Source: Aquabacterium lacunae (GTDB lineage: Bacteria; Pseudomonadota; Gammaproteobacteria; Burkholderiales; Burkholderiaceae_C). Taken from it: 64,000 nt of DNA. The stretch's first letter is position 1. The number at the start of each line of letters is the position of its first letter. A program made the translations under genes and the position numbers. Below the pieces are notes generated by a model. That model did no database searches. It was not told the origin of the DNA and saw only the letters and a program-made list of their open reading frames with translations. Shown here one piece after another: positions 1 through 64,000 of this stretch. Location of the stretch: contig NZ_SIXI01000002.1 in NCBI RefSeq assembly GCF_004310865.1, positions 1 to 64,000 of the forward strand, in the 5' to 3' direction.

Positions 1-76
1 TAGCAAAACACCCAAAGGAGCCGACCAGACAGTAGACTTATCCACATCCGAGCAGTCCGCTTCTTCGTCAACCTAG

Positions 77-112
77 TGGCTCAGTTTTGGACGTGACGCC
101 TGGCTCAGTTTT
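77..112. repeat. Direct repeat pair resembling an IS21-family end
   Basis: The 12-mer TGGCTCAGTTTT occurs at 77-88 and again at 101-112, a 24-base period. IS21-family elements carry short repeated transposase-binding sites near their ends, and this repeat with this spacing looks like such an end. No transposase gene is visible in the window, so the element either lies to the left of position 1 or is only a remnant. Assignment rests on pattern recognition alone. Confidence 0.4.
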
Positions 113-337
113 GCTCGTGATTCAACAGGCCATCCGTCTTAACGTGATAGCCAAAGCTTTTGGTTCTGTTGCTTGAGGAAGACAAGCTGAGTTTCCCTTG
201 ATCGAACAACTGGAGCAGTTGCCCGAGGTCTTTCTCAAGGGAACTGTCCGGGTCTGTGTCCGGACGGGCTTGCCTAAGTGTCTGATGTGCTTGGTTCTTT
301 TTTGGAATCAAAGACTTAGCACATCAAAAGGATACGG
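113..337. other. Gene-poor, lower-GC stretch beside tRNA-His
   Basis: The stretch is visibly poorer in G+C than the rest of the window. It contains a 68-codon open frame on the minus strand (105-311) that would need a TTG start, has no clear ribosome binding site and matches no family I recognise. I see no confident gene. With the repeat pair at 77-112 it may be the scar of a mobile element beside the tRNA gene. Confidence 0.35.
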
Positions 338-414
338 TGGGGTGGCTGATGGGACTCGAACCCACGACAACCAGAATCACAATCTGGGACTCTACCAACT
401 GAGCTACAGCCACC
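338..414 (-). tRNA. tRNA-His (GTG anticodon)
   Basis: Read on the minus strand the sequence folds as a standard cloverleaf. The acceptor stem GTGGCTG/CAGCCAC is preceded by the extra G(-1) that is diagnostic for tRNA-His. The anticodon loop reads TTGTGAT, the T-arm is GGGTTCGAGTCCC, and CCA is encoded at the 3' end (338-340). It lies downstream of ppiD on the same strand. Confidence 0.95.
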
Positions 415-457
415 GTCGTCGAAGACTTAGATTATATACACACTTTTCAAGCGAAAA

Positions 458-2383
458 TTACTTGCCTGCGGTTTTTTCTGCCTCAGACGCTTTGCTCGGC
501 GCTTTGGGTGTGTAAACAACTTTCAGTTCACGCTTGAGCGCGGCCATGTAGGCAGCACCCTCGGCCTGAGCCAGATAGCCGGTGAGTTGTTGCCGGGTCT
601 CTGCGCGCTCATCGGCTGACATCGTCGCTGGCAACACTTTGTTGACCTTGACGATGGCTGCACCCTGCGGGCCCAGATCCACCACCTGCCAGGCGGGCAG
701 CTTCTTTTCGGAGGCGCGCAAGGCCGCATCAAGCACCTGGCTGGGCTGACTGAACATCAGGCGGCGCGACATCTGCACCGAGGCCGGCAGTTGCGACAGG
801 GCCGGGTCTTTCTGCCATGCAACCATCTTGGCTTGCGCGTCGGCCTTGGCCGCCTTGACGGACTCGGCCGCCACCCAACGAGCCTTGACGTCGGCCTGAA
901 CCGCCTCGAAAGCAGGCTTGGAGGGTGCGTGGTACTTCACGATGCGAGCGGACACCAGCTTGTTGGCGGCCACTTCAATGGCATCGGTGTTGCGCCCCTT
1001 CGACCGGTTGGTCGGGTCAAACAGTGCCTGCAACAGCCGTTGGTTGCCCAGGATCACCCCCTGGTCGGTGGTGGGCTTGGCCAGCACGTTTTGAGCCGAC
1101 TGCAATGGCAGTTTCAATTCGTCGGCCACACCCTTGAGCGAGTCAGACTGCTCGTACACGGCGTTGGTGAACTTTTCGGCGGCCTCGGCGTACATGCGCT
1201 GAGCCAGTTGCTTGCGGGCATCGGCTTCGATGTCAGGACGCACCTGCTCGAAAGTCAGGGTGTCACCCCCCCGCACGTCGGTCAACTGGATGATGTGATA
1301 GCCGAAATCCGACTCAACCAGACCGCTGACCTCGCCCTTTTTCAGGGCAAACGTGGCGTCTTCGAAGGGCTTGACCATGGCGCCACGAGCAAAGAAATCG
1401 AGATCACCCCCGTTGGCGGCCGAACCTTCGTCCTCTGAATTCTTGCGGGCCAGCTCGCCAAACGACGCGGGGCTCTTGCGCACCTGGGCCAGCAGTGCTT
1501 CAGCCTTGGCCTTGGCTGCATTGCGCACGTCGGCCGAGGCACTGCCGTCCGCCTTGATCAGGATGTGGCTGGCACGGCGCTCTTCCGGGCGAGCGTACTT
1601 GCCCAGGTTGTCCTGGTAAGACCGACGCAACTCCTCCTCAGACACGGTGGCGCGTGCCTTGAGGGCATCCAGGTCCAGCACCAGGTACTCGATGTCGGCG
1701 CGCTCCGGCTGCAGGAATGCATCGCTCACGCTTGGCTGGGCAAAGTACTTGCGCAGCTGTTCCTCGGTGGGATTGAGTTGTGCCACGTAGTTCTTGGCAT
1801 CGAAAGCCATCCACTGCACGTCACGCACCTGGAACAGCGAATCCACAGCCAGTTTGTTGACCGTTTCGGGTGCCATGCCGGTGCCCACCACCCCAGCCGT
1901 GACCTGCATCATGGTGAGCTGCTGACGGATGCGCTCGGTCAACTGCGCCGAGGTCATGCCCTGAGCCTCCAGCAGTTGCGTGTTCAGCGTGCCGTCAGGG
2001 TTGCGCAGCGGGGCGAAATCAGGCGAGGTGGCAAACAGGCGCAGGATGCGGGAGTCGGCCGTGCGGATGCGCTGCTCGTTCACCGCGGCGATGAGGGTGT
2101 AGTCGTCCACCAGCGAATCGAGCGCCTGGCGCTTGACTTCAGGGGAATCGAGCTTGCTGACATCCAGTTGCGGATTGCGGGCGCGGGCCTGCTCCACCAT
2201 GCGGCGGTGCGCGTTGTCCATCTCGGTCTGGGTGACCTTCTGGCTGCCCACCTTGGCCACGGTCTCGTCGCCCGACAGGAAACTTTCGTAGCCCTGGACA
2301 CCGAAGATCACGAAGGAAGGAAGGATCAGGATCAGAAGGATCAGCTGAAGGATGCGCGTGTTGTTGCGAACGAAATCAAACAT
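458..2383 (-). CDS. ppiD: Peptidyl-prolyl cis-trans isomerase PpiD (SurA/parvulin type)
   Basis: This 641-residue inner-membrane-anchored periplasmic chaperone assists folding of exported proteins near the Sec translocon. The start MFDFVRNNTR is typical of PpiD and is followed by one membrane segment (about 11-30), a SurA-N-like chaperone region, and a parvulin domain at about 271-370 that begins ASHILIK and contains GGDLDFFARG. The frame stays open 23 codons upstream, but the ATG at 2383 starts the conserved N-terminus and gives the family's usual length. It lies between two tRNA genes on the same strand. Confidence 0.95.
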   Translation of the reverse strand: MFDFVRNNTRILQLILLILILPSFVIFGVQGYESFLSGDETVAKVGSQKVTQTEMDNAHRRMVEQARARNPQLDVSKLDSPEVKRQALDSLVDDYTLIAAVNEQRIRTADSRILRLFATSPDFAPLRNPDGTLNTQLLEAQGMTSAQLTERIRQQLTMMQVTAGVVGTGMAPETVNKLAVDSLFQVRDVQWMAFDAKNYVAQLNPTEEQLRKYFAQPSVSDAFLQPERADIEYLVLDLDALKARATVSEEELRRSYQDNLGKYARPEERRASHILIKADGSASADVRNAAKAKAEALLAQVRKSPASFGELARKNSEDEGSAANGGDLDFFARGAMVKPFEDATFALKKGEVSGLVESDFGYHIIQLTDVRGGDTLTFEQVRPDIEADARKQLAQRMYAEAAEKFTNAVYEQSDSLKGVADELKLPLQSAQNVLAKPTTDQGVILGNQRLLQALFDPTNRSKGRNTDAIEVAANKLVSARIVKYHAPSKPAFEAVQADVKARWVAAESVKAAKADAQAKMVAWQKDPALSQLPASVQMSRRLMFSQPSQVLDAALRASEKKLPAWQVVDLGPQGAAIVKVNKVLPATMSADERAETRQQLTGYLAQAEGAAYMAALKRELKVVYTPKAPSKASEAEKTAGK

Positions 2384-2493
2384 GACCAGCCTATGGTGGG
2401 ACGCTGTACCAGGGGGCCAGCGCCGTGTGTGTTCTGCAGCCTCGGATGGCACAAAGGCGAACCGAGGTTCGCCTTTGTCTGTGTCGGGTTGTC

Positions 2494-2569
2494 TGGTGGG
2501 TGCTGAGGGGCTCGAACCCCCGACCTACGCCTTGTAAGGGCGCCGCTCTACCAACTGAGCTAAGCACCC
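2494..2569 (-). tRNA. tRNA-Val (TAC anticodon)
   Basis: The minus strand gives a complete 76-nt cloverleaf starting GGGTGCTTAGCTCAGTTGGT. The anticodon loop CTTACAA gives anticodon TAC, the T-arm is GGGGGTTCGAGCCCC, and CCA is encoded. It sits between hupB and ppiD, 21 bases after the hupB stop, so it may be processed from a hupB transcript. Confidence 0.95.
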
Positions 2570-2590
2570 GAGCACGGACGGAAGTGTAGA

Positions 2591-2863
2591 TCAGTTCACT
2601 GCGTCTTTCAGACCCTTGCCGGGGCGAAACTTCGGAATCTTCGCCTTGCGGATGTTGATCTCGTCGCCTGTGCGCGGGTTGCGTCCGGTGCGCGCAGGCC
2701 GGGTGGACACGGCGAAGGTGCCGAAACCTACCAGCGAGACCGATTCGCCCTTTTTGAGGGTGGTTTCCACACCGCTGATGACGGCCTCCAGGGCACGACC
2801 AGCAGCAGCCTTGGAAATGTCAGCCTGGCGGGCGATGTGCTCGATCAACTCAGCCTTGTTCAC
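2591..2863 (-). CDS. hupB: DNA-binding protein HU-beta
   Basis: This 90-residue histone-like protein bends and compacts DNA as a dimer. The sequence begins (M)[10 protein letters not shown] and carries the HU/IHF signature [21 protein letters not shown] followed by the C-terminal [14 protein letters not shown], so it is full length. The start is a GTG at 2863 with a purine-rich site (GGAGAGAGG) upstream. The frame extends 31 codons further upstream, but that part is unlike HU. Confidence 0.96.
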
Positions 2864-2903
2864 GGGCCACCTCTCTCCGAACAACTTGAAGAACCGAAAA
2901 TTC

Positions 2904-2909
2904 ATTCTA
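2904..2909 (-). promoter_or_regulatory. Candidate -10 element of hupB
   Basis: The minus strand reads TAGAAT about 40 bases before the hupB GTG start. No good -35 hexamer is seen at 16-18 bases. The same TAGAAT hexamer is found before efp and rpsU in this window. Confidence 0.35.
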
Positions 2910-2993
2910 GGTCGAAAGCGCCACCCGCCCGTTCGCGCATGCGCACGTGGATGCACCGTTGACAGTTCAATGCCGCACGTGCTTGAGCAAGGC

Positions 2994-3572
2994 TCAGCGT
3001 GATTTCGCCACGATGTCCGGGATCGACTTCCGCAGGTAGTACGCCATGGACCAGATGGTCAGGCCGCAGGCCACCCAGATGAGCCACGTGCCCATTTCAC
3101 GGGTGTGGCTCAAATGAGGCAGCGCCACTCCGGTCGGGCCGTCGTAGAGCAACAACACGATGGCCGCCATCTGGGCTGCGGTCTTGAGCTTGCCCAGCAT
3201 GTGCACGGCCACGCTGCGTGATGCGCCGATCTGGGCCATCCACTCACGCAGGGCAGAAATGGCGATTTCGCGACCGATGATGATCAGGGCCACCATGGCC
3301 GACACGCGCCCCATTTCCAGCAGGATCAGCAGAGAGGCGCACACCAGAAACTTGTCGGCCACCGGGTCGAGGAAGGCACCGAAGGCCGAGGTCATGTTCA
3401 GGCGCCGGGCCAGCCAGCCGTCCAGCCAGTCGGTGAAGGCCACCACCACGAACAGCACGCTGGCCGCGATGTTGACCTCGGCGGGGGCCCAGGGCAGGTA
3501 GAACACGCCCACGATGAGCGGGATGGCCACGATGCGGGCCCAGGTGAACAGCGTCGGCAGGTTCCAGAACAT
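2994..3572 (-). CDS. pgsA: CDP-diacylglycerol--glycerol-3-phosphate 3-phosphatidyltransferase
   Basis: This 192-residue integral membrane enzyme makes phosphatidylglycerol phosphate, the committed step to phosphatidylglycerol and cardiolipin. The CDP-alcohol phosphotransferase motif is complete: DWLDGWLAR, then G-AFLDPVAD at about 58-81, within several hydrophobic helices. I chose the ATG at 3572 ([14 protein letters not shown]), which matches the family N-terminus; a GTG five codons upstream is possible. The order uvrC-(lipoprotein)-pgsA recalls the common uvrC-pgsA pairing of proteobacteria. Confidence 0.95.
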
Positions 3573-3611
3573 GGGCCCATTGTGCACGCGTTGCGGTGCG
3601 ATTGAGGCCGC

Positions 3612-4208
3612 TCACCGGTCGAGCGTCATCGGTTTGAAACGGCGGTCATCGTTGAACAGGAAGGTTTCGTTGAACTGCCAGGGCTTGGGCAGGCGGGACA
3701 CATCGCCGAAGGGGGCTGCGCGTCGGATGGCCTTCATGGCGATGTCCACCGTGTCACGCGCCTGCTTGGGGTAGCGCATCACGTCCAGGCGTTTGATGCT
3801 GCCGTCTGCATGCAGTTCGATGGTGATGACAGGCACGGCCAGCAGGATGTCTTGTGGACGGCCTGTGTGGGTGATGTCGGGGTTGGCGGCCACCAGACGG
3901 CGGGCGGCCTGCTGCCGGGCATCGGCCCATGAGCGCGGCGTGGCGGGGGGGCCCAGCATGGGCTCGCGCGAAACCCCGCTGGATGAAGCGGCGCCTCCCG
4001 GCTTGACCGTGGGACGTGAGGCCTCCTTGCCACCCGGGCTGCCTGCGCCGCCCTGGGGGGGCGGTGAGGACGTCCCGCCCAGAAGGGCGCAGCCGCTCAT
4101 CAGGCCCGCCCAGCCCGCCAAGGCACCAGTGGCCAGCGCCACGGCGGTGAGACGTCTTTGAATGCGTTGTTCAGCGGGTCGGTCAGTGCGTCGGTCAGTG
4201 GAGTGCAC
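3612..4208 (-). CDS. Putative lipoprotein with TonB-C-like domain
   Basis: The protein has a hydrophobic signal (about residues 20-38) ending in a lipobox-like MSGC with Cys40, then a Gly/Pro/Ser-rich linker (about 43-80). The C-terminal domain ([28 protein letters not shown]) resembles the TonB/TolA C-terminal fold. The function is unknown; an envelope role is inferred. The start is uncertain: no ATG lies in front of the signal, and a GTG at 4208 that overlaps the end of uvrC by 14 bases is the most natural choice. This would couple its translation to uvrC. It lies between uvrC and pgsA on the same strand. Confidence 0.7.
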
Positions 4209-6126
4209 GGTAAATCTCCTCGGCCAGGTCACGCGAAATGCCGTCGACGCTGGCCAGTTCGTCGATGCTGGCGCCCTGCACACCGCGCACGCCACCAAAG
4301 CGTTGCAGCAGGCGGGCACGCCGTTTGGGGCCCACGCCCGGGATCTCTTCGAGTTTGCTGCCGCTGGTGCGCACGCTGGCGCGTTTGGCACGCATGCCCG
4401 TGATGGCAAATCGGTGGGCTTCGTCACGGATGTGCGCCACCAGCATCAGCGCCGCCGAGGTGGGAGCCAGCTGCAGCTTGGGCCGTCCGTCGGCAAACAC
4501 CAGCTCTTCCAGGCCGACCTTGCGGCCTTCGCCTTTCTCGACGCCCACCAGCAACTCCAGGCTCAAGCCAAGGCCTTCGAAGACCTCCCGGGCCATGGAG
4601 ATCTGCCCCTTGCCACCATCGACCAGCACCAGGTCGGGCATGCGCTCGAGCCTGCCGCCCCCGTAACGACGCAACAGCACCTGCTTCATGGCCGCGTAGT
4701 CGTCGCCGGGTGTGATGCCGTCGATGTTGTAGCGACGGTACTGGCCAGGCTGCATCTTGTGGCCCTCGTACACCACGCAAGACGCCTGGGTGGCTTCGCC
4801 CGCCGTGTGGCTGATGTCGAAACACTCGATGCGCAGGGCGGCCATGGGGTCGCCCTCGCCTTTCTGCGGGTCGAGCGCCAGGTCCAGCGCTTCGACCAGC
4901 GCCCGGGTGCGCGACTGCTGCGAGCCTTCTTCGCTGAGCAGGCGGGTCAAGGCCAGGTCGGCGCCCTGCACGGCCATTTCGAGCCAGGTGCGGCGCTGTT
5001 CACGCGGCTGATGCACCACCGTGATCTTGCGTCCCCCCTGCTCGCCCAGCGCGTCGATCAGGGCTGGGGCCACCGGGTGGCTCAGCACCAGCAGGCTGGG
5101 AGCGCCACCGTCGAGGTAGTGCTGCGCCAGGAAGGCCTCCAGCACACTCACTTCCACGGCGTCGGCACTGTCCACGGCCACGGCCTCTTCTTCGCCTTCG
5201 GCCAGGGCCACGTGGTCCTGCACATGCACGGGGAAATGCGCGCGGTCGCCCAGGTGGCGGCCACCCCGCACCATGGCCAGGTTCACGCAGGCCCGCCCGC
5301 CCTGCACCTTCACGGCCAGGATGTCGACGTCTTTTTCGATGCCGGTGTCGACCGACTGCTGATGCAGCACCTTCGACAGCGCGCCGATCTGGTTGCGGAT
5401 CTCGGCGGCCTTCTCGTATTCCAGCTTCTCCGCGTGGGCCATCATCTGCTCTTGCAGACTGCCCAGCACGGCCTCCTGCTCACCGAGCAGGAAGCGCTCG
5501 GCCTGGTTCACGTCACGCCGGTAGTCGTCTTCCGAAATGAAGCCCACGCAGGGACCACTGCAACGCTTGATCTGGTACAGCAGGCAGGGGCGGGTGCGGT
5601 GGTTGTAGACGGAGTCTTCGCAAGTGCGCAGCAGGAACACCCGCTGCAGCAGCTGGATGGTCTCTTTCACGGCCCAGGCGTTCGGGTAAGGCCCGAAGTA
5701 GCGGTGTTTCTTGTCGACCGCGCCACGGTAATAGGCCAGGCGCGGGAAGTCGTGCGACGCGATCTTGAGGTAGGGGTAGCTCTTGTCGTCGCGGAACAGG
5801 ATGTTGAAACGCGGGTTGAGCGTCTTGATGAGGTTGTTTTCCAGCAGCAGGGCCTCGGCCTCACTGCGCACCACCGTGGTCTCCAGCCGCTGAATGCGCG
5901 AGACCATGTGGCCGATGCGGGTGCCGCCGTGGTTCTTGTGGAAGTAGCTGGAGACGCGTTTTTTCAAGTCGCGCGCCTTGCCCACGTACAGCACTTCGCC
6001 CTTGGCATCGAAGTAGCGGTACACGCCGGGCAGGCCAGGCAGGCTGGCCACCTCGGTCAGCAGGCGCTGCCAGACTTCATCGGTCTGGGCGGATTCGGGG
6101 GCTGGTGGAACAACATCCTCGGTCAT
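4195..6126 (-). CDS. uvrC: Excinuclease ABC subunit C
   Basis: This 643-residue nuclease makes both incisions in UvrABC nucleotide excision repair. Visible parts are the N-terminal GIY-YIG domain ([20 protein letters not shown], about 29-48), a UVR motif ([15 protein letters not shown]), the RNase-H-like central domain, and tandem helix-hairpin-helix motifs at the C-terminus ([13 protein letters not shown]). The ATG at 6126 is 23 bases from the divergent earP start. Confidence 0.97.
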
Positions 6127-6135
6127 GGCCGCGAG

Positions 6136-6141
6136 GATAAT
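6136..6141 (+). promoter_or_regulatory. Candidate -10 element of earP
   Basis: GATAAT ends only 8 bases before the earP ATG, which would give an almost leaderless transcript. No convincing -35 is visible; the same GATAATCC string precedes map at 60132. Confidence 0.3.
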
Positions 6142-6149
6142 CCACCGCC

Positions 6150-7331
6150 ATGCGCTGGGACATCTTCTGCAAGGTCATCGACAACTTTGGCGACATCGGC
6201 GTGTGCTGGCGGCTGGCCTGTGACCTGGCCGAGCGCGGCGAACAGGTCCGCCTGTGGGTGGACGACGCCTCGGCCCTGGCCTGGATGGCGCCCGGTGGCC
6301 ACGCGAACGTGCAGGTGCTGCCCTGGCACACCCTGCCCGATGGCACCTGGCAGATGCCGCCAGAAGTGCACAACGCTCCGTGGCCCGATGTGCTGATCGA
6401 AGCCTTTGGCTGCGAGCCACCCGGCGAATGGCTGGCCAGCCTGCCTCGCGAGCCCCAGGGCACGCCCCCGGTGTGGCTGAACCTGGAATACCTGAGTGCT
6501 GAAGACTATGTGGAACGCAGCCACCGGCTGCCCTCCCCTGTGTGGCACGGTCCTGGCGCCGGGCTGCGCAAGGTGTTTTTCTACCCGGGCTTCACCGCGC
6601 GCACCGGAGGGCTGCTGCGCGAGCCAGGGTTGATCGAGGCGTGCGACGCCTGGCAGGCCAACGCCGAGGGCATGCTGCAGTGGTTGAGCCAGTTGCCCTG
6701 GCAAAGCGGCAAACCGCGCGCCCACGCACGGCGGGTCAGCCTGTTCTGTTATGCGCCTTCGCCCGTGGGGCCCCTGCTTCAAGCCTGGGCCGACATGGCC
6801 ACTCCACTGGACGTGCTGCTCACCCCGGGGCAAGCCACACAGGCCGCCCTGGCATGGGCCTCAACGCCCGAGGGGCAGGCCGCACTGGGCCTGGGCACGA
6901 TGCAGCTTGTGCCCCTGGCCACCGCGCTGCCCCAGCCCGATTTCGACCGCCTGCTGTGGTCGTGCGACCTGAACGTGGTGCGCGGCGAAGATTCGGCCGT
7001 GCGAGCCCTGTGGGCCGGGCGGCCGCACCTGTGGGACATCTACCGCCAGGACGATGGGGTGCACGCCGACAAGCTGGCGGCTTTCGAGCAACGCTGGATG
7101 GCCAACTGGCCCGCAGCGCTGCAAGAGGCCGTGCACCACGTGCAGGCGGCGCTCAACGGACTGGACCACCGAACGGGCGAGCGCCAGTCCGTGGCGGCCG
7201 CCTTGCACTGGCTGATGGGCCCCGAGGGATGGCCGCAGTGGCAGGCCCACCAGCGCGCCAGCCGGCAGGCACTGGCCACCCAGCAGGACCTCTGCACTCA
7301 GTTGCTGGCCTTTGTCACTTCTGCGAGGTAG
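6150..7331 (+). CDS. earP: EF-P arginine rhamnosyltransferase EarP
   Basis: This 393-residue glycosyltransferase transfers rhamnose from dTDP-L-rhamnose to Arg32 of elongation factor P, which the factor needs to relieve ribosome stalling at polyproline. The N-terminus [20 protein letters not shown] carries the conserved DNFGDIGV motif, with Asp11 and Asp15 at the positions of the known essential aspartates. The C-terminal [15 protein letters not shown] matches the nucleotide-sugar binding region. efp lies directly downstream, the usual arrangement. Confidence 0.95.
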
Positions 7332-7345
7332 AATCGCAGGCTTTG
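7328..7345 (+). promoter_or_regulatory. Candidate efp promoter, shared with rpsU
   Basis: The 18-mer GTAGAATCGCAGGCTTTG contains a -10-like TAGAAT that overlaps the earP stop codon. The identical 18-mer occurs before rpsU on the minus strand (31030-31047). This placement would give efp a 5' leader of about 150 bases. The -35 region is weak. Confidence 0.45.
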
Positions 7346-7402
7346 GACAGTTTTCGCCTGGTGGCAGCGCCTGCCGCCGAGTTGCGTGTCCTTTCACCGT
7401 GA

Positions 7403-7427
7403 ACGTCAACCGACGTCAGTAACGTCA
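7403..7427 (+). repeat. Triple ACGTCA repeat in the efp leader
   Basis: ACGTCA occurs at 7403, 7413 and 7422, about one helical turn apart, between the putative efp promoter and its start. It could be a protein binding site or chance; I know of no regulator for it. Confidence 0.3.
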
Positions 7428-7494
7428 ACGGAGTTGCCCGGGCGCACGCTTTGAAACGCGCTTTGAGGGCCCCACAGATTCGGGAACCGTACCC

Positions 7495-8049
7495 ATGAAA
7501 CTCGCACAAGAAATCCGCGCAGGCAATGTGATCATGCAAGGCAAGGACCCGATGGTGGTTCTGAAGACCGAGTACAGCCGTGGCGGCCGTGGCGCCGCCA
7601 CCGTGCGCATGAAGATGAAGAACCTGCTGAACGGCTCGGGCGCCGAAGTGGTGTTCAAGGCCGACGACAAGATGGACCAGATCATCCTCGAGAAGAAAGA
7701 GTGCACCTACTCCTACTTCGCCGACCCGATGTACGCCTTCATGGACGCCGAGTACAACCAGTTCGAAGTTGAAGCCGAGAACATGGGCGACGCCATCAAC
7801 TACCTGCAAGACGCCATGGCCGTGGAAGTGGTGTTCTACGAAGGTCGTGCCATCTCGGTGGAACTGCCCACCTCGGTCGTGCGTGAAATCGAAACCGAAC
7901 CTGGCGTCAAGGGCGACACCTCGGGCAAGGTGATGAAGCCTGCCCGCATCGTCGGCACCGGCTTCGAAATCTCGGTGCCCCTGTTCGTGGAATCGGGCGA
8001 CAAGATCGAAATCGACACCCGCACCCACGAGTACAAGAAGCGCGTCTGA
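7495..8049 (+). CDS. efp: Translation elongation factor P
   Basis: EF-P (184 residues) binds between the P and E sites of the ribosome and restores peptide bond formation at proline stretches. The loop [11 protein letters not shown] places Arg32 at the tip, the residue rhamnosylated by EarP; lysine-modified EF-Ps have Lys there. The three EF-P domains are present with the C-terminal signature ([12 protein letters not shown]). It follows earP by 163 bases and is closed by a strong terminator. Confidence 0.98.
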
Positions 8050-8075
8050 TCCCACGGGTCTCACCCACGCCCAAG

Positions 8076-8099
8076 AAGCACCCCAAGGGGTGCTTTTTT
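8076..8099 (+). terminator. Rho-independent terminator of efp
   Basis: A 9-bp stem AAGCACCCC/GGGGTGCTT with a two-base loop is followed by a T run, 27 bases after the efp stop. Confidence 0.9.
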
Positions 8100-8187
8100 C
8101 ATGTCCATGTTGCCTACAGGGAGTTGCTCAAGCGACAAGTGCCGGCGCCGATAACGAGAACGTCAGGCTCTACGCGCAGTACGCCCC

Positions 8188-9207
8188 ATGCAATCTCACC
8201 CGATGAACATCCTGCTGGTCGATGACCAGCCATCCGTTCGGCTGCACCTCGCCCAGCAACTGCGGATGAAGGGGCACACCACCCTGGAGGCTGAGTCAGC
8301 CGATCAGGCACTCCAGTTGTTCGGCGAACACAAAGTCGACCTGGTGCTGCTGGACGTGATCATGCCCGGCAACGATGGCTACTGGCTGGCCCGCCAGCTG
8401 CGCGAGCGCGAGGGCAGCCGCTGGACGCCCATCATCTTTCTGTCGGCGCTCGACAAGGAGATCGACCTGTGGCGCGGCATCCAGGCTGGCGGTGACGACT
8501 ACCTGATCAAACCGATTTCACCGGTGGTGCTCAGCGCCAAGCTGCACGCCATGCAACGCCTGATCCGCATGCGCAACCAGCTGATGCGCACCTCGGAAGA
8601 ATTGCACATTGCGAACCAGCGCCTGACCCACATTTCGGTGCAAGACCAGCTCACCAAACTGGGCAACCGCCGCGGCTTCGACGACCGGCTGCACGAAGCC
8701 GTGCGCCAGTGCCGTCGCGACCAGCACGCCCTCACCCTGATCTTGTGTGACGTGGACCACTTCAAGCGCTACAACGACACCCTGGGCCATGTGCAGGGCG
8801 ATCGCTGCCTGGAGCACATCGGCCGCATCCTGAGCACGGTGTGCCGCCGACCGATGGACTATGTGGCGCGCTATGGTGGCGAGGAGTTCGGCATGATCCT
8901 GCCCAATACCTCGCGCTCAGGGGCCATGACCTTCGCGCGGGCCCTGCTGCAGCTGATGGGCAACCAGCCCATGCCGCACCCCGACTCACCGGTGTCGAAT
9001 GTGGTGACCATTTCGGGCGGCATCACAACCGTCGTGCCTGACGATGACACCAATGTGCAGCACCTGCTGATGCGAGCCGACGAAGCGCTTTACAGCGCCA
9101 AGGCCCAGGGGCGCAACCGCTTCTTCAGCTTCGAGATGCAGATGGACACCTTCGAGCACCTGATGGCGCCTCCAGCAGCCACCCTGACTGCACAGGCCAC
9201 GCCCTGA
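8188..9207 (+). CDS. Response regulator with GGDEF diguanylate cyclase domain
   Basis: The protein (339 residues) has an N-terminal receiver domain (about 5-125) with acidic pair Asp12-Asp13, phospho-acceptor Asp56 and Lys108-Pro, then a short helical linker and a GGDEF domain (about 155-320). The active site reads GGEEF (230-234), competent for c-di-GMP synthesis. An RPMD inhibitory I-site lies exactly five residues before it, so product inhibition is expected. No sensor kinase is adjacent. An alternative start is five codons downstream. Confidence 0.93.
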   Translation: MQSHPMNILLVDDQPSVRLHLAQQLRMKGHTTLEAESADQALQLFGEHKVDLVLLDVIMPGNDGYWLARQLREREGSRWTPIIFLSALDKEIDLWRGIQAGGDDYLIKPISPVVLSAKLHAMQRLIRMRNQLMRTSEELHIANQRLTHISVQDQLTKLGNRRGFDDRLHEAVRQCRRDQHALTLILCDVDHFKRYNDTLGHVQGDRCLEHIGRILSTVCRRPMDYVARYGGEEFGMILPNTSRSGAMTFARALLQLMGNQPMPHPDSPVSNVVTISGGITTVVPDDDTNVQHLLMRADEALYSAKAQGRNRFFSFEMQMDTFEHLMAPPAATLTAQATP

Positions 9208-9231
9208 GCCCCCAGGTCGGGACAAGCTGCG

Positions 9232-10299
9232 TCAGGCTTCAGCGGCCTCAGCCCGTGCCGGGCGCTGGTGCGCCAGTGCCATCACCTCGTGCACTGCGTG
9301 GTGCTTGAGCTTGTGGTCTGACCACACCTGACGCCAGCGCCGCGCACCGGGCAGGCCGTTGTACAGGCCCAGCACGTGTCGCATGACCTGCGGCCAGCGC
9401 ACCTCGCCATGGGCCAAGCCCTGGGTGCGCACCATTTCGGCGGCGGTGTAATCCACGATGGCAGCTTCGGCCATCTCGCGTGTGTAGCCTTCTCGCGGCG
9501 CCTCTCCGAAGAACAGGTGGTCCCACTCGGCCATCATCCAGGGCGTGTGATACGCCGCGCGCCCCACCATCACCCCATCCAGCGCCACGTTGGGCAACAC
9601 GGCTCCGGGCTGCAACTGGGCCAGGCACTGGTCGTTGGTGGCCAACCCCCCGTTGATCACGATGATGAGGTGCGGAAAGTCGCGCTTGAGCTGGTGAACA
9701 AACTCATAGCGCAGCGGCGGAATCTCGCGATTTTCTTTGGGACTCAATCCCTTGAGCCAGGCATTGCGGGCGTGCACGATGAACACCTGGCAACCCGCGG
9801 CCGCCACCGTGCCCACGAAATCGCGCACGTAGTCGTAACTTTCGATCTGGTCGATGCCGATGCGGTGCTTGACCGTGATCGGCATGCGCGCATCGCCCCC
9901 TGTCGCATCGACCATGGCCTTGACGCAGTCGGCCACCAGCGTGGCCTCGTTCATCAGGCAGGCGCCAAACGCACCACGCTGCACGCGCTCGCTGGGGCAG
10001 CCACAGTTCAGGTTGACCTCGTCGTAGCCCATCTGCTGCGCAATGCGCGCGCACTGGGCCAGGTCATCGGGCTCGCTGCCGCCGAGCTGCAGGGCCACCG
10101 GGTGCTCCTGCTCGCTGTATTCAAGAAAGCGGTGCATCTGCCCGTGGATGATGGCACCCGTGGTGATCATCTCGGTGTAGAGGCGGGCATGGCGGCTGAG
10201 CTGGCGGTGAAAGACCCTGCAATGCCTGTCAGTCCAGTCGAGCATGGGTGCCACGCAGGCACGCCAGTCGCGCGGGTCAAGGGTGGCTTGAGACAACAA
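9232..10299 (-). CDS. dusA: tRNA-dihydrouridine(20/20a) synthase DusA
   Basis: This flavoenzyme (355 residues) reduces U20/U20a in the tRNA D-loop. DusA features are visible: VAPMLDWTDRHCR at the N-terminus, the catalytic NLNCGCPSERVQRGAFGACLM, KHRIGID and FIVHARNAWLKGLSPKENREIPPL. The start is TTG at 10299 with GAGGA a few bases upstream. It is the last gene of a mutS-anbu-dusA operon, 7 bases after the preceding stop. Confidence 0.95.
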   Translation of the reverse strand: MLSQATLDPRDWRACVAPMLDWTDRHCRVFHRQLSRHARLYTEMITTGAIIHGQMHRFLEYSEQEHPVALQLGGSEPDDLAQCARIAQQMGYDEVNLNCGCPSERVQRGAFGACLMNEATLVADCVKAMVDATGGDARMPITVKHRIGIDQIESYDYVRDFVGTVAAAGCQVFIVHARNAWLKGLSPKENREIPPLRYEFVHQLKRDFPHLIIVINGGLATNDQCLAQLQPGAVLPNVALDGVMVGRAAYHTPWMMAEWDHLFFGEAPREGYTREMAEAAIVDYTAAEMVRTQGLAHGEVRWPQVMRHVLGLYNGLPGARRWRQVWSDHKLKHHAVHEVMALAHQRPARAEAAEA

Positions 10300-10306
10300 T
10301 GCTTCC

Positions 10307-11131
10307 TCAGCCCTGGGGCGCGTTGATCTTGCTCAGCGGGTTCATGGCCTGCTGCTGCGCGCTGCTGTTGGCCGACAAATCGGGCTGGTCGCCGTCCCAG
10401 CTGGGGTCAGGGATCGAATCGAACACCTGGCGCAGGCGCTGGCCCCAGGTGCTGCGGATCATGCGGAAGTAGGCATTGCTCTCGTCGATGTTGACCAGCT
10501 GATCGGCCTTCAGGCTGTTGGCGGTGTAGACCAGCATGTCCAGCGGCAGGCCGACCGACAAATTCGACTTCAGGGTCGAATCCATCGAGATCAGGGCGCA
10601 CTTGGCGGCCTCTTCCAGCGGTGTGTGTGGCGTGACCACACGGTCGATCACGGGCTTGCCGTATTTCGACTCACCGATCTGGAAGTAGCACACGCCATCG
10701 ATGCCGGCTTCCACAAAGTTGCCTGCGGCGTAGACATTGAACAGGCGCATGGTTTCGCCCTTGATCTGCCCGCCGATGATCAGGCTGCAGTTGAAGTCGA
10801 TGCCGTGTTTTTTCAGGGCCTCGGCATCACGCGCGTGCACTTTGCGCACGGCACTGCCCACGATGCGGGCCACGTCGAACAGAGTGGTGGCAGTCCACAG
10901 CGTGACCGCTTCGCCATCGGGCCCTTCGATGCTCTCTTTGTCGAGCAGCTGCTTGACGGCCTGGGTGATGGCCAGGTTGCCGGCGGTCATGAGCACCAGC
11001 ACGCGCTCGCCGGGCTTTTCGTACACCGTCATCTTGCGGAAGGTGCTGATCTGGTCCATGCCCGCGTTGGTGCGCGAGTCGGACAGGAAGACGAGACCGG
11101 CGTTGAGCCGCATGGCGACGCAGTAGGTCAT
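10307..11131 (-). CDS. Anbu-type proteasome-related protease
   Basis: The sequence starts [24 protein letters not shown], the hallmark of Anbu, a bacterial relative of the proteasome beta subunit and HslV. Thr2 directly after the initiator Met would be the N-terminal nucleophile once Met is removed. At 274 residues it has a Gln/Ser-rich C-terminal tail beyond the protease fold. Anbu usually sits with ATP-grasp, alpha-E and transglutaminase-like genes; here it overlaps mutS by four bases (ATGA) and precedes dusA. Its substrates are unknown. Confidence 0.9.
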
Positions 11132-13815
11132 GATGTGATCACCGATTTGAGTTGATACAGCGCATCAAGCGCTTCACGAGGGGTCAGGGCATCGGGGTCG
11201 ATGCGGGCCAGCAGATCGAGCGTGGCGCGCTCGGCCAGACTGGCTTCCAAGTGTGCAGGATCTGCGCCAGCCGTGGGCAGTTCGGGCATGGGCAAGGCCG
11301 TGGCACTGCCGCCAAAGTCGGCGAACAGGTCGATCTGGTCGTCGTCGGCCTTCTGCTGCGACTCGAGCGCATCGAGCGCGGCACGGGCCTGGCGGATCAG
11401 GCTGGGCGGCATGCCGGCCAGGCGCGCCACCTGCACACCGTAGCTGCGGCTGGCCGGGCCCGCTTGCAATTCGTGCAGGAACACGATGTCGTCACCGGCT
11501 TCGGCCACGCCCACGTGCACATTGCTGGCCCGGGGGTGCTTTTCGGGCAACGCGGTCAGCTCGAAGTAGTGCGTGGCGAACAGGGTGAAGGCCTTGTTGC
11601 GGTCGTGCAGGTGGCTGGCGATGGCGCCGGCCAGGGCCAGGCCGTCGAAGGTCGAGGTGCCACGGCCGATCTCGTCCATCAGCACCAGGGAATGCTCGGT
11701 GGCCGTGTGCACGATGGCGGCGGCCTCGGTCATTTCCATCATGAAGGTGGACTGGGCGTTGGCCAGGTCGTCGGCCGCACCGATGCGGGTGTGGATGGCG
11801 TCGATCGGGCCCAGGCGGCAGCTGGCCGCGGGCACGTACGAGCCCATGTAGGCCAGGATGGTGATGAGCGCCACCTGGCGCATGAAGGTCGATTTACCGC
11901 CCATGTTGGGGCCGGTGACGATCAGCATGCGGCGGTTGGCGTCCAGCCGGCAGTCGTTCGGGATGAAGGCCGCGCCACTGGTTTCCATCAGGCGCGCTTC
12001 GACCACAGGGTGGCGGCCTTTCTCGATCTCCAGGCAGGGCATGTTCACGAACTCGGGCTGGGTCCAGCCCAGCGAGGCCGCACGTTCGGCCAGGGCCGCG
12101 ATGGCGTCCAGCGTGGCCAGGGCCCGCGCCAGGTGCGACAACACGGCGATGTTGGCCTGCAGTTCGTCGATCAACTGCTCGAACAGGAACTTCTCGCGCT
12201 GCAGGCTGCGCTCTTGCGCCGACAGGGCCTTGTCTTCGAAGGCCTTGAGTTCGGGCGTGATGTAGCGCTCGGCGTTTTTCAGGGTCTGGCGGCGCTGGTA
12301 GTCCAGCGGGACCTTGTCGGCGTGGCTTTGCGTGATCTCGATGTAAAAGCCATGCACCTTGTTGAACTGCACGCGCAGATTCGGGATGCCGGTGCGGGCC
12401 CGCTCGCGCGTTTCCAGGTCGAGCAGGAAAGCATCACAGTTGCTGGAGATGGCGCGCAGCTCGTCGAGGTCGGCATCGAAGCCGGAAGCGATCACGCCCC
12501 CGTCTCGCAGCAGCACGGCCGGCATCTCGGCGATGGTGCGCTGCAGGCGCTCGGCCAGGGCCGGGTCGGGCTGCAGGTGCTGGTGCACCTGATCCAGCAA
12601 GGGGGTGCCGGTGGGCACGCAGGCACGCAGCACGGGCAGGTTCATCAGCGTGTCGCGCAGGCCGGCCAGCTCGCGCGGGCGCACCTGGCGCAGCGCAATG
12701 CGCGAGGTGATGCGCTCGGCGTCGCTCATCTGGCGCAGGGCCTCGCGCAGGGCGTCGAGGTTCTGGCTCAGGTCGGGCGGGTTGAGCAGCAGGTCGATGG
12801 CGGCATGCCGCTCTTGCGCATGGCGGCGGTCACGCGGTGGGTTGGTCACCCACTGGCGCAGGGCGCGGCTGCCCATGCCGGTGCGACAGGTGTCGAGCAG
12901 CGAGAGCAGCGTGGGCGAATCTTCACCCCGCAGGGTCTGCACCAGCTCCAGGTTGCGCAAGGTGGCCGGCGGGATCTCCAGCAGGTCGCTGCTGCGCGGC
13001 ACCGTGAGCGTGGTCACGTGGGCCAGCGCCCTGCCCTGAGTGTGCTCGGCAAAGCTCAGCAAGGCGGCCGCCGCGGCATGGGCCAGGGCCATGTCGTCGG
13101 CGCCAAAGGCTTTCAGGCTGGCCACCTTGAGCTGCTCGGTCAGCTTGCGCTCACCCAGGCCGGCGTCGAACTGCCACGTGGGGCGCGGCGTGAAGGCCAC
13201 GCCGCGCGGCTGCGACAGCATGGGCGCCAGCGCGGGCGGCACGCGTTCGCGGTCGAACAGCACCTCGGCCGGTTGCAGGCGGGCCAGCCAGCCCGGCAGG
13301 TCGCGCTGGGTGCATTCGGTGATGCCCAGCTGCCCGCTGGACATTCCGAGCCAGGCCAGGGCGCAGGGGGTCTGGTCTTTCGCATTGGCCAGGCCACCGC
13401 GCACGCTGCCGGCCACCACGGCCACCAGCAGGGAATCGGCCCGTTCGCTGAGCAGTTCGGAATCGGTCAGGGTGCCGGGCGTGACCACGCGCACCACCTT
13501 GCGCTCGACGGGCCCCTTGCTGGCGCCCACCTCGCCCACCTGTTCGGCAATGGCCACCGATTCGCCCAACTTGATCAGCTTGGCCAGGTAGGTTTCCACA
13601 GCGTGCACGGGCACTCCGGCCATCACCACGGGCTCGCCAGCCGATTGCCCACGCACCGTGAGCGTGATGTCGATCAGGCGGTTGGCCTTGCGGGCGTCTT
13701 CGTAGAACAGCTCGTAGAAATCGCCCATGCGGTAGAAGACGAGCGTGTCCGGGTACTCGGCTTTGATGCCTAGGTACTGGGCCATCATCGGCGTATGGGC
13801 GCTGAAATCGGTCAA
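11128..13815 (-). CDS. mutS: DNA mismatch repair protein MutS
   Basis: This mismatch-recognition ATPase has 895 residues. The mismatch-binding motif is present ([15 protein letters not shown], Phe-X-Glu), followed by connector, core and clamp regions, Walker [10 protein letters not shown] at about 635, and the signature [17 protein letters not shown]. Near the C-terminus QIDLF (about 827-831) is a sliding-clamp binding motif. The start is a TTG at 13815; ATGs ten and eleven codons in would remove the conserved HTPMM segment only partly. It heads an operon with anbu and dusA. Confidence 0.97.
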
Positions 13816-13861
13816 GGCGGTGTCCGCAAGGTCAAACCGTTGATTTTAAAGCGTTCTGAAC

Positions 13862-13895
13862 GCAAAAACGCCCCGACAGCCGGGGCCTCGGGGCG
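13862..13895 (-). terminator. Rho-independent terminator of suhB
   Basis: On the minus strand the stem CGCCCCGA/TCGGGGCG is followed by TTTTT. A second perfect hairpin (CAGGCGCC/GGCGCCTG, 13903-13920) lies between it and the suhB stop. Confidence 0.8.
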
Positions 13896-13943
13896 ATGCC
13901 GTCAGGCGCCTTGGCGCCTGTCAGAGGCAGATGGGCGCCTGGT

Positions 13944-15029
13944 TCAGAACGGCGCGTCGTCGCGGTTGCGGCGCGGGGCGCGTGGCTTGGGCTCGAAGCG
14001 GGCCTTCTCGATGTCTTCCTGGGCCTTGGCCGCGGCCGTGATGCGGCGGCGCACCGGGGCCTTGGGCTCTTCGGCGGCGGCCGCTGCAGCGGCTGCGGGG
14101 CTGGCTGCGTCTTCTTCGTTTTGCAGCAGGGCGATCAGGGCGTCGTCTTCCTGGGCCTGCTCGGCATCCACCTCGTCACCGGCTTCGGCACGGTCTTCAC
14201 CGTCGGCCGCAGGGGCGTCGGTGATCACGCGGCTGTAGGGTGCCAGGGTCTTGACCAACTGGCCGTAAATGCGGGGGGTACCGCACACGATCTCGCGCTG
14301 GTACAGGAAGTCGGCTTCACCCGTGAAGTTGCCCACCAGGCCACCGGCCTCGGTGATCATCAGCGAGCCTGCGGCGATGTCCCAGGGGTTCAGGCCGGTC
14401 TCGAAGAAGCCGTCGTAGTAGCCGGCGGCCACGTAGCACAGGTCGAGGGCGGCAGCGCCCGGGCGGCGCACACCGGCGCACTGCACCATCACCTCTTCGA
14501 ACATCTTCAGGTAACGCTGGAAGTTGTCGCCCTTGCGGAAGGGAAAGCCGGTGCCGATCAGGCTGTCGAGCATGCGGGTGCGCTTGGACACGCGGATACG
14601 GCGGTCGTTCAGGAAGGCGCCCTTGCCGCGCGAGGCATAGAACAGGTCGTTGCGGGCGGGGTCGTACACCACGGCCTGCTGCACCTGGCCGCGGAAGGCC
14701 AGCGCGATCGACACGGCGTACACGGGGAAGCCGTGGATGAAGTTGGTGGTGCCGTCCAGCGGATCGATGATCCAGACGAAGTCGCTGTGCTTGTTGCCGC
14801 GGCTGTTGCCCGACTCTTCAGCCAGCATGCCATGCGACGGGTATGCGCCCAGGATGGTTTCGATGATGGCCTCTTCAGCGGCCTGGTCCACCTCGGTGAC
14901 GAAGTCGTTGTGCGACTTGGCCACCACCTGCAGACGCTCGATGTCGAGCGATGCCCGGTTGATGATCGCCCCGGCTGCGCGAGCGGCCTTGATGGCGATG
15001 TTGAGCATGGGGTGCAAGGCTTGGGACAT
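13944..15029 (-). CDS. suhB: Inositol-1-monophosphatase family protein SuhB, with C-terminal extension
   Basis: The first ~265 residues are a complete inositol monophosphatase with the metal-binding motifs (EES at about 71, [12 protein letters not shown], and [15 protein letters not shown]). SuhB also acts in rRNA antitermination complexes in E. coli. The protein is 361 residues, about 95 longer than usual. The added tail is acidic, contains an alanine run, and ends basic ([10 protein letters not shown]...[10 protein letters not shown]). The tail looks disordered and could bind RNA or ribosomal partners; this is inference. Confidence 0.9.
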
Positions 15030-15306
15030 GGTGAAACCTGTTCAGACAATGAGACCCACGCAGACCGGACGCACTGCGGGCACCGAGGGAGGGCTCATCG
15101 GGCACGGCTGCCGGGCGACCACCACACCGTCTGCCACCCCCATGGGTGCTCCAGACTGGCGGTCAAGCCACTTTGGCAAGCCAGCGCACGACGGCACACA
15201 GCCATCGCATCCTGACAGGCATTCCGGGCCAGCAAAGGCCGAAATGGGGCGCAACGAAGACAAAGAACGAGCGAGAATCCGAGATTCTACTGAGTTCGTT
15301 GCCAAA

Positions 15307-16077
15307 ATGCACCCCCCTTCGCCTCGCGTGCCCGCCGTGTCCGTTGATCCGACGCGTTTCATCCTGGTGGACACCAGCCACCCGGGCAATGTGGGCGCAA
15401 CGGCCCGGGCCATGAAGGTGATGGGCTTTTCCGAGCTGGTGCTGGTGCGCCCCCGCTTTGCCGATGTGCTGAGCCAGGAAGAGACCGTGGCCATGGCCAG
15501 CGGTGCCGCCGACATCCTGGTGCGCGCCCGCGTGGTGAGCACCCTGGCCGAGGCCCTGGAAGGCGTGCACCACGCCATCGGCACGGCCATGACCCCGCGT
15601 GATTTCGGCCCGCCCACACTCACCCCGCGCGAGGGGCTGGCCGCCCTGGCTGGCGAAATGCCCCGTCCCACCGTCGGCTTCGTGTTCGGCAGCGAACGCT
15701 ATGGCATGGCCAATGAAGACGTGTACCGATGCCATTCGGTCATCAGCATCCCGACCAACCCGGCTTATGGCTCGCTGAACCTGTCGCAGGCCGTGCAGGT
15801 GCTGGCCTACGAATGGCGCATGGCCCAGGGCGGGTTCCCGGTCGAGGCCCGCACACCCACGGTCGAACTGGCCGATGGCCAGGCGGTGCAAGGCACGCTG
15901 GAACACTGGCAGCAGGCCCTGGTGGACATCGGCTTTCTCGACCCGGCCGCGCCCAAGAAACTGGTGCCGCGCCTGAACCAGTTGCTCAACCGCGCCGCAC
16001 TGCGCACCGAAGAAGTCCACATCCTGCGGGGCATGGCGCGTGCGGTGCAGGCCCTGGTCAAGCCGCGCCAGCCCTGA
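15307..16077 (+). CDS. trmJ: tRNA (cytidine/uridine-2'-O)-methyltransferase TrmJ
   Basis: This SPOUT-class methyltransferase (256 residues) modifies position 32 of tRNA. The three knot motifs are visible: [27 protein letters not shown], and [26 protein letters not shown]-terminal extension typical of TrmJ follows. The ATG at 15307 is chosen because the family fold starts at [12 protein letters not shown]. cysE follows 71 bases downstream, a common betaproteobacterial pair. Confidence 0.92.
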
Positions 16078-16148
16078 GCCCTGCAAGGGTCAGCCCCCGG
16101 CGATACACTGGCCGCCTCATTCGAAAAACGCATCAGCTTCTGCCGTCC

Positions 16149-16949
16149 ATGTTCTTTGCCCGTCTGAGAGAAGACATCGCCTGCATCCTGGAACGCGACC
16201 CTGCGGCCCGCACCGCCTGGGAAGTGCTGACCTGTTACCCCGGTCTGCACGCCCTGGCCATGCACCGCGCCGCGAACTGGTGCTGGCGCCATGGGCTGAA
16301 ATGGCTGGGCCGCTGGATCTCGCACTGGGGTCGCTTCCTCACGGGCATCGAGATCCACCCGGGTGCCACCGTGGGCCGCCGGGTGTTCATCGACCATGGC
16401 ATGGGCGTGGTGGTGGGCGAAACCGCCGAGATCGGTGACGACTGCACCATCTACCAGGGCGTGACCCTGGGCGGCACTTCATTGAGCAAGGGCGCCAAAC
16501 GCCACCCGACGCTGGGCAAAGGCGTGATCGTGGGCGCGAATGCGCAGGTGCTGGGCGGCTTCACCGTGGGCGATGGCGCCCGCGTGGGCTCGAACGCCGT
16601 GGTGGTCAAGCCGGTGCCGCCAGGGGCCACGGCCGTGGGCAACCCGGCACGCATCATCGTGGGCAAGCAGCAGGTGATGGACGAGAAACAGGCCGAGCGC
16701 GAAGCCACGGCCACCCGCATGGGCTTTTCAGCCTATGGCGTGACCGAGGGCGACGACCCGCTGTCGCAAGCCCTCAAAGGCCTGATCGACAACGCCGGTG
16801 GGCACGAACACCAGATCACGCTGCTGTGGCAGGCCGTCGAGAAACTGGCCGCCTGCGCACAGAGCGAAGTGGGCCGCGACTGCATGCCCAGCGATGCGCT
16901 CAAGACCGAGCACTTTGATGCCGAAGGGCTGAACCGCCTGGTCAAGTGA
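16149..16949 (+). CDS. cysE: Serine O-acetyltransferase
   Basis: CysE (266 residues) acetylates serine, the first step of cysteine synthesis. The helical N-terminus ([25 protein letters not shown]) is followed by left-handed beta-helix hexapeptide repeats with the active-site [17 protein letters not shown] and the [10 protein letters not shown] segment. The tail after about residue 180 is longer than in short CysE forms and lacks an obvious C-terminal Ile for CysK docking. It is transcribed with trmJ. Confidence 0.95.
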
Positions 16950-16969
16950 CAGGCGGTGAGCCTCAGCAC

Positions 16970-16989
16970 GGGCTGAAGCGCTTCAGCCC
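16970..16989. terminator. Perfect palindrome between convergent cysE and SDR gene
   Basis: GGGCTGAAGCGCTTCAGCCC is a perfect 20-base palindrome lying between the two stop codons. It lacks a T run, so a bidirectional terminator role is plausible but not certain. Confidence 0.5.
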
Positions 16990-16998
16990 TCGTGCCGT

Positions 16999-17778
16999 TC
17001 AGCCCAGCAGGTAGCCGCCGTCCACGTTCAGGCAGGCGCCCGTGGTGTAGCTCGACGCATTCGACGCCAGGTACAGCACGGCACCGGCCATCTCCGACGG
17101 GTCGGCCACGCGGTTCATGGGCGTGTGGCCCATCACCAGCTTGAGCACCTCGGGGTTGGTGGTCAGGGCCGACGCGAACTTGGTGTCGGTGGCGCCCGGC
17201 AGCAGCGCGTTCACGCGCACTTTCATGGAAGCGCATTCCTTCGCGAATGCGTGCGTCATGCTGATCACCGCGGCCTTGGTGATGCTGTAAATGCCTTGCC
17301 ACATGCCCGGCGTGATGCCATTGACCGAGGCCACGTTGATGATCGAGCCGCCACCGTTCTTGGCCATCAGCTTGGCGCCCTTGGCGCACATGAAAAAGTA
17401 GCCCCTGATGTTCACATCCACCGTTTTCTGGAAGGCGCCCAGGTCCGTCTCGGTGATGTGGCCGAAGTAGGGGTTGGCCGCCGCGTTGTTGACCAGGATG
17501 TCCAGCCGGCCGAAGTCGCGCTCGATGGCCTCGAAGGTGGCGTCGATCTGCGCGGGCTCGCCCACGTGACAGGCCAGCACCGAGGCCTTGCCACCGGCCT
17601 CGCGGATGGACGCGGCCACCGCCTCACAGGGCTCGGCCTTGCGGCTGGAAATGATCACGTGCGCACCGTGCGCGGCCAGCAAGCGCGCGGCGGCTTCGCC
17701 AATGCCGCGGCTGGAACCGGTGACCAGGGCCACTTTGCCGGTCAGATCGAAGGTGTTGGGGGTGTTGGCGGTGTTCAT
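16999..17778 (-). CDS. SDR family oxidoreductase
   Basis: This classical short-chain dehydrogenase has 259 residues. The cofactor motif TGSSRGIG is near residue 19, NNAAANP follows, the catalytic YSITKAA carries Tyr and Lys, and DGGYLLG closes the chain. The ATG at 17778 has a good AGGAGA site. It is the last gene of an operon with an APH-like kinase and an acyl-CoA dehydrogenase, so a hydroxyacyl or ketoacyl substrate is likely. The exact substrate cannot be read from sequence. Confidence 0.93.
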   Translation of the reverse strand: MNTANTPNTFDLTGKVALVTGSSRGIGEAAARLLAAHGAHVIISSRKAEPCEAVAASIREAGGKASVLACHVGEPAQIDATFEAIERDFGRLDILVNNAAANPYFGHITETDLGAFQKTVDVNIRGYFFMCAKGAKLMAKNGGGSIINVASVNGITPGMWQGIYSITKAAVISMTHAFAKECASMKVRVNALLPGATDTKFASALTTNPEVLKLVMGHTPMNRVADPSEMAGAVLYLASNASSYTTGACLNVDGGYLLG

Positions 17779-17821
17779 GGGGTGTCTCCTGTCATGTTGT
17801 TGGGCACTCGGTGTTGAAAAC

Positions 17822-18901
17822 TCACAGGCTGGACGCCGCCATGATGCGTTCGCAGCGCTGCCCCAGGTAGTCGGCAAAGGGCCCGAAGGTGGCAAACACC
17901 GGGTTGCGGGCGTTGCCTTCCTTGAACCGCTTGTAGATCTGCTGGACGATGCCCATCAGGCGGAACAGGCCGTACACCTCGTAGAAATCGAAGTTGGCCA
18001 CGCTCCAGCCGGTCTTGGCGCCGTAGTACTCGATCACCTCGCGGCGCGTCAGCATGCCCGGGGCGTTGGTGGGCTGGCGGCGCGAGCCCAGCATGAACAT
18101 GTCGTCATCGGCCTGCACCCAGTAAGCCAGCGAGCTGCCCAGGTCCATCATGGGGTCCCCCAGGGTGGCCATTTCCCAGTCGAGCACGCCGATCACCTTC
18201 AAGGGGTCTTGCGGGTCGAGCACCACGTTGTCGAAGCGGTAGTCGTTGTGGATCAGGCGGATGGCCACTTCCTGCTTCGGCTGCTTGGCCTCCAGCCAGG
18301 CCATCACGGTCTCGAAGTTGCCCACGTCATCGGTGTGCGCGGCACGGAATCGCTTGCTCCAGCCTTCCACCTGACGGGCCACATAGCCCTCGCCCTTGCC
18401 CAGCGTGTCCAGGCCGGCCTGGGCCGGGTCGAGCGTGTGCAGCTCGATGAGCTTGTCGAGCACGTTCAGACACAGCTGGCGCGTGCGCGGCGCATCGAGG
18501 TTCATCTCGGGCGAGAAGTTCTGCCGCGGGATGATGCCCACCAGGCGCTGCATCACATAAAACGGCGCGCCGATCACGTCCACGTCTTCGCAGATGGCGT
18601 AGATTTCGGGCACGGCCGGGTACACCGGGCGCAGGGCCTGCATGATGCGCGCCTCGCGCACCACGTCATGGGCCGACTTGGCGATGTGCCCGAAAGGCGG
18701 GCGGCGCAGGATCAGGTCGATGTTGTCGTAGCGGATCAGGTAGGTCAGGTTCGACGCCCCGCCGGGAAACTGCTGCAGGCGGGGCTCGCCCACCAGCACC
18801 ATGCCCTGTGCGCGCAGGTGGTCGCCCACGCGGGCCAGGTCGACTTCTTCGCCAGCCCGCACGTCCACCGCGCCATCGATCAGGGGTTTGCTCTTGCTCA
18901 T
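17822..18901 (-). CDS. APH-family phosphotransferase (ACAD10/11- or LvaA-like)
   Basis: The protein (359 residues) belongs to the aminoglycoside-phosphotransferase-like kinases. Visible are FPGGASNLTYLIRYDNIDLILRRPP (nucleotide loop region), the catalytic HNDYRFDN, and the metal-binding VLDWEMATLGDP. Relatives are fused to acyl-CoA dehydrogenases in animal ACAD10/ACAD11 or act beside them in bacterial levulinate catabolism (LvaA). The gene lies between an ACAD and an SDR gene on the same strand. A role in phosphorylating a hydroxyacyl-CoA is inferred; antibiotic resistance is unlikely. Confidence 0.9.
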   Translation of the reverse strand: MSKSKPLIDGAVDVRAGEEVDLARVGDHLRAQGMVLVGEPRLQQFPGGASNLTYLIRYDNIDLILRRPPFGHIAKSAHDVVREARIMQALRPVYPAVPEIYAICEDVDVIGAPFYVMQRLVGIIPRQNFSPEMNLDAPRTRQLCLNVLDKLIELHTLDPAQAGLDTLGKGEGYVARQVEGWSKRFRAAHTDDVGNFETVMAWLEAKQPKQEVAIRLIHNDYRFDNVVLDPQDPLKVIGVLDWEMATLGDPMMDLGSSLAYWVQADDDMFMLGSRRQPTNAPGMLTRREVIEYYGAKTGWSVANFDFYEVYGLFRLMGIVQQIYKRFKEGNARNPVFATFGPFADYLGQRCERIMAASSL

Positions 18902-18931
18902 CAGGGTTGCTCCAGGGTGTTCGTGTGAGGG

Positions 18932-20161
<1,230 letters not shown>

Positions 20162-20220
20162 GCTTGTCTCCTGATGTGAAAACGCCGTGCGGCGCCAGTG
20201 TAGGAAAGGCACGACCATCC

Positions 20221-20240
20221 ATCCAATGAATTCTTTGAAT
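20221..20240. promoter_or_regulatory. Imperfect palindrome in the ACAD/LysR intergenic region
   Basis: ATCCAATGAATTCTTTGAAT is symmetrical about GAATTC, with five of seven arm positions matching. Its place between two divergent starts, one of them LysR-type, makes it a candidate operator. Confidence 0.4.
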
Positions 20241-20257
20241 CCGATACCATCAACGGC

Positions 20258-21196
20258 GTGAATCTCAGCAAGATCGACCTCAACCTCTTCCCGGTGTTCG
20301 ACGCCATCGTGCAAACGGGCTCGCTCACGGCGGCTGCGCGCGAGCTGCACCTGAGCCAGCCGGCCGTCAGCCATGCCCTGGCCCGCCTGCGCGAACACCT
20401 GGACGACCCGCTGTTCGTGCGGCAGGGCCGGCGCATGATCCCCACACCCTACGCCCGCCAGCTGATGCCCGTGGTGCGACGCGCGCTGACCAGCCTGCAG
20501 GCGGGCATCAAATCGCCCCAATCGCTGGGCTTCGTGCCCGAGACCTCTGACCGGGTGTTCACCATCGGCATGCGCGACATCCTGGAATCGCTTACCCTGC
20601 CCGGCCTGATGGCCCACATCCGGCAGCATGCCCCGGGGGTCAGTGTGCAGTGCGTGCAGATCGAGCGGGCCGACCTGGCCGACGCCCTGCGCCAGGGCCG
20701 TGTCGACGCCATCATCGACATCGCGCTGCCCGTGGCGCCTGAGGTGCAGCACACCCGCCTGGTGCTTGACCGGCTCGTCGTGGTGGCCCACCGCGACCAC
20801 CCCCTGATCGGTGCGGGTCCGGTGCACCTGGACACCTACCTGGCCGCCTCGCACGTGCTGGTCTCGGCCCGCAAGCAGGGCCTGGGCATTGAAGACCACG
20901 AGCTCAGCCGCCAGGGCCTGCGCCGGCAGATCGGCCTGCGTTGCCGCCACTACTTCGCGGCCTGCCGTGTGGTCAGCATGACCGACATGCTGCTGACCAT
21001 GCCCGAGCAATACGCCCGCGTGGCCAATCGGCAGTTCGACAACCGGCTGCACCCCTTCCCCTTGATTTCGGCCCAGCTGGACGCCCACCTGTACTGGCAC
21101 AGCAGCGCCGAAGACGACCCCACCAACCAATGGCTGCGCCAGCGCATCCTGCAGACCGTGCAGGGCGAACTGGCGCAGCTGGAGCACACTGCATGA
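20258..21196 (+). CDS. LysR family transcriptional regulator
   Basis: The protein (312 residues) has an N-terminal winged helix ([41 protein letters not shown]) and a periplasmic-binding-like effector domain from about residue 90. The helix is of the NodD/SyrM-like type. It starts at a GTG and is divergent from the acyl-CoA dehydrogenase operon, which it probably controls. The effector is unknown, perhaps a CoA ester or its acid. Confidence 0.92.
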
Positions 21197-22746
21197 GCCG
21201 TTTGAACCGCTTGAACCGCATGAGCCGCATCCGCCCCACCCTGCTCGCCACCTTGGTGATCTCCTTGGCCCTGACCGGCTGCGGCACCCAGGTGCGCAAC
21301 CCTGTGACCGGCCAGCTGCAGCGCACCGTGATGGACGAAAAGCAGGAAGTGGCCACCGGCAGCAAGAACCACCAGGAGATCCTGAAGGAATACGGCCAGT
21401 ACCCCGATGCGAAGCTGCAGGCCTATGTGAACGAGGTGGGCCAGAAACTGGCGAAGCAATCGCACCGCGCCGAACTCACCTGGCACTTCACCGTGCTCGA
21501 CAGCCCCGTGATCAACGCCTTCGCTCTGCCCGGCGGCTATGTGTACATCACCCGCGGGCTGATGGCCTACCTCGACAGCGAGGCCGATCTGGCCGGCGTG
21601 CTGGGCCATGAAATCGGCCACGTGACCGCACGGCACGGCGCGCAGCAGGCCACGCAGCAGCAAACCGCGTCCATCGGCGTGCTGGCCGCCTCGGTGCTGG
21701 GTGCGGTGCTGGAAGCAAAAGGCGTGAGCGGTGCGGGCCGCATGGCCAGCGACGTGTCGCAAAGCGTGGCCTCGGGCCTCATCGCCAGCCACAGCCGCGA
21801 ACACGAGACCGAAGCCGACCGACTTGGCGCGGAATACCTGGCCCGCAGCCGCTACAACCCGGCCAACATGGTCGACGTGATCCAGGTGCTCAAGAACCAG
21901 GAAAGCCATGCTGCCGACCAGGCCCGCGCGCAAGGGCGCCAGGCATCAGGTGGCAACGACTGGCTGGCCACCCACCCCAGCAACGACAAGCGCCTGCAGG
22001 ACATCCGCGAGGTGGCCGCCCGTTACCCAGGCCCCGACCAGGGCCGCTATGCCGACGACGGCAGGCAGCGCTACCTGGCCGCCATCCAGGACATGGCCTT
22101 TGGCGACAGCCCCGAACAAGGCCTGGTGCGAGGCGCCCATTTCCTGCACCCTGGCCTGGGCATCGCCCTGACCGCCCCGCCTGGCTGGCGCATCCAGAAC
22201 GGCGCCGACACCCTCACGGTGGCCACAGCCGACGGCAACGCTGCCCTGGTGATGAAACTGGCGCCCGCCTCGGCGGGCCGTGACCACGCCCGCATCATCC
22301 AGCAAGCGTTGCAGCCCACGGCGGGCCGCACCCAGCCCAGCCAGCTCAATGGCCTGAACGCCACGCGCTTCATGGGCCAGAGGCGCAACAGCCAGGGGCA
22401 GGTGCAGGAGGTGCAGGCCACCGTGGTCGACGGCCCCAAAGGGCAGGTGTACCTGCTGGTGCCCATGGCGCGCAATGCGCAGGCCTACAGCGTGAATGGC
22501 CAGGCGCTGGCCGCCGCCGAAGGAAGCTTCCGGCCGCTCGGCCCAGCCGATCAGGCCCTGGCCAAGCCTTGGGTGGTGGTGAAAGACACCTTCCCGAAAA
22601 CCGGCTGGAGTGGCCTGGTCGCACGCAGCGCGCTGGCAGGCAGTGGCAGCCCGGCCGAACCGGCACTGCGGCTGCTCAATGGGTACTACGGTGGCGGCGA
22701 GCCCCAGGTGGGCGCCAGCGTCAAGAACGTGGTGGCCAAGCCCTGA
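21193..22746 (+). CDS. M48 family metalloprotease lipoprotein
   Basis: The protein (517 residues) has a signal peptide ending in the lipobox LTGC (Cys30). The zinc protease domain shows HEIGH at 139-143 and the third ligand region ETEAD at about 205-209. A C-terminal domain of about 230 residues follows, including [16 protein letters not shown]. This resembles BepA/LoiP-type outer-membrane quality-control proteases. Its ATG overlaps the LysR stop by four bases, so the two are co-translated. Confidence 0.92.
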
Positions 22747-22786
22747 TTGGCAAGGCCCGGATCCACGCCGGGCCCCGCGCTGAAAC

Positions 22787-23401
22787 TCAGGCCTCGATCA
22801 CCACACGGCGTGCCGTCTTGGGCCGGAAGGCCTCGCACACCTCAGGGCGGGTGTCGATGTAAGGGCCGCCGATCAGGTCGATGCAGTAGGGCACGGCCGC
22901 AAAGATGCCCGGCACCACCGAGCGCCCTTCGGCATCGCGCAGCCCTTCCAGCGTTTCCGCGATCGACTTGGGCTGCCCCGGCAGGTTCAGCACCAGGGCC
23001 TGCTTGCGGATCACGGCCCTCTGCCGCGACAAGATGGCCGTGGGCACGAACCGCAGGCTGATCTGGCGCATCTGCTCGCCAAAGCCCGGCATTTCCTTGT
23101 CGGCCACATCCAGGGTGGCATCGGGCGTCACGTCGCGCACCGCCGGGCCTGTGCCGCCGGTGGTCAGCACCAGGTGGCAACCGGCGTCATCAACCAGTTC
23201 ACGCAAGGTCTGCGCGATCACGGCGCGGTCGTCAGGGATCAGGCGGGGCACCCACTCCACCGGGTTGCGCACCGCACGCCCCAGCCAGTCCTGCAAGGCC
23301 GGCAGGCCCTTGTCTTCATAGACACCGGTGCTGGCGCGGTCACTCACCGACACCACGCCAATGCGCACGGGCTGCAGCACCACGGGCGGCAGCTCACTCA
23401 T
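22787..23401 (-). CDS. mog: Molybdopterin adenylyltransferase MogA
   Basis: The enzyme (204 residues) adenylylates molybdopterin before molybdenum insertion. The MoaB/Mog motif LTTGGTGPAVRDVTPDAT is clear, with GVVSVSDRAS near the N-terminus and NLPGQPKSIAE near the C-terminus. I chose the ATG at 23401, which overlaps the end of darP by 8 bases. Molybdenum cofactor is needed by the nitrate reductase encoded at 46 kb. Confidence 0.93.
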   Translation of the reverse strand: MSELPPVVLQPVRIGVVSVSDRASTGVYEDKGLPALQDWLGRAVRNPVEWVPRLIPDDRAVIAQTLRELVDDAGCHLVLTTGGTGPAVRDVTPDATLDVADKEMPGFGEQMRQISLRFVPTAILSRQRAVIRKQALVLNLPGQPKSIAETLEGLRDAEGRSVVPGIFAAVPYCIDLIGGPYIDTRPEVCEAFRPKTARRVVIEA

Positions 23402-23990
23402 CGTCGCCCTCGGGCTCAACGATCTCATCGGTGGCGCCCGCGTCACCGGCCAGCAGGGCCGCCTTGATCAGCTGGAACAGCTCGCGGAAGGCCTTGCCAT
23501 TGCGCTTGTCGGGCGTCAGGGCGGCGTCCTTGCGGGCATTGCGGATCAGCGTACGCAGCTGCTGCACATCGGTGCCCGGATGCTGGGCCAGCCAGTCGTC
23601 CAGCGCGGTCTTTTCGTCATCGATCAGGCGGCGGCGCCAGGCCTCGGCCTCGTGCAGGGCCAGAGCGTCCTGGGCATGGCCCAGTTGGAAGGCCGCCACA
23701 GCTTCGCGAAGAGGCTCGGCATCGACGCTGCGGATCACCTTGCCGATGTACTGCAGCTGGCGGCGCTTGCCTTCGAACGACCGGGTGCGGCGGTAGTCGG
23801 CCAGCGCCTCGCGCAGGTTCTCGGGCATGCCGATGGCATCGAGGCGGCTGTCGGGCAGATCGAGCAGCTGCTTGCCGAGTTTCTGCAGGTCGTCACTGGC
23901 GCGTTTGAGCGCGCTGCGGCTGGGCGCCATGTCGGCCAGATCGTCGGGAGCCGACTTCGGGCCTTTTGAAGGGTGGTAATTCGGGTTCAT
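23394..23990 (-). CDS. darP: Ribosome biogenesis factor DarP (YjgA, DUF615)
   Basis: This 198-residue protein binds the late 50S ribosomal particle. The sequence is the DUF615 family throughout: PSRSALKRASDDLQKLGKQLLDLP, YRRTRSFEGKRRQLQYIGKVIR, and a C-terminal FRELFQLIK followed by an acidic tail. It is divergent from pmbA, the arrangement found in many proteobacteria. Confidence 0.93.
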   Translation of the reverse strand: MNPNYHPSKGPKSAPDDLADMAPSRSALKRASDDLQKLGKQLLDLPDSRLDAIGMPENLREALADYRRTRSFEGKRRQLQYIGKVIRSVDAEPLREAVAAFQLGHAQDALALHEAEAWRRRLIDDEKTALDDWLAQHPGTDVQQLRTLIRNARKDAALTPDKRNGKAFRELFQLIKAALLAGDAGATDEIVEPEGDDE

Positions 23991-24032
23991 GTCATCGCTA
24001 TGATACGAGGCACCTCTTCAAGGCACCAACCC

Positions 24033-25496
24033 ATGGCCACCCGCAAGACCGCTTCTGCCTCGCCCCGCACCCCTTCGACCAGCGCCAAGCGCCCTGCATC
24101 CCCCACTGCGAAACACGGCGCACAAGCCAGCGCCAAGCCGGCCGCAGGCTTTGCCTACAGCCGTGACGAGTTCAAGGACCTGATCGAGCAGACGCTGGAG
24201 CTGGCCCGCAAGATGGGCGCCTCCGATGCCGGTGCAGAAGTGTCCGAAGGCGCCGGCCTGAGCGTGTCGGTGCGCAAGGGCAAGCTGGAAAACGTCGAGC
24301 GCAACCGCGACAAGTCCATCGGCGTGACGGTGTACCTGGGTCAGCGCCGTGGCAACGCCAGCACCTCTGATTTCTCGCCCGCCTCCCTGGAGCAGACCGT
24401 GCGCGCCGCCTACGACATCGCGCGCTTCACGGCAGAAGATCCCATGGCCGGCCTGCCGGACGTGGAAGACATGGCGATGGGCAAGGCCGCCCTGCGCGAC
24501 CTGGACCTGTTCCACCCCTGGAACATCACCGCCGACAAGGCAGCCGAACTGGCCATGCGGGGCGAGGCGGCTGCGCTGGCGGTCGACAAGCGCATCACCA
24601 ACTCGGAAGGCGCTTCGGTGTCGGCGCAGCAGTCGCACTTCTTTTCTGGCAACAGCAGGGGCTTTCGTGGCGGGTACGCCAGCTCGCGGCACTCGCTGTC
24701 GGTCTCGCCCATTGCGGGGCGTGGCAACGACATGCAGCGCGACTTCTGGTACACCTCAGAGCGCTCGGCCAAAGACATGGCCCGCCCCGAAGCCGTGGGC
24801 CGCTACGCCGCCGAACGCGCGCTGTCGCGCCTGAAGGGCCGCAAGATCGCCACCTGCGAAGTGCCCGTGCTGTTCGAAAACACCCTGGCCGCCGGCCTGC
24901 TGGGCGCCTATGTGCAGGCCACGAGTGGGGGCGCGCTGTACCGCAAGTCGACCTTTCTGGTCGACTGCCTGGGCCAGCAGGTGCTGCCCAAACACATCGA
25001 CATCCTGGAAGACCCCCACGTGCTGCGCGGCAAGGGCAGCGCCCCCTTCGACGACGAGGGCGTGCTCACCCGCAAGCGCAAGGTGGTGGCCAGCGGCGTC
25101 ACGCAGGCCTATTTCCTGTCGAGCTACTCGGCCCGCAAGCTGGGCATGAAGACCACCGGTCACGCCGGCGGTTCGCAGAACCTGACCCTGCGCAGCCGCC
25201 TCACCAAGCCCGGTGACGACCTGCCCGCCATGCTGCGCAAGCTGGGCACCGGCCTGTTCGTGACCGAACTGATGGGCCAGGGCGTCAACTACGTCACGGG
25301 TGATTACTCGCGCGGGGCCTCGGGGTACTGGGTGGAAAACGGTGTCATCGCCTACCCTGTGCACGAGATCACCATCGCCAGCAACCTGCGCGACATGTTC
25401 CAGCAGATCGTGGCCGTGGGCGCTGACGCCTACACCTACGGCAGCAAGACCATCGGCTCGGTCCTGATCGAGAAAATGAAGATCGCGGGCCACTGA
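24033..25496 (+). CDS. pmbA: Metalloprotease PmbA (TldE)
   Basis: The 487-residue protein is the PmbA/TldE half of the TldD/TldE heterodimeric protease, which degrades unfolded peptides and matures some modified peptides. Conserved parts are VRKGKLENVERNRDKSIGVTVYLGQRRGNASTSD and the C-terminal GDYSRGASGYWVENGVIAYPVHEITIA. The first ~40 residues are a Ser/Thr/Pro/Lys-rich extension. The ATG at 24033 is the first after the divergent darP promoter region. Confidence 0.94.
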   Translation: MATRKTASASPRTPSTSAKRPASPTAKHGAQASAKPAAGFAYSRDEFKDLIEQTLELARKMGASDAGAEVSEGAGLSVSVRKGKLENVERNRDKSIGVTVYLGQRRGNASTSDFSPASLEQTVRAAYDIARFTAEDPMAGLPDVEDMAMGKAALRDLDLFHPWNITADKAAELAMRGEAAALAVDKRITNSEGASVSAQQSHFFSGNSRGFRGGYASSRHSLSVSPIAGRGNDMQRDFWYTSERSAKDMARPEAVGRYAAERALSRLKGRKIATCEVPVLFENTLAAGLLGAYVQATSGGALYRKSTFLVDCLGQQVLPKHIDILEDPHVLRGKGSAPFDDEGVLTRKRKVVASGVTQAYFLSSYSARKLGMKTTGHAGGSQNLTLRSRLTKPGDDLPAMLRKLGTGLFVTELMGQGVNYVTGDYSRGASGYWVENGVIAYPVHEITIASNLRDMFQQIVAVGADAYTYGSKTIGSVLIEKMKIAGH

Positions 25497-25531
25497 GCCC
25501 TCGGCACACACCACCACTCCAGGAGACCCTC

Positions 25532-26614
25532 ATGCAACGTCGTTCCTTCATCAACCACGCGGGTCTGGCCGGCGTGCTGGCTGCGGGTGCCGCCCCCGGC
25601 ATCGTCCATGCCCAGACCCAGATCCGCTGGCGCCTGGCCTCCAGCTTCCCCAAGTCGCTGGACACCATCTTTGGTGCAGCCGATGTGTTCGCCAAAAAAG
25701 TGAACGAGATGTCGGGCGGCAAGTTCCAGATTTCGGTGCACGCGGGTGGTGAACTGATGCCCGCCTTCGGCGTGGTCGACGGCGTGCAGAACGGCACGGT
25801 CGAAATCGCCCACACCGCGCCCTATTACTTCGTGGGCAAGGACGAAACCTTCGCCATCGGCTGCACCATCCCCTTCGGTCTGAATTCTCGTCAGATGTCG
25901 GCCTGGATGTTCGAAGGCAACGGCATGAAGCTCATGCGCGAGTTTTACGCCCAGTACAACATCATCAACTTCCCGGGCGGCAACACCGGCGCGCAGATGG
26001 GTGGCTGGTACCGCAAGCCGGTCAAGTCGCTGGCCGACATGAAGGGCCTGAAAATGCGCATCGGTGGCTTTGCCGGCCGCGTGATCGAGCGCATGGGCGC
26101 CGTGCCCCAGAACCTGCCAGGCGGCGAGATCTACCAGGCCCTGGAAAAAGGCACGATCGACGCGGCCGAATGGGTGGGCCCTTACGACGACCAGAAGCTC
26201 GGCTTCCACAAGGTGGCCCCGTACTACCACTTCCCCGGCTGGTGGGAAGGTGGCCCGCAGCTCGACTTCTTCATCAACACCAAGGCTTACAACGCCTTGC
26301 CGGCCGAGTACAAGGCCATGGTGGAAGCTGCGGCAGCGCTGGCCCACAATGAAATGCAGGCCCGCTACGATGCCCGCAACCCGATGGCACTCAAGCAGTT
26401 GGTGGGCAGCAAGACCCAGCTGGTGCAGTTCCCCAAGGAAGTGATGGACGCCGCGTTCAAGCACTCCATGACCATCTACAGCGAGCTCAACGACAAGAAC
26501 CCGAACTGGAAGAAGGTGTACACCGACTACGCCAAGTTCCGCGCCGACCAGAACATGTGGTTCCGCTTCACCGAGGCCACCTTTGACCGCTTCATGCAGT
26601 CGGCCAAGCTGTGA
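25532..26614 (+). CDS. TRAP transporter substrate-binding protein (DctP/TakP type)
   Basis: This periplasmic receptor (360 residues) has a twin-arginine-like signal (MQRRSFINHAGLAGVLAAGAA...HAQ). The mature part is a DctP-family fold with GGELMPAFGVVDGVQNGTVEI and DAAEWVGPYDDQKLGFHKVAPYY, the pattern of the alpha-keto-acid binder TakP and the mannitol/chloroaromatic subgroup. Its membrane partners are probably the DctQ/DctM genes at 27.5-29.5 kb, which lie on the other strand. Confidence 0.93.
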   Translation: MQRRSFINHAGLAGVLAAGAAPGIVHAQTQIRWRLASSFPKSLDTIFGAADVFAKKVNEMSGGKFQISVHAGGELMPAFGVVDGVQNGTVEIAHTAPYYFVGKDETFAIGCTIPFGLNSRQMSAWMFEGNGMKLMREFYAQYNIINFPGGNTGAQMGGWYRKPVKSLADMKGLKMRIGGFAGRVIERMGAVPQNLPGGEIYQALEKGTIDAAEWVGPYDDQKLGFHKVAPYYHFPGWWEGGPQLDFFINTKAYNALPAEYKAMVEAAAALAHNEMQARYDARNPMALKQLVGSKTQLVQFPKEVMDAAFKHSMTIYSELNDKNPNWKKVYTDYAKFRADQNMWFRFTEATFDRFMQSAKL

Positions 26615-26636
26615 GCTTGCCAGAGCGCAGACACCA

Positions 26637-26657
26637 GGGGCCTTCGGGCCCCTTTTT
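26637..26657 (+). terminator. Rho-independent terminator of the TRAP receptor gene
   Basis: GGGGCC-TTCG-GGCCCC with a TTCG tetraloop is followed by TTTTT. Confidence 0.92.
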
Positions 26658-26925
26658 CACGCCTGCTCCCGCCTCAAGAAGGTGGTGATCGATTTTGTGC
26701 AACGTGGCCAGAAGCTTTTGCAATTGGACCGGCCACCCATGCCGGCCTACAGTGCACCCATGGCGCGCCACGCCTCGTGCAGGAACCCCTTGCGACATCG
26801 GGCCCGCACCTTGACGCAACCGTGACACAGTTGCGCGGCGTGGGGCACACAAGCGGTTTGTCCAGATCAATTTCTGCGCGCGCCACCCGAAGAACCTTGT
26901 AAGCTGGAGTTGTCAGGAGCTGCCC
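26658..26925. other. Intergenic region without recognised gene
   Basis: Between the TRAP receptor terminator and the DUF454 gene I see no convincing gene or RNA. It should contain the promoter of the DUF454 gene. Confidence 0.5.
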
Positions 26926-27369
26926 ATGAACGCCGCGAGAAACGCCACCACCGCCCTGCCCTCAGCCATCGTTGCCCCGGCCCGCACGGCCGACTGGGGT
27001 GACCGGGCCCTGGCCCGCACCTGGCGCACGTTCGGCATGCTGTGTTTCGGCATCGGAGTGGTCAACGCCTTCATCCCCCTGATGCCCACCACCGTGTTCC
27101 TGCTGATCGGCCTGTGGGCCTACGGCAAGGGCGACCCGGCCCTGCGCGAACGCCTGCTCAGCCACCCCCGCTACGGTGCCAGCCTGCGCCTGTGGGTGGA
27201 ACACCGCCAGATCACCCGCAAGGGCAAGGTGGCCGCCACACTGGGCATCGGTACCAGCCTGGCCCTCACGGCCTGGGCGCTGGGCAACAAGCCCGTGCTG
27301 TGGGCCGTGGCTTGCGGCCTGATCGCGCTGGTGGCATTCATCGTCAGCCGCGAAGAACCGGCTGCCTGA
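26926..27369 (+). CDS. YbaN family protein (DUF454)
   Basis: This inner-membrane protein of 147 residues has the DUF454 pattern: a first helix (RTFGMLCFGIGVVNAFIPLMPTTVFLLIGLWAYGKG), a short SHPRYGASLRLWVEHRQITRKGK loop, and two closing helices. The function is unknown. It stands alone between the two convergent parts of the TRAP transporter. Confidence 0.88.
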   Translation: MNAARNATTALPSAIVAPARTADWGDRALARTWRTFGMLCFGIGVVNAFIPLMPTTVFLLIGLWAYGKGDPALRERLLSHPRYGASLRLWVEHRQITRKGKVAATLGIGTSLALTAWALGNKPVLWAVACGLIALVAFIVSREEPAA

Positions 27370-27387
27370 GTCTGGCCAGCGCCCAGC

Positions 27388-27413
27388 AAAAAGCCCTCCG
27401 CCGGAGGGCTTTT
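27388..27413. terminator. Bidirectional terminator
   Basis: An 11-bp stem AAAAGCCCTCC/GGAGGGCTTTT with a three-base loop has T runs on both strands. It lies between the convergent DUF454 gene and dctM. Confidence 0.9.
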
Positions 27414-27457
27414 GTGCTTTCGACCGATCATCTGAAGAGATGACCGAGGAGCGACCA

Positions 27458-28981
27458 TCAGGGCCGCAGCGTGTTGGGGTCGATCAATGAGGGGTCGGCC
27501 ATGTCTGCCGCGCTGGGTACCGGCTCGGCCCCAGATGCCGACTCCTCAACCATCGGGGCCAGCGGATCCGCCCCCGTGTCTTCGATCTGCATCTCGATCT
27601 TCACATCGTCGACGTTCACGACCTCTTCCTTGTCGAGGAAGGCCGTGACCGACTCGGGCCAGAAAATCACGATGGCCACCAGCGACAGCTGCAGCAGCAC
27701 CCAAGGAATGGCACCCAGGTAGATGTCGCGCGACTGGATGGGCCGCGCAATGGCCCCGCTCTTGTGGATCTGGTCGGCCACCCCACGCAGGTAGAACAGC
27801 GCAAAACCAAAGGGCGGGTGCATGAAACTGGTCTGCATGTTCACGCACAGCAGCACGCCGAACCACACCAGGTCGATGCCCAGCTTCTGCGCCACCGGCG
27901 CCAGCAGCGGCACGATGATGAAGGCGATCTCGAAGAAGTCGAGGAAGAACGCCAGGAAGAACACGAAGATGTTCACCGCGATCAGGAAGCCAATCGGGCC
28001 GCCTGGCAGGTTGGTGAGCAGGTGCTCGATCCAGATGTGACCGTCCACACCCTGGAACACCAGCGAGAACACGCTGGAGCCCAGCAGGATGAAGATCACC
28101 ATCGTGGTGACACGGAAGGTGCTGTCCATGGCCTGCCACACCAGAGCCCAGCTCAACCGCTTGTGCAGCGCGGCCAAGGCCATGCCACCCAAGGCGCCCA
28201 GGGCGCCCGCCTCGGTCGGCGTGGCCAGGCCCATGAACAACGTGCCCAGCACCAGGAAGATCAGCACGACAGAGGGCACCATGCCCCACAGCACCCGCTT
28301 GAGCAGGGCCGAGCCTTGCAAGGTGCGAGCTTCGGGAGGCAGGGGCGGCACCCAGTGCGGGCGGAACACCACCACGGCCCAGGTGAACAGCAGGAAGATG
28401 GCGGTTTGCAGCAGCGAGGGGCCAATCGCGCCGAGGTACATGTCGCCCACCGAACGGCCCAGCTGGTCGGCCAGCACCACCAGCACCAGCGACGGCGGGA
28501 TCAGTTGCGTGATGGTGCCTGAGGCTGCGATCACGCCTGTGGCGAAGCGCATGTCGTAGCCGTAGCGCATCATGACTGGCAGCGAAATGACGCCCATGGC
28601 GATCACGCTGGCGGCCACGGTGCCCGTGATGGCACCCAGGATGGCGCCCACCAGGATAACGGCAAAGGCCAGGCCACCCGGCTTGCTGCCGAACAATTGC
28701 CCCGTGCCTTCGAGCAGGTCTTCGGCCAGGCCGCAGCGCTCTAGGATGGCGCCCATGAAGGTGAAAAAGGGAATGGACAGCAGCAACTCGTTGCTGAGCA
28801 CCCCGTACAGCCGGATGGGCAGGTTGCCCATGAAGGCCTCGGTGAAAAAGCCCTGACTGACGGCGAAATAGCCAAAGCCCAGGCCCAACCCGGCCAGTGA
28901 GAAGGCCACCGGGAAGCCCAGCAGCATGACCAGGATCAGCGCCCCGAACATGACGGGGGCCATTTGCTCCATGGCGATCAT
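27458..28981 (-). CDS. TRAP transporter large permease (DctM)
   Basis: This integral membrane subunit (507 residues) has about twelve hydrophobic segments and typical DctM stretches such as GPSLLQTAIFLLF, ATPTEAGALGALG and FVFFLAFFLDFFEIAFIIVPLLAP. It drives sodium-coupled uptake of the ligand brought by the receptor. A ~60-residue acidic C-terminal tail (from EEVVNVDDVKIEMQIED) is longer than usual. The start overlaps the dctQ stop by four bases. Confidence 0.94.
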   Translation of the reverse strand: MIAMEQMAPVMFGALILVMLLGFPVAFSLAGLGLGFGYFAVSQGFFTEAFMGNLPIRLYGVLSNELLLSIPFFTFMGAILERCGLAEDLLEGTGQLFGSKPGGLAFAVILVGAILGAITGTVAASVIAMGVISLPVMMRYGYDMRFATGVIAASGTITQLIPPSLVLVVLADQLGRSVGDMYLGAIGPSLLQTAIFLLFTWAVVVFRPHWVPPLPPEARTLQGSALLKRVLWGMVPSVVLIFLVLGTLFMGLATPTEAGALGALGGMALAALHKRLSWALVWQAMDSTFRVTTMVIFILLGSSVFSLVFQGVDGHIWIEHLLTNLPGGPIGFLIAVNIFVFFLAFFLDFFEIAFIIVPLLAPVAQKLGIDLVWFGVLLCVNMQTSFMHPPFGFALFYLRGVADQIHKSGAIARPIQSRDIYLGAIPWVLLQLSLVAIVIFWPESVTAFLDKEEVVNVDDVKIEMQIEDTGADPLAPMVEESASGAEPVPSAADMADPSLIDPNTLRP

Positions 28982-29508
28982 TGCAGCGGCCTTTCGTACT
29001 GGGGCAGGTCCACGCCCTGGCCGCGCAGGTACTGAACACGTTTGAAGAATTCGGCCAGGCCCTGCAGGGCCAGCAAGGCAAAGCCCACCGGAATGGCCAT
29101 CTTGACCGGCCAGCGGATCAGGCCACCCGCGCTGGGCGACAACTCATGCTGGTGGTAGGAATCCAGTGCAAATTGCCACGACAGGTGCACCACCAGCGCA
29201 CACACCGGCAGCAGCACGAACAACAAGCCCAGTGCATCGATCCATGCCCTGGTGCGGGGCTCACGCCCGCCATAGACCACGTCAACCCGCACGTGCTCGT
29301 TCAGGCGCAACAGCATGGGCGCGCCCGCCATCACCGCCAGTGCAAACAGGTACCACTGTGCCTCCAGCCAGGCGTTCGAGCCGATGCTGAAGGCATAGCG
29401 CAGCACGGCATTGCCAGCGCTGATGGCGCAGGCCAGCAGCAGGGCCCAGGCCGCGAGCACACCCAGCGCACGCGACAGGCCATCGATCAGTCGGATGAAG
29501 GCTTGCAT
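28978..29508 (-). CDS. TRAP transporter small permease (DctQ)
   Basis: The small membrane subunit (176 residues) has four hydrophobic helices and the DctQ-like RLNEHVRVDVVYGGREPRTRAWIDALG loop. It pairs with DctM. I chose the ATG at 29508 (MQAFIRLIDGLSRALG); an ATG ten codons upstream at 29538 would overlap the previous gene. Confidence 0.9.
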   Translation of the reverse strand: MQAFIRLIDGLSRALGVLAAWALLLACAISAGNAVLRYAFSIGSNAWLEAQWYLFALAVMAGAPMLLRLNEHVRVDVVYGGREPRTRAWIDALGLLFVLLPVCALVVHLSWQFALDSYHQHELSPSAGGLIRWPVKMAIPVGFALLALQGLAEFFKRVQYLRGQGVDLPQYERPLQ

Positions 29509-29524
29509 CGCGCCCCTGCCTGCG

Positions 29525-29881
29525 TCAGCCCCGCTCATCCAGGGCCTGGGCCTGCATGAACAGCCGGGTCGAACGGGCGCCACTGCGGCAGAACATCAGC
29601 AGCGGGCGCGGCAGGCTCTTGAGCAGCTCGGCGCATTGTGCGATCTCTTCAGGCGACTGGTAGCCGCCCTGCACAGGCAGGTAGGCGTAGGCCAGACCTG
29701 CCGCCTGGGCAGCGGCCTCGATGCTGGCGCTCGAGGGCTGATCAGGGCCCCCTTCCATGTCGGGACGATTGTTCATCACGGCCTTGAAGCCGGCTTCGGC
29801 CGCGGCGGCCATGGCTTCTGCCGACAACTGCGGCGCCGCGTAGACGTCTTCGGCAATGGGTTGCAGGGTGATCTGGCTCAT
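29525..29881 (-). CDS. TIGR01244 family sulfur transferase (DUF442)
   Basis: This small protein (118 residues) has the DUF442/Blh-like fold. It has ITEDVYAAPQLS-like and MNNRPDMEGG segments and an active-site loop CRSGARS with a rhodanese-like Cys. Relatives act in sulfide oxidation or as phosphatases. It sits just upstream of dctQ on the same strand, possibly by chance. The start at 29881 has a GGAGG-like site. Confidence 0.85.
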   Translation of the reverse strand: MSQITLQPIAEDVYAAPQLSAEAMAAAAEAGFKAVMNNRPDMEGGPDQPSSASIEAAAQAAGLAYAYLPVQGGYQSPEEIAQCAELLKSLPRPLLMFCRSGARSTRLFMQAQALDERG

Positions 29882-29952
29882 GGGGCCTCCTGGGTGGAAT
29901 GTCAGCATTGTCGTGCAGGCAACCACCTCTGGCGGCGCCTGCCGACTCGGGG

Positions 29953-30399
29953 TCAACCCGCCAGCGCAGCCTTCACAGCGGCCGACACCTGGCCCATGTC
30001 GGCCTTGCCCGCCAGCTGCTGCTTGGCGGCACCCATGACCTTGCCCATGTCGCCAGGGCCGGCAGCGCCCACTTCGGCCACGATGGCGGCAATGGCAGCC
30101 TTGATCTCATCGGCGCTCATGCGCTGGGGCAGGTACAGCTCCAGCACCGTGATTTCCGACTTTTCCTTGTCGGCCAGGTCAGGGCGACCACCGGCGGTGT
30201 ATTGCTCGGCAGCGTCCTTGCGCTGCTTGATCAGCTTGTCGACGATGGCCACCACCATGGCGTCGTCCAGCTCCACGCGCTCGTCCACTTCCTTTTGCTT
30301 CATGGCCGCCAGCAGCATGCGGATGGTGCCGAGGCGCTCGGCTTCCTTGGCGCGCATGGCGGCCTTCATGTCGTCGTTGATGCGGGCTTTGAGGCTCAT
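29953..30399 (-). CDS. GatB/YqeY domain-containing protein
   Basis: This 148-residue YqeY protein shares the tRNA-binding helical domain of GatB. Recognisable parts are MSLKARINDDMKAAMRAKEAERLGTIRMLLAA, EKSEITVLELYLPQRMS, and GDMGKVMGAAKQQLAGKADMGQVS. It follows rpsU as in many proteobacteria, but dnaG and rpoD, which often come next, are absent here. A clear CAGGAG site precedes the ATG. Confidence 0.93.
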   Translation of the reverse strand: MSLKARINDDMKAAMRAKEAERLGTIRMLLAAMKQKEVDERVELDDAMVVAIVDKLIKQRKDAAEQYTAGGRPDLADKEKSEITVLELYLPQRMSADEIKAAIAAIVAEVGAAGPGDMGKVMGAAKQQLAGKADMGQVSAAVKAALAG

Positions 30400-30475
30400 G
30401 GGGGCTCCTGGGGCGTCAGAGGTTCAGAGGACTGGGCAACACGAGGGCACTGCAGGTGCCCTGACATGGATGCCT

Positions 30476-30517
30476 TGAAAAAGCGAAAGCCCGCATGGGC
30501 GTCCCCGCGCGGGCTTT
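30476..30517 (-). terminator. Rho-independent terminator after rpsU
   Basis: On the minus strand AAAGCCCGC and GCGGGCTTT form a perfect 9-bp stem with a 14-base loop, followed by CGCTTTTTC. It lies between rpsU and yqeY, so S21 may be made mostly from its own short transcript. Confidence 0.75.
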
Positions 30518-30574
30518 GGTTGCAGCACCGAGGTCAGATCATGACGCTCGGCGGCAAAGAAGGGACCGAAGCGA

Positions 30575-30787
30575 TCAGTACAGCTTCTTGGGCAGCTGCA
30601 TGCTGCGCACGCGCTTGTAGTGGCGCTTGACGGCGGCAGCCTTCTTGCGCTTGCGCTCGGCGGTGGGCTTTTCGTAGAACTCGCGGGCGCGCAGTTCGGT
30701 CAGCAGGCCCAGCTTTTCGATGGTGCGCTTGAAGCGGCGCAGGGCAACGTCAAAAGGCTCGTTTTCTTTGACACGGATGGTCGTCAT
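30575..30787 (-). CDS. rpsU: 30S ribosomal protein S21
   Basis: This 70-residue basic protein is typical S21: [46 protein letters not shown]. It helps base-pairing of mRNA with 16S rRNA during initiation. It has a long leader, with a candidate promoter about 245 bases upstream. Confidence 0.98.
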
Positions 30788-31029
30788 TACAGATCGCTTT
30801 CAGATTGAATGCATTCAAAAGGGCCTCTGCACGGCCACTGACCGCACTGCCAACGCATTGCCACACAAGGTGAAAACCTGCCTTTCGGCCACCAGGGTCT
30901 TGGCCCGTTCCCGTGTTCCACGTCCGGATTCGCGGAGGGACACGGGCTGACCTGTCTCGGTGTGCACAGCGCCGGGTTGCAGCGCCTGTCAGTGGACTTC
31001 CTTTGCAAACATGCAGCAAGCCCCACCAA
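30788..31029 (-). other. rpsU 5' leader region
   Basis: No gene is seen here. Just before the rpsU start is the perfect palindrome TTGAATGCATTCAA (30805-30818). If transcription starts after the -10-like element at 31030-31047, this whole stretch is an unusually long leader. It could hold autoregulatory RNA structure. Confidence 0.4.
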
Positions 31030-31047
31030 CAAAGCCTGCGATTCTAC
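31030..31047 (-). promoter_or_regulatory. Candidate rpsU promoter, shared with efp
   Basis: The minus strand reads GTAGAATCGCAGGCTTTG, identical over 18 bases to the element before efp (7328-7345). TAGAAT would be the -10 and the following bases a GC-rich discriminator. Confidence 0.45.
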
Positions 31048-31128
31048 TCTGAAAAAACAGCGAATTCCAGAGAAATCAGGGGCTTGGCGCGCATTCGGAG
31101 CCTTGGCACGCCCCGATCACACGTTTTT

Positions 31129-31677
31129 TCAGGCCGGCCACAAGGTTTCCGGCAGTTTTTCGATGCCCTGAGCCAGCGCCAGCGCACGGCGGTGGGCCAT
31201 GTCGGGAACATGGGGCCAGCTTTCCAGCACCACCTCGGGGTTGTTCAACAGGGCTTTGAGCACCTCGGCCAGCGGCTCCAGCACGAACGCGCGCTGACGG
31301 TAGCGGGGGTGCGGCAGCACCAGCTCGGGGCTCCAGGTGATCAGATCGCCGTGCCAGATGATGTCGAGGTCAAGGGTGCGCGGGGCGTTGTGGTGCGGGC
31401 GCTCGCGGCCCTGAGCCAGTTCCTGGCGCTGGAGTGCATGCAGCAGTTCACGCGGACCCAGTGAGGTCAGCACCAGCAGCACGGCGTTGGTGTAGTCAGG
31501 GCCAGACGCATCGACCGGCGCCGAACGGTACAGCGACGAGCCCGCCACCAGCCGAGTGCCCGGCAGGCGGCCGATGGCCTGCGCGGCGGCCCGCAAGGCG
31601 GCCGGGCCATCGCCCAGGTTGGCCCCGAGGCCGATCCAGGCGTGGAAACTGCGCGGCCCGGCGACGGGTTGGCTCAT
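31129..31677 (-). CDS. folK: 2-amino-4-hydroxy-6-hydroxymethyldihydropteridine diphosphokinase
   Basis: HPPK (182 residues) transfers pyrophosphate to the pterin in folate synthesis. The family motifs are complete: WIGLGANLGD at the N-terminus, YRSAPVDASGPDYTNAVL, and the signature PRTLDLDIIWHGD followed by LPHPRYRQRAFVLEPL. Its ATG overlaps the pcnB stop by four bases; it ends the perM-hda-HAD-pcnB-folK chain. Confidence 0.96.
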   Translation of the reverse strand: MSQPVAGPRSFHAWIGLGANLGDGPAALRAAAQAIGRLPGTRLVAGSSLYRSAPVDASGPDYTNAVLLVLTSLGPRELLHALQRQELAQGRERPHHNAPRTLDLDIIWHGDLITWSPELVLPHPRYRQRAFVLEPLAEVLKALLNNPEVVLESWPHVPDMAHRRALALAQGIEKLPETLWPA

Positions 31678-33326
31678 TCGCCAGGCCCGCCCGATGCTGC
31701 GCCGCCGCGGCGGCCTTCGCCGGCCGGCTTGCGACGGCGACGACGACGCTTCTTGGCGGGGGCATCGCCCTCGCCCACATCCCCCACCTCACCCGCCAGG
31801 CCACCGTCGGTACCCGTGGTCGAAGGGGCGGCGCCACGGGCCAGGGGCGCACGGCTCTGTCGACGCTGCGACTCGGCCTCGCGGGCCTGGGCCACCAGGT
31901 CGTCGCGGGTTTCGTCGTCGGCCAGAGAGAAATCTTCCCACCAGTTGGCCAGCTCGGGCTCCACCTCACCGACCTGCCCGCGCAGGCGCAGGAAGTCGAA
32001 CCCAGCGCGGAAGCGCGGCTGCTGCACCAGGCTGTACGGGCCATTGCCCACGCGGCGGTCGAAGCGCGGCTGCATGGTCCAGATCTCGCGCATGTCGGCG
32101 GCCAGCTTGCCACGGCCTGAAATGTCGCCAATGCGGGCGTTGAACACCGCGTCGGTGGCCTGCTGCAGCGCGGGGAAGCTGGGCACGCCGTTGCGCAGGT
32201 TGGTGTCCCACTCGTCGCGCACGTCGTGCCACAGCAGACAGGCCAGCAGGAAACTGGGCGCCACCGGCTTGCCCTCGCCCACGCGACGGTCCGTGTCGGC
32301 CAGGGCCAGGTCGATGAACTCGAGGCGCTCTTCGCTGGGCGGATGCTGCGGGTCGAACACCGCGTCCAGGATGGGGAACAAACCGTGGTCCAGGCCCTGC
32401 TTGCGCAACTCTTCGAGCGAGGCGCGGGCATGGCCGGTCTGCAGCAGCTTGATCATTTCATCAAACAGGCGCGACTGCGGCACGTTCGACAGCAGGCTGG
32501 CCATGTCGCGCAGCGGGGCACGGGTGCCAGGCTCGATCTCGAAACCGAGCTTGGCCGCAAAGCGAACCACGCGGATGATGCGCACCGGGTCTTCGCGGTA
32601 GCGCATGTCGGGCTCACCGATCATGCGCAACACGCGGGCACGGGCGTCGTCGATGCCACCGTGGTAGTCCACCACCACCCCCGCGATCGGGTCGTAGTAC
32701 ATGGCATTGATGGTGAAATCGCGGCGCGCGGCATCCTGGTCTTGGGGGCCCCACACGTTGTCGCGCAGCACACGGCCACTGGCGTCGACCACGTGCGATT
32801 TGTCGCCCAGCTCCTTGCGCGACGTTTTTTCGTTGCCGCTGACCTGCTCGGCCGCACCGGCATCGAGGTAGGCGCGGAAGGTGGACACTTCAATCACTTC
32901 GTGCTCGCGCCCGCGGCCGTACACCACGTGCACGATGCGGAAACGCTTGCCGATGATGAAGGCGCGGCGGAACAGGCCCTTGACCTGCTCGGGCGTGGCG
33001 TTGGTGGCCACGTCGAAGTCTTTCGGGCGCAAGCCCAGCAGCAGGTCGCGCACGGCGCCGCCCACGATGTAGGCCTCGTAGCCGGCATCTTTCAGGGTGC
33101 TGACCACCTTGTAGGCCCGCTCGTCGACCAGGCGCACGTCGATGCCGCAATCGGCTGCGTTCAGCTCCACACGCTCACCGGTGGGCGCCTTGCTCTTGGC
33201 CTTCTTGGCGCGGCTGCGGGGCGCCTTGGCCGGCGCTTCGTCGCCCGTGGGGGCCGACGTCTGGGAAGACGCCTTGGCGCGTGCCGGCCCGCGGGCCAGG
33301 ATTTTGTTGATGAGGCTCTTGATCAT
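31674..33326 (-). CDS. pcnB: Poly(A) polymerase PcnB
   Basis: PcnB (550 residues) adds 3' A-tails that mark RNAs for decay. The class II nucleotidyltransferase core is clear: GGAVRDLLLGLRPKDFDVATNATPEQVK, RRDFTINAMYYDP, and the RNA-binding helical region. A basic extension precedes the core (about 1-50), and the C-terminus ends in a Lys/Arg run (KKRRRRRRK) and a Gly-rich tail that probably bind RNA. The ATG at 33326 overlaps the HAD gene stop by four bases. Confidence 0.95.
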   Translation of the reverse strand: MIKSLINKILARGPARAKASSQTSAPTGDEAPAKAPRSRAKKAKSKAPTGERVELNAADCGIDVRLVDERAYKVVSTLKDAGYEAYIVGGAVRDLLLGLRPKDFDVATNATPEQVKGLFRRAFIIGKRFRIVHVVYGRGREHEVIEVSTFRAYLDAGAAEQVSGNEKTSRKELGDKSHVVDASGRVLRDNVWGPQDQDAARRDFTINAMYYDPIAGVVVDYHGGIDDARARVLRMIGEPDMRYREDPVRIIRVVRFAAKLGFEIEPGTRAPLRDMASLLSNVPQSRLFDEMIKLLQTGHARASLEELRKQGLDHGLFPILDAVFDPQHPPSEERLEFIDLALADTDRRVGEGKPVAPSFLLACLLWHDVRDEWDTNLRNGVPSFPALQQATDAVFNARIGDISGRGKLAADMREIWTMQPRFDRRVGNGPYSLVQQPRFRAGFDFLRLRGQVGEVEPELANWWEDFSLADDETRDDLVAQAREAESQRRQSRAPLARGAAPSTTGTDGGLAGEVGDVGEGDAPAKKRRRRRRKPAGEGRRGGAASGGPGE

Positions 33327-33991
33327 TGGAAGAGGTTCAGCAGACGCCAGCCGCGGGCTTTCGCCTCGGCCTCCAGCGCCGGACTGGGGTTGGTGGCCAC
33401 CGGGTCGGTGGACTGCTCCAGCAGGGGCAGGTCGTTGGGCGAATCGCTGTAAAAGCTGACGCGTTGGAAATCGGTGAGCGAATGGCCCCGTTCGGCCAAC
33501 CACTGTTCGACGCGCGTGATTTTGCCCTCTCTGAAGGACGGCACACCATCGATTTCACCCGTGACGCGGCCTTCGGCGTCGCGCACGAGCTTCACGGCGA
33601 TCAGGTGATCGACGCCAAACGCCCTGGCAATGGGCTGGGTGACGAACTCGTTGGTGGCCGTGACGATGGCGATCAGGTCGCCTTGCGCACGGTGCTGCTC
33701 GACCAGGGCCAGGGCCTGCGGGCGGATGGCGGGCTGGATGACTTCGGCCAGGAAACGCGCCTGCAGATCGGCCTGCTCGGTCGGGCTCATGCGGCGCCAC
33801 ACGCTGGTGGTGAACTCGATGTACTCGGCCAGCACCAGGGTGCCATTGCAATACTGTTGATAGAAAGCGTCGTTGCGGGCACGGTAGGCCGCGGCATCGG
33901 CCAGGCCGCTGCGGCACAGGAACTCACCGAACTCGTGGTCGGAGTCAAGCGGCAGCAGGGTGTGGTCGAGGTCGAAAAGGCACAGGTTCAT
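33323..33991 (-). CDS. HAD-IB family hydrolase
   Basis: This SerB-like phosphatase (222 residues) shows HAD motif I FDLDHTLL, motif II TATNEF, and motif IV YSDSPNDLPLLE. The C1 cap (about 20-85) resembles phosphoserine/histidinol-phosphatase-like enzymes. The substrate is not known. It lies between hda and pcnB with four-base overlaps on both sides. Confidence 0.9.
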   Translation of the reverse strand: MNLCLFDLDHTLLPLDSDHEFGEFLCRSGLADAAAYRARNDAFYQQYCNGTLVLAEYIEFTTSVWRRMSPTEQADLQARFLAEVIQPAIRPQALALVEQHRAQGDLIAIVTATNEFVTQPIARAFGVDHLIAVKLVRDAEGRVTGEIDGVPSFREGKITRVEQWLAERGHSLTDFQRVSFYSDSPNDLPLLEQSTDPVATNPSPALEAEAKARGWRLLNLFQ

Positions 33992-34734
33992 GCGGTCTCC
34001 AGCGCCAGCATCTGCTTGAGCAAGGGCACGGTCACGCCCCGCTGTTCGGCCAGCGCAAATCGGTCAAGTTGGTCCAGCAGCCGCATCAGGTAGCCCTGGT
34101 CACGGCGGCAGTGCGTGAGCAGGTAAGGCAGTACGCCTTCGTGCAGCTTCAGGCCGCGGCGGCGGGCTTCGTGTTGCAAAGCTTCGCGCAGGTCGTCTTC
34201 GCCCAGCGCGTGCACAGCAAATGTGAGGCCCCAGCCCAGGCGGGTGCGCAGGTCGTCGCGCACAGGCAGATCCACCGGCGGCACTCGCCCGGCGGCCACG
34301 ATCGCGATGGCCACCGGCGTGCCTGCAGGGGCCTCCGCCAGGCTGGCTGCGCACTCGATGAACAGGTTGAAAGCCCAGTGTTGCTGCTGGGCATCCAGAC
34401 GGTCGCAGTCGTCCATCAGCACCAGGGTCGCGGCTTGCGGCTGACCGCAGTCCCACGACTGGAAGCCGTGCGGATCCAGCCACAGCACATGCCAGCCCAG
34501 CCCCAGCGCCTGCGAGGCCAGGCCCTTGAGCAGGTGGGTCTTGCCCAGGCCCTCAGCGCCCCACAGGTAGGCGGGTGCACCGGGCGTGGCACTGTCGGGC
34601 CAGGCACGCAGCCAGGCCAGCACCTCGGCGTTGTCGCCCTGCACGAAATCGTCCAGGCCGGGCACGTCAGAAGGGCCCAGGTCGAGCGCCAGTTGCCGCA
34701 TGGGGGCCCAGGCGCTTTGAAGCACTGCGCTCAT
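33988..34734 (-). CDS. hda: DnaA regulatory inactivator Hda
   Basis: This DnaA-like AAA+ protein (248 residues) promotes hydrolysis of DnaA-bound ATP after replication starts. The N-terminal clamp-binding motif QLALDL is at 14-19, Walker A reads GAEGLGKTH, Walker B LVLMDDCD, and the arginine finger region RDDLRTRLGWG follows. It lacks the DnaA DNA-binding domain IV, which confirms Hda. It overlaps perM by four bases. Confidence 0.93.
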   Translation of the reverse strand: MSAVLQSAWAPMRQLALDLGPSDVPGLDDFVQGDNAEVLAWLRAWPDSATPGAPAYLWGAEGLGKTHLLKGLASQALGLGWHVLWLDPHGFQSWDCGQPQAATLVLMDDCDRLDAQQQHWAFNLFIECAASLAEAPAGTPVAIAIVAAGRVPPVDLPVRDDLRTRLGWGLTFAVHALGEDDLREALQHEARRRGLKLHEGVLPYLLTHCRRDQGYLMRLLDQLDRFALAEQRGVTVPLLKQMLALETA

Positions 34735-35849
34735 GATGAAGGGCCGTCCTCCTGGAACCAGACCGAGCCCTGATAGGCCACCAGGGCCCGGCGGGCCAGC
34801 ACCATCAGCAACGCGCTCACAGGCAGTGCAATCAGCACCCCCACAAAGCCCAGCATGGCGCCAAACAGCATGAGCGCCAGGATCACGGCCAGGGGATGCA
34901 GCCCGATCTGCTCACCGACCAACCGGGGCGTGAGCACGATGCTTTCGACCACCTGGCCGATGCCATACACCACGCCGACCGCCACGAACGGCCACCACCA
35001 GGCCGCACCTTCGGCACTGAACTGCAACACGCCCGACAACAGCGCCAGCACCAGCCCGAGGCCAAAGCCCAGGTAGGGGATGCACACCGCCAGCCCGGTG
35101 AACACTCCGATGGGCAGGGCCAGCTCATGGCCGAAAAGCATCAGGCCGACGCTGTAGTACACCGCCAGGATCAGCATCACCAGCAACTGCCCCCGCAGGT
35201 AATGCCCCATGACGGTGTCGGTTTCACTGGCCACCGCCAGCACGCCACGCCGCCAGCGCACTGGCACCAGGCCGGTGGCCAGCGCGAGGATGCGCGACCA
35301 ATCACACAACCAGTAAAACGCCAGCATGGGCACCAGCCCCACCAGCCCCACCACGGTGAACAGGGCGCTGCCGCCCACCTTGACCGAATTGAGCACGGCC
35401 TGGGACAGCTCTTCGCCATGGGTGGAGAGGTGGCGGGCAATGAGCGGCTTGAAATCAGCCAGCTCCTGCGGCACCTTGAGACCCATTTGCGCCAGCCAGG
35501 GCTGCAGACCCAGCCAGGCTCGCTGGGCCAGGTCCGGCAACTGTTCGCGCAGGCGCGGTACCAGGTCCATCACGATGGGCACCAGCAAGGCCGCCAGCAG
35601 CACCAAGGTCACGCCTGCCCCCAGCACCGCCACGCCAGCCGCCAGGGCACGTGGCCAGCGGCGGCGCACCAGCGCCTCAACCGCAGGTTGCAGCACATAG
35701 GCCAGAGCGAACGACAACAGAAAGGGTGCGAAAACCGCCGCCTGCCGGCTCATGCCCCAGGCCAGGGCTGCCACCAGCACGCCCACCAGCCAGGGCCACC
35801 ACCGCGCGGGGGGTGTCTGTGCGACGGGGGCAAGGTCATCTCGGCTCAT
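34731..35849 (-). CDS. AI-2E family transporter (PerM)
   Basis: This inner-membrane protein (372 residues) has about eight hydrophobic segments and the AI-2E/PerM pattern, including LPIGVFTGLAVCIPYLGFGLG and LVGEQIGLHPLAVILALMLFGAMLGFVGVLIALP. Family members export small molecules or act as sodium/proton antiporters, and the substrate here is unknown. It is first in the perM-hda-HAD-pcnB-folK chain. Confidence 0.92.
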   Translation of the reverse strand: MSRDDLAPVAQTPPARWWPWLVGVLVAALAWGMSRQAAVFAPFLLSFALAYVLQPAVEALVRRRWPRALAAGVAVLGAGVTLVLLAALLVPIVMDLVPRLREQLPDLAQRAWLGLQPWLAQMGLKVPQELADFKPLIARHLSTHGEELSQAVLNSVKVGGSALFTVVGLVGLVPMLAFYWLCDWSRILALATGLVPVRWRRGVLAVASETDTVMGHYLRGQLLVMLILAVYYSVGLMLFGHELALPIGVFTGLAVCIPYLGFGLGLVLALLSGVLQFSAEGAAWWWPFVAVGVVYGIGQVVESIVLTPRLVGEQIGLHPLAVILALMLFGAMLGFVGVLIALPVSALLMVLARRALVAYQGSVWFQEDGPSS

Positions 35850-35898
35850 TGCCTGAGATTCTATCGGGCCCTTGGGCCCTCACGCCGACTGTGCGCGC

Positions 35899-36648
35899 TC
35901 AGCGACGGCCCGCGCAGTCGGTGGCCTCGTACACGGCCTTGTGGGCAGCATCGAGGTCGGTCTCGAACTTCTTGTGGTCGCGCTGCCCCTCGGGTTGCGA
36001 CAGGTACTCCTGCTGGATGACCGCCTCACGTCGCTTGTATTCGGCCAGGCAATTGGCTTCGCGCATCTCGGCGGCTTGATCGACCTTGGGCGCCACGGCC
36101 TCCAGCTGAATGCGATAAGCGTCGAGCTTGGCAGCGCGGGCGCTTTCATCGGGCTCGATGTCGTTGTAGAGCACCGCGGCCAGCATGAGGGCCTCACCGA
36201 TGGTCACCTCGGACTGCTTGAGGCGCTCCGGCACGGTCTGCAGCAACTTTTCCGCCAAGGGGCGCCTCTGTTCGGGCGTGCCGTTTTCGCTCAGCTCCTG
36301 CCACTGGGTGAAGGCGCGCTGAAACCGCAGGTAATTGGCCACGCGGGCCAGCTCCTGCGCCCCATTGGGCGACTTGCCCACCGTGTCTTGGAGGCTCTTC
36401 CACTCGTCGGGCGAAAAGTCGGCCGGCCGGCCGTCATCGAGCACAGCGGGCGGGGTGCTCAGGTTGCGCAAGGCCTCGGCCGCCGACGCAGGAGGCTCGA
36501 CGGGAGACACCGCGGCCACACCGCTCGCTGCGTCGGGCCCCTGTTGTTGCTGGTGCCACCACAAGCCTGCCCCCACCGCAGCACCCAGCACCAAGGCACC
36601 GCCCCACAGCAGCAGGTTCGGGCGTTTCTGACGGTCGTAGGAAATCAT
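35899..36648 (-). CDS. Hypothetical membrane-anchored protein
   Basis: The 249-residue protein has an N-terminal membrane anchor (about 11-28, LLLWGGALVLGAAVGAGLWW), then a Pro/Ala-rich linker and a mostly helical soluble domain rich in Glu, Gln and Lys. I recognise no family. The region FSPDEWKSLQDTVGKSPNGAQELARVANYLRFQRAF suggests a structured helical domain on the periplasmic side. It lies upstream of perM on the same strand and is divergent from plsY. Confidence 0.75.
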   Translation of the reverse strand: MISYDRQKRPNLLLWGGALVLGAAVGAGLWWHQQQQGPDAASGVAAVSPVEPPASAAEALRNLSTPPAVLDDGRPADFSPDEWKSLQDTVGKSPNGAQELARVANYLRFQRAFTQWQELSENGTPEQRRPLAEKLLQTVPERLKQSEVTIGEALMLAAVLYNDIEPDESARAAKLDAYRIQLEAVAPKVDQAAEMREANCLAEYKRREAVIQQEYLSQPEGQRDHKKFETDLDAAHKAVYEATDCAGRR

Positions 36649-36786
36649 GGCTGGGCGGGGGGTGAATCTGAGCGACTGCATTGTCACCCCGTGCCTGCAC
36701 ACCCCGTCACGGGAATGTCCCCTAGCAGCGGCTACACTGGCGCGTTTTTCGAGCACCGAGCCGCGCCCCATCGGCTCACCACACCC

Positions 36787-37416
36787 ATGGATCTGCAAGC
36801 CCTTTCCCCACAGACCCAGTCGGCCGCGGGCGCCGTGCTGGGCTACCTGATCGGTTCTCTGTCGTTTGCCGTGATCGTCAGCCGCCTGTTCGGCCTGAGC
36901 GACCCGCGCACGTACGGCTCGGGCAACCCGGGTGCCACCAACGTGCTGCGCTCGGGCAACAAGGCAGCCGCCATCCTGACCCTGGTGTTCGACGCCCTGA
37001 AGGCCTATGTGCCCATCGTGGTGGCTCAGCGCATGGGCCTGAGCCTGGACGTACAGACCGCCGTGGGGCTGGGGGCCTTCCTGGGCCACCTGTGGCCCGT
37101 GTTCTTCAAGTTCGAGGGTGGCAAGGGCGTGGCCACGGCCGCAGGTGCGCTGCTCGCTTTCGATCCGGCCATGGGCGGCCTGACGCTGCTGGTGTGGCTG
37201 GCCATGGCCGCCATCTTCCGCTATTCGTCGCTGGCGGCCCTGACCGCTTCGCTGGCGGCGCCCGTGCTGCAGTGGCACTTCAATGGCGTGGGCGTGATGT
37301 TCTGGGGTGTGGTGGTGATGAGCGTGCTGCTGATCTGGCGCCATGAGGCCAACATCCGCAAGCTGCTGGCTGGCGAAGAAAGCAAGCTGGGCCAGAAAGC
37401 CGCCCCGAAATCCTGA
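36787..37416 (+). CDS. plsY: Glycerol-3-phosphate acyltransferase PlsY
   Basis: This membrane acyltransferase (209 residues) uses acyl phosphate to acylate glycerol-3-phosphate, starting phospholipid synthesis. The conserved GYLIGSLSFAVIVSR, GSGNPGATNVLRSGNKAAAILTLVFDALKA, and FKFEGGKGVATAAG motifs are all present. The ATG at 36787 fits the family N-terminus. Confidence 0.96.
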   Translation: MDLQALSPQTQSAAGAVLGYLIGSLSFAVIVSRLFGLSDPRTYGSGNPGATNVLRSGNKAAAILTLVFDALKAYVPIVVAQRMGLSLDVQTAVGLGAFLGHLWPVFFKFEGGKGVATAAGALLAFDPAMGGLTLLVWLAMAAIFRYSSLAALTASLAAPVLQWHFNGVGVMFWGVVVMSVLLIWRHEANIRKLLAGEESKLGQKAAPKS

Positions 37417-37440
37417 CCCCACAGCAACCACCCATACACC

Positions 37441-37824
37441 GTGGCCAACCCCATCGACACCCCGGCATGGCGCCAATGGCTGGCGCCCGCCCTGATCGTG
37501 CTGGCCGTGTACCTGGGCATGCAGTGGTGGCAAGGCCGCCAGGGTGATGAAACCGGCCGACAACTGGCCGCCCTCGCCCGCCCGGGCGACATCGTGATGT
37601 ACAGCACCGACACCTGCGTGTATTGCCACCGGGCCATGGACCAGCTGGAGGCCTGGGGTGTGCCCTACACCGAGTGCGACATCGACCGCGACCGCGAGTG
37701 CGCGCAGACCTACCAGGCCGCCGGTTCACCCGGCACGCCGCTGATGAACGTGCGTGGGCAATGGCAGCTGGGCTTCAATGCGCAGGGCGTGCTGAACACC
37801 CTGCAAAACGGACCTCGCCCCTGA
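37441..37824 (+). CDS. Membrane-anchored glutaredoxin family protein
   Basis: This protein (127 residues) has an N-terminal membrane helix (about 11-27) followed by a glutaredoxin-like domain with the redox motif CVYC and the cis-proline segment GTPLMNV. A GTG start at 37441 is used. It follows plsY by 24 bases and is probably co-transcribed. The partner is unknown; a thiol redox role at the membrane is inferred. Confidence 0.85.
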   Translation: MANPIDTPAWRQWLAPALIVLAVYLGMQWWQGRQGDETGRQLAALARPGDIVMYSTDTCVYCHRAMDQLEAWGVPYTECDIDRDRECAQTYQAAGSPGTPLMNVRGQWQLGFNAQGVLNTLQNGPRP

Positions 37825-37854
37825 ACCCCACGCATCCGGGCAACGCCCAAGGGC

Positions 37855-38478
37855 TCACAGTCCCAGCGCCGCCAGCTCCCCACGCCCCTCACGCAACACC
37901 ACCGCCTCGCCGCTGCTGAGGTCGACCACGGTGGTGGGCGACATGGCGCAGGCACCGGCATCGATCACGGCGGACACCTGCTTCTGCAGACGTTCACGAA
38001 TGTCGTGCGCATCATTCAGCGCATCGTCTTCACCCGGCAGAATCAGGGTGGTCGCCAGCAAGGGTTGCCCCATTTCTTCGAGCAGGCCTTGAAGGGCCTT
38101 GTGGTCGGGCACGCGAAGGCCGATGGTGCGCCTTGAAGGGTGCGACACCCGGCGTGGCACTTCTTTGGTGGCCTCCAGGATGAAGGTGTAAGGCCCGGGT
38201 GTGCCCAGCTTGAGCAGGCGGTACTGCCGGTTGTCCACACGTGCGTACTGCGCCAACTCAGACAGGTCTCGGCACAGCAGCGTCAGGTGATGGCGCTCGT
38301 CGACACCCCGGATGCGACGCAAGGCATCAACAGCTGCCTTGTCGTCCAGGTGGCACACCAGCGCATAACTGGAGTCGGTCGGCACGGCCACCACCTGCCC
38401 TTGCTGCAACAGTTGCGCGGCCTGTCGAAGCAGGCGCTGCTGAGGGTGGTCCGGATGGACCTCGAACAACTGGGCCAT
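37855..38478 (-). CDS. L-threonylcarbamoyladenylate synthase family protein (YciO type)
   Basis: The 207-residue protein is of the Sua5/YciO/YrdC fold: VVAVPTDSSYALVCHLDDKAAVDALRRIRG, HHLTLLCRDLSELAQYA, and TPGPYTFILEATKEVPRR. Such enzymes make or relate to threonylcarbamoyl-AMP for tRNA t6A. It matches the YciO branch more than TsaC. It follows the PHP exonuclease gene by 6 bases. Confidence 0.9.
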   Translation of the reverse strand: MAQLFEVHPDHPQQRLLRQAAQLLQQGQVVAVPTDSSYALVCHLDDKAAVDALRRIRGVDERHHLTLLCRDLSELAQYARVDNRQYRLLKLGTPGPYTFILEATKEVPRRVSHPSRRTIGLRVPDHKALQGLLEEMGQPLLATTLILPGEDDALNDAHDIRERLQKQVSAVIDAGACAMSPTTVVDLSSGEAVVLREGRGELAALGL

Positions 38479-38484
38479 GGGCTG

Positions 38485-39354
38485 TCAGGCGCGGTGGATG
38501 CGCGCCTGCAGGGCTTCCCAAACCGGCGTGACCTTGCCGGGCAGGTCGGGCAAGGTGCCCAGGTCGGTGTGGCTTTCATTGGGGTCATGGAAGTCGGACC
38601 CGCGCGAGGCCAGCAGGTCGAACTCGACCGCCATGTCGGCGTATCTGGCGTACTCGGCCACGGTGTGGCTGCCCGTGACCACTTCGACACCCAGACCGCC
38701 GTGGGCCTTGAACTCGGTGAACAGGGCGTACTCCTCGGTGGGCGTGAAGTCATAGCGTCCGGGGTGCGCGATCACGGCCAGACCGCCCGCCTGAGTGATC
38801 CAGCGAATGGCATCACCCAGGCTGGCCCAGCGGTGCTCGACATAGCCCGGCTTGCCTTCGGTCAGGTAGCGACGGAACACCTCATGGGTGTCGCCACAGG
38901 CCCCCACTTCGACCAGGTAACGCGCGAAATGGGTGCGCGAGATCAGGTCGGGGTTGCCCACGTACTTCAAAGCACCCTCGAAAGCGCCCGGTATGCCCAC
39001 GCGTGCCAGATCAGCCGCCATGTCTCGCGCACGGCGCTCTCGGCCGCCCCGCGTGAAGGCCAGCCCATCGACCATGCCCGGGTGGGTGTGGTCAAAGCCC
39101 AGGCCCACGATGTGCACGGTCTTGCCTGCAAAGGTCACCGAAATCTCGGTGCCCGTGAGGTAGTCCATGCCCCGTGCGTGTGCAGCCTCCAGCGCGAACT
39201 GCTGCCCGCCCACTTCATCGTGGTCGGTCAGGGCCCACAACTGGACACCGTTGGCACAGGCACGGTCTGCCACGGCCTCGGGCGTGAGTGTGCCGTCTGA
39301 CACGCTGGAGTGGCAGTGGAGATCGGCGTTGAGCAGGTGCAGGGCGGACGACAT
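38485..39354 (-). CDS. rnm: PHP domain 5'-3' exoribonuclease (RNase AM/YciV type)
   Basis: The 289-residue PHP phosphoesterase shows metal-binding motifs DLHCHSSVSDG, TDHDEVGG and ASRGSDFHDP, with IAHPGRYDF in the middle. The E. coli homologue YciV trims the 5' ends of rRNA and degrades short oligonucleotides. Pairing with yciO matches the enterobacterial yciO-yciV neighbourhood. The start at 39354 avoids a GTG-rich upstream extension. Confidence 0.9.
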   Translation of the reverse strand: MSSALHLLNADLHCHSSVSDGTLTPEAVADRACANGVQLWALTDHDEVGGQQFALEAAHARGMDYLTGTEISVTFAGKTVHIVGLGFDHTHPGMVDGLAFTRGGRERRARDMAADLARVGIPGAFEGALKYVGNPDLISRTHFARYLVEVGACGDTHEVFRRYLTEGKPGYVEHRWASLGDAIRWITQAGGLAVIAHPGRYDFTPTEEYALFTEFKAHGGLGVEVVTGSHTVAEYARYADMAVEFDLLASRGSDFHDPNESHTDLGTLPDLPGKVTPVWEALQARIHRA

Positions 39355-39393
39355 TGATGCATTGTAGGCAGCGCCGTCAGAGTGCAACGCTAC

Positions 39394-39798
39394 TCAGCGC
39401 TCATGACCGTGACTGGCGTACTGGTTTCGGTAGGAACGCGCATAGGCATCCAGGCTGGCCTGCGTGAGTTCGCACACCAGTTTTTCATCAATCGGCTGCC
39501 GGTAGCGGAACTTGACATGCCGCATGCCTTTGCCTGCACCTTGCAGTTCAGGAAAGTCACTCAACAGCTGCACGCCGTTGAACACCTGGAGGTGGACATT
39601 GAGCTTGAACATCACGATGGCCAGCAGGTTGTCGCCATCGTTGGTGAAGACAAGATTGCCCCACTTCACTTCAGGGCGCAGCTGTGGGGCCACCGACTGG
39701 ATCGCCCGCTGGACGGCTTGCGCCGTCTCTCGCTGCTCGGGGCGGACACTGTCGTAAAACGCGTTGATCAACGCGGGAGATTGCAGGGGTCGGCGCAT
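39394..39798 (-). CDS. DUF1801 domain-containing protein
   Basis: This small soluble protein (134 residues) carries the DUF1801/YdhG-like pattern: RETAQAVQRAIQSVAPQLRPEVKWGNLVFTND, and a C-terminal helical part. Function unknown. It stands alone between the PHP exonuclease and dcd genes. Confidence 0.85.
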   Translation of the reverse strand: MRRPLQSPALINAFYDSVRPEQRETAQAVQRAIQSVAPQLRPEVKWGNLVFTNDGDNLLAIVMFKLNVHLQVFNGVQLLSDFPELQGAGKGMRHVKFRYRQPIDEKLVCELTQASLDAYARSYRNQYASHGHER

Positions 39799-40069
39799 GG
39801 GGGAAAGGCCCAGACAAAAGGTACTACCAGAGCATTGATACCCGATCGCCCCCTCCCTGAAGTCTGTAGGGACTTCCGTGCGACCCGATAGCCAGCGACG
39901 GCCTCCGTGTGGATGTCATTGTTGTTCCCGGATTTTGCCCAGGCTTCACATCGGAGCTGTCACAGCGTGCCCAAGGGCACTCAATACCGCCATTGATGTT
40001 ACCGCAACTACTTGTCGTGCCCCATCCTTGGAATGGGTGGCACGTGCTTGTTTTGTCGGCCTCTGGCGC
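39799..40069. other. Intergenic region without recognised gene
   Basis: I find no gene, RNA or terminator that I can support in these 271 bases. Base composition is somewhat less GC-rich than in the neighbouring genes. Confidence 0.5.
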
Positions 40070-40639
40070 TCAGGTTTTAGGCAGGGTCACCCCATGCTGC
40101 CCCTGGTATTTGCCACCTCGGTCACGGTAACTGGTTTCGCAGACCTCATCGCTTTCAAAAAACAGCACCTGCGCGCAGCCTTCGCCCGCGTAGATCTTGG
40201 CAGGAAGGGGCGTGGTGTTGCTGAACTCCAGCGTGACGTAGCCCTCCCATTCGGGCTCGAACGGGGTGACGTTGACGATGATGCCGCAGCGGGCATAGGT
40301 GCTCTTGCCCAGACAAATGGTCAGCACCGTGCGTGGGATCCGGAAATACTCCACGGTGCGGGCCAAGGCAAAACTGTTGGGCGGGATGATGCAGCAGTCA
40401 CCTTTGAAATCGACAAAGCTTTTTTCGTCGAAATTCTTGGGGTCGACCACGGTGGAGTGGATGTTGGTGAAGATCTTGAATTCGTCGGCGCAACGGATGT
40501 CGTAGCCGTAGCTGCTGGTGCCGTAGCTCACGATCTTCTGGCCATTGGCCGACTGCCGAATCTGACCGGGCTCGAACGGTTCGATCATGCCGTGCTCTTC
40601 GGCCATGCGACGGATCCAGCGGTCTGACTTGATGCTCAT
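40070..40639 (-). CDS. dcd: dCTP deaminase
   Basis: The enzyme (189 residues) deaminates dCTP to dUTP. The family is clear from [61 protein letters not shown] and the C-terminal [14 protein letters not shown]. The ATG at 40639 has an AGGAG site. It is divergent from the nitrate transporter gene. Confidence 0.96.
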
Positions 40640-40704
40640 GCGTGCTCCTGATTCAACTGCCGGCATTGTCCCATTTCTGCCGCCTTTTCACGACCGCGCG
40701 GGCG

Positions 40705-40721
40705 TGCACAACGGCGGTGCG
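40705..40721 (+). promoter_or_regulatory. NtrC-like site upstream of the nitrate transporter
   Basis: TGCAC-N7-GTGCG matches the dyad pattern of NtrC sites (TGCAC-N7-GTGCA) at all but the last position. Its centre is about 50 bases before the predicted sigma-54 start, closer than classical enhancers. Confidence 0.5.
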
Positions 40722-40736
40722 CCCCGCACCACCACC

Positions 40737-40752
40737 TGGCATGGCGTTTGCT
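40737..40752 (+). promoter_or_regulatory. Sigma-54 promoter candidate of the nitrate transporter
   Basis: TGGCATGGCGTTTGCT matches the sigma-54 consensus TGGCACG-N4-TTGCW with one mismatch and correct GG-N10-GC spacing. The start codon is 64 bases downstream. Confidence 0.7.
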
Positions 40753-40815
40753 TCCACAAGGGCACAACACAAGCGTGTCCCCACGAAGGTGCACGCGCAA
40801 CCGCTGAGTGATCCC

Positions 40816-42078
40816 ATGAGCAACTTCAAGACCTTCTTGCGGTCTGGCCATGCGCCGACCCTGTTCGCCTCTTTCCTTTATTTCGACTTCACCTTTGCCA
40901 TCTGGGTGCTGAACGGGGCCATGGCGCCGTTCATCAGTGAGACCTTCAACCTCACACCCGCAGAAAAAGGCTTCATGGTGTCAGTGCCCATCATCGCGGG
41001 CGCGCTGATGCGCTTCCCCCTGGGGCTGCTGTCTCAGTACATCGGCCGCAAGAGCGCGGCGCTGGTCGAGATGTTCCTGATCATCTTGGCACTGTGCTAC
41101 GGCTACTTCTTCGTCGATTCGCACAGCGAAGTGATCGCCATGGGTGTGCTGCTGGGCATTGCCGGGGGCAGCTTCGGCATCGCGCTGTCGCTGGGTTCTG
41201 GCTGGTTCCCACCCAAGTACAAGGGGCTGGCCATGGGCATTGCCGGCGCCGGCAACAGCGGCACGGTGCTGGCCGTGCTGTTTGCCCCACCACTGGCCGC
41301 CAAGTTCGGCTGGCAGACGGTGTACGGGCTGGCCGCCTTCACGATGGTGCTGCCCATGATCGTGATGGCCCTGATGGCCAAAGAGCCGCCCGATGTCGAA
41401 CACCAGACCTTCCGCGAACACACCGCTTGCCTCTACGAGAAAGACGGCTGGGCCTTCAGCCTGATCTACGTGATCACCTTTGGCGGCTTCATTGGCCTGG
41501 CCAATTTCCTGCCCACTTACTTCTACGACCAGTTCAAGGTGACCAAGGTGGAAGCCGGGCAGCTGACCATGCTGGCCACCCTGATGGGCTCGGCCACCCG
41601 GGTGTTGGGAGGCTGGTTGTCTGACCGCTGGGGCGGCATCAACACCCTGACTGGCGTGCTGGCCTTCGTGGTGATCACCCTGGTGGTGTGCGGCACCATG
41701 GGCAGCAACCTGGCCCTGACCACCCTGCTCTTCATGCTGTGCTTTGCGGCGCTGGGTGCAGGCAACGGCGCGCTGTTCCAGCTGGTGCCTTTGCGCTGGC
41801 CCCTGACCACTGCCGTGGCCGGCTCCATGATCGGTGAGCTGGGCGCACTGGGCGGCGGGTTCATTCCGAATGCCATGGGGCAATCCAAACAACTGACCGG
41901 CAGCTACTTCTACGGCTTCCTGGCCTTCGCCGTGCTGGGTGTGGCCGTGCTGGTGATGATGCGCGTGATGCAGATCCGCTGGACACGCACCTGGGCCGAA
42001 AAAGGAGGCCGCGCGCGCACGGGCGGCACCCTGGCGCAAGCCTATGCACAAGGCACCCGCCAGGCGGGCGCCCGCTGA
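40816..42078 (+). CDS. NarK/NasA family nitrate transporter (MFS)
   Basis: This MFS transporter (420 residues) imports nitrate for assimilation. The twelve-helix pattern is present with both nitrate-signature-like glycine-rich helices (GIAGAGNSGTVLAVLFAPPLA and CFAALGAGNGALFQLVPLRWP). The sequence is close to NasA of assimilatory loci. The predicted sigma-54 promoter and NtrC-like site suggest induction on nitrogen limitation. It is followed by two terminators. Confidence 0.93.
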   Translation: MSNFKTFLRSGHAPTLFASFLYFDFTFAIWVLNGAMAPFISETFNLTPAEKGFMVSVPIIAGALMRFPLGLLSQYIGRKSAALVEMFLIILALCYGYFFVDSHSEVIAMGVLLGIAGGSFGIALSLGSGWFPPKYKGLAMGIAGAGNSGTVLAVLFAPPLAAKFGWQTVYGLAAFTMVLPMIVMALMAKEPPDVEHQTFREHTACLYEKDGWAFSLIYVITFGGFIGLANFLPTYFYDQFKVTKVEAGQLTMLATLMGSATRVLGGWLSDRWGGINTLTGVLAFVVITLVVCGTMGSNLALTTLLFMLCFAALGAGNGALFQLVPLRWPLTTAVAGSMIGELGALGGGFIPNAMGQSKQLTGSYFYGFLAFAVLGVAVLVMMRVMQIRWTRTWAEKGGRARTGGTLAQAYAQGTRQAGAR

Positions 42079-42090
42079 CGCTTTCCACCG

Positions 42091-42115
42091 CCGCGCCGCA
42101 CAAGGGCGCGGTTTT
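42091..42115 (+). terminator. First terminator of the nitrate transporter gene
   Basis: CCGCGCC/GGCGCGG stem followed by TTTT, 12 bases after the stop codon. Confidence 0.6.
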
Positions 42116-42140
42116 CGATGGCGCCACAAGCGCCCCTGAT

Positions 42141-42170
42141 GCCGGACAGTCTGCGCTGTCCGGCTTTTTT
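42141..42170 (+). terminator. Second, strong terminator of the nitrate transporter gene
   Basis: A 9-bp stem GCCGGACAG/CTGTCCGGC with a six-base loop is followed by six T. It ends before the convergent phosphatase-kinase gene. Confidence 0.92.
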
Positions 42171-42179
42171 GTGCCTGCT

Positions 42180-43907
42180 TCAGCCCCCGCGGTTCGGCAG
42201 AAACACCAGCCAATACACCAGCAGCAGGTTGAACAACAGCGACACGCCCAGGGCCAGCCTCCACACCGCAGCCGGGTCACGCTGCACCAGCGGGGTGCTG
42301 CCAGGCGCCAGCAGGGGCCGCGATGCACCGCGCTCAAGGGCCAGCACCAGCTCTTCTGCGGTTTCGAAGCGCTGCTTCGGGTCACGCGCCACGGCCTTGA
42401 GCACGATGTGGTCCAGCCAGATGGGCACGTCGGGGCGCAGGCGTGAAGGTGGCGTTGGGTCACGGCGGTAGCGCCCCATCTGGTAGGGCTCGACCTCGCC
42501 ATAGGGCAGTCGGCCCGTCAACCATTCGTAAAGCACGGCCCCCAGGGCGAAGAGGTCACTGCCCGCATGGGCCCTGGACAGCTGCGGGTCGTCCGACCAT
42601 TGCTCGGGGTTCATGTAGCTGGGCGTGCCTGCGTGCAGGCTTTTCAGGCACTCGGGCTCTTTGCCCGACAGCGCCACCCCCAGGTCGAGCAAGTGCCACT
42701 GCCCATCTTCGCCCAGCAGCAGGTTGTCGGGCTTGATGTCGCGGTGCACCACGCCATGCTGGTGCAAGCGCCCCACGGCGCGGGCAATCTCGATCGCGCC
42801 ATGCACCACCTCGGTGACATCGAAGCGTTTGTCGCGGATCAGCAAACCCAGGGGCTGGCCGTCGCACCAGTCCTGCAGGGTGTAGAAAGCCGTGGGCTGA
42901 TCGGGCTCGTGGCTGCGCACCAGGCCCCGCGCGTCGCGCTCGGTCACGCGCGCACCCAGCCAGGCCTCGTGGGCCAGCATCGCGCGCTCTTCGGGGTCGC
43001 TGGCCCGAGAGGGGTGCAAGGTCTTGAGCGCCAGAAAGCGCCCATCAGACAGGCGCTGCACCTTGCACACGCGGTGCACGCCGTTGTTGGCCACCAGCGC
43101 CAGCACCTTCAGGCCGTCGAGCACATCGCCCGCCTGGAGGCGTTCGGGCACTGGCAGCAGGCGTGAGCGGCGCTGGGCGTCGGCCAGTTCGGCTTCGGCC
43201 AGGCCCATGATGCGAATGACCAGCGCGCTGGCGTTGTCCCTGCCGCCGGAGGCCAGCGCCTTGTCGATCAGACCGTCACACACGGCCTGGGCAGACGCCA
43301 GACGCGCCAGCTCGCGAAACTGCTTGGGCCGCAAGGCGCCATGCACGCCATCGCTGGTCAGGATGAAGGTGTCGCCGATCTGGATGTCGCCCTCGCTGTG
43401 GTCCACACGCACGGCATCTTCAGCCCCCAGGGCACGGGTCAGGCCATTCTGAAACTCATGGCCGCCCATGGTGTGGTCTTGCGTGAGCTGCACGCAGTCA
43501 CCCTGACGCACCAGCCAGGCGCGGCTGTCGCCCACATGGGCCAGGCTGTAGCCATGGCCGCGCAGCACCAGCGTGGTCAGGGTGGTCATGGCGATCGGGG
43601 CGTCACGGAAAGGCTGCCGACGCCGGTTGTGGTCGGTCAGCCAGGCATTGAAGCTGCCAATCAGGCGCTCCAGCGTGACCGAGGTGTCCCAGGTGATCGG
43701 TGCGGCATGGTAGTCGCCCGTCACGGCCAGCACGGCGGCCTGTGCCGCCTCCAGACCGCCCCCGCCGCTGGACACGCCATCGGCCAGCGCCGCGATCACG
43801 CCGGCCTGGGCGTCACGCCCTTGCGGCGCCACCACCGCGGCGAAATCTTCCAGCCGCTCTCGGGGCCCACGCTCGCAGCGGCAGGCCACATCCAGTTCAA
43901 AACTCAT
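42180..43907 (-). CDS. Bifunctional PP2C-type protein phosphatase/serine-threonine kinase
   Basis: This 575-residue fusion has an N-terminal PP2C phosphatase (about 1-235: LADGVSSGGGG, HVGDSRAWL, LTSDGVHG, GGRDNASALV) and a C-terminal Hanks-type kinase (about 260-535). The kinase shows Lys295 in ALK, HRDIKPDN from 388, and DLG at 408 in place of DFG. The glycine loop is weak (ALVANNGVHRVCKV). One membrane helix closes the chain (about 553-572). A homologous fusion lies beside nasA and nirB in Pseudomonas aeruginosa, so a role in nitrate assimilation control is plausible. Its own promoter lies in the shared 211-base divergent region. Confidence 0.93.
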   Translation of the reverse strand: MSFELDVACRCERGPRERLEDFAAVVAPQGRDAQAGVIAALADGVSSGGGGLEAAQAAVLAVTGDYHAAPITWDTSVTLERLIGSFNAWLTDHNRRRQPFRDAPIAMTTLTTLVLRGHGYSLAHVGDSRAWLVRQGDCVQLTQDHTMGGHEFQNGLTRALGAEDAVRVDHSEGDIQIGDTFILTSDGVHGALRPKQFRELARLASAQAVCDGLIDKALASGGRDNASALVIRIMGLAEAELADAQRRSRLLPVPERLQAGDVLDGLKVLALVANNGVHRVCKVQRLSDGRFLALKTLHPSRASDPEERAMLAHEAWLGARVTERDARGLVRSHEPDQPTAFYTLQDWCDGQPLGLLIRDKRFDVTEVVHGAIEIARAVGRLHQHGVVHRDIKPDNLLLGEDGQWHLLDLGVALSGKEPECLKSLHAGTPSYMNPEQWSDDPQLSRAHAGSDLFALGAVLYEWLTGRLPYGEVEPYQMGRYRRDPTPPSRLRPDVPIWLDHIVLKAVARDPKQRFETAEELVLALERGASRPLLAPGSTPLVQRDPAAVWRLALGVSLLFNLLLVYWLVFLPNRGG

Positions 43908-43925
43908 GCGCTTCCTCAGCTTGGG

Positions 43926-43942
43926 TGCACTGCCTTGGTGCC
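43926..43942 (+). promoter_or_regulatory. NtrC-like site in the divergent region
   Basis: TGCAC-N7-GTGCC fits the NtrC dyad at nine of ten fixed positions. It lies about 150 bases before the start predicted from the sigma-54 element at 44059, a normal enhancer distance. Confidence 0.5.
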
Positions 43943-43954
43943 GCCCTGTTCAGG

Positions 43955-43969
43955 TGCGTGCAGCACGCA
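43955..43969. promoter_or_regulatory. Perfect palindrome between the kinase and reductase genes
   Basis: TGCGTGC-A-GCACGCA is a perfect inverted repeat within the divergent control region. It is a candidate operator of unknown owner. Confidence 0.4.
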
Positions 43970-43980
43970 AGTTTGGTGCC

Positions 43981-43996
43981 TTGGCAGGTCGCTTGC
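43981..43996 (+). promoter_or_regulatory. Secondary sigma-54 promoter candidate
   Basis: TTGGCAGGTCGCTTGC has the GG-N10-GC spacing and a TGGCA core. It lies 78 bases upstream of the second, better placed candidate for the same gene. Confidence 0.4.
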
Positions 43997-44058
43997 GTGC
44001 AAGGTGTGCGGCCCAGCCACAGGCTCGCACGCCCAACAGGTGCGACGCAAACGGCCAG

Positions 44059-44074
44059 TGGCCTTGAATTTGCT
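44059..44074 (+). promoter_or_regulatory. Sigma-54 promoter candidate of the FAD/NAD oxidoreductase gene
   Basis: TGGCCTTGAATTTGCT has correct GG-N10-GC spacing and a perfect TTGCW half. The start codon is 45 bases downstream. Confidence 0.6.
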
Positions 44075-44118
44075 TGCCACCCTGCACAAAAAGACAAGAC
44101 CCGCTGAAGGATTCCACC

Positions 44119-45339
44119 ATGAACAAGCAGAAGCTCGTGATGGTCGGCAACGGCATGGCCGGGGTTCGCACCCTGGAAGAGCTGCTCAAGCTCGCGCCAG
44201 ACCTGTACGACATCACGGTGTTCAGTGCCGAGCCGCACCCGAATTACAACCGCATCATGCTCTCGCCCGTGCTGGCTGGCGAGCAGACCCTGGACGACAT
44301 CATCCTGAACCCGCTGCAGTGGTATGCCGATCGCGGCATCACCCTGCACCTGGGCCGCAAGGTGGTCGAGGTCGACCGCCAGCGCCGCATCGTGCGCGCC
44401 GACGATGGCACCGAAGCGCCTTACGACCGCCTGCTGATGGCCACGGGCTCGAACCCCTTCATCCTGCCGGTGCCAGGCAAGGAACTGGACGGTGTGATCG
44501 CCTACCGTGACATTGCCGACACCGAGTACATGATCGAGACCGCTCGCCAGCACCGCCATGCGGTGGTGATCGGGGGCGGGCTGCTGGGCCTGGAGGCGGC
44601 CTATGGCCTGCGTCAGCGCGGCATGGAAGTCACCGTGGTGCACATTGCGCCGTGGCTGCTCGAGCGTCAGCTCGATCAAAAAGCCGCCGGCCTGCTGCAA
44701 AGCACGCTGGAAGGCCACGGCCTGAGGTTCCGCATCGGGGCGCAGACACAAGAGCTGGTCGACAACGGACAGGGCCGGGTGTGTGCCGTGCGCTTCAAGG
44801 ACGGCACCGAGGCCGCAGCCGACCTGGTGGTCATGGCCGCGGGTGTGCGGCCCAACGTGGGCCTGGCCCAGCAGACCGGCTTGCACTGCGAGCGCGGCAT
44901 TGTGGTGACCGACACCTTGCAGACGGTGACCGACCCCCGGGTGTACGCCGTGGGCGAGTGTGCCGCCCATCGCGGCATCGCCTATGGCCTGGTGGCCCCC
45001 TTGTTCGACCAGGCCAAGGTGTGTGCCACGCACCTGGCGCAGTTCGGCATCGGGCGCTACACCGGCTCGCAGATCTCGACCAAGCTGAAGGTGACCGGTG
45101 TGCAGCTGTTTTCGGCGGGCAACTTCATGGGGGGCGAAGGCACCGAAGAGATCGTGCTGGACGATCCGCAGGCCGGGGTCTACAAGAAGCTGGTGCTGGC
45201 GGGCGAGCAGCTGGTGGGGGCCTGCCTGTACGGCGACACCGACGATGGCAGCTGGTACTTCCAGCTGATCCAGGACGGCGCGAAGGTGGGCGCCATGCGT
45301 GACCGCCTGATCTTCGGGCAGGCGCTGGCCTGCGCCTGA
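44119..45339 (+). CDS. NirB-N-terminal-like FAD/NAD(P)-dependent oxidoreductase, nitrate assimilation
   Basis: The 406-residue protein matches only the FAD/NAD half of the nitrite reductase large subunit NirB: GNGMAGVRTLEELL (FAD), HPNYNRIMLSPVLAGE, VVIGGGLLGLEAAYGL (NAD), and the AVGECAAHRG segment. It lacks the iron-sulfur and siroheme parts. The size and context match the electron-transfer subunit of assimilatory nitrate reductase (NasC of Klebsiella), which passes electrons from NADH to the catalytic subunit. A truncated NirB is the alternative, but the clean end argues against decay. Confidence 0.88.
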   Translation: MNKQKLVMVGNGMAGVRTLEELLKLAPDLYDITVFSAEPHPNYNRIMLSPVLAGEQTLDDIILNPLQWYADRGITLHLGRKVVEVDRQRRIVRADDGTEAPYDRLLMATGSNPFILPVPGKELDGVIAYRDIADTEYMIETARQHRHAVVIGGGLLGLEAAYGLRQRGMEVTVVHIAPWLLERQLDQKAAGLLQSTLEGHGLRFRIGAQTQELVDNGQGRVCAVRFKDGTEAAADLVVMAAGVRPNVGLAQQTGLHCERGIVVTDTLQTVTDPRVYAVGECAAHRGIAYGLVAPLFDQAKVCATHLAQFGIGRYTGSQISTKLKVTGVQLFSAGNFMGGEGTEEIVLDDPQAGVYKKLVLAGEQLVGACLYGDTDDGSWYFQLIQDGAKVGAMRDRLIFGQALACA

Positions 45340-45369
45340 GCACCGCGCCAGCGCCCTGCCCCAGCCATC

Positions 45370-45385
45370 TGGCCAAGATCTTGCA
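45370..45385 (+). promoter_or_regulatory. Sigma-54 promoter candidate of the double-P-box gene
   Basis: TGGCCAAGATCTTGCA has GG-N10-GC spacing and a perfect TTGCA half. The ATG is 55 bases downstream. Confidence 0.55.
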
Positions 45386-45439
45386 TCGCCCGCAGGGCGA
45401 GCTCTCGCGGGGGCTCGCGCAACGCACACAGGCAGTTCC

Positions 45440-46288
45440 ATGAAGCACACCGAATCGCTGAACATTTCCCGCCGCCAGGCCCTGCTCGGCGCCATGACAC
45501 CCCTGCTGACACCCGGGGTCCCGTTTGCACTGAGCCTTGGGCTGACCACACCGCTGACCGTGCAGGCCCAGGTCACATCACTGAATGACGCCATCAACAA
45601 GGCGGGCCGCCAGCGCATGCTGTCTCAGCGCATGGCCAAGGCCTGGCTGGCCCTGGGCCAAGGCATCGATGCACGTCGCGCCGACAAGGTGCTGGGCGAC
45701 TCGATGGCCTTGTTCGACCGCCAGCTGGTCGAACTGAAAAGTTACGCGCCCACCCCGGACATCAGGAGCACCTACCAAAGCCTGGAGGCGGCCTGGAGCG
45801 ACTACAAGGCTGCGCTGGTGGGACAGTCTCCCGACCGCTCGGCCACCGGGCTGGTGCTGGGCCTGGACAGCAAGGTGCTCAAGCTGGCGCATCAAGGCAC
45901 GGTGCAACTGGAGCAGCTGTCGGGCAAGCCGGTGGGCAAACTGGTGAACGTGGCGGGCCGCCAGCGCATGCTGTCTCAACGCACGGCCAAGTTCTACCTC
46001 AGCCAGCGCTGGGGTGCACAGGTGGCCGATGCGCCAGGCGAAATGGAGAAAGCGCGGCAAGAGTTCCGGTCGGCGCTGAACCTGCTGTATGTGGCCCCTC
46101 AGGCCACCCCCACGATCCGTGAGCACCTCACGTTGGCCGAGCAGCAATGGGTGTTCTTCGAAAACGCCTTGAGCCGACTGCAGGAGCCTGCTGGGGCTCA
46201 GCGCCGAGCCGAAGAGGTGTTCTCCACCTCTGAAAACATCCTGATGGTCATGGACAAGGTCACAGGCCTGTACGCCCAGCTCGGCTGA
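45440..46288 (+). CDS. Exported protein with two PilJ/NarX-type nitrate-sensor-like segments
   Basis: This 282-residue protein has a twin-arginine-like signal (SRRQALLGA, about 10-18; probable cleavage after VQAQ at 41-44). It has no later membrane segment or signalling domain. Two copies of a P-box-like segment, AGRQRMLSQR, lie at about 55-64 and 172-181, each opening a helical module of the type IV pili chemotaxis-transducer N-terminal family. In NarX-type sensors the P-box binds nitrate or nitrite. The DNA is identical over 27 bases in the two copies. It lies between the reductase subunits, so a periplasmic nitrate-binding role is inferred. Confidence 0.85.
   Translation: MKHTESLNISRRQALLGAMTPLLTPGVPFALSLGLTTPLTVQAQVTSLNDAINKAGRQRMLSQRMAKAWLALGQGIDARRADKVLGDSMALFDRQLVELKSYAPTPDIRSTYQSLEAAWSDYKAALVGQSPDRSATGLVLGLDSKVLKLAHQGTVQLEQLSGKPVGKLVNVAGRQRMLSQRTAKFYLSQRWGAQVADAPGEMEKARQEFRSALNLLYVAPQATPTIREHLTLAEQQWVFFENALSRLQEPAGAQRRAEEVFSTSENILMVMDKVTGLYAQLG
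45601..45978 (+). repeat. Internal 27-base direct repeat in the double-P-box gene
   Basis: A 27-base stretch (GGCGGGCCGCCAGCGCATGC and the next seven bases) at 45601-45627 recurs exactly at 45952-45978, 351 bases or 117 codons apart. It is in frame and encodes AGRQRMLSQ in both modules. Confidence 0.9.
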
Positions 46289-46313
46289 CCGCCTCTTGGT
46301 GCGTCACGGGGTG

Positions 46314-46329
46314 TGGTGCGCTTCTTGCA
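46314..46329 (+). promoter_or_regulatory. Sigma-54 promoter candidate of the nitrate reductase gene
   Basis: TGGTGCGCTTCTTGCA matches TGGCACG-N4-TTGCW with two mismatches and correct GG-N10-GC spacing. It implies a leader of about 125 bases. Confidence 0.6.
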
Positions 46330-46337
46330 TGCACGGG

Positions 46338-46355
46338 TGACAGATCGCGCTGTCA
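46338..46355 (+). promoter_or_regulatory. Small hairpin at the start of the nitrate reductase leader
   Basis: TGACAG-ATCGCG-CTGTCA is a perfect 6-bp stem with a six-base loop having A at position 1 and G at position 4, as in the first hairpin of ANTAR-protein (NasT-type) antiterminator targets. I do not see a convincing second hairpin with the same loop rule, and the predicted transcript start falls at its edge. Confidence 0.3.
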
Positions 46356-46464
46356 TCGCCTGTCGTTCTTTCTCGCTCTTTCCTGTTCTTTGCTCCCCTG
46401 CACAAGACACCGTCCGAAGAGTCGGTGCCCGCTGAGTTTCAACACACCGCACAAAGGCCCGCCC

Positions 46465-49326
46465 ATGAGCAGGACCATCCCCATCCGCGCCCCTGAGGGC
46501 GAGCGCCAGCACACGCGTGCCACCTGCCCCTATTGCGGCACGGGTTGTGGCGTGATCATCGAAACCCGCCACGGCCAGATCGTCGATGTACAGGGCGACC
46601 CGGATCACCCGGCCAACTTCGGCAGGCTGTGCACCAAGGGCAGCACCCTGCACCTGACCGCGGCCCCGGCCGTGACCCAGGCCGCTCGCCTGCTGCAACC
46701 GGCCCTGCGCACGCAGCGCGATCAGGCACCGCAAGCCACCACCTGGAGCACGGCCCTCGACCATGTGGCCCAGGAGCTGGCGCGCATCGTGCGCACGCAC
46801 GGCCCGGACGCCATCGGCTTTTACGGCTCCGGTCAGCTGCTGACCGAAGACTATTACGTGCTCAACAAGCTGGCCAAAGGGCTGGTGGGCACCAACAACC
46901 TCGACACCAATTCGCGCCTGTGCATGAGCAGCGCCGTGGCCGGCTACAAGGCCACGCTGGGGGTGGATGCCCCCCCGGCCTGCTACGACGATTTCCAGCA
47001 CGCCCGCACCCTGTTCATCGTGGGGGCCAACACGGCATATGCGCACCCGATCCTGTTCCGGCGCATCGAGGGGGCCCGCAAGGCCAACCCGGATCAGAAG
47101 CTGATCGTGGCCGACCCACGCAAGACCGAGACGGCCGAAATGGCCGATCTGTACCTGCCCTTGCGCCCGGGCACCGACGTGGCGCTGTTCCATGGCCTGC
47201 TGCACATTGCGCTGGCCGAAGGCCTGATCGACATGGCCTACATCGAGGCCCACACCGAAGGCTTCGAGGCCCTGCGTGCCACCGTGGCCGACCACCCGCC
47301 CGCCCGCGTGGCCGATGTCTGCGGCGTGCCCGAAGCCGACCTGCTGCAGGCCGCGCGCTGGATGGGCGCTCACACGCCCACCCTGTCGCTGTATTGCCAG
47401 GGCCTGAACCAGAGCAGCCGCGGCACCGACAAGAACGCCACGCTCATCAACTTCCATCTGGCCACCGGACAGATCGGCAAGCCTGGCGCAGGCCCTTTCT
47501 CGCTGACCGGGCAGCCCAATGCCATGGGTGGGCGCGAAGTGGGCGGCATGGCCAACCTGCTGAGCGCGCACCGCGACCTGGCCAACCCGGCCCACCGCGA
47601 AGAGGTGGCCGCCCTGTGGGGTGTGGCCGATGTGCCCGCCCAGCCCGGCAAGACCGCCGTGGAAATGTTCGAAGCCGCTGCCCGCGGCGAGATCAAGGCC
47701 CTGTGGATTGCATGCACGAACCCCGCGCAGTCATTGCCTGACCAGGCCACCGTGCGCAAGGCACTGGAAACCGCCGAGCTGGTGGTGGTGCAGGAAGCCT
47801 TCGCCACGACCGCCACCGTGCCGTATGCCGATGTGCTGCTGCCGGCCACCACCTGGGGCGAAAAAGACGGCACCGTGACCAACAGCGAGCGCCGCATCAG
47901 CCGTGTGCGGGCGGCCCAGGCGCCTTCGGGGCTGGCCCGACACGACTGGCAGATCTTCCGCGACGTGGCCCGCCGCCTCGAAGCCTTGATGCCCGAGCGT
48001 CGCGCCACCTGGCGCACAGGCACCACCACCCTGTTCCCTTATGAAACCGCTGAGCAGGTGTGGAACGAACACCGCGACAGCACCCGCGGCCGTGACCTCG
48101 ACATCACGGGGCTGAGCTACGCCCTGCTGGAGCAGCAAGGCCCGCAGCAATGGCCCATGCCCGAAGGCCATGCACAAGGCACCGCGCGCCTGTACACCGA
48201 CGGGCGCTTCCCCACCCCCAGCGGCCGTGCGCGATTTGCCAACGTGCCCTACGAACCCGTGCAAGACCCCTGCACGGCCGAGTTCCCCATCAGCCTGAAC
48301 ACCGGGCGGCTGCGCGACCAGTGGCACGGCATGAGCCGCACCGGCACGCTGGGCCGCCTGTTCGGCCATGTCAGCGAACCCTGCATCGACCTGCACGCCA
48401 CCGACCTGCAGCAACGGGGCCTGGCCGAAGGCGACCTGGTGGAAGTGCGCTCGCGCCGTGGCAGCGTGATCGTGCCGGTGCACACCAGCGAGGCACAGCG
48501 CCCGGGGCAGGCTTTCATGGCCATGCACTGGGGCCAGGAAGTGCTGGGCGGCACCGGGCCGGAGGGGCAGGCCCGCACAGGGGTGAACGCCCTGACCAGT
48601 CCCTTCTTCTGCCCAAAATCCAAACAGCCCGAACTCAAGCACGCGGCCGTGCAGATCAGCCCTGTGCAACTGCCCTGGCGCCTGCTGGCCCTGGTGTGGT
48701 TGCCGGCCGAGCAGGCCAGCCGCTTGCGCGAGGCCCTCAAGGCGCAGATGACCGATTTCGCTTATGCCAGCTGCGTGCCTTTCGGCCGGGAGCCCCATGC
48801 GCAAGGCCTGGTGGGCGTGCTGTTCCGTGGCGCCCGCACCGAAGCGCCCAGCGCCGAATGGCTGCACGCCATGGAAGCCCTGCTGGGCCTGGACACCCCC
48901 GACTGCCTGCGCCTGCGCGACACCGCCCGAGGCCAGCACCGCACCGTGCGCCGGCAGGCCCTTGGCGAACAGCAAGTGCTGCAAGGCTTCCTGCTGGGTG
49001 GTGACATCAGCTCCGAAGTCTGGCTGCGCCCTTTGCTGCAGGAGGAAAGCCCGGTCGACACCTTCGGGCGCAACCTGCTAATGCCCGGCGCCACGCCCCC
49101 CGTGGCCACGGCCAGCAAAGGCCGTCAGGTGTGCACCTGCTTCAATGTGACCGAACCGGCCATCGTCGAAACACTGGGCCAGTGCCAGGGCTCGCCCGAC
49201 GAGCGGCTGTCGGCCCTTCAGGGGCAGCTGCGCTGTGGCACCAACTGCGGCTCCTGCGTGCCCGAACTCAAGAAGCTGATCAAGTCGCACCCGGCTCGGT
49301 GCGACAGCACGGCACCCGCGGCCTGA
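46465..49326 (+). CDS. Assimilatory nitrate reductase catalytic subunit
   Basis: This molybdopterin enzyme (953 residues) reduces nitrate to nitrite in the cytoplasm. The N-terminal [4Fe-4S] cysteines are Cys21, Cys24, Cys28 and Cys56 (CPYCGTGC...RLCTKG). Bis-MGD motifs follow, including DTNSRLCMSSAVAGYK, TGQIGKPGAGPFSLTGQPNAMGGREVGG and FPTPSGRARF. The C-terminus (about 885-940) is a BFD-like [2Fe-2S] domain (CTCFNV...CGTNCGSC) that receives electrons. There is no signal peptide. The 406-residue FAD/NAD protein nearby is the likely electron donor; MogA at 23 kb serves the cofactor. Confidence 0.95.
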   Translation: MSRTIPIRAPEGERQHTRATCPYCGTGCGVIIETRHGQIVDVQGDPDHPANFGRLCTKGSTLHLTAAPAVTQAARLLQPALRTQRDQAPQATTWSTALDHVAQELARIVRTHGPDAIGFYGSGQLLTEDYYVLNKLAKGLVGTNNLDTNSRLCMSSAVAGYKATLGVDAPPACYDDFQHARTLFIVGANTAYAHPILFRRIEGARKANPDQKLIVADPRKTETAEMADLYLPLRPGTDVALFHGLLHIALAEGLIDMAYIEAHTEGFEALRATVADHPPARVADVCGVPEADLLQAARWMGAHTPTLSLYCQGLNQSSRGTDKNATLINFHLATGQIGKPGAGPFSLTGQPNAMGGREVGGMANLLSAHRDLANPAHREEVAALWGVADVPAQPGKTAVEMFEAAARGEIKALWIACTNPAQSLPDQATVRKALETAELVVVQEAFATTATVPYADVLLPATTWGEKDGTVTNSERRISRVRAAQAPSGLARHDWQIFRDVARRLEALMPERRATWRTGTTTLFPYETAEQVWNEHRDSTRGRDLDITGLSYALLEQQGPQQWPMPEGHAQGTARLYTDGRFPTPSGRARFANVPYEPVQDPCTAEFPISLNTGRLRDQWHGMSRTGTLGRLFGHVSEPCIDLHATDLQQRGLAEGDLVEVRSRRGSVIVPVHTSEAQRPGQAFMAMHWGQEVLGGTGPEGQARTGVNALTSPFFCPKSKQPELKHAAVQISPVQLPWRLLALVWLPAEQASRLREALKAQMTDFAYASCVPFGREPHAQGLVGVLFRGARTEAPSAEWLHAMEALLGLDTPDCLRLRDTARGQHRTVRRQALGEQQVLQGFLLGGDISSEVWLRPLLQEESPVDTFGRNLLMPGATPPVATASKGRQVCTCFNVTEPAIVETLGQCQGSPDERLSALQGQLRCGTNCGSCVPELKKLIKSHPARCDSTAPAA

Positions 49327-49345
49327 TCGCAGCGACAATGCCCGC

Positions 49346-50305
49346 ATGAGCATTGCCGCCTACATCAAGGAAATCGGCCGGGGCAAAGAAGGCGCCCGGC
49401 CGCTGTCGTGTGACCAGGCCCGTGACCTGTTCGACCAGGTCCTCGACGGCCGTGTGACCGACCTCGAGGTCGGCGCCTTCGCCCTGGCCATGCGCATCAA
49501 GGGCGAAACCGACGAAGAACTGGATGGGTTCGTGCAGTCCACCCTGGCGCGCTGTATGCCGCTGCCTGCACCCCAGCCCCATGGCTCGGGCGTGGTGGTG
49601 CTGCCCAGCTACAACGGCGCACGCAAGCTGCCCAACCTGACCGCGCTGCTGGCTGCCCATCTGGCGCGCAGCGGTGTGGCGGTGCTGGTGCATGGCCCGC
49701 TGGCCGATCCCACCCGGGTCACCACGGCCCAGGTGTTCGATGCCCTCGGCTGGGCGCGGTGCCGTACACCGCAAGAAGTGGCTTCGGCCTGGCTGGCGCG
49801 CCAACCTGCCTTTGTCGACACCCACACCCTCTGCCCTGGCTTGGCCAGGTTGCTGGACGTGCGCTGGACCATCGGCCTGCGCAACCCGGCGCACACCGTG
49901 GCCAAGCTGCTCGCCCCCCTGCCGCCAGCCGTGCCCACCGTGCGTGTGGTCAACCATACCCACCCTGAATACGCCGTGTCGCTGAAGGCTTACCTGCAGC
50001 GCACCCAGGCCAACGCACTGCTGATGCGAGGCACCGAAGGCGAGCCCGTGGCCGACGCGCGCAGGCAACCCCGTTTCGATGTGTACCTGCAAGGCGAGAT
50101 GGACACCAGCCTGAGCCGTCAACCCCAGGAGGGCACGCTGACCGCCCTGCCCGACCTGCCCACGCAACACGACGCTGGCACCACTGCGGCATACATCCAG
50201 TCGGTGCTGGAGGGCACACAACCCTTGCCTGAGTCGATCGGCCAGCAAGCCCGATGCCTGCGACAGGCCCTGGGGCAGGCCGAAGCCCGGCACGCCCAGC
50301 GCTGA
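49346..50305 (+). CDS. ybiB: DNA-binding protein YbiB (TrpD2 family)
   Basis: The 319-residue protein has the anthranilate phosphoribosyltransferase-like fold: an N-terminal helical bundle (IAAYIKEIGRGKEGARPLSCDQARDLFDQVLDGRVTDLEVGAFALAMRIKGE) and a larger domain with HGPLADPTRVTTAQVFDALG. TrpD2/YbiB lacks the PRPP-site residues and binds nucleic acid. It follows the nitrate reductase stop by 19 bases and is probably co-transcribed; the reason for the link is unknown. Confidence 0.9.
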   Translation: MSIAAYIKEIGRGKEGARPLSCDQARDLFDQVLDGRVTDLEVGAFALAMRIKGETDEELDGFVQSTLARCMPLPAPQPHGSGVVVLPSYNGARKLPNLTALLAAHLARSGVAVLVHGPLADPTRVTTAQVFDALGWARCRTPQEVASAWLARQPAFVDTHTLCPGLARLLDVRWTIGLRNPAHTVAKLLAPLPPAVPTVRVVNHTHPEYAVSLKAYLQRTQANALLMRGTEGEPVADARRQPRFDVYLQGEMDTSLSRQPQEGTLTALPDLPTQHDAGTTAAYIQSVLEGTQPLPESIGQQARCLRQALGQAEARHAQR

Positions 50306-51292
50306 TCAGCCCTTCACACGGGCCAGCAGCACCACGCCCCCCAGGATGGCGGCCGTGCCCAGCAGCAACTGGGGCGTGATGGGCTCACCCAGCCACACAG
50401 AGGCCATCCAGAGGGTCGACAGCGGCCCGATCATGCCCACCTGCGAAGCCATCGATGCCCCCAGGTGCTTGACGCCCTGCATGACCAGCCAGATCGGCAG
50501 CACCGTGCAGGCCACGGCATTGAGCACCGACAAGGCATGGGCTTGCCAGGGCAGATGTGCCCAACCACCCGCCTGTCCACCCGAGACCTGATGCACCACC
50601 ACCCACTGGACAATGCACAGCACACAGGCCATGCAGGACGCGTAGGACACCAGGCGCAGGCTGCCCAGGCGCTGCACCAGGGTGCCGCTGCCCATCAGGT
50701 ACACCGCATACGACAGGGCACTGGCAAACACCAGCGCCCCGCCCAGCAACACGTCATGCCAGCCTGCGGCAACGTGCACGCCCAGGTGCAGAGACGACAG
50801 ATCGTGCAAGAACACGACCACCACGCCCGCATAGGCCAGCGCCATGGCACCGACCGCGGCCCAGCGCACCCGGTGCCCCAGAAACACCACCGACAGCAAC
50901 AGCACCAGTGTGGGATTGAGGTACAAGATCGCCCGCTCCAGACTGGCCGAGATGTACTGAAGCCCCAGGAAGTCAAGGGTCGAGGCCAGGTAGTAGCCGC
51001 AAAAACCCAGCGCGGCCACCTGCCAGGCATCCCGGCGCCCCAGGGGCGTTCGCCGGGCCTCCTCCGACCTCGACACCCACCAGGCCAGGGCCGCAAACAG
51101 GGGCAGCGCATAGGCCATGCGCATCCCCACGGTCGAGACCGCGTCGGCACCCAGCCGGTACATCAACTTGGCCACGATGGCCTTGCCGGAAAACGCCACG
51201 GCACCTGCGGTGGCGGCCGCAAAACCCAGTTGCCGACCCGTCAGCCCCTGCAGACTCTCCCTGGCATCGGCCAGGCGTTCAGAAACACGCAT
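50306..51292 (-). CDS. DMT superfamily transporter (EamA)
   Basis: This inner-membrane protein (328 residues) has ten hydrophobic helices arranged as two EamA repeats. Telltale segments are LERAILYLNPTLVLLLSVVFLGHRVRWAAVGAMALAYAGVVVVF and the terminal TPQLLLGTAAILGGVVLLAR. The substrate is unknown. I chose the ATG at 51292; a GTG at 51343 is possible. It is convergent with ybiB, with no gap between stops. Confidence 0.9.
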   Translation of the reverse strand: MRVSERLADARESLQGLTGRQLGFAAATAGAVAFSGKAIVAKLMYRLGADAVSTVGMRMAYALPLFAALAWWVSRSEEARRTPLGRRDAWQVAALGFCGYYLASTLDFLGLQYISASLERAILYLNPTLVLLLSVVFLGHRVRWAAVGAMALAYAGVVVVFLHDLSSLHLGVHVAAGWHDVLLGGALVFASALSYAVYLMGSGTLVQRLGSLRLVSYASCMACVLCIVQWVVVHQVSGGQAGGWAHLPWQAHALSVLNAVACTVLPIWLVMQGVKHLGASMASQVGMIGPLSTLWMASVWLGEPITPQLLLGTAAILGGVVLLARVKG

Positions 51293-51378
51293 CTGGACAC
51301 CATACACCAGCGGCTTGCAGGCACGGCTTGCGGCAAAATCCACGCTTTTGCGCTTGCCCCGCTGACCAGAGACACCAC

Positions 51379-51693
51379 ATGGCCTTCGCCGACAACCTCA
51401 AACAACTGCCACCCGTCGCCCACCTGTCGGCCATTGAACTGATCGACGCAGATGGACAGGTCAGCGCCCGCATCGAGAACAAGCCAGGCCAGGCGGGCTC
51501 GCTGGCCGTCTACGCTGCCCTGGCCAGCCGGCATGGCAGCATCAACGCCGCGGCGGCCCTGGAAGGCCTGGACATCTACGCCGAACACACCGCCGATGCC
51601 CGTTTGAACGCCGGCAAGCACCCCAACATCGATCGCCTGATCGCGATCGCCGCCGGCGCACCTGCGCTGACCGTTCGCACCGTCGCTGCCTGA
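51379..51693 (+). CDS. DUF2322 family protein
   Basis: This 104-residue soluble protein matches DUF2322, found mainly in betaproteobacteria: MAFADNLKQLPPVAHLSAIELIDADG, IENKPGQAGSLAVYAALASRHG, and a C-terminal AEHTADARLNAGKHPNIDRL. The function is unknown. It is divergent from the DMT transporter. Confidence 0.87.
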   Translation: MAFADNLKQLPPVAHLSAIELIDADGQVSARIENKPGQAGSLAVYAALASRHGSINAAAALEGLDIYAEHTADARLNAGKHPNIDRLIAIAAGAPALTVRTVAA

Positions 51694-51732
51694 CCTCGGG
51701 TCGCGCGCATTGTGCTGCAGCCCCACGTCGCC

Positions 51733-53745
51733 ATGAGCCCACCGCCGTCACGCCTCGGGTCGTGGCTGGCAGGCCTGTGCCTGCTGGTCAGCATGCTGCT
51801 GGCGGGTGGGTCGGTGCAATGGCACCGCGACGCATTGACGCACCAGGGGCCATCGGCCCTGGCGCCCCTCGCCGATGGCCGTGTCTGGGTGGTGGTGGAC
51901 AGCGGTCTGCTGCTGCTGGACACCGCGGGCCACACCGTGCAGCAGGTGCCACTGGACAGGCTGGGGCTGCCGAAGGCGCCCGCCACGCTGTCGGTGCGCT
52001 CGCTGGTCGACCACGACGAATTGCTGGCCATGAGCCGCGGGCACCCGGATGTCGTGGTGCTCAATGGGCAGACCGGGGCCTTGACCCGCACCGTGCACCT
52101 GGACTGGCCGGCCGACCTGCGCCACCAGCTGGACGGCGCGGTCTGGCTGGCCGTGCACCTGGATGGCCGGATGGCCGTGGCCACAGGGGGCAGCCACACC
52201 GTGGTGCTGTTCAGCCCCGAGGGGCGATTGCTGGCGCGCAGCCAACCCGGCACCTTCGAATTCACGAACCGGCTGTGGTGGGAGGGCGACACCCTCTGGG
52301 CCACGGACACCAACCGCGCTGCGCTGGTGGGCCTGAGCGGGCTCGACCTGCGTCAGACCAGCCGTCTGACGCTCAAACCCACCACAGACCGGCAGTATCT
52401 GGCCTTGTCCGACACACACCCTGCGCGCGGCGTGCCGGACAGCCCCGTGGCCACCATCGCCCTGCTCGATGCCCGCATGCAAAAGGGTGATGTCGCCTTC
52501 GTGATGCCTGATGGGGCCCTCAAGGCGCTCGAACTGCCAGACACCGCCGAGCCCAGGGACCTGGCCTGGCGACGCGAAGAACTGCTGGTCATCGACGGGC
52601 ATGACTGGCGCATACGTCGATTCGGTGTCGACGGTCATGCGCTGGACGACTACGCCGATGCCACCTTGCGCCATGCCCTGGCCAGCGAGCGCGCCCAGGC
52701 CGACGCGGCCATGGATCGGCACCGTCTGGCGCGCCTGGGGGCTGTGGTGGCCCTTCTCCTGGGCATGTTGTGCTGGGCTTTGCAGCGGTGGCGCCAACAG
52801 GCGCCCGCCCGGGCCGAAGCAGGAATGGAATTGCGGTTCGTGGGCACCATGCCCGAACAAGCACCACGCCGGTTGGTCAAAGCCCTGATTGCACGCGCGC
52901 CCCTGCTGATGACCCTGGCCTTCCTCGCCTTGATCGTGCAGCCAGGCTCGACCTGGCCTGTGCGGTTCGGCTCACTCGGCGGCATGCTGGCAGCCCTGGC
53001 ACTGCAACCCAGCTGGCTCAAGCGCCTGGCCCGTCACCCGGCCTTCGAGTCGATGCTGAACCAGCAGGCCTTGCAATGGCTGCGCCTGACGCCCCATTGG
53101 GCCGCCGCAGCCAAGCCCGGCGAGCACGCCCGAGAGACCTGGATGATGCGCGATGGCATGCGCGTGCGCTGGATGGTGCTGACCAGCCGGCGCCTGCTGG
53201 CCTTCAGAAGCCCGCCGTCGGGGACCCAGGCGCTGGAGGCGCGCTGGTACCGCGCCGGCATCGAGCGTGTTCGCCTGGTTTCGCGCAAGCGCCTGCCCAC
53301 CTGGACCCGCCTGCAACACACCTTTGCCCCAGGGGTGTGGATGCAGATCCGCATGGCCGACGGTCGCATCCTGCAGGGGCTGGTGCCGTCACAGGTCACG
53401 GCCGAACGGGTGCTGCATCACCTGGGCATTCCGGCCGCCCAGCGCGAAGAGGTGGAACCGCTCGCGCTGGACACGCTCCAGGCGCCCGGATGGGTGCCTG
53501 CCTTGTTGTCAGGCATCGTGCCCGGCGCCGGCCAATGGTGGCAACACCGCCGAGCCCAGGCCCTGCTCTTCTTCGTGTTCTGGGCCGTGTGGCTGGTTGC
53601 CGTCAGCCTGCCCGTGGGGCTGGCTTTCTGGCACCGCAGCACCGAAATCGGCACCAGTGCCTGGGTGATGGCACTGATGCCCCCCCTGTGGACTCAGGCC
53701 CTGGCGGGTCTGGATGCCTGGATCCAGCGCCCACGCAGGGCCTGA
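51733..53745 (+). CDS. Uncharacterised envelope protein: propeller-like, PH-like and membrane regions
   Basis: The 670-residue protein starts with a membrane helix (about 10-26), then ~300 residues of beta-rich repeats with Asp/Gly turns (DGRVWVVVDSGLLLLDTAG, DGRMAVATGGSHTVVLFSPEG) suggestive of an NHL-type propeller outside the cell membrane. Helices follow at about 340-358 and 395-420. A PH-like cytoplasmic domain (RWMVLTSRRLLAFRS, about 475-560) and a C-terminal pair of helices (VPALLSGIVPGAGQWWQHRRAQALLFFVFWAVWL) close it. I do not recognise the whole architecture. A GTG seven codons upstream is an alternative start. Confidence 0.75.
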   Translation: MSPPPSRLGSWLAGLCLLVSMLLAGGSVQWHRDALTHQGPSALAPLADGRVWVVVDSGLLLLDTAGHTVQQVPLDRLGLPKAPATLSVRSLVDHDELLAMSRGHPDVVVLNGQTGALTRTVHLDWPADLRHQLDGAVWLAVHLDGRMAVATGGSHTVVLFSPEGRLLARSQPGTFEFTNRLWWEGDTLWATDTNRAALVGLSGLDLRQTSRLTLKPTTDRQYLALSDTHPARGVPDSPVATIALLDARMQKGDVAFVMPDGALKALELPDTAEPRDLAWRREELLVIDGHDWRIRRFGVDGHALDDYADATLRHALASERAQADAAMDRHRLARLGAVVALLLGMLCWALQRWRQQAPARAEAGMELRFVGTMPEQAPRRLVKALIARAPLLMTLAFLALIVQPGSTWPVRFGSLGGMLAALALQPSWLKRLARHPAFESMLNQQALQWLRLTPHWAAAAKPGEHARETWMMRDGMRVRWMVLTSRRLLAFRSPPSGTQALEARWYRAGIERVRLVSRKRLPTWTRLQHTFAPGVWMQIRMADGRILQGLVPSQVTAERVLHHLGIPAAQREEVEPLALDTLQAPGWVPALLSGIVPGAGQWWQHRRAQALLFFVFWAVWLVAVSLPVGLAFWHRSTEIGTSAWVMALMPPLWTQALAGLDAWIQRPRRA

Positions 53746-53913
53746 CCTGGGGCGGGCGCACCGCCTGGTCTGTTGCCGATTGGCAAACCCCTGAAGCCAT
53801 CGCGGGCTTTTCCGTGAAAAACGGGCGTTGCCTCGCGCCGGCATCTCGTGCGGGTCTTCTTTCCTTCATCACTCAGGGCTAATCTCGCCGGGCAACTTGG
53901 ATGGAGGTGCCCC

Positions 53914-55974
53914 ATGAAGCCCGTGCTTCGCAACGGCCTGATGGCCATCGTGGGCCTGAGCGCTCTCGCCTTCGGGGCCTTGCCCCACTTCAGCTCTCGC
54001 GCGGTGGACGAACATCTGCGCCAACTGGCCAGCACCCCTGACCCCAAGAGTGATGTGCTGCTGCGCAACCTGCAGCACACGGCGGGGTACCTGTCTTCAA
54101 CAGGATCGGTCGATGTGGTGGTGCGTGACCGATGCCACACCGGCGACGGTGACGCCGACACCGTCTGGCGGCTTGACTACGAGGCCAGCCACCTCCCGAG
54201 CTTCACGGCCTCTAACCGCTTCCACTGGTCGCTCAAACCACAGGGGGAAGGCGCAGAGGTGTTCAAGCGGGTGTTCGGCAGCGACAACCCCTTGCAAGGC
54301 GACGGTCAGGTTCGTTGGACTGGCGCGATCCATTCCGACCTGAGCTTGCCTGCCATGTCGTATGCCGCAGGCGGCGAACGCCTGGAAGGCTCTCCCTCCA
54401 AAGGCAAGGTATCCTGGCACCACAAGGCGCTGCAGTTCCAGTGGCAGCTCGATGACGTCACCCTGCGTGGTACCGGCCACGCCGTGCAGGTCAAGGGCCT
54501 GGGGATCGATCTCGACCTGCAGCACTGGCAGCGCGGCATCGGCAGCATGGGCCTGAAAGTGCAGGAGATCAGCAGCCAGACGGCCACGGCCACAGGCCTG
54601 GAATTCCGCTCCATCACACTAGAAAAGAACGACCGCCTCGACTCCACGCTCACCCAGCGCCTGAGCCGTGTGCAATGGGCCGGACAGGAGCTCAAGGACA
54701 TGGTGCTGGAGGCTTCGGTGCAAGGCCTGCACGCGGCCAGCGTGGAAACGCTCACCACGGTGATGGGCTCGTCATGCGGTGTCCAGGCCCTGACCCGCGA
54801 GGAAAGCCAGAAGGTGCGCCAGGCCGTGCAGACCCTGCTGGCCAGCGGCATGAAGGCGGGCATCACCCGGCTGAGTGGTCTGGGCACGCAAGGCGGCCTG
54901 GAGGGCGACTTCCAGCTGCAACTGGCTGCCGCCGCCCCCGGGCAGGCCCTCAGCACCGCACGGCTGCTGAACGCACAGGGCAAGCTGCTGCTCAAGGGTG
55001 AGCTGCTCAACGCCGACCAGCGGCAGTTCGTGCTGGCCTCGCAGATGGCGCGCGAAACCCCTGACGGCCTGCAAGCCACCCTCAAGTTCGAAAAGGGCAT
55101 GCTGCAGGTCAATGGTCGCCCGCTGGATGCCGCCCCGGTGGTGGCCGCACTGGGCCGCTTCGACGAGGTGGTGATGGCCTTCCTGAATGACGAAGCGCCG
55201 ATCACACAGGCGCAGGCCGAGACCGATGCGCAAGAAGCCGAAGAGGCTGCACCTGCCGAAAACGATGAAGCCATGGCACAAGCGCCCGCCGAGCCGGAGG
55301 CACCCGCACAGGCGCCCATGAGCCCACCGCCTGGCGCCCAGCCACCATTGGCTGTGGCACCCGCACAGGCGCCAATGGCTGCTGCCCCACCCCCTGCAGA
55401 CTGCAATGTGCTGAAGGACTGCATGAGCATGAGCCTGCAGGCCGCCATGAGGGAAGACCTCGACACCGTGCGCACCCTGGCCGCCAGGATGCAAGCCCTG
55501 CCGAAGCCTGCACCGGGCAACCGCGCGCAGGCGCGCAAACAGAACCAGCTGGCACTGACGGCCTTGCAAGCGGGCAACTCGACCGAAGCCGTGGCCCTGC
55601 TGCGCATGGCGGTCAAGGAAGACCCCCGCGACGTCGAGATCATGGGCAACCTGGGCTTTGCGCTGCTCAAGGCGCAACAAGCACCCGAGGCTGCACAGGT
55701 GCTCACCGAGGCCCTGCTGCTCGACCCACGGCGCACCGCCACCTGGGCACCGCTGGGTGAAGCACTGGGGGCCTCAGGGCGAGGCGCTCAGGGCGCGGCG
55801 GCCCTGTGGATCGCCTGGCAATGGTCGGGCAACCGCGAGCGCACCTTGACCGCCTTCCAGGACAAGGCCCAACGCGAGATGGCCGCCCAGCATGCGGCCA
55901 TGGCCGAGATGTACCAGCGCACCGCCCAGTGGGTGAGCGCCGGGCAGCGCCCTGACTTCAAGAGCCTGCGCTGA
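53914..55974 (+). CDS. DUF945-like (YdgA) protein with C-terminal TPR domain
   Basis: This exported or anchored protein (686 residues) has a signal/anchor helix (about 8-25), then a long DUF945-like region (to about 430: SLKPQGEGAEVFKRVFGSDNPLQGDGQVRWTG, RLLNAQGKLLLKGELL). A low-complexity Ala/Pro/Glu linker with repeated APAQAPM (about 440-505) leads to a helical domain with at least two TPR motifs (LALTALQAGNSTEAVALLRMAVKEDPRDVEIMGNLGFALLKAQQ). DUF945 proteins are envelope proteins of unclear role. A GGAGG site supports the start. The stop abuts the purL stop. Confidence 0.82.
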   Translation: MKPVLRNGLMAIVGLSALAFGALPHFSSRAVDEHLRQLASTPDPKSDVLLRNLQHTAGYLSSTGSVDVVVRDRCHTGDGDADTVWRLDYEASHLPSFTASNRFHWSLKPQGEGAEVFKRVFGSDNPLQGDGQVRWTGAIHSDLSLPAMSYAAGGERLEGSPSKGKVSWHHKALQFQWQLDDVTLRGTGHAVQVKGLGIDLDLQHWQRGIGSMGLKVQEISSQTATATGLEFRSITLEKNDRLDSTLTQRLSRVQWAGQELKDMVLEASVQGLHAASVETLTTVMGSSCGVQALTREESQKVRQAVQTLLASGMKAGITRLSGLGTQGGLEGDFQLQLAAAAPGQALSTARLLNAQGKLLLKGELLNADQRQFVLASQMARETPDGLQATLKFEKGMLQVNGRPLDAAPVVAALGRFDEVVMAFLNDEAPITQAQAETDAQEAEEAAPAENDEAMAQAPAEPEAPAQAPMSPPPGAQPPLAVAPAQAPMAAAPPPADCNVLKDCMSMSLQAAMREDLDTVRTLAARMQALPKPAPGNRAQARKQNQLALTALQAGNSTEAVALLRMAVKEDPRDVEIMGNLGFALLKAQQAPEAAQVLTEALLLDPRRTATWAPLGEALGASGRGAQGAAALWIAWQWSGNRERTLTAFQDKAQREMAAQHAAMAEMYQRTAQWVSAGQRPDFKSLR

Positions 55975-58900
55975 TCACCCCACCCACTTGCGCGCGTTGC
56001 GGAACATGCGCAGCCAGGGGCTGGCATCGCTCAGGTTGCCGCTGGTCCAGCTCATCTGCACGTTGCGGAACACGCGCTCCGGGTGCGGCATCATGGCCGT
56101 GAAGCGGCCATCGGCCGTGGTCACCGCGGTCAGGCCACCGGGCGAACCGTTCGGGTTGAAGGGATACACCTCGGTGGGCGCGCCGGTGTGGTCCACAAAG
56201 CGCATGGCCTGGTGCACCTGGGCTGCGTTGCCGCGCTGGCTGAAATTGGCAAAGCCTTCACCGTGCGACACAGCGATCGGCAGGCGGCTGCCGGCCATGC
56301 CGGCGAAGAACAGCGAAGGGCTGTCCAGCACCTCGACCAGGCTCAGGCGGGCCTCGAAGCGGGTGCTCTGGTTGTGCGTGAACTTGGGCCAGTCTTGCGC
56401 GCCCGGGATGATCGGGCTCAGGGCCGCAAGCATCTGGCAACCGTTGCACACGCCCAGTGCGAAGGTGTCGCTGCGGCCGAAAAAGGCCTGGAACTGCTCG
56501 GCCAGCTGCGGGTTGAACATGATCGAACGGGCCCAGCCCTCACCAGCACCCAGCGTGTCACCGTAGCTGAAACCACCACAGGCAATGAAGCCCTGGTACT
56601 GGTCTAGGCGGGTGCGGCCGGCCTGCAGGTCGCTCATGTGCACGTCGAAGGTGTCAAAGCCCCCTTGCGCCACGGCGTAGGCCATTTCCACGTGCGAGTT
56701 CACACCCTGCTCGCGCAGGATGGCCACCTTGGGGCGGGCCTTGCGCACGAAGGGCGCGGCCACGTCGTCCAGCGGGTCGAAGCTCAGGTGCACGTGCATG
56801 CCCGGGTCGTTCGGCTGGCCGATGGTGGCGTGTTCGCTGTCGGCACAGGCGGGGTTGTCGCGCAGCTGGGCAATGCGCCAGCTGACCTCGTCCCAGGTCT
56901 TGTGCAGCTGCTCCAGCGGGGCCTTGAACACGTCCTTGGCATCGCGCCACACCTGCACCTCGTGCTGGCCTGCACCGCTCAGGATGGGCTTGCCGATCAC
57001 GTGGCTGTGCTTGCCCAGGCCGTGTTCGCGCAGGGTCTTGAGCACGGCGTCGCGGTCGGCCGTGCGCACCTGCAGCACCACACCCAGCTCTTCGTTGAAC
57101 AGGGCCTTGAGGGTCAGCTCGTTGCGGCGCTCGCCCACCTGGCCGGCCCAGTTCTTCGAATCACCGGTGTCGGCCAGGCTGTCGGAAATGCCATCGCCTT
57201 CCGTCACCAGCATGTCCACATTGATGGCCACGCCGGTGTGGCCCGCAAAGGCCATTTCGCACACGGTGGCCCACAGGCCGCCGTCGCCCCGGTCGTGGTA
57301 GGCCAGCAGCTTGCCTTCGGCGCGCAGGGCGTTCACCGCGCTCACCGTGGCCTTGAGCATCTCGGGGTTGTCCAGATCAGGCACGTCGTTGCCGAACTGC
57401 CCCAGCACCTGGGCCAGCATCGAGCCGCCCATGCGCTTCTTGCCTTCGCCCAGGTCGATCAGCACCAGCGTGGTGTCCAGGGCCTGGCCGTTTTCGCGGG
57501 TGATCAGCTGGGGCGTGAGCGTGCCGCGCACGTCAGCGATGGAAGCAAACGAGGTCACGATCAGCGACACCGGGGCCGTGACCTGCTTCGTCTGGCCGCC
57601 ATCGCTCCACTTGGTGCGCATGGACAGCGAATCCTTGCCCACCGGGATCGAGATGCCCAGGGCCGGGCACAGGTCCATGCCCACGGCCTTGACCGTGTCG
57701 TACAGGGCCGCGTCTTCGCCGGCTTCGCCGCAAGCAGCCATCCAGTTGGCCGACAGCTTCACGCGCGGCAGCTCGATGGGGGCGGCCAGCAGGTTGGTGA
57801 TGGCTTCGCCCACGGCCATGCGGCCCGAAGCGGGGGCATTGACCGAGGCCAGCGGCGTGCGCTCGCCCATGGCCATGGCTTCGCCGGCAAAGCCCTTGAA
57901 GTCGGCCAGGGTCACGGCCACGTCGGCCACGGGCACCTGCCAGGGGCCGACCATCTGGTCGCGGTGGTTCAGGCCACCCACGGTGCGGTCACCGATGGTG
58001 ATCAAAAAGCGCTTGCTGGCCACGGTGGGGTGACGCAGCACGTCCAGGGCCACGGTGCCCAGGTTCACGCCGGTCAGATCGACCTGGCCGCCATCCCACA
58101 CCACGCGCTGGACATCGCGGTGCATCTTGGGCGGCTTGCCCAGCAGCACGTCCATGGGCATGTCCACGGCCCTGTCGGCTTCAGGGCGGGTGGTGTCTTC
58201 CAGGATCAGCTCCAGCGCTTCCGTGGCGGTACCGATCACGCCGAAGGGGCAGCGCTCGCGCTCGCACATGGCGGTGAAGGTGGCCAGGCTTTCCGGCGCA
58301 ATGGCCAGCACATAGCGTTCCTGGCTTTCGTTGCACCAGATTTCTTTCGGGGCCATGCCGCTTTCTTCCAGCGGCACCTTGCTCAGGTCGAAGCGTGCGC
58401 CCTTGCCGGCGCCATCGACCAGCTCAGGAAAGGCGTTGGAGATGCCACCCGCGCCCACGTCGTGAATGGCGAGGATGGGGTTGTTCGCGCCCAGACCCCA
58501 GCAGTGGTTGATCACCTCTTGGGCACGGCGCTCGATTTCAGGGTTGCCACGTTGCACCGAGTCAAAATCAAGCGCAGCCGAGTTGGTACCCGCCGCCATC
58601 GACGACGCGGCCGCGCCGGCCATGCCGATGCGCATGCCCGGGCCGCCCAGCTGGATCAGCAGCGTGCCGGCACCGAACACGATCTTCTTGGTCTGTTCGC
58701 TGCTGATGGTGCCGATGCCACCGGCGATCATGATGGGCTTGTGGTAACCACGGCGGATGCCGGCTTCGCCCTCGCCCACGGTCTGCTCGAACACGCGGAA
58801 GTAGCCGCCCAGGTTGGCACGACCGAATTCGTTGTTGAAGGCGGCACCGCCCAACGGGCCTTCGATCATGATCTGCAGCGGGCTGGCGATGTGCTCGGGC

Positions 58901-60021
58901 TTGCCCACCGGGTTCTGCTCCCAGGGTTCGCTGGTGCCGGGCAGGTTCAGGTTCGACACCGAAAAGCCCGTCAGACCCGACTTGGGGCGCGAACCGCGGC
59001 CGGTGGCGCCTTCGTCGCGAATCTCGCCGCCCGCGCCGGTCGATGCGCCCGGGAAGGGCGAAATGGCCGTGGGGTGGTTGTGCGTTTCCACCTTCATCAG
59101 CACATGGGCCAGCTCTTCGCGGGCCTTGTACTGCGGGGCGTTGGTGTAGCCCTCGGGCATCCAGCGCTCGATGGCATGGCCCTCCATCACCGAGGCGTTG
59201 TCCGAGTAGGCCACCACCGTGTGCTGCGGGCTGATCTTTTCGGTGTTGCGGATCATGCCGAACATCGACAGGTCTTGCGCCTGGCCGTCGATGGTGAACT
59301 TCGCGTTGAAGATCTTGTGGCGGCAGTGTTCGCTGTTGGCCTGCGCGAACATGGTCAGCTCCACGTCGGTGGGGTTGCGCTTCAGGCCGGTGAAGGCGTT
59401 GACCAGGTAGTCGATCTCGTCGTCCGACAGCGCCAGGCCGAAGGTGACGTTGGCTTCTTCCAGCGCCTTGCGGCCATGGCCCAGCACGTCCACATGGGCC
59501 AGGGGAGCGCCTTGCTTGTCGTCGAACAGGCGCGCGGCATCTTCGCGCGCCAGCAGCACGCTTTCGGTCATGCGGTCGTGCAGCACGGCGGCCAGGGCCG
59601 ACAGTTCATCAGCGCTCAAGGGCTTGGCGCCACCGGCCAGGCCGCCGGTCAGCGTGCCCAGCAGGCCGGGCTTCACCGCAATGCGGAACTCGGTCACGCG
59701 CTCGACCCGGCGAATGCCCAGGCCGCAGTTGTGCGCGATGTCGGTGGCCTTCGAGGCCCAGGGCGACACGGTGCCCAGGCGCGGGGCCACCACAATCAGG
59801 TCGCCCTCGGTGGCGCCGTCATAGGCATCACCGTAAGTGAGCAGAGCGCCCAGCTTGTCGAGTTCGGCCGCCGGCAGGGCCTGATCGACCGCCACCCAGT
59901 GCACAAACCGGGCGTGCACGGCGGTGACTTTGGGGTTGATGGCTTGGAGCTTGGGCAGCAGGGCCTGAACTTGGTGGGGCGCCAGGGCGTTGCCGCCCTC
60001 GAAGTGCATCAGCTGGGTCAT
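55975..60021 (-). CDS. purL: Phosphoribosylformylglycinamidine synthase
   Basis: This large single-chain enzyme (1348 residues) makes FGAM in purine synthesis. An N-terminal PurS-like region is followed by two AIRS-type ATP-binding halves ([41 protein letters not shown]-like and [15 protein letters not shown] segments). The C-terminal glutaminase has nucleophile Cys1192 (VCNGCQ) and His1313/Glu1315 (HPE). The ATG at 60021 is chosen as the family start. It is divergent from map. Confidence 0.97.
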
Positions 60022-60064
60022 CGCGGTGGGGTCGGTTGCGTCAGGCAGGGCCTGAAAATGAGAC

Positions 60065-60084
60065 CGCCCTGCCGAAGCAGGGCG
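60065..60084 (-). promoter_or_regulatory. UUCG-capped hairpin in the purL leader
   Basis: On the minus strand CGCCCTGC-TTCG-GCAGGGCG forms an 8-bp stem with the very stable C(UUCG)G tetraloop. It lies 44 bases before the purL ATG, after a TAAAAT -10 candidate (60102-60107). It is followed by TCTCATTTT, so it could attenuate transcription. Confidence 0.5.
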
Positions 60085-60131
60085 TGATCGAAACTTTGGG
60101 GATTTTACCAAGGGCTGGCAGGCGAATCCGG

Positions 60132-60137
60132 GATAAT
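60132..60137 (+). promoter_or_regulatory. Candidate -10 element of map
   Basis: GATAAT ends 9 bases before the map ATG, implying an almost leaderless mRNA. The surrounding GATAATCC also precedes earP (6136). Confidence 0.3.
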
Positions 60138-60146
60138 CCTGCACCC

Positions 60147-60959
60147 ATGAGCATCACCATCAAAACCGGCGCCGACATCGACGCCATGCGCGTCGCCGGT
60201 CGCCTCGCTTCCGAGGTGCTGGACTACCTCACCCCCTTCGTCAAGCCCGGCGTCACCACCGAGGCCCTGGACAAGCTCGCCCATGACTACATGGTCAACG
60301 AGCAAGGCACCATCCCCGCCCCGCTGAACTATGCCCCAGGCGGCCATGCGCCCTACCCCAAGTCGATCTGCACCTCGATCAACCACCAGGTGTGCCACGG
60401 CATCCCGAATGATCGCGCCCTGAAAGACGGCGACATCGTCAACATCGACATCACCGTCATCAAAGACGGCTGGCATGGCGACACCAGCCGCATGTTCGTG
60501 GTGGGCAATGGCTCGATCGCGGCCAAGCGCCTGTGCAGCCTCACCTACGAAGCCATGTGGAAGGGCATTGCCAAGGTCAGGCCCGGCGCACGCCTGGGCG
60601 ACATTGGCCACACCATCCAGACCTTTGCCGAAAACCAGGGCTTCTCCATCGTGCGCGAGTTCTGCGGCCACGGCATCGGCCAGAAGTTCCATGAAGAGCC
60701 GCAAGTGCTGCACTACGGTCGCCCCGGCACCCTGGAAGAGCTGAAAACCGGCATGGTCTTCACCATCGAGCCCATGATCAATGCGGGCAAGCGCGACATC
60801 AAATCCCTGGGCGACGGCTGGACCATCGTCACCAAAGACCGCTCGCTGTCGGCCCAGTGGGAGCACACCATCCTGGTCACCGAAACCGGCTACGAAGTGC
60901 TGACCCTGTCGGCTGGCAGCCCGCCACCACCGGACTTCATCACCGCCACGCGCACCTGA
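60147..60959 (+). CDS. map: Type I methionine aminopeptidase
   Basis: The enzyme (270 residues) removes initiator methionine from new proteins. All five metal ligands are visible: Asp101, Asp112, His175, Glu208 and Glu239, with His84 in QVCHGIPN. The C-terminus carries a short Ser/Pro-rich extension. It is divergent from purL and precedes glnD. Confidence 0.96.
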
Positions 60960-61058
60960 GCACCGCCTGACCCGCCAGGGGCCGCCCTCGAAGTGCGCTG
61001 CCCCTGACGATCACCCCGCCGCACGCTCCCAGGGCGTGCCCAACACCCTGCTGTACCC

Positions 61059-63653
61059 ATGCCCCTGGACATCGCCGCCCTGCGCACCGACTTCAAGGCT
61101 GCCAAAGCCGAACTGGTGAAACAGTTCGCCGACGCACGCCCCACCACCGCCTCGGCCAAACGGCTGCTGGTGCAGATGGCGCGCCTGGTCGACCGCACGC
61201 TGGGCCAGATCTGGGAAGCCAACGGCCTGCCCAAGGGTGCGGCCCTGGTGGCCGTGGGCGGCTACGGGCGCGGCGAGCTGTTCCCCCATTCCGATGTGGA
61301 CGTGCTGATCCTGCTGCCGGTGTCGCCCTCGGTGCTGGGCGATGAATCGCTGGCTCCAGCGCTGGAAGGCTTCATCAGCAATTGCTGGGACGTGGGCCTG
61401 GAGATCGGCTCGTCGGTGCGCACCGTGCAAGAGTGCGTGGAAGAAGCCGAACGCGACGTGACCGTGCAGACGTCGCTGCTGGAAGCTCGCCACCTGCATG
61501 GCTCGAAGGTGCGTTTCAACGAAATGACCAAGGCCACGCGCGCCGCCATGGACGTGCCGGCCTTCGTGCGCGCCAAGACGCTGGAAATGCGCCAGCGCCA
61601 CACCAAATACGAAGACACGCCCTACTCCCTGGAGCCCAACTGCAAGGAAAGCCCTGGCGGCCTGCGTGACCTGCAGGTCGTGATCTGGCTGGCCCGTGCG
61701 GCCGGCCTGGGCCGCAACTGGCAGGAGATGGCCCAGAAGGGCCTGCTCACGCCGTTTGAGGCCAAGCAACTGGCGGTCAATGAAGGGCAGCTCAAGCTGA
61801 TCCGCGCGCGCCTGCACCAGATCGCCGGGCGGCGCGAAGACCGCCTGGTGTTCGACCTGCAAAACAGCGTGGCCGAAACCTTCGGCTACCGCAACACCAA
61901 GGCCCAGCGCGCCAGCGAAGCGCTCATGAAGCGCTACTACTGGGCGGCCAAGGCGGTCACCCAGCTCAACCAGATCCTGATGCTCAACATCGAGGAGCGC
62001 ATCAACGGCAGCCAGGACGCCCCGATGCGTCGCATCGACGAGCAGTTCTTCGACCGCGGTGGCCTGCTGGAAGTGGCCAGCGACGACATCTACGAAAAAG
62101 ACCAGACCGCCATCCTGCGCACCTTCCTGACCCTGCAGAGGGAAGACACCATCAAGGGCCTGTCGGCCCGCACCCTGCGCGCGCTGTACAACGCCCGTGG
62201 CCTGATGGACGGCGAGTTCCGCCGAGACCCGGTCAACCGCGCCACTTTCATCGAGATCCTCAAGGAACACCACGGCCAGACCCGCCTGTTCCGGCTCATG
62301 AACCAGACCAGCGTGCTGGGCCGCTACCTGTGGGTGTTCCGGCGCATCGTGGGCCAGATGCAGCACGACCTGTTCCACGTGTACACGGTTGACCAGCACA
62401 TACTGATGGTGGTGCGCAATGTGCGCCGCTTCTTCATTCCCGAGCACGCGCACGAGTACCCCTACTGCACGCAACTGGCCGCCGAATGGGACAAGCCGTG
62501 GCTGCTCTACATCGCCGCCCTCTTCCATGACGTGGCCAAGGGCCGCGGGGGTGACCACTCGGAGCTGGGCGTGGTGGAAGTGCGCCGGTTCTGCCGCGAC
62601 CATGGCATCGACCCTGAAGACAGCAAGCTGGTCGAGTTCCTGGTGGGCGAGCACCTGACCATGTCGCGCGTGGCCCAGAAGGAAGACCTGTCCGACCCGG
62701 ACGTGATCCAGGCCTTCGCCCAGCGCATGGGCACCGAGCGGCGCCTGACGGCCCTGTACCTGCTGACGGTGGCCGACATCCGCGGCACCAGCCCCAAGGT
62801 GTGGAACGCCTGGAAGGGCAAGCTGCTGGAAGACCTCTACAAGCTCACCTTGCGCGCATTGGGTGGCGCCCGCCCCCACATGGATGCCGAGATCGAAGCT
62901 CGCAAGCAGCAGGCGCTGAAATCGCTGGCCCTGCGCTCGGCCCGCCCCGGCATGGAAGACGAGCTCTGGAAGACGCTCGACATGAGCTACTTCGCTCGGC
63001 ATGACGCCTCGGACATCGCCTGGCACACGCGCTCTCTCTCGCGCCTGGTGCGCACCGAGCAGCCCATTGTGAAGGCCCGCCTGTCGTCGGTGGGCGAAGG
63101 CCTGCAGGTGCTCGTGTACACCCCCGACCGCGCCGATGTGTTCGCGCGCATTTGCGGCTACTTCGAGCGAACGGGCTACAACATCCTGGACGCCCGGGTG
63201 CACACCACGAAGATCGGCTATGCACTCGACACCTTCCAGGTGATCGCCGGGCCCAACGCCCGCCACGATGGCATCCACTACCGCGAGCTGATCAGCCTGG
63301 TCGAAAGCCAGCTGGTCGAGGCTTTGGCCACCGACAAGCCCCTGCATGAGCCCACACGGGGCCGACTGTCGCGCCGCGTGAAATCCTTCCCCATCCAGCC
63401 GCGCCTGAGCTTGCGCCCTGACGAGCGTGGCCAGCGCTTCCTGCTGTCGATCTCGGCCAGTGACCGCTCGGGCCTGCTGTACGCCATCGCACGCGTGCTG
63501 GCGCAGCACCGTGTGAACGTGCAATTGGCCAAGATCGACACCCTGGGTGAACGGGTGGAAGACACCTTCCTGATCGACGGCCCCATGCTGCGCCAGGACA
63601 AGGCGCAGCTGGCGCTGGAGACCGAGCTGCTGGAAGTGCTGTCGCCTCAGTGA
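61059..63653 (+). CDS. glnD: Bifunctional [protein-PII] uridylyltransferase/uridylyl-removing enzyme
   Basis: GlnD (864 residues) senses glutamine and modifies PII, which sets NtrBC and glutamine synthetase activity. The nucleotidyltransferase motif GGYGRGELFPHSDVDVL is at about 68-84, the HD hydrolase site is FHDVAKGRGGDHSELG, and two ACT domains fill the C-terminus (VLVYTPDRADVFARICGYFERTGYNILDARVHT; ISASDRSGLLYAIARVLAQHRVNVQLAKI). The sigma-54/NtrC-like control sites at 40-46 kb would act downstream of this enzyme. Confidence 0.97.
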   Translation: MPLDIAALRTDFKAAKAELVKQFADARPTTASAKRLLVQMARLVDRTLGQIWEANGLPKGAALVAVGGYGRGELFPHSDVDVLILLPVSPSVLGDESLAPALEGFISNCWDVGLEIGSSVRTVQECVEEAERDVTVQTSLLEARHLHGSKVRFNEMTKATRAAMDVPAFVRAKTLEMRQRHTKYEDTPYSLEPNCKESPGGLRDLQVVIWLARAAGLGRNWQEMAQKGLLTPFEAKQLAVNEGQLKLIRARLHQIAGRREDRLVFDLQNSVAETFGYRNTKAQRASEALMKRYYWAAKAVTQLNQILMLNIEERINGSQDAPMRRIDEQFFDRGGLLEVASDDIYEKDQTAILRTFLTLQREDTIKGLSARTLRALYNARGLMDGEFRRDPVNRATFIEILKEHHGQTRLFRLMNQTSVLGRYLWVFRRIVGQMQHDLFHVYTVDQHILMVVRNVRRFFIPEHAHEYPYCTQLAAEWDKPWLLYIAALFHDVAKGRGGDHSELGVVEVRRFCRDHGIDPEDSKLVEFLVGEHLTMSRVAQKEDLSDPDVIQAFAQRMGTERRLTALYLLTVADIRGTSPKVWNAWKGKLLEDLYKLTLRALGGARPHMDAEIEARKQQALKSLALRSARPGMEDELWKTLDMSYFARHDASDIAWHTRSLSRLVRTEQPIVKARLSSVGEGLQVLVYTPDRADVFARICGYFERTGYNILDARVHTTKIGYALDTFQVIAGPNARHDGIHYRELISLVESQLVEALATDKPLHEPTRGRLSRRVKSFPIQPRLSLRPDERGQRFLLSISASDRSGLLYAIARVLAQHRVNVQLAKIDTLGERVEDTFLIDGPMLRQDKAQLALETELLEVLSPQ

Positions 63654-63662
63654 CGGTGCTCG

Positions 63663-63866
63663 TCAGGCTGGCTCTTTGGGGTCGAGCAGCAATTCGAGCT
63701 GGGTGATCTGATCACGCAGCATCAGGCGGCGCTTTTTCAGACGACGCAGGGCGAGTTCGTCCACCGGTTGCTGGTGGCCAGCACGGTCGATCAGGTTGTC
63801 GAGGTCGGCGTGCTCCATGCGGAGCTCGATCAGGCGGCGGTGGGGTGAATGCAGGTTCTCTTGCAT
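63663..63866 (-). CDS. DUF465 (YdcH family) small protein
   Basis: This 67-residue helical protein carries the DUF465 pattern: a helix with HRRLIELRMEHADLDNLIDRA, then LRRLKKRRLMLRDQITQLE. The function is unknown. The start at 63866 fits the family; no strong ribosome binding site is seen. It is convergent with glnD. Confidence 0.88.
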   Translation of the reverse strand: MQENLHSPHRRLIELRMEHADLDNLIDRAGHQQPVDELALRRLKKRRLMLRDQITQLELLLDPKEPA

Positions 63867-63953
63867 GGTGGCAAAGGAGGGAACACCCGAGGGTCGCGCC
63901 ACACTGATTTACAGGGGAAGCAACGCGCAAGCGCACTGGCCAGTCTTTTCGCG

Positions 63954-63959
63954 ATTATA
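63954..63959 (-). promoter_or_regulatory. TATAAT -10 candidate of the DUF465 gene
   Basis: The minus strand reads a perfect TATAAT 87 bases before the DUF465 start. No good -35 partner is present. Confidence 0.4.
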
Positions 63960-64000
63960 GTTTTCCCATGATCAGACAGCCATCCGGCCATCGCCTTGTG

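Follow-up and report, generated by a model that had tools for sequence, protein, structure and literature searches.

The 64,000-nucleotide stretch of Aquabacterium lacunae DNA analyzed here (the window) encodes a small, predicted soluble protein of two tandem PilJ modules, preceded by a twin-arginine-like signal. Both modules carry a nitrate-type ligand motif, the predicted fold most resembles that of the NIT domain of NasR, and relatives of the gene are found repeatedly in gene clusters for nitrate use. The favoured interpretation, given about an even chance of being correct, is that the protein is soluble in the periplasm and uses one intramolecular site to sense or capture nitrate (or nitrite). 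The recurrence of a soluble exported version in nitrate-use clusters, mostly of betaproteobacteria in the sample, suggests that nitrate perception or uptake includes a step in the periplasm that has gone unrecognized.

The gene (45440..46288, plus strand; ORF list and Pfam) is a single ORF of 282 amino acids running from the ATG at 45440 to the stop codon at 46288. PF13675 (PilJ) matched the product in two stretches (Pfam, E 3.9e-23, 82.1 bits compared to a curated cut-off of 26.6). In a six-frame PF13675 search of the genome the two modules scored 52 and 39.4 bits, both above that cut-off. Based on Pfam and an AlphaFold2 model, module 1 is the first four-helix bundle (residues 48-161; 45581..45922, plus strand) and module 2 is the second (residues 164-281; 45929..46282, plus strand). 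The modules aligned to each other over 77 columns with 38% identity (BLASTP, E 3e-9). A chance repeat was rejected, as the modules are homologous across these columns. No domain besides PilJ was found in the protein by Pfam at E <= 0.01, and the transmembrane and kinase or MCP output domains of NarX-, NarQ- and McpN-type receptors were absent from its Pfam matches. No hydrophobic segment was seen other than the signal, and in the model the protein ends one residue past the last helix of bundle 2. The preliminary description of this DNA had proposed two tandem modules with AGRQRMLSQR (residues 55-64 and 172-181) and no membrane or signalling domain, and both points agree with these results.

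A twin-arginine signal peptide was assigned to residues 1-43 (45440..45568, plus strand) from the sequence and a regular expression applied to the clade of the window protein. The N-terminus contains SRRQALLG with the arginine pair at residues 11-12, followed by a hydrophobic stretch and a cleavage-like site, VQA/Q, at residues 41-44. By regular expression, the arginine pair is present upstream of the N-box in all 46 rows of the clade and a signal-peptidase-like site, [AVGST]xA, in 44 of them. The twin-arginine-like signal noted in the preliminary description was therefore recovered, with the features of a Tat substrate (twin arginine, hydrophobic region, signal-peptidase site) present at motif level. 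With a stricter regular expression, and among the matches listed, 43 of 49 nas-linked proteins were Tat-like while 11 of 12 nir, nar, and nrt members were Sec-like, these figures being motif counts rather than the output of a trained predictor. Judged by its signal motif, the tandem-PilJ protein is very probably exported.

The N-box was defined by Martin-Mora et al. for nitrate-binding PilJ domains (PMC6381276). Both modules fit the McpN pattern of that paper, [IVL]-[ND]-x-A-G-x-Q-R-M-L-[ST]-Q, exactly. N-box 1, INKAGRQRMLSQ, covers residues 52-63 (45593..45628, plus strand) and N-box 2, VNVAGRQRMLSQ, covers residues 169-180 (45944..45979, plus strand). R59 and R176, respectively, are the counterparts of McpN R61, which makes two hydrogen bonds with nitrate (PMC6381276). 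The same paper describes PilJ domains in transcriptional regulators, kinases, chemoreceptors, and cyclases, and nitrate binding is not common to all of them. The tandem LBD of PilJ, which has no N-box, is described there as not binding nitrate, and NarX and NarQ as also binding nitrite and sulfite (PMC6381276). The tandem-PilJ protein quite probably binds an N-oxyanion.

The AlphaFold2 model was built with a 24-sequence alignment and had a pLDDT of 90.5 and a pTM of 0.83, with low confidence in the signal region (residues 1-40, pLDDT about 50). Eight helices were predicted (48-73, 78-102, 106-128, 133-161, 164-190, 198-218, 224-244, and 253-281). The top match by VIA-align was NasR (4akk_B; Z 19.4, rmsd 3.2, 232 residues), the runner-up had a Z of 12.7 over 115 residues, and McpN and NarQ scored 11.3 (module 1) and 9.8. 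Middling Z scores come easily to helical bundles, so it is the gap between NasR and the runner-up that matters. Foldseek found nothing at E <= 0.001. Among the 50 Foldseek matches listed the NasR chains had the highest query-normalized TM (0.56-0.57), and tandem PilJ structures reached 0.23 at most. A PilJ-like stacking of the bundles was rejected on account of this difference in arrangement. The predicted model has a NIT-type fold of two bundles forming a pseudo-dimer, and the helical NarX/PilJ-type fold expected from the preliminary description was thus obtained. In NasR the proposed pocket consists of Arg50 and Arg176, the latter on helix 5 (PMC7496416). In the model of the window protein helix 1 carries R59 and helix 5 carries R176, which suggests a single intramolecular site.

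A profile of 24 relatives was compared to the sequences of solved structures and aligned to McpN (E 1.3e-11), PilJ (3.8e-8), and NarQ (0.00095). NasR was absent from the 12 solved sequences found by that profile at E <= 10. No PF08376 (NIT) match was found in the tandem-PilJ protein by Pfam at E 0.01. Sequence homology to NIT was rejected following hhalign with the single NIT-ANTAR sequence of the same genome, which gave a probability of 0.1, and common ancestry with NIT is not supported by these comparisons.

A short NirB-like FAD/NAD(P)H oxidoreductase of 406 amino acids is encoded 100 nt upstream of the tandem-PilJ gene (44119..45339, plus strand; Pfam and NCBIfam). It covers positions 1-399 of the 794 positions of the NirB model and the siroheme part is missing. 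The gene 176 nt downstream (46465..49326, plus strand; Pfam and NCBIfam) encodes a molybdopterin oxidoreductase whose C-terminal domain is BFD [2Fe-2S]. The enzyme is read as the catalytic subunit of an assimilatory nitrate reductase (nasC) from the arrangement of its domains and the genes around it. Among NCBIfam models formate dehydrogenase alpha scored highest, at 529 bits compared to a cut-off of 666, and those for NasA/NasC (485 and 463 bits) were also below cut-off. The counterpart in locus L042 likewise had no NCBIfam model over cut-off, with formate dehydrogenase alpha best. The preliminary description had placed the gene between nitrate reductase subunits. The flanking genes are these two oxidoreductases, and as the reductase is named from layout and neighbours with no model over cut-off, that placement is no more than likely.

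YbiB (49346..50305, plus strand; Pfam and NCBIfam, NF006005 over cut-off) often closes the cluster in relatives. A fusion of PP2C phosphatase and protein kinase that carries a hydrophobic segment at its C-terminal end (42180..43907, minus strand; Pfam) recurs in nas clusters. A NarK-type nitrate/nitrite transporter ORF (40642..42078, plus strand), whose true start is probably near 40816, ends 3.4 kb upstream of the tandem-PilJ gene and scored 232.5 bits with TIGR00886, under the cut-off of 311.7. A promoter and terminator scan of the window gave nothing of note. One distant match to a sigma-54-like pattern was found in the window, below chance expectation. Two tRNA genes, tRNA-His (gtg) and tRNA-Val (tac), were located at 338-413 and 2494-2569 (minus strand), respectively.

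Relatives were collected by scanning genome contigs with N-box patterns, and the best 80 loci of at least 314 relatives (at least 587 stretches) were taken, so the larger set is biased toward close relatives of the window protein. There were 173 places above 60 bits. Removal of three frames shorter than 240 amino acids and four duplicates left 166 double-PilJ proteins; L209 and L210, two of a group of 40 regions, gave no row. Among the matches listed, 138 were classed as free-standing and 28 were fused, 27 to ANTAR and one to a Crp-like regulator (L060). Proteins were classed as free-standing when no ANTAR marker was present in the frame, with L060 set aside. Several free-standing frames extend far upstream (795 amino acids in L126 and 600 in L191) and Pfam shows only PilJ there. 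At the order level 29 of 150 genomes had a match at E <= 0.001, some of them weak and in long frames. A plasmid search gave three records, one of which is an annotated ANTAR fusion. The sole annotated relative met bears a generic name.

A relative was scored as linked when at least two markers belonging to the same system lay within 7 kb. NarG, NarH, NarI, NirB, NirD, NirJ, AhbA/B-type NirDL, ntrCD, and ntrB were scored over curated cut-offs. Cytochrom_D1 served as the cd1-type marker and NMT1_2 as the NrtA-like marker, and NasC was named from layout only. Among the matches listed, 61 of the 138 free-standing relatives were linked (nas 37, nas and nrt 12, nir heme-d1 7, nar 3, nrt 2), compared to none of 20 arbitrary control windows with any marker (18.7 kb each, at round-number positions, some of the same genomes). 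The conserved link with nitrate genes anticipated in the preliminary description is thus present in this part of the family. In Comamonadaceae-like genomes the recurrent order is NarK, PP2C-kinase, NirB, the tandem-PilJ gene, (NirD), NasC, and YbiB, and in other genomes nrt or narK genes are found near the gene of the relative. Hydrogenophaga pseudoflava (L075) has NirB, the tandem-PilJ gene, NirD, and NasC in series.

A quick maximum likelihood tree (LG+G4, with long-branch warnings) was constructed. The window protein clusters with nas-linked proteins including Aquabacterium, Methylibium, Caldimonas, Burkholderiales, and Comamonadaceae records. Its clade comprises 46 rows, of which 42 are nas-linked, and G-x-x-R is intact in both modules of every row. 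The starred branches force at least four nas, two nir, two nar, and two nrt changes, the nrt figure coming from two rows only.

No nas, nrt, nir, or nar marker pair was found within 7 kb of 77 of the 138 free-standing relatives among the matches listed. Large unlinked groups are located between TldD/cytochrome c and DAHP synthase or adjoin ThiF, and other unlinked loci are in housekeeping or RND-pump settings. In L145 and L146 the exported tandem-PilJ gene is flanked by HlyD-type and AcrB-type RND pump genes. In L197 (4916-9771) narX, narL, an Alginate_exp-type porin, and the tandem-PilJ gene lie in series, with an MFS gene also adjacent; a similar porin (70% identity) lies beside the tandem-PilJ copy of L198. 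As L197 adjoins narX and narL and was scored unlinked, the number of unlinked relatives is overestimated, at least slightly. Among the matches listed, G-x-x-R is present in both modules of all 61 nitrate-linked free-standing relatives and of 62 of the 77 unlinked ones. The latter proteins, with motifs intact and nitrate neighbours absent, are consistent with another ligand, such as nitrite, NO-derived species, sulfite, chlorate, or an unrelated compound, nitrate linkage then being true of part of the family. The nitrite and sulfite binding of NarX/NarQ and the behaviour of the PilJ tandem LBD, as described in PMC6381276, point the same way. This explanation is nevertheless considered unlikely, as both N-boxes fit exactly and the family has repeatedly become part of different N-oxide gene clusters. 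In the homology-found set, proteins with intact G-x-x-R were linked in 12 cases and unlinked in 8, compared to 0 and 10 for degenerate proteins (Fisher p 0.0016), although nine of the ten degenerate proteins belong to one clade. An independent-pairs test of G-x-x-R against linkage had just three pairs on starred branches and was powerless.

The preliminary description had also proposed that the protein could be a partner for a sensor or transporter. The only other PF13675 protein of the host genome is the pilus transducer PilJ, in which both modules are without G-x-x-R by eye, and the sensor partner as originally worded did not hold up. A NarX- or McpN-type PilJ-domain receptor as partner was rejected, as none was found in the host genome, and no membrane partner for the exported protein was identified there. 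The host genome also encodes a 643 amino acid protein (L232 436-2367, minus strand) with a NIT match of 34.3 bits (cut-off 24.9), a membrane chemoreceptor by eye, which leaves room for a NIT-type membrane partner. This protein is possibly a nitrate taxis receptor of this organism. A full NirB is encoded elsewhere in the genome (L189 1443-3974), adjoining a NIT-ANTAR gene whose product is a cytosolic, NasR-like regulator. Two ABC permeases scored over the ntrB cut-off and narG was not found over cut-off in the host genome. A link to a transporter is possible given the upstream NarK-type gene and the nrt or narK genes near relatives.

That the exported protein pairs with and tunes a NarX-, McpN-, or NIT-type receptor by way of the periplasmic domain of the latter is regarded as improbable. 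The shared domain family and the NIT-domain chemoreceptor of the host genome are in keeping with such a co-receptor, as are the L197 copy beside narX, narL, and the porin, and three Cupriavidus/Ralstonia records (L109, L117, and L139) where the gene directly upstream encodes a single PilJ domain and a short MCP-signalling stretch. The host genome, however, has no membrane sensor bearing a nitrate-type PilJ, and the usual partner surface would not be free in a tandem that is already pseudo-dimeric.

Within the genus a close orthologue (E < 1e-90) was found in 19 of 41 genomes, every one of which has nasC. Eighteen of these orthologues are no more than 6 kb from nasC, the G642 copy being on a different contig, and in four the matched ranges are 22-23 bp from that of the reductase gene. 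No close orthologue was found in 19 of the 38 nasC-bearing genomes, 14 of which are at least 90% complete, or in the three genomes without nasC. The gene thus accompanies the cluster but is dispensable. This distribution argues against the protein helping nitrate and nitrite reductases to assemble or mature, or serving them as a periplasmic chaperone, rather than acting as a sensor. The enzymes of nas clusters are cytoplasmic, whereas the tandem-PilJ protein is predicted to be exported, and the conserved ligand residues would be left unexplained. A helper would suit L050 and L055, where the tandem-PilJ gene follows narI and precedes a peptidylprolyl-isomerase-like gene, and the relatives within heme d1 biosynthesis clusters, but on balance it is another improbable explanation.

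The nitrate ligand motif is gone in at least one module of the tandem-PilJ relatives of L054, L056, L057, L058, L061, and L063-L066. L056 and L057 are located at the end of what, judging by the encoded proteins, is taken to be a cell-division cluster of the ftsZ type. Nine degenerate proteins, with G-x-x-R lost in at least one module, form a separate clade with zero nitrate linkage, and while they could be taken to suggest a functionless decaying remnant of a sensor, this is highly improbable for the window protein, whose clade retains the arginines of both modules in 46 of 46 rows along with the twin arginine.

Fusions of a receiver-like domain, ANTAR, and a tandem PilJ were found in L062, L071, L073-L075, L083-L085, L087, L088, L092, L096, L102, L142, L205, and L212-L223. 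They fall on one side of a branch of the tree (100*) and are encoded in many nas clusters, often next to the gene of the exported protein. A match spanning the ANTAR and PilJ parts was found in 13 of 100 genomes of the family. G-x-x-R is present in both modules of 26 of the 27 ANTAR fusions, the second motif being altered in L212_676. In an alignment of 24 of the 27 the N, G, and R of both motifs are invariant. In a model of the L062 fusion the tandem aligned to NasR (Z 17.8) and the receiver-ANTAR part to EutV (Z 17.0). These fusions are a probable alternative to NasR or NasT-NasS. In the fusion, with its NasR-like tandem, the tandem module apparently does the sensing for a one-component regulator; the exported protein consists of this module by itself. 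By analogy, the exported protein may sense or hold nitrate outside the membrane. In L060 (8182-9705) the tandem PilJ is joined to a Crp/FNR-type regulator, and a cytochrome-d1-type (NirS/N/F-like) gene lies close by.

Under the preferred reading of a receptor or capture protein, the tandem-PilJ protein would fold in the cytoplasm, leave by the Tat route, and be released soluble into the periplasm. The two covalently linked PilJ bundles would pack side by side as a pseudo-dimer in the manner of the NasR NIT domain. A single site for nitrate, or possibly nitrite, would lie between R59 of the first helix and R176 of the fifth. The external nitrate signal, or the ion itself, would then be handed to a membrane partner, with the NarK/Nrt uptake system as the leading candidate. 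That the protein has such a role, as a receptor or in capture, in connection with uptake or sensing is about as likely as not, with the 77 unlinked relatives, the 19 genus genomes without an orthologue, and the scores of the reductase gene below curated cut-offs all counting against it. More tentatively, and with considerable doubt, the protein may represent a new class of periplasmic binding protein, pseudo-dimeric, helical, and NIT-like rather than a Venus-flytrap SBP. It would serve NarK- or Nrt-type uptake or an unrecognized membrane sensor and would have joined the clusters for assimilation, nitrate respiration, and denitrification in separate events.

PilJ and NIT nitrate sensor domains are known as a kind. 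Nitrate sensing through P-box or N-box domains is known from membrane receptors and from the cytosolic NasR. No description of a free-standing exported tandem PilJ, its Tat-like signal, or its repeated placement in N-oxide clusters was found in searches of the open-licence full-text literature (PMC). NrtA and NasS are similar in possible role, as soluble nitrate-binding proteins of nitrate clusters, but belong to a different family (the NrtA-like marker is Pfam NMT1_2) and co-occur with the tandem-PilJ protein in nas and nrt loci. The type IV pilus transducer PilJ (7zjr, 8wdf) also has two PilJ modules per chain, and single modules align with Z scores of 10-11. PilJ differs in global arrangement (TM 0.23) and is membrane-bound, and according to PMC6381276 it is without an N-box and its LBD without nitrate binding. 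The sensor domain of NarX and NarQ shares the P-box G-x-x-R and the four-helix bundle, whereas the tandem-PilJ protein has no HAMP or kinase parts. The periplasmic PilJ domain of McpN (6gcv) shares PF13675, the N-box, and the R61 equivalent and aligned to module 1 with a Z of 11.3. McpN is a membrane chemoreceptor with a single module that dimerizes between chains, unlike the two modules per chain and lack of a membrane part seen here. The NIT domain of Klebsiella oxytoca NasR (4akk) is similar in its eight helices, in its two bundles resembling a NarX-type dimer, and in its arginines, one placed early and one on helix 5 (PMC7247690, PMC7496416). The tandem-PilJ protein differs from it in having no ANTAR or output domain, no Pfam NIT match, and no relation by hhalign, and in being predicted to be exported.
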